A stretch of 40,496 nucleotides of DNA from Fidelibacterota bacterium. GTDB lineage: Bacteria; Pseudomonadota; Alphaproteobacteria; Rhodospirillales; Rhodospirillaceae. The stretch lies in NCBI GenBank assembly GCA_947475365.1, contig CANJOI010000003.1, forward strand, positions 1-40,496. The letters are read 5' to 3'. A model generated the notes under the pieces. It saw only the letters and a list, made by a program, of their open reading frames with translations, had not been told where the DNA came from and did not search any database. Shown in pieces: positions 1 through 40,496 of this stretch; the stretch's first letter is position 1, and the number at the start of each line of letters is the position of its first letter. A program made the position numbers and the translations under genes.

Positions 1-511
1 CGGGCGCCACGACAAAGCGCACCGGATTTATGCCCATGACGGTGAGCGCGTCGATCTCCTGGCTGATGCGCATGGTGCCGATGCGCGCCGCGAGCGACGA
101 GCCGGTGCGGCCGGAGATCAGAATACCGGTAAAAATGGGACCAAATTCGCGCACCACCGAAACACCCAAGCCGACCGTGACCTGGTCCTCGGCGCCGAAC
201 ACCTTCAGCGCATAAATGCCCTGGATCGCGAACATGATGCCGAGGGTGATGGACATCATGGTGAGGATGGGCAGGGCCTGGATGCCCACTTCCATGCAGC
301 GGGCGAACGTCGCGGCGATGCGCACCGGCTGGGCGCGGCCGCGGCCCATGAAGATCCAGAACAGGCTTTGCCAGAACAGAGCGGCGCCCAGGCCAATCTC
401 GGCGATGCCGGCCACGGCCTTCTGGCCCAAACGCGACAGGATCGCGGTGACCCGCGCGGATAGACCGCCCAAAGCCGAAGTGGGGCCGCCTTGGGTCGGG
501 GCTTCGGCCAT
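1..511 (-). CDS. mlaE: MlaE-family ABC transporter permease (partial, 3' end off window)
   Basis: Inner-membrane permease of the MlaE family, which with an MCE protein and an ATPase moves phospholipids between the two membranes. The first 170 codons are in the window; the reading frame runs off the left edge with no stop. Seen directly: a polar N-terminus of about 35 residues, a hydrophobic segment around a LGAALFWQSLFWIFMG stretch, and the family's most conserved block, REFGPIFTGILISGR followed by GTMRISQEIDAL. The ATG at 511 lies 11 bases after the stop of the STAS gene, so the two are almost certainly co-transcribed. STAS proteins (MlaB) are known partners of MlaE complexes, which supports the assignment. 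The ATPase and MCE genes would be expected further left, outside the window. Confidence 0.9.
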   Translation of the reverse strand, partial: MAEAPTQGGPTSALGGLSARVTAILSRLGQKAVAGIAEIGLGAALFWQSLFWIFMGRGRAQPVRIAATFARCMEVGIQALPILTMMSITLGIMFAIQGIYALKVFGAEDQVTVGLGVSVVREFGPIFTGILISGRTGSSLAARIGTMRISQEIDALTVMGINPVRFVVAP

Positions 512-522
512 GGTGGGGATTC

Positions 523-855
523 TCAGCTTTGAGCGGCGGTGGCCGCTTCAACCGATGGATGGATGGTGAAGACTTTGTCGAGGCGCGCCAGCGACAGCAC
601 GCGCATGGCCGCCGACGACACGCTGGCCAGCGCGAAGGATGCGCCCTTCTTGCGGCTGACCTGGAACGCTTCGACCAGCGACGCGACACCCGAGGAATCG
701 ATGTAGTTCACCGCGGACAGATCGACCACGACCTTGGTGTTGCCTTCGAGACTTTCCAGCAGCTTCTGGCGCACCACCGGCGAGGTCTGCAAATCGACGT
801 CGCCGTTCAGCGCCACCACCGCCGCCCCGTTCACATTGCGAATCTCGTAGCTCAT
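523..855 (-). CDS. STAS-domain protein (MlaB-like / anti-sigma antagonist-like)
   Basis: A single STAS domain fills all 110 residues. The hallmark loop IDSSGVASL (residues 52-60) keeps the Asp-Ser-Ser-Gly of phosphorylatable anti-anti-sigma factors such as SpoIIAA and RsbV. It lies 24 bases after a gene encoding PP2C phosphatase plus HATPase domains and 11 bases before an MlaE permease. Two readings are possible: an RsbV-like switch protein acting on a sigma pathway, or an MlaB-like subunit of the lipid transporter. The tight linkage to mlaE favours MlaB; the intact serine site and the upstream enzyme favour phosphorylation control. Both could be true together. No sigma factor or separate anti-sigma gene is seen nearby. 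Confidence 0.88.
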   Translation of the reverse strand: MSYEIRNVNGAAVVALNGDVDLQTSPVVRQKLLESLEGNTKVVVDLSAVNYIDSSGVASLVEAFQVSRKKGASFALASVSSAAMRVLSLARLDKVFTIHPSVEAATAAQS

Positions 856-879
856 CTAAATCTTATGCTCCGGAAAGGC

Positions 880-2703
880 CTAACTTACCTTGTTTGGCAG
901 GCGTTTGGTCAATTTAAATAAGTTCCCGACGCCCGGCGGCGGCGGCACAAACCGGGCATCGTCACACACCGATTTGATGAGATGAACGCCGAGCCCCCCG
1001 GGGCGGACTTCCGAGAGATTGCGGGGTTTAATGGTGTCCGGGTCCACGGGCTCGGCGAAATCCATGATGTCGACCGTCAGGACATCTCCCTCGCGCGTGT
1101 AGTCGATCATGATGTCGCCCTCGGCCTTATTTCCGTAGGCGTGGCGGACGATGTTCTGGCAGGCTTCGTCCACGGCCATTTTCAGGTCGAAGGTCCAGGA
1201 TTCGGAGGCATCGCAGTATTTGGACGCCTGTTCCGTGGCTGAACGGATCAGTTTCAAGCGGTCGGGGCGCGCCGGAACGCGGATGCGCATGATCTGACCG
1301 TCTTCCACCGAGAGTTTGTTGTCGATCGGCGGCTTAGCCCCCACCGGCGCGATGCCCATGTCCTCGACCACCAGCAACGTCAGGTCGTCGCGCAGCGACT
1401 GGCCGGGCAGCTTGACGGCGCCGGCAATGCTCTTGAGGCGCAGATCCGGCGCTTCCTCGGCGTGGTCGCGGATCAGGGCGCGCACGCCATCGATCCCGAG
1501 CATGCCGCCGCCGAAGGTGGTGGCCTCCGTGAGGCCGTCGGTGAACACATAAAGCATGCCGCCGGCGAGATAGATCTCGGTCACGGGAAATCCATCCGGC
1601 CCGGCGATGTCCTGGGCGATGCCCAAGGGCGGCGCATCGGCGGGGATGGAGATGAATCGCTCGGTCCGGAGGTCAAAGTGCAAAGGGGGCTCGTGGCCGG
1701 CGTTGGTGAGCCGCAACACGCCGGTGCCGGGGTGGAACAGCCCGCCCACCATGGTCACGAACATGCCGTGGAAATTGGTTTCGCACAGTTCGTTGTTGAT
1801 GGCGTTCAGGAGCTGGCCGGGGTCCTCGGCGCTTTTGGCGAGGCAGCGGAACAGGCTCGAGGTCTTGGCCATCAGGAGCGCGGCGTTCATGCCCTTGCCG
1901 GACACATCGCCGACGTTGAACCAGATGCGCCCGTCCGGCAGCGGCAGGATGTCGTAGAAATCGCCCGAGACCGACCGCGCCGGAATATTTATGCCGTGCA
2001 GCGGGAAATCGCGGCTGGTCGGCTGCGGCAACAGGTTGCGCTGGATCTCGGCGGCCAGTTCCAGTTCGTGCTGGTTGCGCTCTTGCTGGACGATCTTGTG
2101 GGTGAGGCGGAAATTGCTGATGGCGAGCGCGGCGGCGCCGGCGAGCGTTTCCAGGAGCATGAGGTCTTCGGCGTCGAACAATCCGTCGCCGCCGATGCGG
2201 TTGATGACCTCGATGGCGCCCAGGCAGTCGCTGCCGATCACCAGCGGGGCCACCAGCAGCGAGCGGGTGGTGAAGCCGGTCTTGGCGTCCACCGCCGCGC
2301 CGAAATCCTCGCGCTCGGCCACATCGCGCACCAGGGCGCCTTCGCGCATGCCGACCGCGCGGCCGACCACGCCGGTATTGGCGGAGATATTGAGCCCGGT
2401 GATGTCCACCGGCCCATAGCAGGCCGAGCACACCAGCGCCTCGCCGGAGTCGCTGAGCAGGAACAGCGACGCGGCCTCGGCGCCCATATAGGTGGTGATG
2501 CGGGCGAGGGCCGACTGGACGATGGTCTTGTAGTCCGAACTGGCCGTGAACTCGCGGGTCATCTCGGCCAGCAGGCCGAGGTGGTCCCTCACCCCGCGGC
2601 CGGTGTGACGTTCTCCATCGTGCCCGGCGTGGACATCAGGCTGTGCCGGAGGTGTCTCCGGGGGCTTTTCCGCCGCGCTGCTGTTGGCCGCTTGCTTGGG
2701 CAT
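880..2703 (-). CDS. GAF - PP2C (SpoIIE/RsbU) phosphatase - HATPase (RsbW-like) switch protein
   Basis: A 607-residue cytoplasmic signalling protein with three parts. Residues about 40-200 form a GAF sensor domain, followed by a short helical linker (QQERNQHELELAAEIQ). Residues about 225-430 form a PP2C/SpoIIE phosphatase with SGDFYDI, GDVSGKGM, NAGH, FTDGLTEA and DDLTLLV, which supply the metal-binding aspartates. Residues about 470-600 form an RsbW-type HATPase with the N-box VDEACQNIVRHAYG and a PGGLGVHLI glycine motif. Phosphatase and kinase-like activities on one chain would let it set the phosphorylation of a STAS protein, and one is encoded next. I chose the ATG at 2703 over an in-frame TTG at 2742, which adds 13 residues without a domain. 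The 5' neighbour on the same strand is a glycosyltransferase. Confidence 0.9.
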   Translation of the reverse strand: MPKQAANSSAAEKPPETPPAQPDVHAGHDGERHTGRGVRDHLGLLAEMTREFTASSDYKTIVQSALARITTYMGAEAASLFLLSDSGEALVCSACYGPVDITGLNISANTGVVGRAVGMREGALVRDVAEREDFGAAVDAKTGFTTRSLLVAPLVIGSDCLGAIEVINRIGGDGLFDAEDLMLLETLAGAAALAISNFRLTHKIVQQERNQHELELAAEIQRNLLPQPTSRDFPLHGINIPARSVSGDFYDILPLPDGRIWFNVGDVSGKGMNAALLMAKTSSLFRCLAKSAEDPGQLLNAINNELCETNFHGMFVTMVGGLFHPGTGVLRLTNAGHEPPLHFDLRTERFISIPADAPPLGIAQDIAGPDGFPVTEIYLAGGMLYVFTDGLTEATTFGGGMLGIDGVRALIRDHAEEAPDLRLKSIAGAVKLPGQSLRDDLTLLVVEDMGIAPVGAKPPIDNKLSVEDGQIMRIRVPARPDRLKLIRSATEQASKYCDASESWTFDLKMAVDEACQNIVRHAYGNKAEGDIMIDYTREGDVLTVDIMDFAEPVDPDTIKPRNLSEVRPGGLGVHLIKSVCDDARFVPPPPGVGNLFKLTKRLPNKVS

Positions 2704-2768
2704 GGCTGAACTATGCCCTGTCTCGCGCGGCGGGACAATCAAGGCGGGGCCGTGTCTTCAGGCGGTCT

Positions 2769-3788
2769 TTATGCGAGGATCGCGCGGTAAACCGCAAGAT
2801 AGCGCTCAACCACCGCGGCCTCGGAAAACGCGGCGGCGGTGCGCTGGCGGCCACCGGCCACCAGGCGCTGGGCCAGCGCCCGGTCTTTAAGAATCGCATT
2901 CACCTGCGCCGCCAGGGCGCCCGCATCGTCCACCGGGGCGAGCAATCCATCATCGCCGTCGTGCACCAGCTTGCCTGGCCCCTGACTCGCGCAGGCGACC
3001 AGCGGCACCCCGTGCGACCAGGCGTTGAGCACGACGTTGCCGAACGGCTCGCTGCGCGACGGCAGCAGGCAGACATCGGCGGCCTTGAGCAGCGCCGAGC
3101 GGTCATCGCGCCAGCCCAGGAAGCGCACCCGGCCGCCCAGGCCGAGATCCGCGGCCAACTGTTTGAGTTTCCCTTCCGCCGGTCCCTCGCCCGCGATCCA
3201 CAGCACGGCGTCCTTGATCTCCACCAGAGCGCGCAGCGCGATATCGATGCCCTTGGCGGGATGCAGGCGCGCGAGGATCAGCAACACCGGCGCGGCTTGG
3301 CCGCCCAGAAGCGCCCGGTCCACCGCCGGCTCGTCGCGCACCGGGCAGAAGTTGGGGATGTAGTGCACGGCCGCGGCCGCGCGGCCCTCGCGCACCACAT
3401 AGTCGCAGATGTCCGGCGTGTTGCAGATGAGGTGCGTACAGCGACGATAGTATTTGAGATCGTAGTAGCCGCCGAGGCGTCCGACATTCACCCAGGGACC
3501 TTTTGGAAGATCCTTGCAGGCCCTGTTCATCCAGCCCATGGCGATGTCAGGCTTCGCGGCTTTGGCGATCTTGGCGAGCTTGAAGCGTGTGACCAGATCG
3601 AGCGGCCCGCCGAACTTGAGCATGGTGACAGGGCAGCCGGCCTTCGCAAGGATGGCGGCGCGCTCTGGGTACGGGCGGATCACGCCGACCTGCTCGGTTC
3701 CGGCTTTCACCAGCGCCGGCACCAGGTCTTCGTAGAACAGTTCCGCGCCGCCGTGGCGGCCGCTGGCCATGACTTGCAATACGCGCAT
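2769..3788 (-). CDS. GT4-family glycosyltransferase
   Basis: A 339-residue GT-B fold glycosyltransferase of family 4, predicted to transfer a sugar from a nucleotide donor to an envelope glycan or lipid. The N-terminus MRVLQVMASGRHGGAE is the typical acceptor-side start, and the donor half has ARLHPAKGID, AGEGPAEG and PSRSEPFGNVVLNAWSHG. The usual E-x7-E donor motif is seen as Glu247-x7-Asn255, so the second acid is replaced. The open frame extends far upstream, but the ATG at 3788 is chosen because the family's N-terminal motif begins there and the upstream part is antisense to the acyltransferase gene. It is divergent from that acyltransferase and 65 bases before the switch protein, so it may head that operon. 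Acceptor and sugar are unknown. Confidence 0.88.
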   Translation of the reverse strand: MRVLQVMASGRHGGAELFYEDLVPALVKAGTEQVGVIRPYPERAAILAKAGCPVTMLKFGGPLDLVTRFKLAKIAKAAKPDIAMGWMNRACKDLPKGPWVNVGRLGGYYDLKYYRRCTHLICNTPDICDYVVREGRAAAAVHYIPNFCPVRDEPAVDRALLGGQAAPVLLILARLHPAKGIDIALRALVEIKDAVLWIAGEGPAEGKLKQLAADLGLGGRVRFLGWRDDRSALLKAADVCLLPSRSEPFGNVVLNAWSHGVPLVACASQGPGKLVHDGDDGLLAPVDDAGALAAQVNAILKDRALAQRLVAGGRQRTAAAFSEAAVVERYLAVYRAILA

Positions 3789-3848
3789 GTGCCACACTCC
3801 TAACCCAACATCCGCTATAAGTCCCTCCCGTTTTCCAGCTTGACCGTG

Positions 3849-4727
3849 ATGACCGGCGCCCCGCTCAAATATCCCGTCCGCCACCGCCTCGAGGCCCTGA
3901 CCGCGCGCCTGATGTTCGGGCTGCTGCGCCTGTTGCCGACGCGCGCGGTTTCGGATTTCGGCGGCTGGCTGGGGCGCACGGTGGGGCCGCGCACGCGCGC
4001 GCACCGCATCGCCGCGCGCAACATGGCCGCGGCCATGCCCGAGGCCGACGCGGCGCAGCGCGACGCCTGGCTGGTGGAAGCCTGGGACAATTTCGGCCGC
4101 ACCATGGTGGAATACGCGGTGCTGCAACGTTTCGACCGCGCGCGCGAGGACCGCGTCGATGTGGAGGGCCACGAACGCCTGGCGGCGGTCCCGGCGGATC
4201 AGCCGGTGATCCTGTTCTGCGCCCATCTTGCCAACTGGGAAGTGATCCCGCTGGCGCTCACCGGCCGGTCCAAGCCGCTGACCATCGTTTACCGCGCCGC
4301 CAACAATCCGCTGGTGGACCAGATGATCGCCGCGGCGCGGGCGCCCTACACCGCGGACATGCTAGCCAAGGGCATCGCGGGGGCGCGCCGCATCGTGCGC
4401 GCGTTGATGGATGCGGCCCATGTCATCATGGTGGTGGATCAGAAACTCAACACCGGCTTGGCCGTGCCGTTCTTCGGCCGGCCCGCCTTCACCAGCCCCG
4501 CGGTCGTGAGCCTCGCCATGCGCTACGGCTGCCCGGTGTTCCCGGTGCGCACCGAGCGCCTGGCCAACGGCCGCTTCCTGGTGTCGGTGGAGGCGCCCTT
4601 CACGTTTCCCCCCGGAGACGAGAGCGCGTTGCGCGCGGGCCTGACGCAGGTGAACGCGCGCCTGGAACAATGGATCAGGAAGAAGCCCGGCCAGTGGCTA
4701 TGGATGCACCGCCGCTGGCCCGACTAA
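3849..4727 (+). CDS. Lysophospholipid acyltransferase, LpxL/HtrB family (lipid A-type)
   Basis: A 292-residue member of the LpxL/LpxM acyltransferase family, which adds secondary acyl chains to lipid A at the inner membrane. Seen: a hydrophobic N-terminal helix (LMFGLLRLLP, residues 21-30), the catalytic H-x4-E motif as His126-LANW-Glu131, a VVDQK stretch with a downstream FFGRPAFTSPA block typical of the family, and the C-terminal PGQWLWMHRRWPD signature. An in-frame TTG at 3840 would add three residues; the ATG at 3849 is preferred on codon grounds, as no clear ribosome site separates them. It is divergent from the GT4 glycosyltransferase, and its 3' end is 4 bases from the convergent ferredoxin gene. 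The acyl chain used cannot be told. Confidence 0.9.
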   Translation: MTGAPLKYPVRHRLEALTARLMFGLLRLLPTRAVSDFGGWLGRTVGPRTRAHRIAARNMAAAMPEADAAQRDAWLVEAWDNFGRTMVEYAVLQRFDRAREDRVDVEGHERLAAVPADQPVILFCAHLANWEVIPLALTGRSKPLTIVYRAANNPLVDQMIAAARAPYTADMLAKGIAGARRIVRALMDAAHVIMVVDQKLNTGLAVPFFGRPAFTSPAVVSLAMRYGCPVFPVRTERLANGRFLVSVEAPFTFPPGDESALRAGLTQVNARLEQWIRKKPGQWLWMHRRWPD

Positions 4728-4731
4728 AGGG

Positions 4732-5049
4732 CTATTCACCCGGCGCGATGGTCAGGACGAGGCCGTCAAGCGTTTCCGAAAACTTGATCTGACACGACAG
4801 GCGCGAATTGGCGGGCTTGAAGGAACCGGTGTGCTTCACCAGCTCCTGTTCATCCTCGGAGCGCTTTCCGGTTTTGGCGGTCCAGGCGTCGTCGATCAGC
4901 ACATGGCAGGTGGCGCAGGAGCAACAGCCGCCGCAGACCGCCTCGATATCGAGGTTATGGTCGCGCAGGATTTCCATCACCGACGGGCCCGGCTTGGCGT
5001 CGATCACATGCGTGCGGCCGGTGCGATCGGTAACGTTGATGATGGCCAT
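4732..5049 (-). CDS. Adrenodoxin-type [2Fe-2S] ferredoxin
   Basis: A 105-residue soluble electron carrier. The cluster ligands are Cys39, Cys45, Cys48 and Cys86 in the C-x5-C-x2-C...C pattern of vertebrate-type ferredoxins, within AVCGGCCSCATCHV and SRLSCQI. Two additional cysteines (42 and 43) sit inside the first loop, which is unusual since most relatives have Gly/Ala-Ser there. The length matches the family. Members feed electrons to cytochrome P450s, oxygenases or iron-sulfur assembly; no such partner lies adjacent, so the role here is open. An AGGG ribosome site precedes the ATG at 5049. The gene is convergent with the acyltransferase and is followed upstream by a Nudix gene on the same strand, 63 bases away. 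Confidence 0.93.
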   Translation of the reverse strand: MAIINVTDRTGRTHVIDAKPGPSVMEILRDHNLDIEAVCGGCCSCATCHVLIDDAWTAKTGKRSEDEQELVKHTGSFKPANSRLSCQIKFSETLDGLVLTIAPGE

Positions 5050-5112
5050 GGCTACCCTTTTTCCTGACGCAGGCTGGGTATCGCAGGAGGGCTTTCGCCC
5101 GCAAGGCCTTTG

Positions 5113-5571
5113 TCAGCAACTCTTGTTTGCAATTTCGAGGATCAGGCGGCGGTGGCCCGGCGGCATGTCCCCGGGCAAGGCGTGCACCGGGAAAAACCGG
5201 GCCTCGAAAATCTCGAAATTCAGCCGGGAGGGCAGCGCCACGGGCGCGGCGCCAATGACAATCACCTCCATATGCCGGGGCGAGATCATGTTCACCCCCG
5301 CGATCCCGGCCGTGGCGGCCTCCAGGCCGGTTTCCTCCCTGAGTTCGCGCACCGCCCCCTGCTCAGGGGTTTCGCCCGCCTTGAGAAATCCGCCAGGCAG
5401 GCCCCAGGGATAACGGTCCCGGAAGACATGGCGCAGCAACAGCACCTCGCCCCCGGCATCGCGGAAGATCCCCGCGGCGCTGACGATAAAGTGCGGATTG
5501 GCGGCGTGCAGAAGACCCCGGATCATCCAGGCCGGCAGGCGCCGGCACAGGGCCGCGATCAACGCCTTCAT
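5113..5571 (-). CDS. Nudix hydrolase
   Basis: A 152-residue Nudix-fold pyrophosphohydrolase. The full Nudix box G-x5-E-x7-R-E-U-x-E-E-x-G-U is present from Gly61 to Leu83 (GGFLKAGE then RELREETGL), giving the metal-binding glutamates. The family hydrolyses nucleoside diphosphates linked to other groups; the sequence does not fix the substrate. A GAGG element lies a few bases ahead of the ATG at 5571. The N-terminal 25 residues are hydrophobic and basic (ALIAALCRRLPAWMIRGLL), more like a family helix than a signal peptide. It is on the same strand as the ferredoxin gene and divergent from a small exported protein gene. Confidence 0.9.
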   Translation of the reverse strand: MKALIAALCRRLPAWMIRGLLHAANPHFIVSAAGIFRDAGGEVLLLRHVFRDRYPWGLPGGFLKAGETPEQGAVRELREETGLEAATAGIAGVNMISPRHMEVIVIGAAPVALPSRLNFEIFEARFFPVHALPGDMPPGHRRLILEIANKSC

Positions 5572-5652
5572 ATGACCTCGCCCATGTTCACGCCCTCTCC
5601 CCGCCGGAATCGGAGTTGTATTATTCTAGGGCGCGCGAGGGGGATAGCGTTC

Positions 5653-5922
5653 ATGAGATCCATCATCACAGCCGCGGGCGCCGCGGCAATCCTGGTCACC
5701 ACACCGGCCCACGCCGTGGATATCGTCAACCGCGACCGCGTCGCGCGCGAAGCGGTGGTGAACACCAGCGACGGGCAGAGCAACATCATCACGCTTAAGG
5801 CCGGTGAACGCGCCGCCGATGTGTGCACATCCTGTGTGATCCTGGTGGGCGACACCTCGGTGGAGGTCGTCGGGCGCGCGGTCGCCGTCATCCAGGGCGG
5901 CAAGGTCACCGTCGGCCGCTGA
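5653..5922 (+). CDS. Small exported protein of unknown function
   Basis: An 89-residue protein with a clear Sec signal peptide (hydrophobic IITAAGAAAILVTT, cleavage likely after TPAHA, residue 21), leaving a mature chain of about 68 residues. The mature part contains a Cys-Thr-Ser-Cys pair (DVCTSCVIL) that could form a disulfide or bind metal, and it is rich in beta-prone residues. I do not recognise a family. A GAGGGGG ribosome site at about 5637-5643 supports the ATG at 5653 against the longer open frame. Its last 17 bases overlap the 3' end of the convergent permease gene, so no terminator separates them. Confidence 0.7.
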   Translation: MRSIITAAGAAAILVTTPAHAVDIVNRDRVAREAVVNTSDGQSNIITLKAGERAADVCTSCVILVGDTSVEVVGRAVAVIQGGKVTVGR

Positions 5923-6709
5923 GGCGGTTGCGCCCCGCCAGCGCAGCGCATCCCAGCAGGAGCGCGGTCGCCGCCACCAGCAGCGCCGCAAGCGCGTTGA
6001 TCTTGGGGCTGACTCCGAGGCGGATGCTGGAATAGATCACCATCGGCAGAGTCGTGGATTGCGGCCCGGCGACGAAGCTCGCGATCACCACGTCGTCCAG
6101 GGACAGCACGAACGCCAGCAGCCATCCCGCCGCCAGCGCCGGCGCCATCATCGGCAGCGTAATGCGAAAAAACACGGTGAACGGACGCGCGCCCAGGTCG
6201 CTGGCGGCGTCCTCGATCTCCCGGTCCATACCCGCCAGCCGTGCGCGCACGATCAGCGCCACGGTCGCCATGCTGAAACTGGCATGGGCTATGACGATGG
6301 TGGCCAGCCCTCGGCCCGGCAGGAACGGGACGGCGCTTTCCGCCGCCACGAACAGCAGCAGAAGCGACAGGCCCGTGATCACTTCCGGCACCACCAGCGG
6401 CGCTATGGTCGCGGTTGCGAACAGCCAGCGTGCGCGAAACGCACCGAAGCGCGCGAGGCAGTAGCCGGCGGCCGCGCCGACGATCACCGCCAGGGTGGCG
6501 GAGAGCACGCCTACCACCAGGCTGGTATTGGCCGCGGCCATGATCTGCCGGTCATTCAGGAGTTCGCCGTACCAGGCGGTCGAAAAGCCGGTCCACACCG
6601 TCACCAGCCGCGAGGCGTTGAAGGAATAGACGATCACCGCCGCCAACGGCACATAGAGGAACGCGAGGCCGGCCGCGAGCGCGAGGCCGAGCCAGGGAAT
6701 GCGCCTCAC
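5906..6709 (-). CDS. potI: Polyamine-type ABC transporter permease 2
   Basis: A 267-residue inner-membrane permease with six predicted membrane segments, second channel subunit of a spermidine/putrescine-type importer. The EAA loop that docks on the ATPase is seen as IEDAASDLGARPFTVFFRITLPMM (shown here in part; key residues EDAASDLGA and TLP). The start is a GTG at 6709 that overlaps the stop of the preceding permease gene (GTGA), which fixes the reading better than the longer open frame. It is last in a four-gene run with solute-binding protein, ATPase and first permease. Family context suggests polyamine uptake; related importers take up other amines, so the substrate is inferred. Confidence 0.9.
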   Translation of the reverse strand: MRRIPWLGLALAAGLAFLYVPLAAVIVYSFNASRLVTVWTGFSTAWYGELLNDRQIMAAANTSLVVGVLSATLAVIVGAAAGYCLARFGAFRARWLFATATIAPLVVPEVITGLSLLLLFVAAESAVPFLPGRGLATIVIAHASFSMATVALIVRARLAGMDREIEDAASDLGARPFTVFFRITLPMMAPALAAGWLLAFVLSLDDVVIASFVAGPQSTTLPMVIYSSIRLGVSPKINALAALLVAATALLLGCAALAGRNRLSGRR

Positions 6710-7569
6710 GGTTCCTCTCCCAAGGTGCGCTGCACCGCCAGGACCGGGATCACCAGCACCGCCATCATCACCACCGTCAAGGCGGCCGAGAGCGGCCAAT
6801 CGCGGCTGGAGAAGAACTCACTCCACAGCACCTTGCCGATCATCACCGTGTCGGGGCCACCGAGAAGATCTGGAATCACGAACTCGCCGACACAGGGGAT
6901 GAACACCAGGAGCGCGCCCGCCATCACGCCCGGCAGGGACAACGGCAGGGTCACGGAGAGAAAGGCGCGCCACGGCGTCGCGCCGAGATCGCCCGCGGCC
7001 TCGACGAGGGCCGGATCGAGCCGTTCCAGCCGCGCATAGAGCGGCAACACCATGAACGGAAGGTAAGCGTAGACCATGCCGAAACACACCGCGGCGGTGG
7101 TGTTGATCATCTGCAACGGGGTATCGATCAGGCCAACGGACTCCAGGACAGCGTTGATCACACCCCCTGGCCGCAACAGGCCGATCCAGGCGTAAATCCG
7201 GATCAAGAGGGAGGTCCAGAACGGCAAGGTCACCAGGAGCAGAAGCAGGCCGCGCCTGCGTTCGGGCGCCCGCGCGATGGCATACGCCATGGGATAACCG
7301 GCCAGCACGGCCAGGATCGTCGCCAGGCCGGCGATTTTGACGGAGCTGACATAGGCGCCGGCATAGAACGAGTCCGCGAACACATCGCGGTAGTTGGCGA
7401 GCGTCGCCCGCAGCGCGCCATGGTCGATCAGCGCCGTGTAGGGCGGCACGCCAACGGCGGTTTCAGCCAGGCTGATCTTTACGACAATCGCCAGCGGCAG
7501 GAAGAACAGCAGCGCAGCCCAGACCCAAGGAACCGCCAGCAGCGTCTTCCGGAACCGCGCGGCGCTCAT
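6706..7569 (-). CDS. potH: Polyamine-type ABC transporter permease 1
   Basis: A 287-residue permease with six predicted membrane segments, first channel subunit of the importer. Seen: an N-terminal helix with WVWAALLFFLPLAIVVKISL, an LPFWTSLLIR segment typical of PotB/PotH, and the EAA loop EAAGDLGATPWRAFLSVTLP. Its ATG at 7569 overlaps the end of the ATPase gene by 4 bases (ATGA), and its TGA overlaps the GTG start of the next permease gene, a layout that usually means coupled translation and fixed subunit ratios. Confidence 0.93.
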   Translation of the reverse strand: MSAARFRKTLLAVPWVWAALLFFLPLAIVVKISLAETAVGVPPYTALIDHGALRATLANYRDVFADSFYAGAYVSSVKIAGLATILAVLAGYPMAYAIARAPERRRGLLLLLVTLPFWTSLLIRIYAWIGLLRPGGVINAVLESVGLIDTPLQMINTTAAVCFGMVYAYLPFMVLPLYARLERLDPALVEAAGDLGATPWRAFLSVTLPLSLPGVMAGALLVFIPCVGEFVIPDLLGGPDTVMIGKVLWSEFFSSRDWPLSAALTVVMMAVLVIPVLAVQRTLGEEP

Positions 7570-8621
7570 GGCGCGAGCACCCGCACCGCCGCCGCCGGCC
7601 AGGAGGCCGTGACCGTATCGCCGCGGCGGAAGGCCGCGCCGGCGCCGTTCTGCCGCACGACCCGGAGACGGTGCTCCCCATGCCGCACGAAATAGGTGGA
7701 AACCGTGCCGCCGTAGACCACCTCCGCGATAACGCCGGTGATCTGATTGGAACCAACATCATTCTCCGGCCCCCGCAGGGTGATCTGTTCAGGGCGCACC
7801 GCCACCGCCACCATCGCGCCCTCGCGCGGCAGCGGATCGGCGACCCGCACCGTACCGGCGGCGCAAGCGACGGAATCAGTCCCTGTCACCGCGCCGTCCC
7901 AGATATTCATATGCCCGAAGAACCCCGCCACTGCGCGGTTCAACGGGCGATCGTAGAGATCGCGCGGCGCGCCGGTCTGCAGGATGCGCCCGCGGTCCAT
8001 GACCGCCACACGCGTTGCCATGCCCATGGCCTCGTCCTGGTCGTGGGTGACCACGATGAAGGCGATCCCAAGTTTCTCGCGGAGCGTCATGAGTTCCAGT
8101 TGGGTGCGTTCGCGCAAATGTTTGTCGAGGGCCGCCAGCGGTTCGTCCAGGAGCAGGGCGCGCGGGCGTTTGGCGAGACAACGAGCCAGCGCCACCCGCT
8201 GTTTCTGGCCGCCAGAGAGCTGCTGCGGCTTGCGCGTGCCGAGGGCTTCCATCTCCACGCGCGCCAGCGCCTCACGTACACGATCTGTAAGTGCGGCGCC
8301 CTTGAGGCCGTCCTGCCGGAGCCCGAAAGCCACGTTGTCCGCGACGGTCATATGCGGAAACAGCGCGTAGGACTGGAACATCATATTGACCGGGCGCTGG
8401 TAGGGGGCGCGGCCGTTCTGGTTTACGGCGTCGATGAGGATCTGTCCGGCGTCGGGCGTTTCCAGTCCGGCAATGGCGCGCAGCAGCGTGGTCTTGCCGC
8501 AGCCCGAAGGTCCGAGCAGCGCCAGGAATTCATTCTCGGCCACGTCCAGCGAAACAGCGTCCAGCGCGATCACGTCACCGAAGCGCTTGGTGAGTCCTTC
8601 AATCCGGATGACGGCTGGCAC
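7566..8621 (-). CDS. potG: Polyamine-type ABC transporter ATP-binding protein
   Basis: A 351-residue ATPase of the PotA/PotG type. Walker A is GPSGCGKT (37-44), the signature LSGGQ (135-139), Walker B LLLDEP (156-161), followed by a switch histidine in VVTHDQDEA. The C-terminal third is a TOBE regulatory domain, as in spermidine/putrescine importers. The start is a GTG at 8621 whose first base is the last base of the upstream TAG stop (TAGTG), so translation is probably coupled to the binding-protein gene. It energises import through the two permeases encoded downstream. Confidence 0.94.
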   Translation of the reverse strand: MPAVIRIEGLTKRFGDVIALDAVSLDVAENEFLALLGPSGCGKTTLLRAIAGLETPDAGQILIDAVNQNGRAPYQRPVNMMFQSYALFPHMTVADNVAFGLRQDGLKGAALTDRVREALARVEMEALGTRKPQQLSGGQKQRVALARCLAKRPRALLLDEPLAALDKHLRERTQLELMTLREKLGIAFIVVTHDQDEAMGMATRVAVMDRGRILQTGAPRDLYDRPLNRAVAGFFGHMNIWDGAVTGTDSVACAAGTVRVADPLPREGAMVAVAVRPEQITLRGPENDVGSNQITGVIAEVVYGGTVSTYFVRHGEHRLRVVRQNGAGAAFRRGDTVTASWPAAAVRVLAP

Positions 8622-9745
8622 TAGTTACCGGCCTTGATCCGGTTCCAGATGCGGGTGCGCAGGCGTTCGATCTCCGGCGATGGCGTCGATTCCGAGAACA
8701 GCTTCTTCATGGTCGCCGGATCGGGATAGACGGTCTTGTCCTTTTTGATCTCGGCATCGATGTAGGGGGCCGCCTTGGCGTTGCCGTTGGCGTAGAACAC
8801 CTTGTTGGTGATCGGTCCGATCACCGCCGGGTCGAGGATGTAGTTGAGAAACGCGTAGGCCGCGTCGGCATGGGGGGCGTCCTTGGGGATCGCCATGAAG
8901 TCGGACCACATCACGGCGCCTTCTTTGGGAATGCTATAGCTGATCTCGACCCCCTTCTTGGCCTCCGCCGCGCGGTCGCGGGCCTGAAACACATCGCCGG
9001 AGAATCCCATGGCGACGCAGATGTCGCCGTTGGCCAGCGCCGAGATGTATTCGGAATTGTGGAACTTGCCGACCGAGGGCCGCACCTTGCGCCACAGCTC
9101 CGCGACCTTGTCGTAGTCGGCGGGTGTATTCGAATGGGGATCGAGGCCGAGGTAGTTGAGCGACACCTCGAACACGTCCGAGGGAGAATCGAATACATAG
9201 ACCCCGCACTTGGCGAGCCTGGCGGCGTTGGCCGGATCGAACAAGAGGCTCCAGCTATCCACAGGCGCATTGGGCCCGAGGGCCGCGCGCACTTTGGCGG
9301 CGTTGTAGCCGATGCCTGAGGTGCCCCACATGTAGACAATGCCGTGAGCATTGCCGGGATCGACCCCGGCGGCGCCGGCGGTGATCTGCGGGTCCTGGGT
9401 GCCGATATTGGCGAGCTTGGATTTGTCCAATGGCCGCACCACGCCCGCCTGGATGAACCGCCGCAGCACCGGACCATTGGGGACAATCACGTCGTAGCCC
9501 GAACCACCCGCCAGCAGCTTCGCCTCGAGCATCTCGGAGGAGTCGAACACGTCCATATTCACGGCGATGCCGGTGCGCTTTGTGAAATTGGCGAGCGTGT
9601 CGGGGGCGAGGTAGTCCGACCAGATGTAAAGGTTAAGGACTTTGTCGGCGGACGCGGCGGACGCAGGGCACGCCGCCGCGATCCCCAACGTCATAATCGC
9701 CGCCACCGCCACCAGCCGCGCGCGGACTCCGGAAACGACCGTCAT
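8621..9745 (-). CDS. potF: Periplasmic polyamine-type substrate-binding protein
   Basis: A 374-residue periplasmic binding protein. A Sec signal peptide covers about residues 1-33 (hydrophobic LVAVAAIMTLGIAAA, cleavage near ASA). The mature protein starts with VLNLYIWSDYLAPDTLANF, the strand and Trp-Ser-Asp-Tyr site of the PotD/PotF family, and continues with ELWRKVRPSVGKF and a FAMIP-like region DFMAIPKDAPH. It is the first gene of the importer run and is read away from a divergent alpha/beta hydrolase gene. Ligand could be putrescine, spermidine or another amine; this needs comparison of pocket residues with PotF and PotD. Confidence 0.93.
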   Translation of the reverse strand: MTVVSGVRARLVAVAAIMTLGIAAACPASAASADKVLNLYIWSDYLAPDTLANFTKRTGIAVNMDVFDSSEMLEAKLLAGGSGYDVIVPNGPVLRRFIQAGVVRPLDKSKLANIGTQDPQITAGAAGVDPGNAHGIVYMWGTSGIGYNAAKVRAALGPNAPVDSWSLLFDPANAARLAKCGVYVFDSPSDVFEVSLNYLGLDPHSNTPADYDKVAELWRKVRPSVGKFHNSEYISALANGDICVAMGFSGDVFQARDRAAEAKKGVEISYSIPKEGAVMWSDFMAIPKDAPHADAAYAFLNYILDPAVIGPITNKVFYANGNAKAAPYIDAEIKKDKTVYPDPATMKKLFSESTPSPEIERLRTRIWNRIKAGN

Positions 9746-9845
9746 GTAACCCCCGGTTCACAAAACTCCCTCCACTTTAAGCATTTCCCGGTGACGCGGG
9801 TACGGGATTGCGGCACATTCTGTTGGCTTTCAATCGGGGGCTTTC

Positions 9846-10637
9846 ATGACGGCGGCGATCCACCGGGCCTATGTCACCGCGGCCGGATGCCAGATCCACT
9901 ACCGTCAGGCGGGGCCGGACGGCGCCCGCAGCCCGCTGCTCCTGATCCATCCCAGCCCATCGTCCAGCCTCGTCTATGAACCGTTGATGGCCGAACTGGG
10001 CACCGACCGCCTGGTGATCGCGCCCGACCTGCCCGGCCATGGCATGTCCGATATCCCGCCGGAGCCGCCGGCCATTGCCGAGTACGCCGCCACCCTGCTG
10101 GCGCTGGAGGCCATGCTCGGCCTCGGGATGTTCGACATCGTCGGCTATCACACCGGGGGATTGATTGCCGCCGAAATGGCGCGCCAGCACGCGGCGGTGC
10201 GTAAGATTGTGATGATATCGGCCATGGTGCTGACGGATGAGGAGCGCGCCCGCCTGAAGGGCCGCGCCGCGCGCGGCATCGACGAACACGCCGCATCCTT
10301 TGGGCCGGGGTGGCAGAATTTCAAGACCAACTTCTGGCGCATGGGCAATGACGAGGCCCGCACCTGGAACCTCTACCTCGAGGCCCAGCGCAATCCTTCC
10401 ACGTCGGCCTGGGGCATGACCGCGGCGGCGGATTACGACCTCACCGCGGTGCTGCAGGGCCTCGCGCAGCCAATCCTGGTGCTCAACCCGGAAGACGACC
10501 TGCGCGCCCATACCAACCGCGTGGGGCCATCGCTCAGGAACGGCAAGGTCCACGACCTGCCGGGCTGGACCCACGGCTTTGTCGACAGCAAAGCCGTGGA
10601 GACCGCGAAGCTGGTGCGGGATTTTCTAGATAACTAA
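9846..10637 (+). CDS. Alpha/beta hydrolase with His in the nucleophile position
   Basis: A 263-residue alpha/beta hydrolase-fold protein. The oxyanion region is LLLIHPSPSSS (31-41), a DLPGHGMSD strand follows, and the nucleophile elbow is Gly100-Tyr-His102-Thr-Gly104. In the G-x-Nuc-x-G pattern this places histidine where serine, aspartate or cysteine is expected. Acid and base candidates are present at Asp217/218 (NPEDD) and His243 (GWTHGF). So the fold is clear but the chemistry is not: it may be a non-hydrolytic or unusual enzyme. It stands alone on the plus strand, divergent from potF, and its stop overlaps the stop of the next gene by 3 bases. Confidence 0.88.
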   Translation: MTAAIHRAYVTAAGCQIHYRQAGPDGARSPLLLIHPSPSSSLVYEPLMAELGTDRLVIAPDLPGHGMSDIPPEPPAIAEYAATLLALEAMLGLGMFDIVGYHTGGLIAAEMARQHAAVRKIVMISAMVLTDEERARLKGRAARGIDEHAASFGPGWQNFKTNFWRMGNDEARTWNLYLEAQRNPSTSAWGMTAAADYDLTAVLQGLAQPILVLNPEDDLRAHTNRVGPSLRNGKVHDLPGWTHGFVDSKAVETAKLVRDFLDN

Positions 10638-11425
10638 CCGGCGGACGTCAGATCAAAATCCGCCGCCAGCGGGATGTGGTCCGAGCTGCGCACATGCGTG
10701 AGCGCGCGGGCGCTGATCAGCCGTACACCGCGATAAAACACGTGGTCCAGGGTCTGGTTGAAGTGCCGCCATTGCGGCGCCGCCACCGGCGCGCGGGTCA
10801 ACCCGGCGCCGGCCATGGACTTCTGCAAAAGATGCCAGCGCGGCTCGTTCCAGGTGTTGAAGTCGCCCGCGATGATGCACGGACCGTCGTGGCCCTGAAC
10901 CTTGGACGTGATCTGCGCCACCTGCCGGGCGAACTTGGTGTGCGACACCAGGTTGATGGCATGCACGTTCAGCACCAGGAGCCGCGCGCCGCCCGCGAGC
11001 GGGTATTCGGTATGCAGAAAGGTTTTCGGCGTGCCGATAATCGGCTCGAAATCCTGCGAGCGCACGAAGGCCATGGACGCGGCCGCGACCCTGCAGCCGG
11101 TCTTGGGACCCGTGGTGACATGTTCGCGTACACTGCGCAGATTCTCGACCATCACCCATTCCAGCCCGCTGGCGAGATGAAAGGGGTGAGCGACTCCGCC
11201 GTGCAACACCGCCTCCTGCAGCAGCACCATGTCGGCGCCGGTGGCCAGGGTGGTCAGGTCGGACAGCCATCCGCGCCGCTGGGACTTGAAGATGTTCCAG
11301 CTGATCAGCCTGAGGGTCGGACCAAAGGCCTCGGTCGAAGCTTCGCCGAGCTTTTTCAGCGCGTCGTCTTCGGGGGCCGCGCGGAAGCTTCTGAGCGGGA
11401 AGCTCTTTAAAGGGAAGAAGGGCAT
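10634..11425 (-). CDS. Endonuclease/exonuclease/phosphatase (EEP) family protein
   Basis: A 263-residue EEP-fold metal-dependent hydrolase. The family motifs occur in order: RLISWNIF, the metal-binding Glu in LLQEAV, NVHAIN, GDFNTWNE with catalytic Asp and Asn, LDHVFYRG and the terminal SSDHIPLAADF. It resembles E. coli YafD-type proteins, whose substrate is not established; nuclease, sugar phosphatase or lipid phosphatase are all possible within the fold. No signal peptide is clear; the N-terminus is basic (KSFPLRSFRAAP). A palindromic element sits 18 bases ahead of the ATG at 11425. The 3' end overlaps the convergent hydrolase gene. Confidence 0.9.
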   Translation of the reverse strand: MPFFPLKSFPLRSFRAAPEDDALKKLGEASTEAFGPTLRLISWNIFKSQRRGWLSDLTTLATGADMVLLQEAVLHGGVAHPFHLASGLEWVMVENLRSVREHVTTGPKTGCRVAAASMAFVRSQDFEPIIGTPKTFLHTEYPLAGGARLLVLNVHAINLVSHTKFARQVAQITSKVQGHDGPCIIAGDFNTWNEPRWHLLQKSMAGAGLTRAPVAAPQWRHFNQTLDHVFYRGVRLISARALTHVRSSDHIPLAADFDLTSAG

Positions 11426-11442
11426 CGGAGGTCCGGGTTAGC

Positions 11443-11466
11443 CTATTCCAGCAAGCTTTGGAATAG
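11443..11466. promoter_or_regulatory. Inverted repeat CTATTCCA-N8-TGGAATAG upstream of the EEP gene
   Basis: Perfect 8-base arms (11443-11450 and 11459-11466) around an 8-base spacer, 18 bases ahead of the EEP gene start. Position and symmetry suit a repressor operator or a small RNA hairpin. The following U-run needed for a terminator is absent on both strands. Confidence 0.45.
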
Positions 11467-11516
11467 CATAGCGCTCTTAACGCCCGGCGCGCGCCCGATG
11501 TTGTGCGGCCCAGCCC

Positions 11517-11738
11517 CTAGATGGCCCGCGCCGCCGCGCGCATCACCGACATCACATCGTCCGGGCTGACGCGATCGCGCTGCATGACCATGGCGATGAT
11601 GGGGTCGCTGAGCATGTCGTCCAGCTGGGGTTCGACGCCGCCGTTGAAGAAACACACGGAATTCTGACGGCCGAATGCGGCGACGGAGCGCTTACCGATG
11701 GAACGGCGGGGAGAGAGTTTCGCGACGCGGTCCTGCAT
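11517..11738 (-). CDS. Small conserved-looking protein of unknown function
   Basis: A 73-residue soluble protein with a basic N-terminal half (VAKLSPRRSIGKRSVAAF) and an acidic helical C-terminal half (LSDPIIAMVMQRDRVSPDDVMSVM, key part SDPIIAMVMQRDRVSPDD). I recall similar short proteins with a DPII..VM..DGV...D pattern in alphaproteobacteria, but I cannot name a family. There is an AAGGGG element just upstream of the ATG at 11738. It is 91 bases ahead of the EEP gene on the same strand. Codon usage fits the neighbours, which supports a real gene. Confidence 0.7.
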   Translation of the reverse strand: MQDRVAKLSPRRSIGKRSVAAFGRQNSVCFFNGGVEPQLDDMLSDPIIAMVMQRDRVSPDDVMSVMRAAARAI

Positions 11739-12108
11739 GGTGAACCCCTTTATTAAACGTCTGTTGCGACCGTCCTGGACATCCGTAAAGGCGAAAAGCG
11801 TTCAAATTATGACACGCCGCCAAGTGAGTAGAGCCGATCCGGTGAATCAACAAACGGCCGCGGCGGCATCGTTCCTGCGGCGGATTTTCATTGCGTATCG
11901 TTCATCCGGCGCCGTCGAAGTGTAGACCGGGTCAGACGGCGCTGTATCGTTCGCCGGATGAAAAAATCTTTAATTCCGGCGGCAACCAGTCTCGCGCAAC
12001 GCAGCGCAACAAATCCTCCAGGTCACGCGTTTGTTGGGGAAATCTCACGCGTGACAGCCCGTGATGAGTGTATGGCTCATCGCCTGTTTGCAAACCTTCG
12101 GAGGATTT
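11739..12108. other. Non-coding stretch with nested direct and inverted repeats
   Basis: About 370 bases without a credible gene, between divergent genes. It is less GC-rich than its surroundings. It holds a composite repeat at 11895-11962: the nine-base GTATCGTTC occurs at 11895-11903 and 11944-11952; TTCATCCGGC (11901-11910) is the inverse of GCCGGATGAA (11953-11962); GCGCCGTC (11909-11916) is the inverse of GACGGCGC (11935-11942). A second inverted repeat, GTCACGCGT (12022-12030) with ACGCGTGAC (12047-12055), lies 54 bases before the lipoprotein start. These are candidate operators or leader structures. Confidence 0.5.
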
Positions 12109-12624
12109 ATGACCGCCATTGCGCAGCAACCCCATCGTCGTATGGCCAAGACCGCCGTGACCGTGGCGATGATCGCGACCTTGGGCGTCTCGTTGTGCGC
12201 CTGCGAAACCATCGAACGGGAGACCGGCTTTAACCGCTCTACCCAGATGGGCGCGGCCGGCGGTGCGGCTTTCGGCGGCATCGTCGCGGCGCTGGCCAAC
12301 GCCAACCCGGCGTGGATCGCCGCCAGCGTGATCCTGGGCGGTGTGGCCGGCGGCGCCATCGGCAACGCCATGGGCAAGGAAGACGCGGAACGCCACGCCC
12401 GCGCCAACCTGGGCGCCCTCGACGCCCTCAACCAGGGCCAGACCGAGAGATGGAATAACGCCCGCACCGGCAACTACGGCAGCACCACGGTGACCCGTGT
12501 CGTCAGCCGCGACAGCGGTCAGACCTGCAAATCCTATCGCGAAACCGTCCATGCCGGCTCGCAGACCGTCACCAAGGAAGGCACCGCCTGCCGTTATCCG
12601 GGCGGAACCTGGCAACTGGTCTAA
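12109..12624 (+). CDS. Glycine-zipper lipoprotein, 17-kDa surface antigen-like
   Basis: A 171-residue predicted outer-membrane lipoprotein. The signal peptide (hydrophobic VTVAMIATLGVSL) ends in a lipobox-like Leu29-Cys-Ala-Cys32, with Cys32 the likely lipidated residue; a Cys at -2 is uncommon. A glycine-zipper segment follows (GAAGGAAFGGIVAALA and VILGGVAGGAIGNAMG), as in the rickettsial 17-kDa antigen family. The C-terminus has two cysteines in QTCKSYRETV and GTACRYPGGTW, matching that family's terminal domain. The GGAGGA at about 12100 sets the ATG at 12109 and excludes the longer frame from 12061. Function is thought structural in the envelope. Confidence 0.88.
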   Translation: MTAIAQQPHRRMAKTAVTVAMIATLGVSLCACETIERETGFNRSTQMGAAGGAAFGGIVAALANANPAWIAASVILGGVAGGAIGNAMGKEDAERHARANLGALDALNQGQTERWNNARTGNYGSTTVTRVVSRDSGQTCKSYRETVHAGSQTVTKEGTACRYPGGTWQLV

Positions 12625-12650
12625 CCGTTCCATCCCCTGCACGGCTCTCT

Positions 12651-12685
12651 CTTGGGGCCGGCTCCTCACAGGGGCCGGCCCCAAG
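12651..12685 (+). terminator. Perfect 12-base stem downstream of the lipoprotein gene
   Basis: Arms CTTGGGGCCGGC (12651-12662) and GCCGGCCCCAAG (12674-12685) with an 11-base loop, 27 bases after the lipoprotein stop. The next T-run (ATTTTT) is some 15 bases further on, so it is a weak intrinsic terminator or a 3'-protecting hairpin rather than a textbook one. Confidence 0.55.
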
Positions 12686-12729
12686 GCGTTGAGCCCCGTG
12701 ACATTTTTGGTTGGAAAAAAGGACGCGCC

Positions 12730-13440
12730 ATGGTCACCCAGGACCATTCTCAACAGAGCCAGTTTCAGAGCACCGCCCCGACCCAGGCCGCCGGGGCCGC
12801 CAGCGATTCCGCCCCGGGCCCCTTCACCCTACCGCCGCTGCCGTACGACGCGGATGCCCTGGCGCCGCATATCTCGGCCAAGACCCTGGAGTTCCACCAC
12901 GGCAAGCATCACAAGGCCTATGTCGACAAGGCCAACAAACTGGTGGCGGAGAACAAGGACGCCGACCTCAACGACACAGTGATCGAACACATCGTGGTGC
13001 GCGCCGCGCGCAATCCGGAGCTGACCGAGCTGTTCAACAACGCCGCACAAGCCTGGAATCACAGCTTCTTCTGGCAATGCCTGACGCCGGACGGCAAGAA
13101 ACCCACCGGCGCCCTGGCCAGGAAGATCGACGCCGACCTCGGCGGCTTCGAAGGTTTCGCGAAGAAATTCGAAGACGCCGCCACCAAGCAGTTCGGCTCG
13201 GGCTGGGCCTGGCTGGTGATGGACTGCGGCAAGCTGAAGGTCATCAAGACCGGTAATGCCGACATGCCGCTCATTCACGGCCAGATCCCGCTCCTCACCC
13301 TCGATGTGTGGGAACACGCCTATTACCTGGACTACCAGAACCGCCGCCCGGCCTACATCAAGGCGGTGATCCAGAACCTGCTGAACTGGGAATTCGCGGA
13401 AGCGAACCTGGAACACGCGCTTGGCAAGCAGGGCGCGTAG
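12730..13440 (+). CDS. sodB: Superoxide dismutase, Fe type, with N-terminal extension
   Basis: A 236-residue Fe/Mn-family superoxide dismutase converting superoxide to peroxide and oxygen. Metal ligands by family alignment are His56 (EFHHGKHH), His111 (WNHSFFW), Asp192 and His196 (DVWEHAYYLDYQNRR). The active-site NNAAQAWNH block carries the Gln typical of Fe enzymes rather than the Gly of Mn enzymes. Residues 1-31 before FTLPPLPYDADALAPHIS are an extra tail rich in Gln, Ser, Thr and Ala, without a hydrophobic core, so not a Sec signal. An AAAGGA element lies ahead of the ATG at 12730. A later start is not offered by any in-frame ATG before the catalytic domain, so the tail looks real. Confidence 0.95.
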   Translation: MVTQDHSQQSQFQSTAPTQAAGAASDSAPGPFTLPPLPYDADALAPHISAKTLEFHHGKHHKAYVDKANKLVAENKDADLNDTVIEHIVVRAARNPELTELFNNAAQAWNHSFFWQCLTPDGKKPTGALARKIDADLGGFEGFAKKFEDAATKQFGSGWAWLVMDCGKLKVIKTGNADMPLIHGQIPLLTLDVWEHAYYLDYQNRRPAYIKAVIQNLLNWEFAEANLEHALGKQGA

Positions 13441-13462
13441 ACCGCTCCCCTGACTTGGGCTA

Positions 13463-13494
13463 ATCCTTCGCGCACTTTTGGAAGCGCGAAGGAT
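13463..13494 (+). promoter_or_regulatory. Hairpin covering the ribosome site of the next small gene
   Basis: Perfect 11-base arms ATCCTTCGCGC (13463-13473) and GCGCGAAGGAT (13484-13494) with a 10-base loop. The right arm contains GAAGGA, the likely Shine-Dalgarno sequence for the ATG at 13500, so pairing would hide it. It could also serve as a 3' hairpin of the sod transcript; no U-run follows. Confidence 0.5.
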
Positions 13495-13499
13495 GAACC

Positions 13500-13694
13500 A
13501 TGCGTACCGATATCCTCGGCCCGGTCTTCGTGGTGGCCGTCGTCCCTATCGGCCTGGTGGGGTTCTATATCTACTCCCTCCGCGCCGACCTTGCGGCAAG
13601 CGACCGGGTCATCGCCCTCGAGCGCCAGGCCCGCGCGGAGTGGGAGCGCAAGTTCGAGGACCTGCAAAAGATCTGTCCGCAGCCTACGCCGTAA
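13500..13694 (+). CDS. Small single-span membrane protein
   Basis: A 64-residue protein with one membrane segment at about residues 6-26 (GPVFVVAVVPIGLVGFYIY) and a charged helical tail (RVIALERQARAEWERKFEDLQKIC) that could form a short coiled coil. No family recognised. A GAAGGA lies 7 bases ahead of the ATG at 13500. It follows sod by 59 bases and its last 11 bases overlap the convergent ptsN-like gene. An alternative frame (13478-13705) is Arg/Gly/Pro-rich and looks like a shadow. Confidence 0.62.
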   Translation: MRTDILGPVFVVAVVPIGLVGFYIYSLRADLAASDRVIALERQARAEWERKFEDLQKICPQPTP

Positions 13695-14127
13695 GGGTTT
13701 CGTAGATATCCCTGGCATTGGCGGCGACACGTAAGCCGCGCGCGACGTCGGCGTCACGGAGCAGCCGCGAAATAGCTGCCAGCGCCGGCAGATGACTCGC
13801 GCCGGTCTCCGGCGTGAGCAGGAGAAACACCAGATCAACCGGCTGCCCATCGATGGCGCCGAAATCGATCGGCGGCTCGATGCGGGCGAACAGGCCGAAC
13901 GGCTGCGCGAGGCCGTGCAGGCGCGCGTGCGGAATGGCCACGCCGCGGCCGACGCCGGTGGAACCCAGCCGCTCCCGCGCCTCCAGCGCGTCGCGTATCG
14001 CCGGTTCGTCGCGTTTCAACGCCAGGGCGGCGCGGCGCGCCAGTTCCGCTAGCAGCGAGGCTTTGTCACCTGCATCGAGGCCGGGCACCACGTGCGGCCG
14101 GTCCAGCAGATCGGCGATCTTTTGCAT
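13684..14127 (-). CDS. ptsN: PTS EIIA-Ntr-like protein at the end of the kdp run
   Basis: A 147-residue EIIA domain of the nitrogen/fructose type. The phosphorylated His is His67 in GVGRGVAIPHARL, the family's active-site block, and the helix LEARERLGSTGVG before it fits. There is no EIIB/EIIC domain, as expected for regulatory EIIA-Ntr. Its ATG shares one base with the kdpE stop (TGATG), so it is translated with kdpE. In E. coli and Rhizobium, unphosphorylated EIIA-Ntr is known to bind KdpD and change kdp expression; here the gene is built into the operon. It is unclear whether it is the only ptsN in the genome or a dedicated copy. Confidence 0.9.
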   Translation of the reverse strand: MQKIADLLDRPHVVPGLDAGDKASLLAELARRAALALKRDEPAIRDALEARERLGSTGVGRGVAIPHARLHGLAQPFGLFARIEPPIDFGAIDGQPVDLVFLLLTPETGASHLPALAAISRLLRDADVARGLRVAANARDIYETLTA

Positions 14128-14831
14128 CAGGCGTCGGCCCCGGTGCGCAAGCGGTAGCCCACACCCTGTTCGGTGAGAATATGCTGGGGACGCTCGGGGT
14201 CCTTCTCCAGCTTCTGGCGCAGCGCGCGGATGTAGAGGCGCAGGTACTGCACATCGGTCGCCGTCCCCCAGACCTCGTGGATGATGTATTTGTGGGTGAG
14301 CACCTTGCCCGCGTTGGCCACCAACACCTTCAACAAGTCGTATTCCCGGGGCGAGAGCCTGATCTCGGCGCCGTCGACGGTCACAAGCCGGCGCGCGAGG
14401 TCCACTTTCAGCCCGCCGCTGGCGAAGACCGGCTCGGCTCCCTCTTTGCGCAGCGCGTGACGCAGAGCCGTGCGGATGCGCGCCAACAGTTCGTCAACGC
14501 CGAACGGTTTGGTAACATAGTCGTCGGCGCCGAGGTCGAGAGCCTTTACCTTCCCGGCTTCGTCGGTCCGGCTGGAGAGCACGATGATGGGCACCGCCGA
14601 GCCGCCCGCGCGCATTTTTTCGATCACCTCGAAGCCGTGCATCTGGGGAAGCCCCAGATCCAGCACCACCACATCAACCGCGTTGCGCTTGAGCTCGTCC
14701 ATGGCGCCGATGCCGTCGTCGGCTTCCAGCACGATGTAGCCTTGGGCGGAAAGACTGGTGCGCAGGAGCCGCCGGATCGGCGGTTCGTCATCGACCACCA
14801 GGATGCGGGCCGGACCGCCTGTGAGCGTCAT
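14127..14831 (-). CDS. kdpE: Response regulator KdpE
   Basis: A 234-residue OmpR-family regulator. The receiver domain (about 8-122) has the acidic pair Asp14-Asp15, the phosphoacceptor Asp58 (VVVLDLGLP) and the conserved Lys in YVTKPFGVDEL. The winged-helix DNA-binding domain (about 135-230) has LSPREYDLLKVL and the terminal GVGYRL. It is expected to activate the kdp structural genes when phosphorylated by KdpD. Its ATG overlaps the kdpD stop by 4 bases, and its stop overlaps the next gene's start. Confidence 0.95.
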   Translation of the reverse strand: MTLTGGPARILVVDDEPPIRRLLRTSLSAQGYIVLEADDGIGAMDELKRNAVDVVVLDLGLPQMHGFEVIEKMRAGGSAVPIIVLSSRTDEAGKVKALDLGADDYVTKPFGVDELLARIRTALRHALRKEGAEPVFASGGLKVDLARRLVTVDGAEIRLSPREYDLLKVLVANAGKVLTHKYIIHEVWGTATDVQYLRLYIRALRQKLEKDPERPQHILTEQGVGYRLRTGADA

Positions 14832-17530
14832 GCGGCCTCCACTGCGACCGGAATGTCTTGCGGCACCGGCAGCATGATGGTGAACACCGCGCCGGCGCGG
14901 TCGCTGCGGTTGCCGGCGGTGATGGTGCCGCCCATGGCCTCGACGAAGCCGCGGCAGATGGCCAGCCCCAGGCCCGTGCCGGCGCGTTTCCGGTCGGTGG
15001 CGTGCACGCGGTAAAATTTGTCGAAGATGCGTTCGAGATCGCCGTCGGGAATTCCCTCGCCCTCATCCAGCACCTGCAGCCGCACCTGACCACCGGCCGC
15101 ATGCGCGGTCATCCTGATTTCGGTGCCGGGCGGCGAATACTTGGCGGCGTTGTCGACCAGATTGAACAGCACCTGCTCGAACAGCACCGGGTCAAGACGC
15201 ACCAGCGGCAGGTCTTGCGCGAAATCCGTGGTGATGCGGTGGCCGCTCATGACTTTGGCGGCGCGTTCCAGCGCGCTGCCGGCGACATCGGACAGATCGA
15301 TCATCTCGCCCTTGGGGGCGATCTTGCCCGATTCCAGCCGGGTCATGTCGAGCAGATTGGCGATGAAGCGGTTGAGGCGTTCGGACTCGTCCTGGATCAG
15401 GCCGGTCAGTTCGTCCCGGGCTTTGTCGTCCAGGTTCGCCTGGTAATTCCTCAGGCTGGTGGCCGCGCCCAGGATCGAGGCCAGGGGCGTGCGCAGGTCG
15501 TGGGAGATGGAGGTGAGCAAGGCCGAGCGCAGGCGTTCGGTTTCCGCCGTCAGCCGCGCCTGGTCGATGTCGCGCGCAAGCGTGATGCGTTCGATCGCCA
15601 GCGCCGCCTGGTCCACCAGCGCGTCGAGCAACCGGCGGCGGTCGGGCGTGAGGATCGGGCCGGGCCGGTCGCTGTCCAGCCCGACGACGCCCACGAGACC
15701 GCGGCCCGTGCTCATGGGGAGGAACAGCCAATGCACGCCGGGGAGCGTGTCGGCGCCACGGCCGGCCGGGCGGCCATGCTCCCAAGTCCACTTGGCGGCG
15801 GCGAAATCCGCCTCCGCCAGCGTGTCCTCGGGCGGGTAACCGGCGCCGACGGCAATCGTGCCGTCCTGCGGCAGCAACAGCACCACGCGCACCTTGAGCA
15901 TGGAGGCGATCTGATACGTGGTGGCCCAGAGCAGATCGTCGAGCTGCACCGATCCGGCCAGTTTGCGGCTGAAGGTGTATAGCTCCTCCATGGCGCGGGC
16001 GCGCTGGCCGGCGCCGATGGCCTGGGCGCGGATGCGCGCGGTCATATTGCCCGTGACCACCGCCACCACGATGAAGAAAAACAAGGCAAGCGCATTCTCG
16101 GGATCCGCGATCGTGAGGGTGTGCAGCGGCGGAATGAAGAAGAAATTGTAGACCAAAGCGCTGGCGAGCGCCGCGAATACCGAGGGCCACAACCCGTAAG
16201 TCACCGCGCTGGTGAGCACGGCCCCCAGGAACACCAGGGCGATGTTGGAGATATCCAGAAACTGCTTCAGGCCAAGGCCGATCACCAAGGCGGCCACGAC
16301 CATGCCCAGAGTCCCCACATACTCCGCGGGGTTGACGCCCGGCCCGGCCGGGGCGTCAACGGGATTGGCGCCGGCGTTTTCCGCCTGTCCTTCGGCGATG
16401 ACATGCACGCTGATGCCGCCCGCCTGACGGATCAGCTGATGGGTGATGGACGATCGCCACAGCTCCGACCAGCGCGAGCGTTGCGACGTGGCGATGACGA
16501 TATGCGTGACGTTGTTGGCGCGCGCGTATTCCAGCACGCCCGCCGCCACGTCGGAGGCCGGCGTGGTGACCGCCTCGCCGCCCAGGTGTTCGGCCAACCG
16601 CAGGGCTTCCGCAATGCGATCCTTGCCGGCTTCGGAGAGGCGCAAGGACCGTGAGGTTTCCACATGCATGGCGGTCCAGGTGGCGCGCAGGCGGTCCGCC
16701 AGCCGGCGGGTGTAGCGCACGAGGCCGGGCCCGCTCGGGTGTTCGTTGACACAGGCCAGCACCCGCTCGCCCGCCGCCCACGGTCCGGGAATGGCGTTGG
16801 CCCGCATATAGGTGACCATCTGGTCGTCCACCCGCTGGGCGGTGCGCCGGAGCGCCAGTTCCCGCAGCGCGGTGAGGTTGCCCGGCATGAAATAGTTCTG
16901 CACTGCCCGCTGGGCGAGCTCGGGCATATAGACCTTGCCGTCCTTGAGGCGCTGCAGCAGGTCTTCCGGCGTCAGGTCAACCAGTTCCACATCGTCGGCC
17001 CGGTCGAAGATGGAATCCGGCACGGTCTCGCGCACCCGGACGTGGGTGATTTTGGCGATGACGTCGTTCAGGCTTTCGAGGTGCTGGATGTTGAGCGTGG
17101 AATACACGTCGATGCCGCCCGCCAGCAGTTCCTCGACGTCCAGGTAACGCTTGGGGTGCCGGCTGCCCGGTGCGTTGGTGTGGGCCAGTTCATCGACCAG
17201 CACGAGGCGCGGGCGGCGCGCGAGCACGGCATCAATGTCCATTTCGTCCAGCGCCCGGTCTTTGTAATCGATCGCCCGGCGCGGCAGGATTTCGAGCCCC
17301 TCCAGCAGCGCCTGCGTTTCCTTGCGGCCGTGCGTTTCCACAACGCCGACGACAACGTCCCAGCCTTCGCGGCGCTTGGCCTGGGCGGCCTGAAGCATCT
17401 CGTAGGTTTTGCCGACCCCCGGCGCCGCGCCCAAGAAAACCTTGAGCCGGCCACGCAGCTCGCCCGACGCCTGTTTCAACAGCGCGTCGGGCGAGGGCCG
17501 GATATTCGGATCTCTGCGGTTTTCCGCCAT
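14828..17530 (-). CDS. kdpD: Sensor histidine kinase KdpD
   Basis: A 900-residue potassium/turgor sensor. In order: an N-terminal KdpD domain with a Walker A-like GAAPGVGKT (34-42) and VLVDELAHTNAPGSRH; a universal stress (Usp) domain (about 255-375); four membrane segments (about 400-500); a GAF domain (about 520-650); a kinase core with H-box SISHDLRTPLASI (His near 675), N-box NLVDNAAKYS and G motifs GEGIPDGD and GTGLGLAI. Full length and all domains match E. coli KdpD. It lies 36 bases after kdpC on the same strand. The Usp region is where other signals, and EIIA-Ntr through the kinase core, are reported to act in relatives. Confidence 0.96.
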   Translation of the reverse strand: MAENRRDPNIRPSPDALLKQASGELRGRLKVFLGAAPGVGKTYEMLQAAQAKRREGWDVVVGVVETHGRKETQALLEGLEILPRRAIDYKDRALDEMDIDAVLARRPRLVLVDELAHTNAPGSRHPKRYLDVEELLAGGIDVYSTLNIQHLESLNDVIAKITHVRVRETVPDSIFDRADDVELVDLTPEDLLQRLKDGKVYMPELAQRAVQNYFMPGNLTALRELALRRTAQRVDDQMVTYMRANAIPGPWAAGERVLACVNEHPSGPGLVRYTRRLADRLRATWTAMHVETSRSLRLSEAGKDRIAEALRLAEHLGGEAVTTPASDVAAGVLEYARANNVTHIVIATSQRSRWSELWRSSITHQLIRQAGGISVHVIAEGQAENAGANPVDAPAGPGVNPAEYVGTLGMVVAALVIGLGLKQFLDISNIALVFLGAVLTSAVTYGLWPSVFAALASALVYNFFFIPPLHTLTIADPENALALFFFIVVAVVTGNMTARIRAQAIGAGQRARAMEELYTFSRKLAGSVQLDDLLWATTYQIASMLKVRVVLLLPQDGTIAVGAGYPPEDTLAEADFAAAKWTWEHGRPAGRGADTLPGVHWLFLPMSTGRGLVGVVGLDSDRPGPILTPDRRRLLDALVDQAALAIERITLARDIDQARLTAETERLRSALLTSISHDLRTPLASILGAATSLRNYQANLDDKARDELTGLIQDESERLNRFIANLLDMTRLESGKIAPKGEMIDLSDVAGSALERAAKVMSGHRITTDFAQDLPLVRLDPVLFEQVLFNLVDNAAKYSPPGTEIRMTAHAAGGQVRLQVLDEGEGIPDGDLERIFDKFYRVHATDRKRAGTGLGLAICRGFVEAMGGTITAGNRSDRAGAVFTIMLPVPQDIPVAVEAA

Positions 17531-17566
17531 GGCGACAGTCTACTCCGGGAAGGCGCCGAAATCCTG

Positions 17567-18166
17567 CTAGCGAAGGGCGTCCAAAGCCAGGTTCAGCTTC
17601 AGGACATTGACGCGCGGCTCGCCGAGAATTCCCAGCACCCGGTCTTCGATATGCTGGTCCACCAAGGCCTGCACCTTCGCCACGGGCAGATGGCGCGCCT
17701 TGGCGACCCGCGCCGCCTGGAAGCGCGCCGCCGCCGGGGTAATGTCGGGGTCGAGGCCGCTGGCAGAGGACGTGATCAGGTCGACGGGGATGGCCCGGCC
17801 CGGATTTTCAGCCTTGAGGACCGCGGCATCGGCCTTCACGCGGTCAAGCAACGACTGAGATGTCGGACCCAGGTTCGATCCGGACGAGTTGGCCGCGTTA
17901 TAGGGAACCGATATGGACTTCGACGCGTCCGCGGGATCGGGGCCGCTGGTGGCCGACGGCCGGCCGTGGAAATACCTGTCGCGGGTGAAGGTCTGGCCGA
18001 TCAGCTCCGAGCCGATCACCTTGCCGTCCTTTTCGATCAGGCTGCCGGCGGCCTGGTGCGGGAACGCGACCCTCGCCAGTCCGGTCATGCCGAGCGGGTA
18101 GATGACACCGGTGATGACCGTCATGGCGGCGATCATGACCAGCGCGGGGCGGATATGACTCAACAT
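17567..18166 (-). CDS. kdpC: K+-transporting ATPase subunit KdpC
   Basis: A 199-residue subunit with one N-terminal membrane helix ([19 protein letters not shown]) and a soluble domain. Family blocks seen: [16 protein letters not shown], the loop [14 protein letters not shown] and the C-terminal [18 protein letters not shown]. It stabilises the KdpFABC complex and raises ATP affinity. AAGGAGT lies about 7 bases ahead of the ATG at 18166, which settles the start against a much longer open frame. It follows kdpB after 11 bases. Confidence 0.95.
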
Positions 18167-18177
18167 CGCGGGACTCC

Positions 18178-20229
<2,052 letters not shown>

Positions 20230-20262
20230 GGCAATCGCCTTCCTGGGGATGAAACTGTTGGA

Positions 20263-21990
20263 TCAGAAAGCCTGACCGGCTTGCAGCGCGAGGTGTTCAA
20301 CCAGCGGCCCCACCGCCAAGGCCGGGAAGAAGGTCAGTCCGCCGATGATCAGGATGACGCCGATCAGCAGGCCAACCCACAGGCCGCCGGTGGTGGGAAA
20401 CGTGCCCGCCGACGCCGGCACGACTTTCTTCGCGGCCAGCGAACCGGCCATGGCCATCATCGGCACGATCATTAGAAAGCGGCCGATGAACATCGCGAGG
20501 CCGAGGGTGGTGTTGTAGAACGGCGTGTTGGCCGAGATGCCGGCGAAGGCGCTGCCGTTATTGGCTGTCGCCGACGTGTAGGCGTAGAGGATCTCGGTGA
20601 AGCCATGGGGGCCCATGTTCGCGCGCGCCGCAAGGCCGGCGTCGAGCACCACCGCCAGCGCCGTGAAACCGAGCATCGACGCCGGCAAGATCAGGATGGC
20701 GAGCATCGCCATCTTCACATCCCTGGCCTCGATCTTCTTGCCGACATATTCCGGCGTGCGGCCGACCATCAGGCCGGCCACGAATACCGCGACCACGGCG
20801 AACAGCAGCATGCCGTAGAGTCCAGCGCCGACGCCGCCGAAGATGATTTCGCCAAGCTCCATGTTGATGACCGGGATCATGCCGCCCAGCGGCGTGAAGC
20901 TATCGTGCATGGCATTGACGGCGCCGCAGGATGCATCGGTGGTGGCGGTGGCGAACAAGGCTGAATTGGCGATACCGAAGCGGACCTCCTTGCCCTCCAT
21001 ATTGCCGCCCGACTGCAGATCGGACGCGATCTGGTCGACATTGAAGGAGAGAAACGCGGGGTTGCCGCGGGCCTCGGCCCAATAGGTCGCGGCAGCGCCG
21101 CCCAGGAACAGAACACCCATGACCGCGAAGATCGCCCAGCCCTGGCGTTCGTCACCGACCATGCGCCCGAACACGTTGGTCAGGGCGGCGCCGAGGGCGA
21201 AGATCAGCACGATCTGAACAAAGTTCGTGAGCGCGTTCGGATTCTCGAACGGGTGCGCGGAATTGGTGTTGAAGAAGCCGCCGCCGTTGGTGCCGAACAT
21301 CTTGATGACCTCCTGCGAGGCCACGGGGCCTTGCGCGATCACCTGCTTGGCGCCTTCGAGCGTGGTCGCTTCGGTATAGGCGCCGAGATTCTGGGGCATG
21401 CCCTGCCAGACAAAGAACATCCCCACCACGACCGCGACCGGCAGCAGGATGTAAAGGGTGCACCGGGTCAGATCGACCCAGAAATTGCCCAACGTATTCG
21501 CCGAGCGCCGCGCGAACCCGCGCACCAAGGCAATCGCCAAGGCCACACCGGTGGCCGCGGAGACGAAATTGTGCACCGTCAGCCCGGCCATTTGCGTGAA
21601 ATAGCTCATGGTGGTTTCCGGCACGTAGGACTGCCAATTGGTGTTGGTGACGAAGCTCACCGACGTGTTGAAGGCCAGCGTCGGCTCCACACCCGCCTGT
21701 CCGGCCGGATTGAAGGGCAGGACACCCTGCAGGCGTTGCAGCACATAGAGCGCGATGAACCCGGCAATGCTGAAGACCAGCATGGCGACGGTGTAGGTCA
21801 CCCAATGCTGTTCCTGCGTCTCATCGACGCCGCACAAGCGATAGATGCCGCGCTCAATGGGGCCGAGCACCGGCGACAATAGGGTGCGTTGGCCATCGAA
21901 AACGCGCGTCACATAGGCGCCCAATGGTTTCACGAGCGCGATGACCGCGACGCAAAACAGGGCGATCTGTATCCAGCCGTTGCCGGTCAT
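20263..21990 (-). CDS. kdpA: K+-transporting ATPase subunit KdpA
   Basis: The 575-residue channel-like subunit of the SKT superfamily that binds potassium from the periplasmic side. About ten membrane segments. Selectivity-filter loops are seen as [35 protein letters not shown] (key GTNGGG), a third near SFTPLGGM and a fourth near [13 protein letters not shown]. The length matches E. coli KdpA. It starts 30 bases after the tiny kdpF and is followed by kdpB. Confidence 0.97.
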
Positions 21991-22020
21991 AGGGGATTCC
22001 TTTGTGAGATCGGCGCGCCG

Positions 22021-22110
22021 CTAGAACCGCTCGGGGCGGATCAGCGCGTAAACCAGGTAGACGAGCAGGCCGGCAACCACACAGCCCGCCAGGGCATAGT
22101 CGATGGTCAT
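22021..22110 (-). CDS. kdpF: K+-transporting ATPase small subunit KdpF
   Basis: A 29-residue single-span membrane peptide, MTIDYALAGCVVAGLLVYLV then YALIRPERF. One helix and the terminal LIRPE-F match KdpF, which stabilises the KdpABC complex. Located 30 bases before kdpA in the same direction, the normal place. Too short for routine gene finding. Confidence 0.9.
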   Translation of the reverse strand: MTIDYALAGCVVAGLLVYLVYALIRPERF

Positions 22111-22121
22111 GCTTGCGCTCC

Positions 22122-22205
22122 TCAAAGCCGGTCGCAGACGACGGTGTAGAAGACGGCAAGGGCCAGGAAGCCCGTTCCGGCAGCGATCAGGATGATGTCC
22201 AGCAT
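22122..22205 (-). CDS. 27-residue membrane peptide preceding kdpF
   Basis: A tiny reading frame, MLDIILIAAGTGFLALAVF then YTVVCDRL, with one membrane helix and a charged CDRL tail, 11 bases before kdpF. Short peptides of this look (helix then C-[DE]-RL) sit before kdpF in other proteobacteria as far as I recall, without a named function. The upstream GAGGCG (22208-22213 region, minus strand) may be its ribosome site. It could be a further small subunit or a leader peptide for the operon. Confidence 0.6.
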   Translation of the reverse strand: MLDIILIAAGTGFLALAVFYTVVCDRL

Positions 22206-22345
22206 GTTCGCCTCGATTGCGGATCCAACGCCTGCAATGTGGGGCGGGTGCGCGTATAAATTCGAGCAGGGCCGCACGGGCGGTTTATATAAGCGGCATA
22301 TATGCGCTAGGTTGGCGCCGGCGATCGATGGGGGGAGGCATCTTC
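22206..22345. promoter_or_regulatory. Divergent control region between kdp and the porin gene
   Basis: AT-rich islands in GC-rich surroundings: TTTATA-type hexamers at 22255-22260 (minus strand) and 22284-22289 (plus strand), and the perfect palindrome GCATATATGC at 22296-22305. E. coli KdpE sites also contain TTTATA-type boxes, so these are candidate KdpE sites or -10 elements; the match is short and unproven. Confidence 0.35.
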
Positions 22346-23095
22346 TTGAAAAGACATATCCTGGCGGCGGTGCTGACCGCCGGCTGCGGCAGTGTGGCGT
22401 CAGCGGCAGACTCCGCGGGCGAGAGCCCGATCCCGGGCAGCTTCAGCGGCAACGTCGCACTGACGTCCGACTATCTCGTGCGCGGTGTATCTCAGAGCAA
22501 CAATGGGCCGGCCATCCAGGGCGGGCTCGACTGGGATACCGGGGCCGGGTTTCACTTCGGCGCCTGGGGGTCGAGCATCAATTTCAAGGACGGCGGCGAA
22601 GCCACCACCGAGATCGACTGGTCGGGCGGCTATGCCGGATTTTTTGGCGATCTCCTCAGCTACGACGTCGGCGCGTTCTACTATTGGTATCCCGGCGCGC
22701 CAGGCGCGCTCAGCTATGACTTCTGGGAAGTCTACGGCAAGGCATCCCACAAATTTGGCCGCGTCACTGTTTTAGCAGGCGTCGCCTACTCGCCAGATAT
22801 GTTCGGCGGCACTGGGCCTTCGACCTATCTTCGAACCGGGCTTAACGTGCATATCACCGATAAACTCACCGTCAGCGCCAACGCGGGCCATTCGTTCCTC
22901 GCGCAAAGCAATCCGACGCCCGCCTACTTTCCCGACTATTGGGACTGGAACGCCGGTGCGGTCCTGGAGGTGAACAACTGGTTCACCGTCGACGTGCGTT
23001 ATTGCGACACCAATATCGCGGGCAATTGCCCCGCGCCCGGCGGCAAGCGGTGGTGCGGGTCCAAGGTGGTAGCCGCGCTGTCGCGAAGTTTTTAA
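22346..23095 (+). CDS. TorF-family putative porin (Gcw_chp domain)
   Basis: A 249-residue outer-membrane beta-barrel protein. After a signal peptide (ILAAVLTAGCGSVASA) the mature chain has the family opening FSGNVALTSDYLVRGVSQSN and GPAIQGGLDWD, then alternating amphipathic strands with many aromatic residues, ending in Phe, the usual C-terminal barrel signal (AALSRSF). A strong GGGGGAGG (22330-22338) lies about 7 bases before a TTG at 22346, and this TTG is preferred over the ATG at 22328, which overlaps the ribosome site itself. Substrate unknown. Divergent from kdp, but no link in function is visible. Confidence 0.87.
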   Translation: MKRHILAAVLTAGCGSVASAADSAGESPIPGSFSGNVALTSDYLVRGVSQSNNGPAIQGGLDWDTGAGFHFGAWGSSINFKDGGEATTEIDWSGGYAGFFGDLLSYDVGAFYYWYPGAPGALSYDFWEVYGKASHKFGRVTVLAGVAYSPDMFGGTGPSTYLRTGLNVHITDKLTVSANAGHSFLAQSNPTPAYFPDYWDWNAGAVLEVNNWFTVDVRYCDTNIAGNCPAPGGKRWCGSKVVAALSRSF

Positions 23096-23212
23096 GCGTC
23101 CCCGCCGGCAGGCCGGCCCCGGGCCTGTGCGCAGCAGATCGGAGAACAGCTTCGCGAACGCGCCCTTCCGGATTGCCGCCTTGCTGCTACCATGGAGCGC
23201 GAGGACACCAGG

Positions 23213-24295
23213 ATGAAGTATGCGTTTTCCCTAGATAACCAGCACGCGGAACTGCGCTCGGCGCTGCGGCGCTTCGAACAGGGCCTGTTCGAGAAAGCCG
23301 GCGAGCAGGTCATGGCCGTGCTCGCGGAGCAACCCGGCAACGCCGACGCCCAGCGCCTCCTGCGCCTGATCGAACGGCGCCTGTGGCCCAAGCCCAACGT
23401 GGCGCCCGTGCTGGTCTGGCAGTTCCGCCCCAAGGACTCCTGGGAATACGACTGGCTGAATTTCCTGCTGGAGGGTTCCATCGCGGGCGAGCATGTGGAC
23501 AACACATGGTCCCATCTCGCTCCGTCCATGATCGTGGTGGACAACCGGCTGGTGCCGGAAAAAGTGCCCTATTACCAGCGCGCCTTCGAGAACGGCTGCA
23601 AGGTGATCCTGGTGCATCTGTCCGACGAGGCGTTCAGCGACGATACTGGGGCCTACAAATACTGCGAAGCCGTGATCCGCAATTACCGGTCCGACGTAAA
23701 GGCCGATCTGGCGCGCATGTTCTTCCTGCCATTGGGGTATAAAACCGGGTTCGCGCGGGATCCTGCCTCCAAGCCCGCCGGCGCGCGCAAACATCTGTGG
23801 AGCTTTGCCGGCGACCCCAACAAGCTCAGCCGCGGCGAAATGCTGAAAACCCTGGCCACGGTCGATGGCGGGGCCTGGCACCTGACCTCCGGCTTCGGCG
23901 CGGCCGATTGCCTCTCCACCGCCGACTACCGCGCGCTGATGGATGAGTCCGTCATGATCCCCTGCCCCGGCGGCTGGTCGAACCTCGAGACCTTCCGGGT
24001 CTACGAGGCGCTGGAGGCGGGTTGCATCCCGTTCGTCGAAAAGCGCAAAGGCTATGACTATTACCGGGCGTTGCTGGGGCCGCATCCTCTGCCGACCATC
24101 GGCACATGGACCGAGGGCGCGGCGCTCCTGCGCAAGCTGAAGGATGCGGGCGAGCTGCCCGCCCTGCAGCAAACCTGCATGACGTGGTGGGCGGACTACA
24201 AAGCGCGCCTCAAGACCGAGATGGCGGGATTTGTCGGAGCGGCCCTTTCGCCGCCGCCAGACGGCGAAATCTGGCCACGGACGTATCCGGGCTAA
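23213..24295 (+). CDS. Exostosin-like (GT47-type) glycosyltransferase
   Basis: A 360-residue soluble protein. The first 60 residues look like a TPR-type helical hairpin (RFEQGLFEKAGEQVMAVLAE). The C-terminal half carries the exostosin-like block CPGGWSNLETFRVYEALEAG then CIPFV, the nucleotide-sugar binding region of that family. A GAGG about 9 bases ahead favours the ATG at 23213 over one at 23192. It stands alone between a porin gene and a DUF72 gene, so donor and acceptor are unknown. A nested terminator hairpin follows. Confidence 0.75.
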   Translation: MKYAFSLDNQHAELRSALRRFEQGLFEKAGEQVMAVLAEQPGNADAQRLLRLIERRLWPKPNVAPVLVWQFRPKDSWEYDWLNFLLEGSIAGEHVDNTWSHLAPSMIVVDNRLVPEKVPYYQRAFENGCKVILVHLSDEAFSDDTGAYKYCEAVIRNYRSDVKADLARMFFLPLGYKTGFARDPASKPAGARKHLWSFAGDPNKLSRGEMLKTLATVDGGAWHLTSGFGAADCLSTADYRALMDESVMIPCPGGWSNLETFRVYEALEAGCIPFVEKRKGYDYYRALLGPHPLPTIGTWTEGAALLRKLKDAGELPALQQTCMTWWADYKARLKTEMAGFVGAALSPPPDGEIWPRTYPG

Positions 24296-24304
24296 AGCCC
24301 GGTC

Positions 24305-24348
24305 GCGTGTCCGGGCGGAAAACCGCCACTCACTTTTCCCGGACACGC
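24305..24348. terminator. Nested hairpins between convergent genes
   Basis: Outer arms GCGTGTCCGGG (24305-24315) and CCCGGACACGC (24338-24348) enclose an inner perfect hairpin GGCGG-AAAA-CCGCC (24314-24327). It lies between the stops of two convergent genes and probably ends both transcripts, although the T-tracts are short. Confidence 0.6.
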
Positions 24349-24350
24349 TC

Positions 24351-25202
24351 TCAAAGCGTATCGATAAACGCCTGCGCCGCCGCCGGCGCGCGCTCTTTGG
24401 CGCCCGAGATGAAATAGACGAACACGTCGCCGCGCTTGGCCCAGGCTTTGGCGCGGTCCGCCCACTTTTTGAGATCCCCCGGCGGATAGCCGGTCGTCAC
24501 GGTTTCGCGGGTGCGCATCAGCCGGGCGTAAGTGAAGTCGGCCGTGGGTTCGTCGATCTCGGGAAAATCTTCGTCATCGGCGAATACGATCGCGGCGTTA
24601 TGCTTGCGGGCCAGGTCGTAGAACCGCGGGTCCTTGAAGGTCGGGCTGCGCACTTCCAGCGCATGGCGCAACGGCAGGCCATCCACCTCCTTGGGCAGCA
24701 GCTTCAGGAATTTCCCGAAATCCTCGGGATCGAATTTCTTGGTGCCCATGAACTGCCAATTGATCGGCCCCAAGCGGTCGCCCAGCACGGACAGCCCCTG
24801 GCCGATGAACCGGTCGACGGACTCCTTCGCCTCGGCTAGGACGCGGCGGTTGGTGCAATAGCGCGACGCCTTGACCGAGAACACAAAGCCCTCGGGGGTT
24901 TCTTCGCGCCACTTGGACCAGCTGGCCGGCTTGAAGGTGGAGTAATAGGTGCCGTTGATCTCGATCGAGGTCAGCTGGCGGCTGGCGTATTCCAGTTCCC
25001 GCTTCTGGGAGAGGCCATCCGGATAGAACACGCCGCGCCAGGGCTCGAAGGTCCAGCCGCCGATGCCGGCGCGGATCAGGCCCTTCCCCGCCTTCGTGGC
25101 GGTACGGGCCGGTGGCAGGGCGCTGGCTGCTTTGGCCGTGGGTTTAGCGGCCTTTTTCGGGGCTGCTTTTTTCGTAGCGGTCTTCTTCTTCGCGGGAGCC
25201 AT
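24351..25202 (-). CDS. DUF72 (YecE-like) protein with histone H1-like N-terminal tail
   Basis: A 283-residue protein. Residues 1-40 are almost only Lys, Ala, Pro and Thr (PAKKKTATKKAAPKKAAKP), like bacterial histone H1-type tails that bind nucleic acid. From residue 42 a DUF72 TIM-barrel-like domain begins: IRAGIGGWTFEPWRGVFYP, SIEINGTYY, FVFSVKASRYCTN, WQFMGTKKFDPEDF, HALEVRSPTF and YARLMRT. DUF72 has no firmly known biochemical role. The tail is an addition to the normal domain and might be a domain gain or a start-site effect, but no other in-frame ATG lies between tail and domain. Confidence 0.9.
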   Translation of the reverse strand: MAPAKKKTATKKAAPKKAAKPTAKAASALPPARTATKAGKGLIRAGIGGWTFEPWRGVFYPDGLSQKRELEYASRQLTSIEINGTYYSTFKPASWSKWREETPEGFVFSVKASRYCTNRRVLAEAKESVDRFIGQGLSVLGDRLGPINWQFMGTKKFDPEDFGKFLKLLPKEVDGLPLRHALEVRSPTFKDPRFYDLARKHNAAIVFADDEDFPEIDEPTADFTYARLMRTRETVTTGYPPGDLKKWADRAKAWAKRGDVFVYFISGAKERAPAAAQAFIDTL

Positions 25203-25423
25203 GGCTGAACCGTTGTGTGTGAACTGTTACGCGCGGGTGTGTCCGGACGACACCATCTTACCCATCCCCCGCGCCGCACCCAAAATGTCTGTTTCGTGTA
25301 GGCTCTGGCCCGTGGGCGGCTTTTGGGGTTACACTTCTCTCTCGAAAGTTTGACCCAACTTGCGGGGTACTTTTTCAAGCGATCCGATAAACTTACGGCC
25401 TGTTTAAACTTGGGAGGGGAATG

Positions 25424-26032
25424 ATGACAGCCGCTATTAGGAATTGCGCGTTCGCGCTTGCCGCCGTTTTAACGATTACCACTCCGGCTTTCGCCGGCCC
25501 GGCGGAAGACGCCGCGGAAGCCTTCACGGCTGAGCAGAAGGGTGACTTCCCGACCGCTTACCGGCTGTACCGGACCGCGGCCCTGGCCGGCAACACCTAT
25601 GCCCAGGGCAACCTCGGCACCATGTACCATACTGGCAAGGGCGGGCCGAAAAACTTCACCGAGGCTCTGCGCTGGTATACCGAAGCCGCCAAGGCCAACT
25701 ACGCCGACTCCCAGTTCAACCTCGGCATCATGAATGAGCTGGGCGAAGGCATGAAGCAGGACTTCGCCGCCGCCGCCAAATGGTACCGCCTGGCCGCCGA
25801 ACAGGGTTATGCCCCCGCGCAGACCGCGCTCGGCACCCTGTACGCCTCGGGCAGCGGCGTCACCCCGGATCGCGGCGAAGCCTATAAGTGGTACACACTG
25901 GCCGCCGCCAAGGGCGACGACAACGCCAAGCGCCGCATGGCCACCATCGCCGCCCGCCTGACGCCGGAACAGAAGGCCAAGGCGGAAAAAGACGCCGCCG
26001 ACTTCAAGCCGAAGGAAGCCGCGAAGAAATAA
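25424..26032 (+). CDS. Exported Sel1-repeat protein
   Basis: A 202-residue periplasmic protein with a signal peptide (FALAAVLTITTPAFA) and about four Sel1/TPR-like repeats, for example AQGNLGTMYHTGKGGPKNF, EALRWYTEAAKANYADSQFN and AAKWYRLAAEQGYAPAQTAL. Such repeats are protein-binding scaffolds in envelope stress or secretion. The C-terminus is Lys/Ala-rich. ATG codons lie at 25421 and 25424; GGAGG (25413-25417) is better spaced for 25424. The 218 bases upstream hold the divergent promoters; I see no clear element there. A strong terminator follows. Confidence 0.9.
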   Translation: MTAAIRNCAFALAAVLTITTPAFAGPAEDAAEAFTAEQKGDFPTAYRLYRTAALAGNTYAQGNLGTMYHTGKGGPKNFTEALRWYTEAAKANYADSQFNLGIMNELGEGMKQDFAAAAKWYRLAAEQGYAPAQTALGTLYASGSGVTPDRGEAYKWYTLAAAKGDDNAKRRMATIAARLTPEQKAKAEKDAADFKPKEAAKK

Positions 26033-26052
26033 CGCCGGTTTTCCGGCCAACA

Positions 26053-26084
26053 AAAAACCCCGGCGCTCACGCGCCGGGGTTTTT
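26053..26084. terminator. Bidirectional intrinsic terminator
   Basis: Arms AAAAACCCCGGCGC (26053-26066) and GCGCCGGGGTTTTT (26071-26084) with a TCAC loop. The A-run on one side and T-run on the other make it work in both directions between the convergent Sel1 and NHL genes. Confidence 0.92.
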
Positions 26085-26100
26085 CTTTGTGTCTGCCGTT

Positions 26101-27072
26101 CTATTTCTTCGGGCGCAGCAGCAGCACCGACCCGGCGCTGGCCACGCGCGTGCCCGGCAGCAGCGTGCCGTCCGGGGCCACGCTGAGCTGATGGGCGGGG
26201 GCCGCGATCTTGCCGATGATCTTGCCGCTGGCGGGATCGAATTTGATGATATGGGCGTCGGTGCCGAACGGCACATCGCGCGGCTGCGCATCGACATAAA
26301 CGTCGCCGGCGCTGCTGATGGCCACGGAGAACAACTGTCCGCCGAAGTGTTTCTCGCCCAGGAATTTGCCGTCCATGTCGAACCACTGCACCCGGCCGTT
26401 CTCGCGGTCGGCGACAAAGATCTTGCCGTCGGGGCTGATGGACACGTCATGGGCGTTCATGAACTCGCCCTGGCCTTTGCCGCGCTTGCCGAACTCGCGG
26501 ATCTTCTTGCCGTCGGCGGCGTATTCAAGCACGCGGCCGTTGCAATAGCCGTCGGACGCGAAGATATGGCCGTTCTTGGCGAAGCTGACGTCGGTGGCGC
26601 CGCAGAACGGGCGGGTGGCATCGGGAATGTCGCCGACGCTGATCTCCAGGAGCTTCTTGCCCTCGGCGGTGAACTTGAAAATCTTCGAGGTGTGGGCGTC
26701 GATGGCCCAGACATTGCCTTCCGGATCGACGCGGATGCCGTGGGGAATATCGAACATGCCCTTGCCGAAGCTGCGCAGCACGTTGCCCTTGGAATCCGCG
26801 ACCACGATGGGATCCAGGTTCTTATCCTCGGGCCGGTGGATGATATAGACGTTGCCCTTGGCGTCCCCGGCCATAGCCGAGATGCCGGTGATGGTGGTGG
26901 CCGGGGTGAGCTTCAACTCGATGCGCTCCACCGGCAGGTCCGGAATGGTCTTGACCAGCGCGCGCAAGGCCTCGGTGTCGGCCATTTGCTCCGGCGATAG
27001 TTTGCGATCCTGGGCCAACGCCGGTATCGAAACCAACGCCAGCGCCGCCACGACAATACCCGCGATCCGCAT
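26101..27072 (-). CDS. Exported NHL-repeat beta-propeller, peptidyl-amidoglycolate lyase-like
   Basis: A 323-residue protein with a signal peptide (IAGIVVAALALVSIPALA) and six NHL-type blades, e.g. PHGIRVDPEGNVWAIDAHT, ATDVSFAKNGHIFASDGYCN and NAHDVSISPDGKIFVADREN. The Asp-Gly-Tyr-x-Asn and Asn-Ala-His-Asp-Val pattern resembles the lyase domain of peptide-amidating enzymes, but many bacterial relatives have no known activity. GGGAGAG before the ATG at 27072 favours this start over one at 27111, where the signal peptide would be displaced. It is 68 bases after the flavoprotein gene on the same strand. Confidence 0.85.
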   Translation of the reverse strand: MRIAGIVVAALALVSIPALAQDRKLSPEQMADTEALRALVKTIPDLPVERIELKLTPATTITGISAMAGDAKGNVYIIHRPEDKNLDPIVVADSKGNVLRSFGKGMFDIPHGIRVDPEGNVWAIDAHTSKIFKFTAEGKKLLEISVGDIPDATRPFCGATDVSFAKNGHIFASDGYCNGRVLEYAADGKKIREFGKRGKGQGEFMNAHDVSISPDGKIFVADRENGRVQWFDMDGKFLGEKHFGGQLFSVAISSAGDVYVDAQPRDVPFGTDAHIIKFDPASGKIIGKIAAPAHQLSVAPDGTLLPGTRVASAGSVLLLRPKK

Positions 27073-27140
27073 CTGCACTCTCCCTGAGGCGTTTTTGGTG
27101 CCGGCCATCATGGCGCAAACGCCGCCGCCCCGCTATCCCG

Positions 27141-28787
27141 TCAGGGGTAACTGGACCCGGGTTCAGGCTCCGCGGGCGCCGGCGCCTGGCCGGTCATGCT
27201 GAGCGCGACGGCTTCGGCGATGCGGATGCCGTCGACACCGGCGGAGAGAATGCCGCCGGCATAGCCCGCGCCTTCACCGGCGGGGAACAGCCCCGGCGTG
27301 TTGAGGCTTTGCAGCGCGTCATTGCGCGTGATGCGGATCGGCGCGGAGGTGCGCGACTCCACCGCGGTCATCACCGCGTCGTCCATGGCGAAGCCTTTGA
27401 TCTGCCGGTCGAAGGCCGGGATCGCCTCGCGCATCGCCGCGACCGCGTAGTCCGGCAGGCACTGGCTGAGATCGGTAGGAAAAACGCCGGGGCGGTAGGA
27501 CGAAATCACCGTGTCAAAGCCGGTGCTGGGACGCCCGGCGAGAAAATCTCCGACCCGCTGTCCCGGCGCATCATAGGTACCGCCCCCCGCCTTGAAGGCC
27601 TGCTCTTCCCAATGGCGCTGGAAGGCGATGCCGGCCAGGGGGTGCCCGGGATAATCCTGCGCGGGTGTGATGCCCACGACGATGCCGCTGTTGGCGTTGC
27701 GCTCGGCGCGGGAGTACTGGCTCATGCCGTTGGTCACCACGCGGCCCAGTTCGGACGTGGCCGCAACCACGGTGCCGCCCGGGCACATGCAGAAGCTGTA
27801 GACGGAGCGGCCGTTGGAAGCGTGATGCACCAGCTTGTAGTCCGCCGCGCCCAGCAGCGGGTGACCCGCGAACTTGCCGAAGCGGCAGCGGTCGATCAGC
27901 GACTGGGGATGCTCCATGCGCACGCCGATGGAGAACGGCTTGGCCTCGATATGGACGCCGGACTCGTACAGCATCTCGAAGGTCTCGCGCGCGCTGTGGC
28001 CGACCGCGAGCACCACATGATCGGTATCGATGCGCGTACCGTCGGCCAGCAGCACGCCGCGCACACTGTGGTCGCCGGGCGCGAGGTCAAGACCCGTGAC
28101 CTTGGCCTGGAACCGCACCTCGCCGCCGAGCGCTTCCATGGAGGCGCGAATATTCTCGACCATGCTTACCAGGCGGAAGGTGCCGATATGCGGTTTGCTG
28201 ACATACAGGATTTCATCCGGCGCCCCGGCCTTGACGAATTCGGTCAGCACCTTGCGGCCGCGGTGGTGCGGGTCCTTGATCTGGCTGTGGAGCTTGCCGT
28301 CGGAGAAGGTGCCGGCGCCGCCTTCGCCAAACTGGACGTTGGAATCCGGGTTGAGGGCGCGCTTGCGCCAGAAGGCGAAAGTATCCACCGTGCGCTCGCG
28401 CACGATCTTGCCGCGTTCCAGCACAATGGGCTTGAACCCCATCTGCGCCAGGACCAGCCCCGCGAACATGCCGCAAGGGCCCATGCCGATCACCACCGGG
28501 CGGTGTTTGAGCGAAGCCGGCGCCTGGGCGGCGAACCGGTAGCTGGTGTCGGGCGTGGGCGCGACACCCTTGATGCGGCGTTTGAGCAGGCTGGCTTCGC
28601 CTTCGACCTCGGCATCGACGGTGTAAATAAGCGCGATCTGACTCACGCGCCGTGCGTCATAGCTGCGCCGGAAAATAGTATGGCTTTTGAGCGCGGCGGG
28701 CTTGATGGACAGGCGCTTCAGGATGGCCTTTTTCAGGGCATCCTGGCCGTGGTCCAGGGGCAGCTTGAGTTCGGTCAGGCGGAGCAT
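27141..28787 (-). CDS. FAD-dependent oxidoreductase (COG2509-type)
   Basis: A 548-residue flavoprotein. An N-terminal domain of about 90 residues (KKAILKRLSIKP, FRRSYDARR) precedes the dinucleotide-binding motif GMGPCGMFAG (101-110). Further blocks are NVQFGEGGAGTFSDGKL, VLAVGHSARETF and the C-terminal FPAGEGAGYAGGILSAGVDG, where FAD is bound. Family members are poorly understood; the substrate cannot be named. It is divergent from the ABC exporter gene, whose promoter lies within the 136-base gap. Confidence 0.9.
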   Translation of the reverse strand: MLRLTELKLPLDHGQDALKKAILKRLSIKPAALKSHTIFRRSYDARRVSQIALIYTVDAEVEGEASLLKRRIKGVAPTPDTSYRFAAQAPASLKHRPVVIGMGPCGMFAGLVLAQMGFKPIVLERGKIVRERTVDTFAFWRKRALNPDSNVQFGEGGAGTFSDGKLHSQIKDPHHRGRKVLTEFVKAGAPDEILYVSKPHIGTFRLVSMVENIRASMEALGGEVRFQAKVTGLDLAPGDHSVRGVLLADGTRIDTDHVVLAVGHSARETFEMLYESGVHIEAKPFSIGVRMEHPQSLIDRCRFGKFAGHPLLGAADYKLVHHASNGRSVYSFCMCPGGTVVAATSELGRVVTNGMSQYSRAERNANSGIVVGITPAQDYPGHPLAGIAFQRHWEEQAFKAGGGTYDAPGQRVGDFLAGRPSTGFDTVISSYRPGVFPTDLSQCLPDYAVAAMREAIPAFDRQIKGFAMDDAVMTAVESRTSAPIRITRNDALQSLNTPGLFPAGEGAGYAGGILSAGVDGIRIAEAVALSMTGQAPAPAEPEPGSSYP

Positions 28788-28816
28788 GCGCCTTAAATAA
28801 TGGGCCCGCGCGCGGT

Positions 28817-28845
28817 TTGACAGCCCTAACCGCCTCCCCTAGGAT
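28817..28845 (+). promoter_or_regulatory. Sigma-70-type promoter TTGACA-N17-TAGGAT
   Basis: TTGACA at 28817-28822, exactly 17 bases, then TAGGAT at 28840-28845. The -35 is consensus and the spacing ideal. Start of transcription would be near 28852, just 12 bases before a terminator-like hairpin and about 72 bases ahead of the ABC exporter gene. Confidence 0.65.
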
Positions 28846-28863
28846 TCCCGCACATTTGCCCTT

Positions 28864-28892
28864 AAAGCCCCGCCGGACCCGGCGGGGCTTTT
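28864..28892 (+). terminator. Intrinsic-type terminator in the leader of the ABC exporter gene
   Basis: Arms AAAGCCCCGCC (28864-28874) and GGCGGGGCTTT (28881-28891) with a 6-base loop, followed by T at 28892: a strong GC stem with a short U-run. No plus-strand gene lies upstream, so it acts within the leader of the gene at 28924 as an attenuator, or ends a very short RNA of about 40 bases. Confidence 0.7.
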
Positions 28893-28923
28893 GCTTCTTG
28901 AGCCCCCTGATTCTTGAACGGCT

Positions 28924-30768
28924 ATGTTCCGGTTTTTCGAGACACGGCTGAATCCCACCGCAGACTCGCCCGAGGCCGCACCACCGCCCGGGGCGCTGGC
29001 GTTCTATTGGCATTACGCGCGCCAGGCCAAGGGGCTGCTCGTGACCCTGTTCTTCACCGGGGCCGTGGCGGCGTTGCTGGATCTGCTCATCCCCTTGTTC
29101 ATCGGCCGGGTGGTGACCCTGGTCTCCACCCACTCTCCCAGCGAAGTGTTTCGCGACTACGGCTGGCAGCTCGGGGCCATGGCGGCGATCCAGTTGGGCC
29201 TGCGGCCCCTGCTGATCTTCTTCAACAACCTGCTGAATAACCAGGCCATCGCCGCCAACCTCACCAATATGGTGCGCTGGCAAAGCCACTGGCATGTGGT
29301 GCGCCAGGGCTGGAGTTTTTTCCAAAGCGATTTCGCCGGCCGCATCGCCAACCGCATCATGCAGACCGGGCCGTCGCTCAGGGACAGCATCGTCGCGTCC
29401 ACCAACGCGGTCTGGTACCTGGTGGTCTATGGCAGCAGCGCCATCGCCGTATTGCTGAATTTCGATCCGCGTCTGTCGCTGCCGATCTTCGCCTGGTTCG
29501 GCGCCTATATCATCATGCTGCGCTTTTTTGTGCCGCGCCTGCGCGACCGGTCCAAGGCGCTGTCGGAGGTGCGCTCGGCGCTGACCGGCCGCATCGTCGA
29601 CAGCTACACCAACATTCTCACCGTCAAGCTGTTCGCGCGGCCCAAGGACGAAGACGACTTCGTGCGTGAGTCCCTCGACGATCACGGGCGCACCTATCAT
29701 CGTCAGTTGCGCATGATGACGCTGTTCACGCTGACCTTGAGCCTGATCAATGCCGCTATGGTCGTGGGCATGGGGGCGTTCGCGATCCTGCTGTGGTCCA
29801 GCGGCAAGATCACCGTGGGCGTGGTGGCCATGGCGTTACCGCTGGCGTGGCAGATCCAGGCCATGTCCGGATGGGTCGCCCAGAACATCACCGGCATCTT
29901 CGAGAACGTCGGCACGGTGCTGGATGGGATGAAATCCATCGCCACGCCGCGCACCATGCGCGACCGCGAGACCGCAAAAGCCTTGGTCATGGGCGCGGGT
30001 GAAATCCGCTTTGAGGACGTTCATTTCGGCTACGGATCGGCGAAGGGCGTGCTGCACGGCATCAATATGGTCATCAAACCGGGCGAGCGCATCGGCCTGG
30101 TGGGGCCGTCGGGCGCGGGCAAATCGACCATGGTGAACCTGCTGCTGCGGTTCTTCGAAGTGGATGCCGGGCGCATCGTCATCGACGGCCAGGATATCGC
30201 CGGGCTGACGCAGGAATCCTTGCGCGCGCAGATCGCCATGGTGACCCAGGACACCTCGCTGCTGCATCGGTCGATCCGTGAGAACATCCGCTACGGCCGG
30301 CCCGACGCCACCGAAGCCGAGGTGCGCGCGGCGGCGAAGCAAGCGCATGCCCTCGATTTCATCGAAGGGCTTGTGGATTGGCAGGGGCGCACCGGGTTTG
30401 ACGCCCAGGTGGGCGAGCGCGGCGTGAAGCTCTCCGGCGGGCAACGCCAGCGCATCGCCCTGGCGCGCGTCATCCTCAAGAACGCGCCGATCCTGGTGTT
30501 GGACGAAGCCACCTCGGCGCTGGACTCGGAAGTGGAAGCCGCAATCCAGGAACAGCTCGACGCGCTCATGGAAGGCCGCACGGTGATCGCCATCGCCCAC
30601 CGGCTCTCGACCATCGCGCGCATGGACCGGCTGGTGGTTATGGACCAGGGACGCATCGTCGAGACCGGCAGCCACGCGGAGTTGCTGGCCCAGGACGGCA
30701 TCTACGCCCGCCTGTGGCAGCGCCAGTCGGGCGGGTTCGAGGATCCCAAGCGCCGGCTTAGTATTTAA
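28924..30768 (+). CDS. ABC exporter, fused membrane and ATPase domains
   Basis: A 614-residue half-transporter of the type I exporter (MsbA-like) class. Residues about 30-340 hold six membrane segments (LLVTLFFTGAVAALLDLLIP first). The ATPase domain follows: Walker A GPSGAGKST near 394, Q-loop MVTQDTSLLH, signature LSGGQRQR, Walker B ILVLDEATSALD and H-loop IAHRLSTI. It would work as a homodimer exporting a lipid, peptide or drug; no partner gene identifies the cargo. Its 3' end overlaps the convergent flavoprotein gene by 11 bases. Its leader contains a promoter and terminator hairpin. Confidence 0.93.
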   Translation: MFRFFETRLNPTADSPEAAPPPGALAFYWHYARQAKGLLVTLFFTGAVAALLDLLIPLFIGRVVTLVSTHSPSEVFRDYGWQLGAMAAIQLGLRPLLIFFNNLLNNQAIAANLTNMVRWQSHWHVVRQGWSFFQSDFAGRIANRIMQTGPSLRDSIVASTNAVWYLVVYGSSAIAVLLNFDPRLSLPIFAWFGAYIIMLRFFVPRLRDRSKALSEVRSALTGRIVDSYTNILTVKLFARPKDEDDFVRESLDDHGRTYHRQLRMMTLFTLTLSLINAAMVVGMGAFAILLWSSGKITVGVVAMALPLAWQIQAMSGWVAQNITGIFENVGTVLDGMKSIATPRTMRDRETAKALVMGAGEIRFEDVHFGYGSAKGVLHGINMVIKPGERIGLVGPSGAGKSTMVNLLLRFFEVDAGRIVIDGQDIAGLTQESLRAQIAMVTQDTSLLHRSIRENIRYGRPDATEAEVRAAAKQAHALDFIEGLVDWQGRTGFDAQVGERGVKLSGGQRQRIALARVILKNAPILVLDEATSALDSEVEAAIQEQLDALMEGRTVIAIAHRLSTIARMDRLVVMDQGRIVETGSHAELLAQDGIYARLWQRQSGGFEDPKRRLSI

Positions 30769-31963
30769 GCCAGCGCAGGACACCGTCCGCCGCCGCGCGA
30801 CCGGTGGCGAAACAGGCGGTGAGCAGATATCCGCCGGTGGGCGCTTCCCAATCCAGCATCTCGCCCGCGCAGAACACGCCGGGTTTGGCGCGGAGCATGA
30901 GGTTGTCATCCAGCGCTTCGAAGGTGACGCCACCGGCGGTGCTGATGACTTCCGCCAGGGGCCGCGGCGCGGTGAGGCGCAGCGGCAGCGCCTTGATGGC
31001 TGTGGCAATGGCGGCTTGCGACGCCATCTCATCCGGCGTCAGCATCTCGCGGAGCAGCCCCGCTTTCACGCCTTCGATACCGGCGCTCTTGCGCATATGG
31101 GTGGCGAGCGAGGCCTTGCCGCGCGGGCGGGTCACGGCGGTGGCGACTTCGCTTTCGCTCATCCCCGGCGCCAGATCAAGCATGAGGACAGCGCGCCCTT
31201 CGCGAGCGATGCGATCGCGCAAGGAGGCCGAGAGCGCATAAATCAGGCCGCCTTCGATGCCGGTTTCGGTGATCACGCATTCGCCGCGCTGCCGCGGGCC
31301 GTCGGTCCAGGCGGCGATGGCCTTCACCGGCGTGCCGGCGAACCGTTCGCGGAAGTGATCGCTCCAGCCCACGTCAAAGCCGCAGTTGGCGGGTTTCAGC
31401 GGCGCGACATCCGCGCCAGCGGCTTCCAGCACCGTCACCCAGGCGCCATCGGAGCCCAGCTGCGGCCAGCTGCCGCCGCCCAGCGCCAGGATCACCGCGT
31501 CGGCGGTTTCCACCACACGTCCGGCGGGGGTTTCAAAGGCCAGGGCTGTTCCCTCCCATCCCCGCCAGCGATGCCGGGTGCGGAACCGCACGCCCGCCTG
31601 CCGCAGCCGCCTGATCCAGGCGCGCAGCAAGGGCGCGGCTTTCATTTCTGCCGGGAATACCCGTCCCGAGGTGCCTACAAAGGTCGTCACACCGAGGCCT
31701 TCCGCCCAGGCGCGCAAGGCGCTGGGATTGAAGGCCCGCACCAGCGGCGCGAGCCGATCCTGGCGCGCGCCAAACCGTTTCTGGAACCGTTCCAAAGGTT
31801 CATTATGGGTGAGGTTGAGCCCCCCCTTGCCGGCCATCAGGAATTTCCGGCCCACGGACGGCATGGCGTCATAGACCGTCACCGCGAAGCCCGCGCCCGC
31901 GAGGATTTCCGCCGCGGTCAGGCCCGCCGGCCCGCCGCCGACGATTGCGATTGTCTTGGTCAC
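30758..31963 (-). CDS. HI0933/BaiN-family flavoprotein
   Basis: A 401-residue FAD-binding protein. The N-terminal IAIVGGGPAGLTAAEILAG is the dinucleotide fold, followed by AMPSVGRKFLMAGKGGLNLTH, the hallmark GRKFLMAGKGG-N block of the HI0933 family. LALGGGSWPQLGSDG and the C-terminal VFCAGEMLDWEAPTGGYLL also fit. The reaction of this subgroup is not established. The start chosen is the GTG at 31963, five residues before the flavin motif; the open frame extends 67 codons further but without family features. No clear ribosome site is seen. Confidence 0.88.
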   Translation of the reverse strand: MTKTIAIVGGGPAGLTAAEILAGAGFAVTVYDAMPSVGRKFLMAGKGGLNLTHNEPLERFQKRFGARQDRLAPLVRAFNPSALRAWAEGLGVTTFVGTSGRVFPAEMKAAPLLRAWIRRLRQAGVRFRTRHRWRGWEGTALAFETPAGRVVETADAVILALGGGSWPQLGSDGAWVTVLEAAGADVAPLKPANCGFDVGWSDHFRERFAGTPVKAIAAWTDGPRQRGECVITETGIEGGLIYALSASLRDRIAREGRAVLMLDLAPGMSESEVATAVTRPRGKASLATHMRKSAGIEGVKAGLLREMLTPDEMASQAAIATAIKALPLRLTAPRPLAEVISTAGGVTFEALDDNLMLRAKPGVFCAGEMLDWEAPTGGYLLTACFATGRAAADGVLRWLKY

Positions 31964-32048
31964 GCGGAGGTCACATCCATGGAGTTCAGGAATTTGTCGG
32001 GTGGCGATTCCTCGTTTATAGGATATCCGCGCCTTTGCGAGGATATTC

Positions 32049-32815
32049 ATGACCAGCTTCACCGCCCATAACATCCGCTTCGCCGACGGCTCGGTGACCA
32101 TGCCCGAGCAAAACCACCTGCTGGCGGATGTGCCCTGGTGCGGCGGCACCAAGCGCCTGCTCAATATGATCTATGGCGGCGCGCCCGCGGGAAACGCATC
32201 GCCGACCTGGGCTGCCTGGAAGGCGGCTACGCCCTGGAATTCGCGCGCATGGGAATGGACGCCTTCGGCATCGAGGTGCGCCAGTCCAATTTCGACAACT
32301 GCCTGGAGGTAAAGCGCCGCGCCGGCCTCGCCAACCTGGATTTCGCCAAGGATGACGTGCTCAACCTGCCCAAGTACGGCATGTTCGACGTGATCTTCTG
32401 CTGCGGTCTTCTCTACCACCTGGATAACCCACGCGCCTTCATCAAGATGCTGGGCCAGCAGGCCCGCGACGCCGTGATCATCAACACCCACTACGCGCCC
32501 TGGGACTGGCATCCCAAGACGGTGTTCACATTGTCGCCCATCGAGCAGCATGAGGGCCTTCCCGGCCGCTGGTATTTCGAACACGACATCACCGGCAATA
32601 CCGAGGCGCTGGAAAAACTGAAGTGGGCGTCGTGGGAAAATCAGCGCAGCTTCTGGCCGGTGAAGGAAGCCCTGCTGCAGGCCATCGCCGAAGCCGGGTT
32701 CAACGTGGTGTTGGAGCAGTACGATGTGCTGGGGGATATCCTCGGCAACGGCACCAGCGACGAAACCATCTCGAACCACCGCAGCGTGTTCGTGGGGATT
32801 CGCACCAAGGCCTAA
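32049..32815 (+). pseudogene. Class I SAM-dependent methyltransferase, interrupted by a -1 frameshift
   Basis: Two overlapping frames encode one methyltransferase. Frame 1 (from the ATG at 32049, behind GAGGAT) gives FTAHNIRFADGSVTMPEQ, then PWCGGTKRLLNMIYGG; it would stop at 32312. Frame 2 continues from about 32189 with the SAM-binding block RIADLGCLEGGYALEFA, then IFCCGLLYHLDNP, to a stop at 32815. The joint needs one base more, or a -1 slip. A missing C in the CCC at 32184-32186 would give a natural A-P-R-G-K-R-I-A-D-L junction. Alternatively the heptamer GGGAAAC at 32189-32195 lies in the right frame for programmed slippage. The downstream frame is intact over about 200 codons, which argues against old decay. 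Neighbours are glycan-type genes. Confidence 0.82.
32189..32228 (+). other. Candidate -1 frameshift signal: GGGAAAC heptamer plus stem-loop
   Basis: GGGAAAC (32189-32195) is read in frame as G-GGA-AAC, the X-XXY-YYZ form of -1 slippery sites. Slipping one base back places the ribosome in the frame that encodes the rest of the methyltransferase. A stem of 8 pairs (32210-32217 with 32221-32228, two of them G-U) with a GGA loop follows after 14 bases, longer than the usual 5-9. The stem also encodes a conserved motif, so it may be chance. Confidence 0.35.
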
Positions 32816-34267
32816 TTATATAGCTTTAAACTTGCGCCAAGCGAACAACACCATGCGCAACAGCAGCCAACCGTGCTGGAAGCGCGAGATCTGGGTTTCG
32901 CCGTAGGCCCGGTCGGCGTAGCGGATGGGCACCTCGACGATCTTCAGGTTCAGGCGCGCGGCGCCGAAGATCAGGTCGAAATCGCCGAACGGATCGAATT
33001 CCCCAAAATAACCGCGATTGACGACGATGGTCTCGTAGTCGCGCTTCCACAGCACTTTCGTGCCGCACAGCGTGTCGGTGAACCGCTGATTGAGCAGGAA
33101 TGAGAACGCGCTTGCGAAGGCGCGGTTGGCGATCCAGTTGAGAAACCGCATGGCGCGGTCGGCCATGGGATAGACCAGCCGCGAGCCGTTGATGAACTCG
33201 CCGATCCCCGAGGCGATGGCGTGATAGAACTTGGGCAGGGATTCCGGGGGCATGGTGAGATCGGCGTCGAGGATCATCAGCACCTCGCCGCGCGCCGCCG
33301 CGAATCCCTTGCGCACCGCGTCACCCTTGCCCTTGCCGTCCTGGCGCAGGACCTTGATGTCCATGCCGGGATAGGTGTCGCGCACGCGCAGGCATTCTTC
33401 GTAGGTGCCGTCGGCGCTGTGGCCTTCCACAAAGATCACTTCCAGATCGCGCGCGAATTTCGGCAGGCGGCGGACAGCGCTTTCGATATTGCCGCGCTCG
33501 TTGCGGCAGGGAATCAGCACGGTGCAGGACGGCGCGGACGGCGCACCAGCGCTGGGCCGCGCGACCACATAGTTGCGCAAGCACAGGCGGCGGATACCCG
33601 GCAGCGGCGCGATGGTCCGGTTGATAAGCGGCCCCAGCCCCAGAAGCCTGCGCGGCAACAGCTGGCGCCATTCGCGCTTCACCGGCTCCCATCCCGCCAG
33701 CGCCAGCAGGTTCATGGTGTCGGTGGTGCTGAGCCAAGTGTGCTGGCCTTGCGGCATTTTCAGGCCAAGGCGTTCCGCCGCGCCCAGCACCGGTTCCCAC
33801 AGACGCGAATAGTAACTGACGATGATGCGCGTGCGCGGGCCGGCGAAGCGCAACAACTGGCGCAAGGTCTCCTCGCAGTCGTCGAGGAAGCCAATGGTGT
33901 CGGAGAGCAGGATCACGTCGAAGATACCCGCGATTTTCGCGAGATCGGCTTTGTCCTCGGCATTGCCGACGTAGAATTCCAGGCCGGCGTGACGTTCGCG
34001 GGCGCGCGCGACGGTGGCCGGCGACAGGTCGATCCCCACGCCACGCGATGGCTTGAGCGCGGCCAGCACGTCCCCCAGGCCGCAGCCCACTTCGAGAATG
34101 CTGGCGCCCGCGGGCACCAGGAACCGCAAATAAGCCAAGTCGGCATCGTGGAATGCCCGGTTGCGCGCGGCCCAGCCGTCCACGTCGGGGGCGAGGCGGT
34201 CGAACAGGTCGCGCACCGCCGCCTGGCGAGGCGTCAGCGTCGAAACGGAAAAGCCGGAATCATCCAT
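32816..34267 (-). CDS. Methyltransferase - GT2 glycosyltransferase fusion
   Basis: A 483-residue two-domain protein. Residues about 15-235 form a class I methyltransferase with motif I ILEVGCGLGDVLAALK, GVGIDLS and FDVILLSDTIGFLDD. From about 249 a GT2 domain begins: TVLIPCRNERGNIESAV, EGHSADGT, DGKGKGDAVRKGF and the catalytic LDADLTM (Asp334/Asp336), then DTLCGTKVLWK, GDFDLIFGAA and YGETQISRFQHG. The GT2 half resembles dolichol/polyprenyl-phosphate sugar transferases. The ATG at 34267 begins the polar N-terminus; the frame extends only 12 codons further. It ends 1 base after the convergent methyltransferase gene. Confidence 0.9.
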   Translation of the reverse strand: MDDSGFSVSTLTPRQAAVRDLFDRLAPDVDGWAARNRAFHDADLAYLRFLVPAGASILEVGCGLGDVLAALKPSRGVGIDLSPATVARARERHAGLEFYVGNAEDKADLAKIAGIFDVILLSDTIGFLDDCEETLRQLLRFAGPRTRIIVSYYSRLWEPVLGAAERLGLKMPQGQHTWLSTTDTMNLLALAGWEPVKREWRQLLPRRLLGLGPLINRTIAPLPGIRRLCLRNYVVARPSAGAPSAPSCTVLIPCRNERGNIESAVRRLPKFARDLEVIFVEGHSADGTYEECLRVRDTYPGMDIKVLRQDGKGKGDAVRKGFAAARGEVLMILDADLTMPPESLPKFYHAIASGIGEFINGSRLVYPMADRAMRFLNWIANRAFASAFSFLLNQRFTDTLCGTKVLWKRDYETIVVNRGYFGEFDPFGDFDLIFGAARLNLKIVEVPIRYADRAYGETQISRFQHGWLLLRMVLFAWRKFKAI

Positions 34268-34323
34268 GGGTGCAAAATCCCATTGCCAGGACCGCCACCG
34301 CAAGCCCCGTTATTCCGGGCGCT

Positions 34324-36339
34324 TTATTCCTGAGATTGGCACCACGGCGGCGGCGCGCCCTGCCCGTCGCGGATTTCGACCGCCTCCGGACCAATGCGGC
34401 CCCAGGTTCCATCGACGCCGCGCGCCAGCACGGTGAGCGTTGTCGCGGTTGGGAGGATCACGCAGCTTGAGAAACCCGCCGCTTGCAAAGCCGGGGTTTT
34501 GAGCGCCTCCGCCACGTCCGGCCGGCGGCTGGTGGCGGTGCCATCCACAACGGTGCCGCCCTCGGTCACGATCGCGATGGCGCCGGCGGCGAGATGCGCC
34601 TGCAGATCGGCCGCCCACCCTTGCACCGAAACTTTATCGCCGTAGCGCTGCGCCGTATCCACCGCGCCCGTAAGGTGAGCGGCCGGACCGGCGGCCGGAT
34701 CGGGGGGCGCGGCTTGAACGCCAAGGTCATAGACCTCCACGCGCGACACATAATATGCGGGGGTTTTGGCCATGAAGACTTGGGGCGGGAATGCGCGCTC
34801 CAGGTCTTCGAGCAGCATCTGCCACTCCTTGAGCCGCGCGTCGGCGCCGAAGGTGCGGAAGTTTCCGATATAGGCGGTCTTATGCAGATCGTTGAACACG
34901 ATGCCGTCGCAAGCGGCGCGCAGCTGATCCATGCGCGGCGGCAGGAATTCCGCCATGGTGGCGCGATCAAGGTAGGGAAAGTCGAAGACCTGTGTGGTGA
35001 CATGGAAGCCCAGGCCCTTGAGCTGAGGATTGGCCCACTGGGAGCTGCCCATCATGCAAATACGCGCGCCCGGCGTGAAATGCGCCGCGATCCAGTCCCG
35101 CGCCGCGAAGCGCGACGCCGCGATGGACTGGGGGCGCTGTCGGGCGATCTCCGCCGCCTGGACAAATCCGCGCGCCGCCACGCCCGTGGGAATCAGCAGC
35201 GCCACGACCGTCGCGGCCAGCACCGCGGGGCGATGCTTGGGGACGTAGTCCGCCGCCGCCCGCACGGCGATGGCCATGCCATAGAGGTACAACGGCACCA
35301 GGTGATAACCGCCCCGGGAATACTTGAAGGCCGCGACGCCGAGGGCGGAGAAGATCACCAGGTTTAGAATGAGCCACAGGCATACCGGATCGCGGCGGCT
35401 GCGCGCCGCGACGAGAGCAAAGGACAGTGCCACGAGGATCAGGAAAACCGCGCCATAGGTCAGGAACAGGTCGACGTTGTAGTAGAAGCGCGGCGTGAAG
35501 GCGAAAACCGACGTCCACGACATCTGCATGCCGTAGCTTGTTCTGAGTCCGTCGATGAAAATCGCCGGGTGTAAGACGAACCGGATCATCAGCACAGCAA
35601 ACAGCGGCGCCCCGACCGCCACAGTGGTGGCGGCGGCCCGAACCAACTGCCGGCGGGTGACCACGTCGGTTCGGGCAAACAGGATCACAAACGCGGTAAC
35701 GGGAAACAGCGCGAAGGCCGCCCCCGTGATCTTGGTGGCGGCGATCACCGCCAGCGCCGCGCCCAAGGCGGCGCCGTGCGGCGGGTCGCCCTGGGTGATG
35801 CGCAGGCTCTCATGCAGGATCACCACCAGCGGCAGCAGCATGAACCGGTCGATGCGCACGAGATCGATGTCGATGATCTGCGGTGACAGGGCGAAGAGCG
35901 CGGTCAGCACCAACGCCGCGACGTCGTTGCGCGCGAGACGCCGGGCGCCGGCGAAGAACACCACGGTCGCGAGAACATGGGCGATGGCGTTCACGACATT
36001 GATCGTGCTCGCCGCCGCCATCTCGACGTCGGCCGGCGCGCCCGCCACCAACGCCACCAGGCGCATGACCAGGGCGTAAATCAGGCTATGGCCTTCGAAA
36101 TAGACATTGGGGGCAGGCGGCGGCAATGCGGCGCCCGCCAAGACGTCGTAATACAACTGGATATCCTTGACCGGCATGTCCGGTTCGAGGATCAGCTGGC
36201 CGTGGGTCTCCACAAACGGCGCCACCGCCACGATCCCGAGGGCCAGGGCGGCGGCATAGATCAGGACAAGCGCTGTGGACTGCCGGCTCACGCCGCATAT
36301 AGGCCACGACAGAGGCCGGAAAGGCAATGGCCCGGCCAT
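34324..36339 (-). CDS. GT-C type membrane glycosyltransferase (GT39-like)
   Basis: A 671-residue membrane protein. About ten hydrophobic segments run from residue 18 (LVLIYAAALALGIVAVAPFV) to about 410, then a soluble C-terminal part of about 240 residues (DWIAAHFTPGARICMMGSSQW and after) lies outside the membrane. The first loop has acidic residues (EPDMPVKD) and IDIDLVRIDRFMLLP follows, in keeping with lipid-linked sugar transferases of the GT-C class. With the GT2 fusion next to it, which could make the polyprenyl-phosphate sugar donor, it forms a plausible pair for glycan assembly. Starts at 36339 (ATG) and 36291 (GTG) are both possible; neither has a clear ribosome site. Confidence 0.8.
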   Translation of the reverse strand: MAGPLPFRPLSWPICGVSRQSTALVLIYAAALALGIVAVAPFVETHGQLILEPDMPVKDIQLYYDVLAGAALPPPAPNVYFEGHSLIYALVMRLVALVAGAPADVEMAAASTINVVNAIAHVLATVVFFAGARRLARNDVAALVLTALFALSPQIIDIDLVRIDRFMLLPLVVILHESLRITQGDPPHGAALGAALAVIAATKITGAAFALFPVTAFVILFARTDVVTRRQLVRAAATTVAVGAPLFAVLMIRFVLHPAIFIDGLRTSYGMQMSWTSVFAFTPRFYYNVDLFLTYGAVFLILVALSFALVAARSRRDPVCLWLILNLVIFSALGVAAFKYSRGGYHLVPLYLYGMAIAVRAAADYVPKHRPAVLAATVVALLIPTGVAARGFVQAAEIARQRPQSIAASRFAARDWIAAHFTPGARICMMGSSQWANPQLKGLGFHVTTQVFDFPYLDRATMAEFLPPRMDQLRAACDGIVFNDLHKTAYIGNFRTFGADARLKEWQMLLEDLERAFPPQVFMAKTPAYYVSRVEVYDLGVQAAPPDPAAGPAAHLTGAVDTAQRYGDKVSVQGWAADLQAHLAAGAIAIVTEGGTVVDGTATSRRPDVAEALKTPALQAAGFSSCVILPTATTLTVLARGVDGTWGRIGPEAVEIRDGQGAPPPWCQSQE

Positions 36340-36390
36340 AAATGACCCGTTAAAGTACCGGCCGAACAACTTTTTCCGGGGAGGACCACG

Positions 36391-37614
36391 ATGTCTAAGA
36401 CCAGGATTTCCGCCGTTGCCGCTTTCGCCGCGAGTCTGCTCGCGAGCACCGTCTCTTACGCCGCGGTGACCGCGTTTGAAGGCGCGCGCGTGATCGTTGG
36501 CGACGGCAAGGTGATCGAGAGCGGCACCGTGGTGGTGGACGGCGCCAAGATCACGGCCGTGGGCGCGGCCAACGCCGTGCAAGTGCCGGCCGGCGCGACG
36601 CGCGTCAATCTCGCGGGCAAGACCCTGATGCCCGCGATCATCAACACCCACACCCACCCCAGCGACACCCGCGACGCGCTGATCAAGGACCTGAAGCAAT
36701 ACGCCTATTACGGCGTGAGCGCGGTGCTCTCCATGGGCGCCAGCGACGGCTGGAACCTCCTGAATATGCGCAGCGAAGGGATCCCGGGCGCGGCGCGCTT
36801 TGAGTCAGCCGGGCGCGGCATCACCCGGCCCGAGGAAGGCCGCACCACCCTGCCGATCTGGGTGAATACCGAAGCCGAAGCCCGCAAGGCCGTGGACGAC
36901 AACGCCGAGAAGAAAGTCGACATCATCAAGTTGTGGGTCGACGACCGTGACGGCAAATACCAGAAGCTCACCCCGCCGCTCTACGGCGCCGTCATCGACG
37001 AAGCCCATAAGAAGGGCCTGCGCGCCAGCGCGCATATCTTCAATCTCGACGACGCCAAGGGCCTGCTCAAGGCCAACCTCGACGCCTTTGCCCACAGCGT
37101 GCGCGACAAGGACGTGGACGACGAGATCATGACCCTGCTCAAGGCGCGGCCCAACTTCGTGCTCAACCCCAATCTCGGCGCGCGCGGCGTCAAGACCGAC
37201 CTCTCCTGGCTGAAAACGAGCCTGCCGGTCGAAGAATACCAGAGGGTCGAAGCCGCTAACGTCGATAACGCCAAGACCAATGCCGCCTACGGCATCCAGG
37301 CGCGCAACCTGGCCAAGATGAACGCGGCCGGCGTGAAGATCGTGCTCGGCACCGACGGCAACATTCCGTGGTCCCACTTCGTGGAGATGGAAGACATGGT
37401 GGCCGGCGGCATGACGCCCGCGCAGGTAATCACCGCCGCGACCAAGTCGGCCGCCGAATTCATGCGCCTCTCCGACATGGGCACGGTGGAAGCCGGCAAG
37501 AGCGCCGACCTCCTGATCCTGGACGCCAACCCGCTGGAGAACATCTCCAACGCCCATAAGATCAACGCCGTGTACTTGCGCGGCGCGGCGGTGGACCGGA
37601 GCAAGCTGCCGTAA
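36391..37614 (+). CDS. Exported amidohydrolase-family protein
   Basis: A 407-residue metal-dependent hydrolase with a signal peptide (AVAAFAASLLASTVSYA). Metal ligands of the amidohydrolase fold are visible: His-x-His in NTHTHPSD, Lys in IIKLWVDD, His in SAHIFNLDD, His in FAHSVRD and Asp in LGTDGNIPW. The C-terminal GTVEAGKSADLLILDANPLENI closes the composite domain. This set matches imidazolonepropionase/prolidase-like groups that cleave cyclic amides or peptides; the substrate is unknown. GGGGAGG lies ahead of the ATG. It is convergent with a creatininase-like gene across a strong terminator. Confidence 0.92.
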   Translation: MSKTRISAVAAFAASLLASTVSYAAVTAFEGARVIVGDGKVIESGTVVVDGAKITAVGAANAVQVPAGATRVNLAGKTLMPAIINTHTHPSDTRDALIKDLKQYAYYGVSAVLSMGASDGWNLLNMRSEGIPGAARFESAGRGITRPEEGRTTLPIWVNTEAEARKAVDDNAEKKVDIIKLWVDDRDGKYQKLTPPLYGAVIDEAHKKGLRASAHIFNLDDAKGLLKANLDAFAHSVRDKDVDDEIMTLLKARPNFVLNPNLGARGVKTDLSWLKTSLPVEEYQRVEAANVDNAKTNAAYGIQARNLAKMNAAGVKIVLGTDGNIPWSHFVEMEDMVAGGMTPAQVITAATKSAAEFMRLSDMGTVEAGKSADLLILDANPLENISNAHKINAVYLRGAAVDRSKLP

Positions 37615-37630
37615 GATCCTGCGCACATAA

Positions 37631-37664
37631 AAAACGCCCCCGGGACGTCTCCCGGGGGCGTTTT
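37631..37664. terminator. Bidirectional intrinsic terminator
   Basis: Arms AAAACGCCCCCGGGA (37631-37645) and TCCCGGGGGCGTTTT (37650-37664), 4-base loop, A-run and T-run at the two sides. It separates the convergent amidohydrolase and creatininase-like genes. Confidence 0.93.
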
Positions 37665-37681
37665 CTTTTGAAGCCTGAGGC

Positions 37682-38536
37682 TTACTTCTTCGGGATGAAG
37701 CCGTTGATCTGTTTCACGGCGTAGTCAACCTTGAGGTCGAGCAGGCGCTTGCCGAGTTCCGGCGACGAGCGGCGCCCATCACCGACGATGCCGTTCTTGA
37801 CCGCCTTCGGGTCGTTCATCTGCGGCTTGCCGTCCACCACCGGGATGCCGATGGCGTTCTTCAGCTCGTCCTTGCGGGTCCAGGTGCCGTCCTTGTCGAG
37901 GTACAGCATCAGCGAGGTGTCGGAGAGGCCGCCGTGCATGCTGGCGGGGTAGCCTTCCTTCTCGGTCTGCTTGTCGAACTCGTTGTTGGCCGGCGTGTAG
38001 ACCTGGTCGCAATAGAATACGTGAATGCCTTGCGCGCCGTACTTGTCGTCCAGCTTCTTGGCGACCTTGGCGTAGACATTGGTGGGGCCGGCCTGGCCGC
38101 CGCCGTGGTCGCCCATGAGCACCACGTTCTTGAAGCCGTTGGTGATGGTCTGTTCGGCGATGCGCTCCAGCACGCCTTCCAGCAGTTCGTTGGTCAGGCC
38201 GATGGTGCCGGGCATCTCGGCGCTGGCCTGGTTCGGGGTGAACGGCAGCACCGGCATGGCGATGGCGTTGCCGAGCTTGAGCGCGATGTCCTTGACGATC
38301 TCGCGCGCCATCAGATTGTGACCGCCGTTGGCGTTCTGCGGGCCGCGCTGTTCGACGCCGCCGGTGTAGATCAGCGCCGTGGTCTTGCCGGCCGCCAGCG
38401 CCGCCTTCACTTCGGGCCAGGTCATGGTCTCGAATTCGACGCGCACCGGGGCGGCGGCGGCATGGGCAGAGGTATTGGCGAGCATCAGCGTGGACGCAAG
38501 CGCGAACGCGGCGCCCAGCAAAAGGGTTTTACGCAT
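37682..38536 (-). CDS. Exported creatininase-family protein with altered metal site
   Basis: A 284-residue protein with a signal peptide (LLGAAFALASTLMLANTSAHA). The creatininase fold is shown by TGGVEQRGPQNANGGHN, LMGDHGGGQAGPTN and SMHGGLSDTSLML. Against the family consensus G-S-x-E-Q-H-G-P-H...T-D the site reads E-Q-R...G-H, so the usual His is Arg and the usual Asp is His; H-A-G-E-x-E-T-S reads H-G-G-L-S-D-T-S. The metal set is thus rearranged, and activity on creatinine is unlikely. Export is also unusual for the family. GGGAGG precedes the ATG at 38536. Amidohydrolase and amidase genes flank it. Confidence 0.88.
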   Translation of the reverse strand: MRKTLLLGAAFALASTLMLANTSAHAAAAPVRVEFETMTWPEVKAALAAGKTTALIYTGGVEQRGPQNANGGHNLMAREIVKDIALKLGNAIAMPVLPFTPNQASAEMPGTIGLTNELLEGVLERIAEQTITNGFKNVVLMGDHGGGQAGPTNVYAKVAKKLDDKYGAQGIHVFYCDQVYTPANNEFDKQTEKEGYPASMHGGLSDTSLMLYLDKDGTWTRKDELKNAIGIPVVDGKPQMNDPKAVKNGIVGDGRRSSPELGKRLLDLKVDYAVKQINGFIPKK

Positions 38537-38643
38537 GGAAAAGCCTCCCAGAAAAAATCATGTGTGCGATGCATGAGGATCAAAAATCGCGGATGGGGAT
38601 TCATAGCCGACCTTCGCGGGGGGCGGCAAGAAAAGCGCATATA

Positions 38644-38678
38644 AAAACCCCGGCATCCATGACGGACGCCGGGGTTTT
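38644..38678 (-). terminator. Intrinsic terminator of the amidase gene
   Basis: Arms AAAACCCCGGC (38644-38654) and GCCGGGGTTTT (38668-38678) around a 13-base loop that can pair further. It lies 6 bases after the amidase stop in the minus direction, with the U-run on that strand. Confidence 0.88.
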
Positions 38679-38684
38679 AGGCCG

Positions 38685-40298
38685 TTATTTCACTTCGATG
38701 GTGCCGCCGGGCAGGGCCGGGGTGTTCACCGGGCGGCGGATGGCGTGGGTGGCCTGCTCGAAGCTGTAGCCGAGCGAAATCAGCTTAGGCTCGCTGAAAG
38801 CCGTGCCGAAGAACGAGATCGTCACCGGCAGGTCGTCGGTGGTGAAGCCCGCGGGCACGATCAGGTCGGGAAAGCCCGAGAGGTTGGCGATACCCGTAGC
38901 CGAAGGTCCGCTGCCGGCCGGCGGACCCGGCGGACCGGCGATCTGAGCCGGACGGCGCGAACCGGTGGGGTAAACAATCGCATCAAGTTTGTCCTTGGCC
39001 AGGATGCCGTTCACCAGGTTGACGGTCATGGGCAGGAAGTAATTCTTGAGCGCGAGATACCCCGGGCCGGTCATATCCTCGGAGGGCTTCTCGGTCTTCA
39101 CCATGTACTGCCAGCGCGAGAGGTTCGGACCGGCGCCGTCGGCCTCCATGCTGCGGTACTCCTGGCCGCGCGCGATCAGGTCGTCCAGGCTCTTGGGATA
39201 CTTGGGCCCGGTCTTGGCGCGCAGGTAATCGCCGATCTGCACCCGGAACTCCGACGGGTACAAGGTGAATACCGCGGGGCCGCTGGCGTCCAGGAACCAC
39301 TTGGGATAGCGGATATCGACCACGGTGGCGCCGGCTTTCTTGAGCGCCACGACGGCGCTCTCGACCATCCAATCCACATCCGGGTCCTGGCCCATGAAAT
39401 CGCGGGCGAGACCGATGCGCGCGCCCTTGAGGCCGTCGGCCTTGAGGTACTTGGTGTAGTCCTTCTCGAATTTGCCTTCGCTTTTTTTGGTGGCTTCGTC
39501 CTTGGGATCGACCCCGGTCATGGCGCCGAGCGAAATGGCGATGTCGGAGACGCTGCGCGCCATGGGGCCGCCGGTGTCGAGCGACAGCGCCAGCGGAATG
39601 ATGCCATCGCGGCTCACCAGGCCGTGGGTCGGCTTCAGGCCGACGATGCCGTTGACGTTGGAAGGACCGCGGATCGAACCGCCGGTGTCGGTGCCGAGGC
39701 CCAGCGGCGCATAGCCCGCCGCCACCGCCACACCCGTACCGCCGGAGGAACCGGCCGGTGTGCGGGTCAGGTCATGGGGATTGAGCGACTGCCCGCCCAT
39801 GGAACTTTGCGAGCCGTTGGCGAATTCGCCGAGGTTGACCTTGGCCAGCATGATGGCGCCGGCGTCGCGCAGCTTCTTCACCATGAAGGCGTCGTCGGGC
39901 GGGATGGCGCCTTCCAGCAGCACCGAGCCGCCGGTGGTCTGCATCTCGACCGTGTCGTAGTTGTCCTTCAGCACCACCGGGATGCCATGCAGCGGCCCGC
40001 GCACTTTGCCGGCCTTGCGTTCGGCATCCAGCGCCTTGGCTTCTTCCATGGCCTTGGGGTTGAGCGTGATCACCGCGTGCAGCTTCGGGCCGGCGCGGTC
40101 GTAAGCCTTGATGCGCGCGAGGCACAGTTCCATCAGCTTCTCGGCGGTGAGCGTGCCGGCGTTCATGGCGGCGGCCAGTTCGGCGATGGTGGCCTGGTCG
40201 AATTCGACCTGGCGGGCCATGGCAGGCGCGGCGGCGGACCCCAACAAGGCGGCGGTCAACGCCACGGCGGATGCGAATTTAACGGCGGGCTTGAACAT
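38685..40298 (-). CDS. Exported amidase (amidase signature family)
   Basis: A 537-residue amidase-signature enzyme with a signal peptide (FASAVALTAALLGSAAAPAMA). The Ser-cisSer-Lys triad is present: Lys111 (VVLKDNYD), Ser184/185 in PAGSSGGTG and Ser208 in LGTDTGGSIRGP. Such enzymes cleave primary amides or peptide amides. AGGGGAT about 7 bases ahead supports the ATG at 40298; the open frame continues upstream without family features or a usable signal. Single gene with its own terminator, on the same strand as the creatininase-like gene. Confidence 0.93.
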   Translation of the reverse strand: MFKPAVKFASAVALTAALLGSAAAPAMARQVEFDQATIAELAAAMNAGTLTAEKLMELCLARIKAYDRAGPKLHAVITLNPKAMEEAKALDAERKAGKVRGPLHGIPVVLKDNYDTVEMQTTGGSVLLEGAIPPDDAFMVKKLRDAGAIMLAKVNLGEFANGSQSSMGGQSLNPHDLTRTPAGSSGGTGVAVAAGYAPLGLGTDTGGSIRGPSNVNGIVGLKPTHGLVSRDGIIPLALSLDTGGPMARSVSDIAISLGAMTGVDPKDEATKKSEGKFEKDYTKYLKADGLKGARIGLARDFMGQDPDVDWMVESAVVALKKAGATVVDIRYPKWFLDASGPAVFTLYPSEFRVQIGDYLRAKTGPKYPKSLDDLIARGQEYRSMEADGAGPNLSRWQYMVKTEKPSEDMTGPGYLALKNYFLPMTVNLVNGILAKDKLDAIVYPTGSRRPAQIAGPPGPPAGSGPSATGIANLSGFPDLIVPAGFTTDDLPVTISFFGTAFSEPKLISLGYSFEQATHAIRRPVNTPALPGGTIEVK

Positions 40299-40496
40299 GG
40301 TTTGATCCCCTCGGAATGAAATGCGGGAAGTTCCCCCTTCTCGCACCACGAGCCTATCCCGCCGGTTTCGCGCGTCAAAGGCCGCTGTCGCGGTTTTTTG
40401 AGCACGGGCGCGGCGGAAGATGTAAAAGTTGCTTCCGCGCCGGGCCTGCGCAACATAAAGACGAGCGCAACGTATGGACCTCGTGTGACCCAAGAC
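40299..40496. other. Upstream region of the amidase gene at the window edge
   Basis: No gene seen. It contains a short imperfect stem (GCGGAAG at 40413-40419 with CTTCCGC at 40432-40438) and should hold the amidase promoter; I could not assign -35/-10 boxes with confidence. Confidence 0.4.

Follow-up and report, generated by a model that had tools for sequence, protein, structure and literature searches.

The window, that is, the whole stretch of 40,496 nucleotides analysed here, runs from base 1 of its contig, and at that end its minus strand carries an enzyme gene, a STAS gene and the beginning of a permease gene, transcribed in this order. The features are:

880 to 2703, minus strand: GAF-PP2C-HATPase enzyme of 607 amino acids (ATG at 2703, stop at 880), predicted from its Pfam matches both to phosphorylate the STAS protein and to remove the phosphate again
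2113 to 2538, minus strand: GAF domain, enzyme residues 56-197 (PF13185/PF01590/PF13492)
1363 to 1938, minus strand: SpoIIE-type PP2C phosphatase domain, enzyme residues 256-447 (PF07228, 135.8 bits)
919 to 1278, minus strand: HATPase_c_2 domain, predicted RsbW/SpoIIAB-like serine kinase, enzyme residues 476-595 (PF13581, 77.4 bits)
523 to 855, minus strand: free-standing STAS protein of 110 amino acids, predicted MlaB-like subunit (PF01740, 76.2 bits)
694 to 696, minus strand: codon of Ser54, the predicted phospho-acceptor in Asp-Ser-Ser-Gly (residues 53-56), from its invariance and its alignment with E. coli MlaB Thr52
2 to 511, minus strand: 5' part (170 residues) of an MlaE-family permease, truncated where the contig stops (PF02405, 115.1 bits, covering profile positions 2-103 of 212)

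The row of three genes described in the earlier note is confirmed by the reading frame coordinates and by Pfam: 24 bases (856-879) lie between enzyme and STAS and 11 bases (512-522) between STAS and MlaE, and the Asp-Ser-Ser-Gly site is intact. Since the contig starts at base 1, there is no sequence to the left of MlaE, and the remaining genes of the operon had to be read in relatives. Contig C11 of the same genome encodes two MlaD domains, but E. coli MlaD resembles these more closely than the operon-type MlaD does; therefore the MlaD belonging to the window operon has not been found in its own genome.

In relatives the full order is enzyme, STAS, MlaE, MlaF, MlaD and a PqiC-like lipoprotein. 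The ATPase (MlaF) and MCE (MlaD) genes that had been expected beyond MlaE are thus present there, directly after it. All six genes stand in this order in 31 of the relatives' 38 loci; contig ends cut four of the others, and three are real exceptions. A second, overlapping collection gives the six-gene order in 62 of 80 loci, with contig ends responsible for 16 of the remaining 18. Among 61 related genomes the operon-type permease occurs in 39, each time with STAS and a kinase domain directly upstream (39/39), and STAS occurs in 41, each time with a kinase domain upstream of it (41/41); in this count the window's own genes were entered from the Pfam result. The earlier note had made its reading depend on conservation of the gene order, and the survey of relatives bears this out in dozens of genomes, which include members of the same order, of further families in its class and of further classes in its phylum. 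Because the order recurs so often it is more than chance, and a merely accidental neighbourhood of enzyme, STAS and transporter can be ruled out. At the same time the sequences share ancestry, hence the counts are not independent events. A plasmid search with the enzyme returned 325 records, none of which covered 80% of the enzyme in one place.

Which transporter is this? The earlier note had called the operon Mla-type. That part stands insofar as an MlaE permease, an MlaF ATPase and a single-MCE MlaD lie in one operon in relatives (the window itself holds only the 5' part of MlaE). It is, however, not a plain Mla system: the last gene encodes a PqiC-like lipoprotein (PF03886, 64.3 and 41.5 bits in L046 and L059), and judging by sequence the transporter is of the Mpc (Mla-Pqi chimeric) type, with a free MlaB-like STAS subunit and a predicted kinase/phosphatase. 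The available part of the Brucella Mpc paper (PMC12436622) describes the same set of MlaE-, MlaF- and MlaD-like genes with a PqiC-like lipoprotein gene last, and a long MlaD is common to both (331 amino acids in Brucella MpcD, mostly about 310-335 here); features of MpcD are there reported in Hyphomicrobiales as well. The difference lies in the regulatory end. According to the same excerpts, the Brucella STAS domain is fused to the permease in an operon of four genes, whereas here a free STAS follows a kinase/phosphatase; in relatives the permease has about 270-290 amino acids and STAS is a separate gene, so that our criterion for a Brucella-style fusion is not met. By word count, and within what the accessible text of PMC12436622 covers, "kinase" is absent from the main text and "phosphatase" appears only in the reference list.

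In the enzyme, the PP2C residues Asp248, Asp266, Asp389, Asp439 and Asp440 and the HATPase residues Glu513, Asn517, Asp548, Gly570 and Gly572 are invariant across 27 aligned proteins (the window's and 26 relatives'), and we take these residues to be catalytic from what is known of their families. We required of an RsbW/SpoIIAB kinase a HATPase_c_2 domain with a conserved N-box Glu/Asn and a glycine box, and of a SpoIIE/RsbU phosphatase a PF07228 match with conserved aspartates; the enzyme satisfies both requirements. The NCBIfam equivalog models for RsbW match it only below their cut-offs (52.6 against 145 bits and 48.3 against 155.05 bits), and the HATPase domain matches the RsbW chain 6m36_A with E 4.4e-9. 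The AlphaFold model has a pLDDT of 81.5. In the fold search the 607-residue model gave single-domain matches, the best for the PP2C domain being the SiaA PP2C domain (Z 26.3), and the HATPase part was barely tested. Among solved structures, the GAF domain is nearest in sequence to 5w10, whose title describes a GAF domain with bound cAMP. No REC domain was matched in the enzyme by Pfam.

In the STAS protein, Ser54 is invariant across all 37 aligned sequences and aligns with Thr52 of E. coli MlaB. Where STAS is linked to a kinase, the predicted acceptor is serine in 114 of 115 readable sequences, the lone threonine, assigned by alignment, being that of L244. Twenty STAS-permease fusions have 16 Thr, 3 Ser and 1 Val at this position (the L331 residue was read by eye), and within 10-12 kb of these 20 fusions neither a kinase nor a PP2C match was found. 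Two long frames in the enzyme-linked set that looked like fusions (L068, L069) were rejected as artefacts of frame extension or run-on frames. In overall affinity, the window's STAS is nearer to anti-sigma antagonists than to MlaB both in sequence (82.3 bits with TIGR00377, above the cut-off of 53.45, against 29.1 bits with the MlaB model NF033618, below the cut-off of 90) and in fold (Z 17-19 against Z 13; AlphaFold pLDDT 94.9).

A C-terminal tail like that of E. coli MlaF (Tyr261/Leu265/Leu266) is present in 92 of 100 MlaFs from loci bearing the enzyme or a kinase; in the controls this MlaB-contacting tail was seen in none of 20 MlaFs of the fused type and none of 19 from loci without STAS. 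A clear tail is absent in L229, L241, L242 and L244.

The linkage is also seen in other arrangements, which recur. In L281 a canonical mlaFEDC operon lies between kinase-STAS and PP2C (kinase-STAS-MlaF-MlaE-MlaD-MlaC-PP2C); L242 and L244 have kinase-STAS-MlaE-MlaF-MlaD-lipoprotein without an adjacent PP2C, and in L241 STAS-PP2C-kinase stands tail-to-tail with the transporter. The MlaE score fails to separate all cases, as the permeases linked to a kinase in L242 and L244 stand further off than the others. In three genomes enzyme and STAS persist while the operon-type transporter is missing: G029 (L065), G054 (L073), where only remnants of permease and lipoprotein are left, and G171 (L228), whose contig ends soon after the two genes. 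The converse is seen in G372 of the class sample (L296, assembly 86% complete), with an operon-type permease at the contig edge, MlaF and MlaD and no enzyme match; its only STAS is on another contig, with neither a kinase nor a PP2C domain matched in 3.3 kb.

Several described systems share parts of this design. E. coli MlaFEDB/MlaC, in the portions available of PMC7367683 and PMC5016091, has in common with our operon the free STAS, a Ser/Thr at the same site and the MlaF C-terminal tail. According to these sources, Thr52 of MlaB sits at the MlaF interface, Thr52Glu reduces MlaF binding and Thr52Ala abolishes ATPase activity; both papers suggest control of MlaB by phosphorylation and state it as unproven, and in the parts seen neither names a kinase or phosphatase for it. 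MlaB differs in having threonine and in that its gene is the last of its operon, after mlaC. Among the matches listed in a search limited to open-licence full texts, none ties a kinase or phosphatase to MlaB, Mla or Mpc. The earlier note knew of no described case of such control; this has to be qualified, since the idea of MlaB phosphorylation was already in print, while the candidate enzyme is new.

A precedent for the enzyme's predicted action is SypE of Vibrio fischeri, which, in the available text of PMC10120452, is a single protein with serine kinase and serine phosphatase domains that controls a downstream STAS protein, SypA. There the architecture is kinase-REC-phosphatase, unlike the GAF-PP2C-HATPase order without a REC match found here, and SypA controls biofilm formation through an unknown target. 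PP2C and RsbW domains also share one chain in Rv1364c (3ke6, Z 24.7 but with an rmsd of 18.8). To our knowledge the outputs of Rv1364c and of partner switches of the RsbU-RsbW-RsbV type are sigma factors, whereas the window's enzyme and STAS adjoin an ABC lipid transporter. SpoIIAA and RsbV are likewise given sigma-factor outputs in the portion available of PMC10120452. The Pseudomonas SiaABCD system contains the nearest fold match to the window's PP2C domain, SiaA. In that system a protein of its own, SiaB, serves as the kinase. As far as the source at hand goes, the SiaABCD output is a diguanylate cyclase, unlike the transporter neighbours here.

We consider it probable that these genes specify an Mpc-like lipid transporter in the inner membrane and that its STAS subunit acts as a switch operated by phosphorylation, although no biochemical evidence is offered for it. 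What was observed is the order of the genes, the conservation of the residues for catalysis and for accepting phosphate, the tail of MlaF, and that no kinase stands beside the fusions examined. It is inferred that STAS binds MlaF in these organisms, that Ser54 gains and loses a phosphate, in which direction control runs, and that GAF acts as a sensor. The switch would work as follows. Unphosphorylated STAS would sit on MlaF, held by the C-terminal tail as E. coli MlaB is, and would keep MlaF on MlaE in the active state. The HATPase domain would phosphorylate Ser54, predicted to lie at the centre of the STAS-MlaF interface, whereupon STAS might be released or the ATPase stopped; the PP2C domain would remove the phosphate and turn transport on again. 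The balance between the two activities may be set by the GAF domain, acting through a long helix in response to an unidentified ligand. The earlier note's central proposal, that lipid transport is switched through phosphorylation of STAS, met no refuting outcome: MlaF and MlaD are present, the order is conserved, and the STAS and HATPase_c_2 searches of same-genus genomes showed no second switch. It is supported to this extent, with phosphorylation itself remaining an inference.

Could enzyme and STAS instead be an ordinary partner switch whose target is a sigma/anti-sigma pair or some other regulator, and which sits in the transporter's operon merely for co-expression? The affinity of STAS to anti-sigma antagonists and the persistence of the pair without a transporter in G029, G054 and G171 speak for it. 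Yet the linkage to the transporter is kept in several arrangements and in other classes, and the MlaF tail accompanies a free STAS. The earlier note had named a separate anti-sigma/sigma user of this STAS as a refutation, and none was found: the enzyme is the only PF13581 match above 46 bits in the nine same-genus operon genomes searched, and the STAS profile finds no second free-standing STAS in any of the 12 operon-bearing genomes of the genus (in three of them a further STAS profile match lies inside a frame of more than 600 amino acids). Sigma factors themselves were outside this search. In our opinion such a circuit is quite unlikely.

It is also conceivable that control runs the other way, with the state of the transporter setting free STAS and STAS in turn setting the enzyme's activity toward a further, unknown output. 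Classical RsbV/RsbW logic, in which the HATPase is controlled by the STAS protein (PMC10120452, available part), would allow this, as would the pair's ability to outlive the transporter; a kinase and phosphatase on one polypeptide, however, fits SypE-like control of a downstream STAS as the same text describes it, and we think the reversed circuit very unlikely. STAS could also be a phosphorylated transporter subunit of opposite polarity, phosphorylation promoting MlaF activity, or the kinase could mainly sequester STAS. Polarity does vary (in the part seen of a review, phosphorylated BtrV binds BtrW better and phosphorylated SypA is inactive), and MlaB Thr52Ala is inactive although bound, as the accessible parts of PMC7367683 and PMC5016091 have it. 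Against this stands the weaker MlaF binding of Thr52Glu in E. coli, within the same limits of the sources, and we regard this variant as unlikely.

If the proposed switch is real, a sensory enzyme would acutely turn the traffic of lipids to or from the outer membrane on and off, and partner switches would gain an ABC ATPase among their outputs. The operon offers a candidate dedicated kinase and phosphatase for the suspected, unproven phosphorylation of MlaB-type proteins. As it is also present in named isolates, Magnetovibrio blakemorei MV-1 (L148) and Terasakiella brassicae CGMCC 1.15254 (L149), the question becomes directly testable. A wider generalization is that an ABC lipid transporter has come directly under the control of partner switching in more than one arrangement and more than one class, with MlaF in the place usually taken by an anti-sigma or sigma factor, free STAS proteins being phospho-switches and the Thr-bearing fusions without a kinase having lost the switch or never had it; on this we are evenly divided.

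Some genomes have additional copies of single components. Around the second STAS copy of G044 (L164) there is no transporter among the reading frames read, and near the second STAS copies of L165-L169, scanned with the operon queries only, no MlaE was matched; in L166 one distant MlaF-like ATPase lies 3 kb from the second STAS. In the same genus, L171 encodes another PP2C protein, some 720 amino acids long; on reading, its N-terminal part looks like a sensor and its C-terminal part is a PP2C domain.

The enzyme, the STAS protein and the MlaE permease do follow each other, separated by 24 and 11 bases, as the earlier note described, and both the sequence and Pfam bear this out:

2703..880, minus strand: enzyme of 607 aa (Pfam GAF, SpoIIE/PP2C and HATPase_c_2)
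855..523, minus strand: STAS protein of 110 aa (Pfam STAS)
511..2, minus strand: MlaE-family permease, cut off (Pfam MlaE)

Because the window is the entire contig (G000:C3:1-40496), the operon is broken off at base 1. This operon is incomplete, our tests are comparative only, and the relatives are largely MAGs. The window's own genome (340 contigs) has a second MlaE on contig C15, different from the operon's, and two MlaD domains on contig C11. The latter are nearer to E. coli MlaD than to operon-type MlaD, so we count the MlaD of this operon as not found in this assembly (80% complete).

Relatives supply the missing part. The enzyme is matched to some degree in 57 of 61 genomes (the window's own and 60 relatives), and 38 loci were taken around the best matches. 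Lying 3' of the enzyme are STAS, MlaE, MlaF (~280 aa), MlaD (mostly ~310-335 aa, with a single MCE domain) and a PF03886 lipoprotein. Hence the MlaF and MlaD genes that the earlier note expected beyond MlaE, inside which the window's contig ends, are indeed present in relatives, and so is its gene order: by tblastn, all six genes stand in order in 31 of the 38 loci. Four more are collinear but truncated by contig ends (L048, L053, L062, L078), and three are real exceptions (L057, L065, L073). In a second scan, of the enzyme alignment against named genome contigs (genomes partly shared with the first set), we took the best 80 of 346 loci; the six genes are complete in 62 of these and a shorter collinear run is stopped by a contig end in 13. 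As to the remaining five, L104, L113 and L126 stop at or near a contig edge, and L103 and L121 come from the same genomes as L057 and L065. Magnetovibrio blakemorei MV-1 (L148) and Terasakiella brassicae (L149) are named isolates among the 62; the other complete loci are mostly from MAGs, many labelled Rhodospirillales or Rhodospirillaceae.

The genes are also gained and lost together. STAS (at least 148 bits) occurs in 41 of the 61 genomes and the operon-type permease in 39 (38 scoring above 415 bits, and the cut one of the window as the 39th), all of which fall within the 41. A kinase domain lies directly upstream of STAS in 41/41, with a spacing of -16 to 160 bases in 40 fetched loci and likewise directly upstream in the window; in one genome (G038, L170) no PP2C was found adjacent to it. 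Seven genomes of the same genus (G008, G011, G014-G018) lack both STAS and the operon-type permease, and three of them (G008, G011, G018) retain a fragment of the enzyme gene, which in G008 is near a contig end. In split versions (L065, L072, L075-L079) the HATPase has a frame of its own, placed between PP2C and STAS. Given this co-occurrence and these split versions, the parts stay with the permease in fused and unfused form alike. Two genomes break the pattern. In G029 enzyme and STAS are retained, and the next gene is GST-like by reading. In G054 they are retained beside a permease that is truncated and the remnant of a lipoprotein, which has no Pfam match; neither MlaF nor MlaD was found there.

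At L073:8918-9962, the locus of G054, enzyme and STAS are intact, MlaE is cut to ~80 residues, and MlaF and MlaD were not found. The genes may have been deleted recently, the switch may have taken on a new role, or the locus may be misassembled.

The arrangement extends beyond close relatives. In a class sample of 385 genomes, from which 20 loci were fetched, kinase, STAS and MlaE are collinear in 13 (L227, L229-L237, L239, L242, L244); in L242 and L244 the kinase has no adjacent PP2C. Five loci gave no STAS match (L238, L240, L243, L245, L246), L240 being cut by a contig end. In L228 (G171) the gene after enzyme and STAS is, by reading, a CcmA-like ABC gene; this locus has no MlaE, and a contig end is near. 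In L241:5487-11354, STAS, PP2C and kinase share one strand and lie tail-to-tail with transporter genes on the other. L234:1291-2006 and L236:6324-7039 hold two tandem STAS genes between kinase and MlaE, of which the copy adjoining MlaE resembles the usual type more; one product may bind MlaF and the other the kinase.

A phylum sample (398 genomes, 13 loci fetched) gave one complete six-gene order (L273), one collinear locus with the kinase at the contig start (L280) and PP2C with STAS at a contig end (L274). The other nine have PP2C without a STAS or Mla match, one of them (L282) with the kinase part as well; some lie on short contigs. In another class of the phylum, L281:8506-13130 reads kinase-STAS-MlaF-MlaE-MlaD-MlaC-PP2C. 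Here a canonical mlaF-mlaE-mlaD-mlaC operon is flanked by genes of its own for kinase and STAS on the upstream side and for PP2C on the downstream side.

The link with the kinase can also be approached from the permease. Among the matches listed in an MlaE search across the class sample, 13 reach at least 295 bits, and the window's cut copy comes in addition; the remaining ones have at most 225 bits, most in frames of ~375-450 aa. Kinase and STAS are directly upstream in 11 of the 13 and tail-to-tail in G272. L242 and L244 also have permeases linked to a kinase, but these are less similar and fall outside the 13. The last of the 13, in G372 (L296:3-2201), is an operon-type permease that stands at a contig edge with MlaF and MlaD after it. 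No enzyme match was found in this genome; its only STAS is on a different contig, and no kinase or PP2C match lies within 3.3 kb of it. Since G372 is 86% complete, either the sequence is missing or we have a true counter-example, a kinase-free version.

We selected 20 long-frame permeases (378-452 codons) from the matches listed and fetched 10-12 kb around each; none had a kinase or PP2C match within that stretch. Pfam found MlaE in all ten scanned, and an N-terminal STAS or STAS_2 above cut-off in five and below it in the other five. They share the Mpc layout described for Brucella, in which STAS is fused to the permease (PMC12436622).

The residues that such a switch would need are retained. 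In 27 aligned enzymes (the window's and 26 of 29 unbroken full-length frames), PP2C Asp 248, 266, 389, 439 and 440 and HATPase Glu513, Asn517, Asp548, Gly570 and Gly572 are invariant; Ser54, Ser55 and Gly56 are so in 37/37 STAS proteins. Ser54, the predicted acceptor, aligns with Thr52 of E. coli MlaB (K-12 record). A kinase is upstream of 116 of 118 distinct free STAS sequences, and the acceptor in 115 readable kinase-linked ones is Ser in 114 and Thr in one (L244), a broken piece in L100 being left out. Of 20 STAS-permease fusions, 16 carry Thr at this site, three Ser (L324, L330, L335) and one Val (L318), L331 having been read by eye.

The MlaF tail D..Y[LM]xxL, similar to the one (Tyr261, Leu265, Leu266) with which E. 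coli MlaF contacts MlaB, occurs in 92 of 100 distinct complete MlaFs from enzyme- or kinase-bearing loci. Among the eight without it, L170 and L227 are near-matches, L229, L241 and L242 are altered, and L159, L237 and L239 resemble reading errors; the MlaF of L244 also lacks it and, below the score limit used, is outside the 100. The tail is absent from all 20 fused-type MlaFs and from all 19 of generic mla loci in the 61-genome set (no STAS match in the fetched stretch). From sequence, we read this distribution as a sign that free STAS may dock on MlaF as MlaB does. We give no p-value, since the compared sets share ancestry.

Most likely, in our opinion, free STAS is an MlaB-type subunit of an Mpc-type transporter, its binding being inferred. 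The acceptor Ser would then sit at an MlaB-MlaF-type meeting site. In E. coli, MlaB Thr52Glu weakens MlaF binding (PMC7367683), and with Thr52Ala the complex still assembles but ATPase activity is abolished (PMC5016091). Because of these effects and the position of the Ser, the kinase is predicted to switch the pump off by phosphorylating Ser54; the PP2C domain would switch it back on and the GAF domain would be the input. Binding, phosphorylation chemistry, polarity and GAF ligand are all inferences.

By fold, the STAS model (pLDDT 94.9) has its nearest matches among anti-sigma antagonists (4qtp at Z 18.8, SpoIIAA at Z 18.1); for Pseudomonas MlaB the value is Z 13.2. The enzyme model (pLDDT 81.5) matches the SiaA PP2C with Z 26.3. 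Its match to the RsbU-RsbW part of Rv1364c has Z 24.7 and rmsd 18.8, which is what a different placement of the two domains would be expected to give. Among solved sequences, 5w10 (E 9.2e-13) comes nearest to the GAF domain; it is titled a cAMP-bound GAF domain, so cyclic nucleotides may serve as a first guess for the ligand, but no more.

The earlier note knew of no described case, and this has to be qualified. Phosphorylation of MlaB was already hypothesised in 2016 (PMC5016091) and called undetermined in 2020 (PMC7367683). On the other side, among the matches listed from the open literature (paywalled papers being outside its scope), no Mla or Mpc transporter is joined to a PP2C or HATPase enzyme, and MlaE never appears together with PP2C, nor with SpoIIE plus STAS. 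The word 'kinase' was not found in the main text of the Mpc paper (PMC12436622), and a find count in a review of STAS-only proteins gave no mention of MlaB (PMC8256260). DUF330 lipoproteins and STAS genes are reported by a survey of the neighbourhoods of MCE genes from 2017 (PMC5561183), whose passages on them name no PP2C or kinase. SypE is a known kinase/phosphatase that acts on a STAS protein, and what this protein targets in turn is unknown (PMC10120452). We rate the novelty as known parts in a new combination that recurs across classes.

Some other genes deserve mention. L171:6145-9612, a locus from a genome of the same genus, encodes a further PP2C protein, of 722 aa and with a sensor-like N-terminal part, beside a 414-aa gene; the STAS profile found no second free STAS in that genome. 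Window bases 5909-9745 hold a four-gene binding-protein-dependent ABC importer (two permeases, an ATPase with TOBE and a solute-binding protein), polyamine-type by reading only. Window bases 2772-4724 hold a glycosyltransferase, 65 bases upstream of the enzyme and on its strand, and a divergent lipid A acyltransferase. Of 106 loci with sufficient flanking sequence, a set that counts some genomes twice, 26 have the glycosyltransferase directly upstream.
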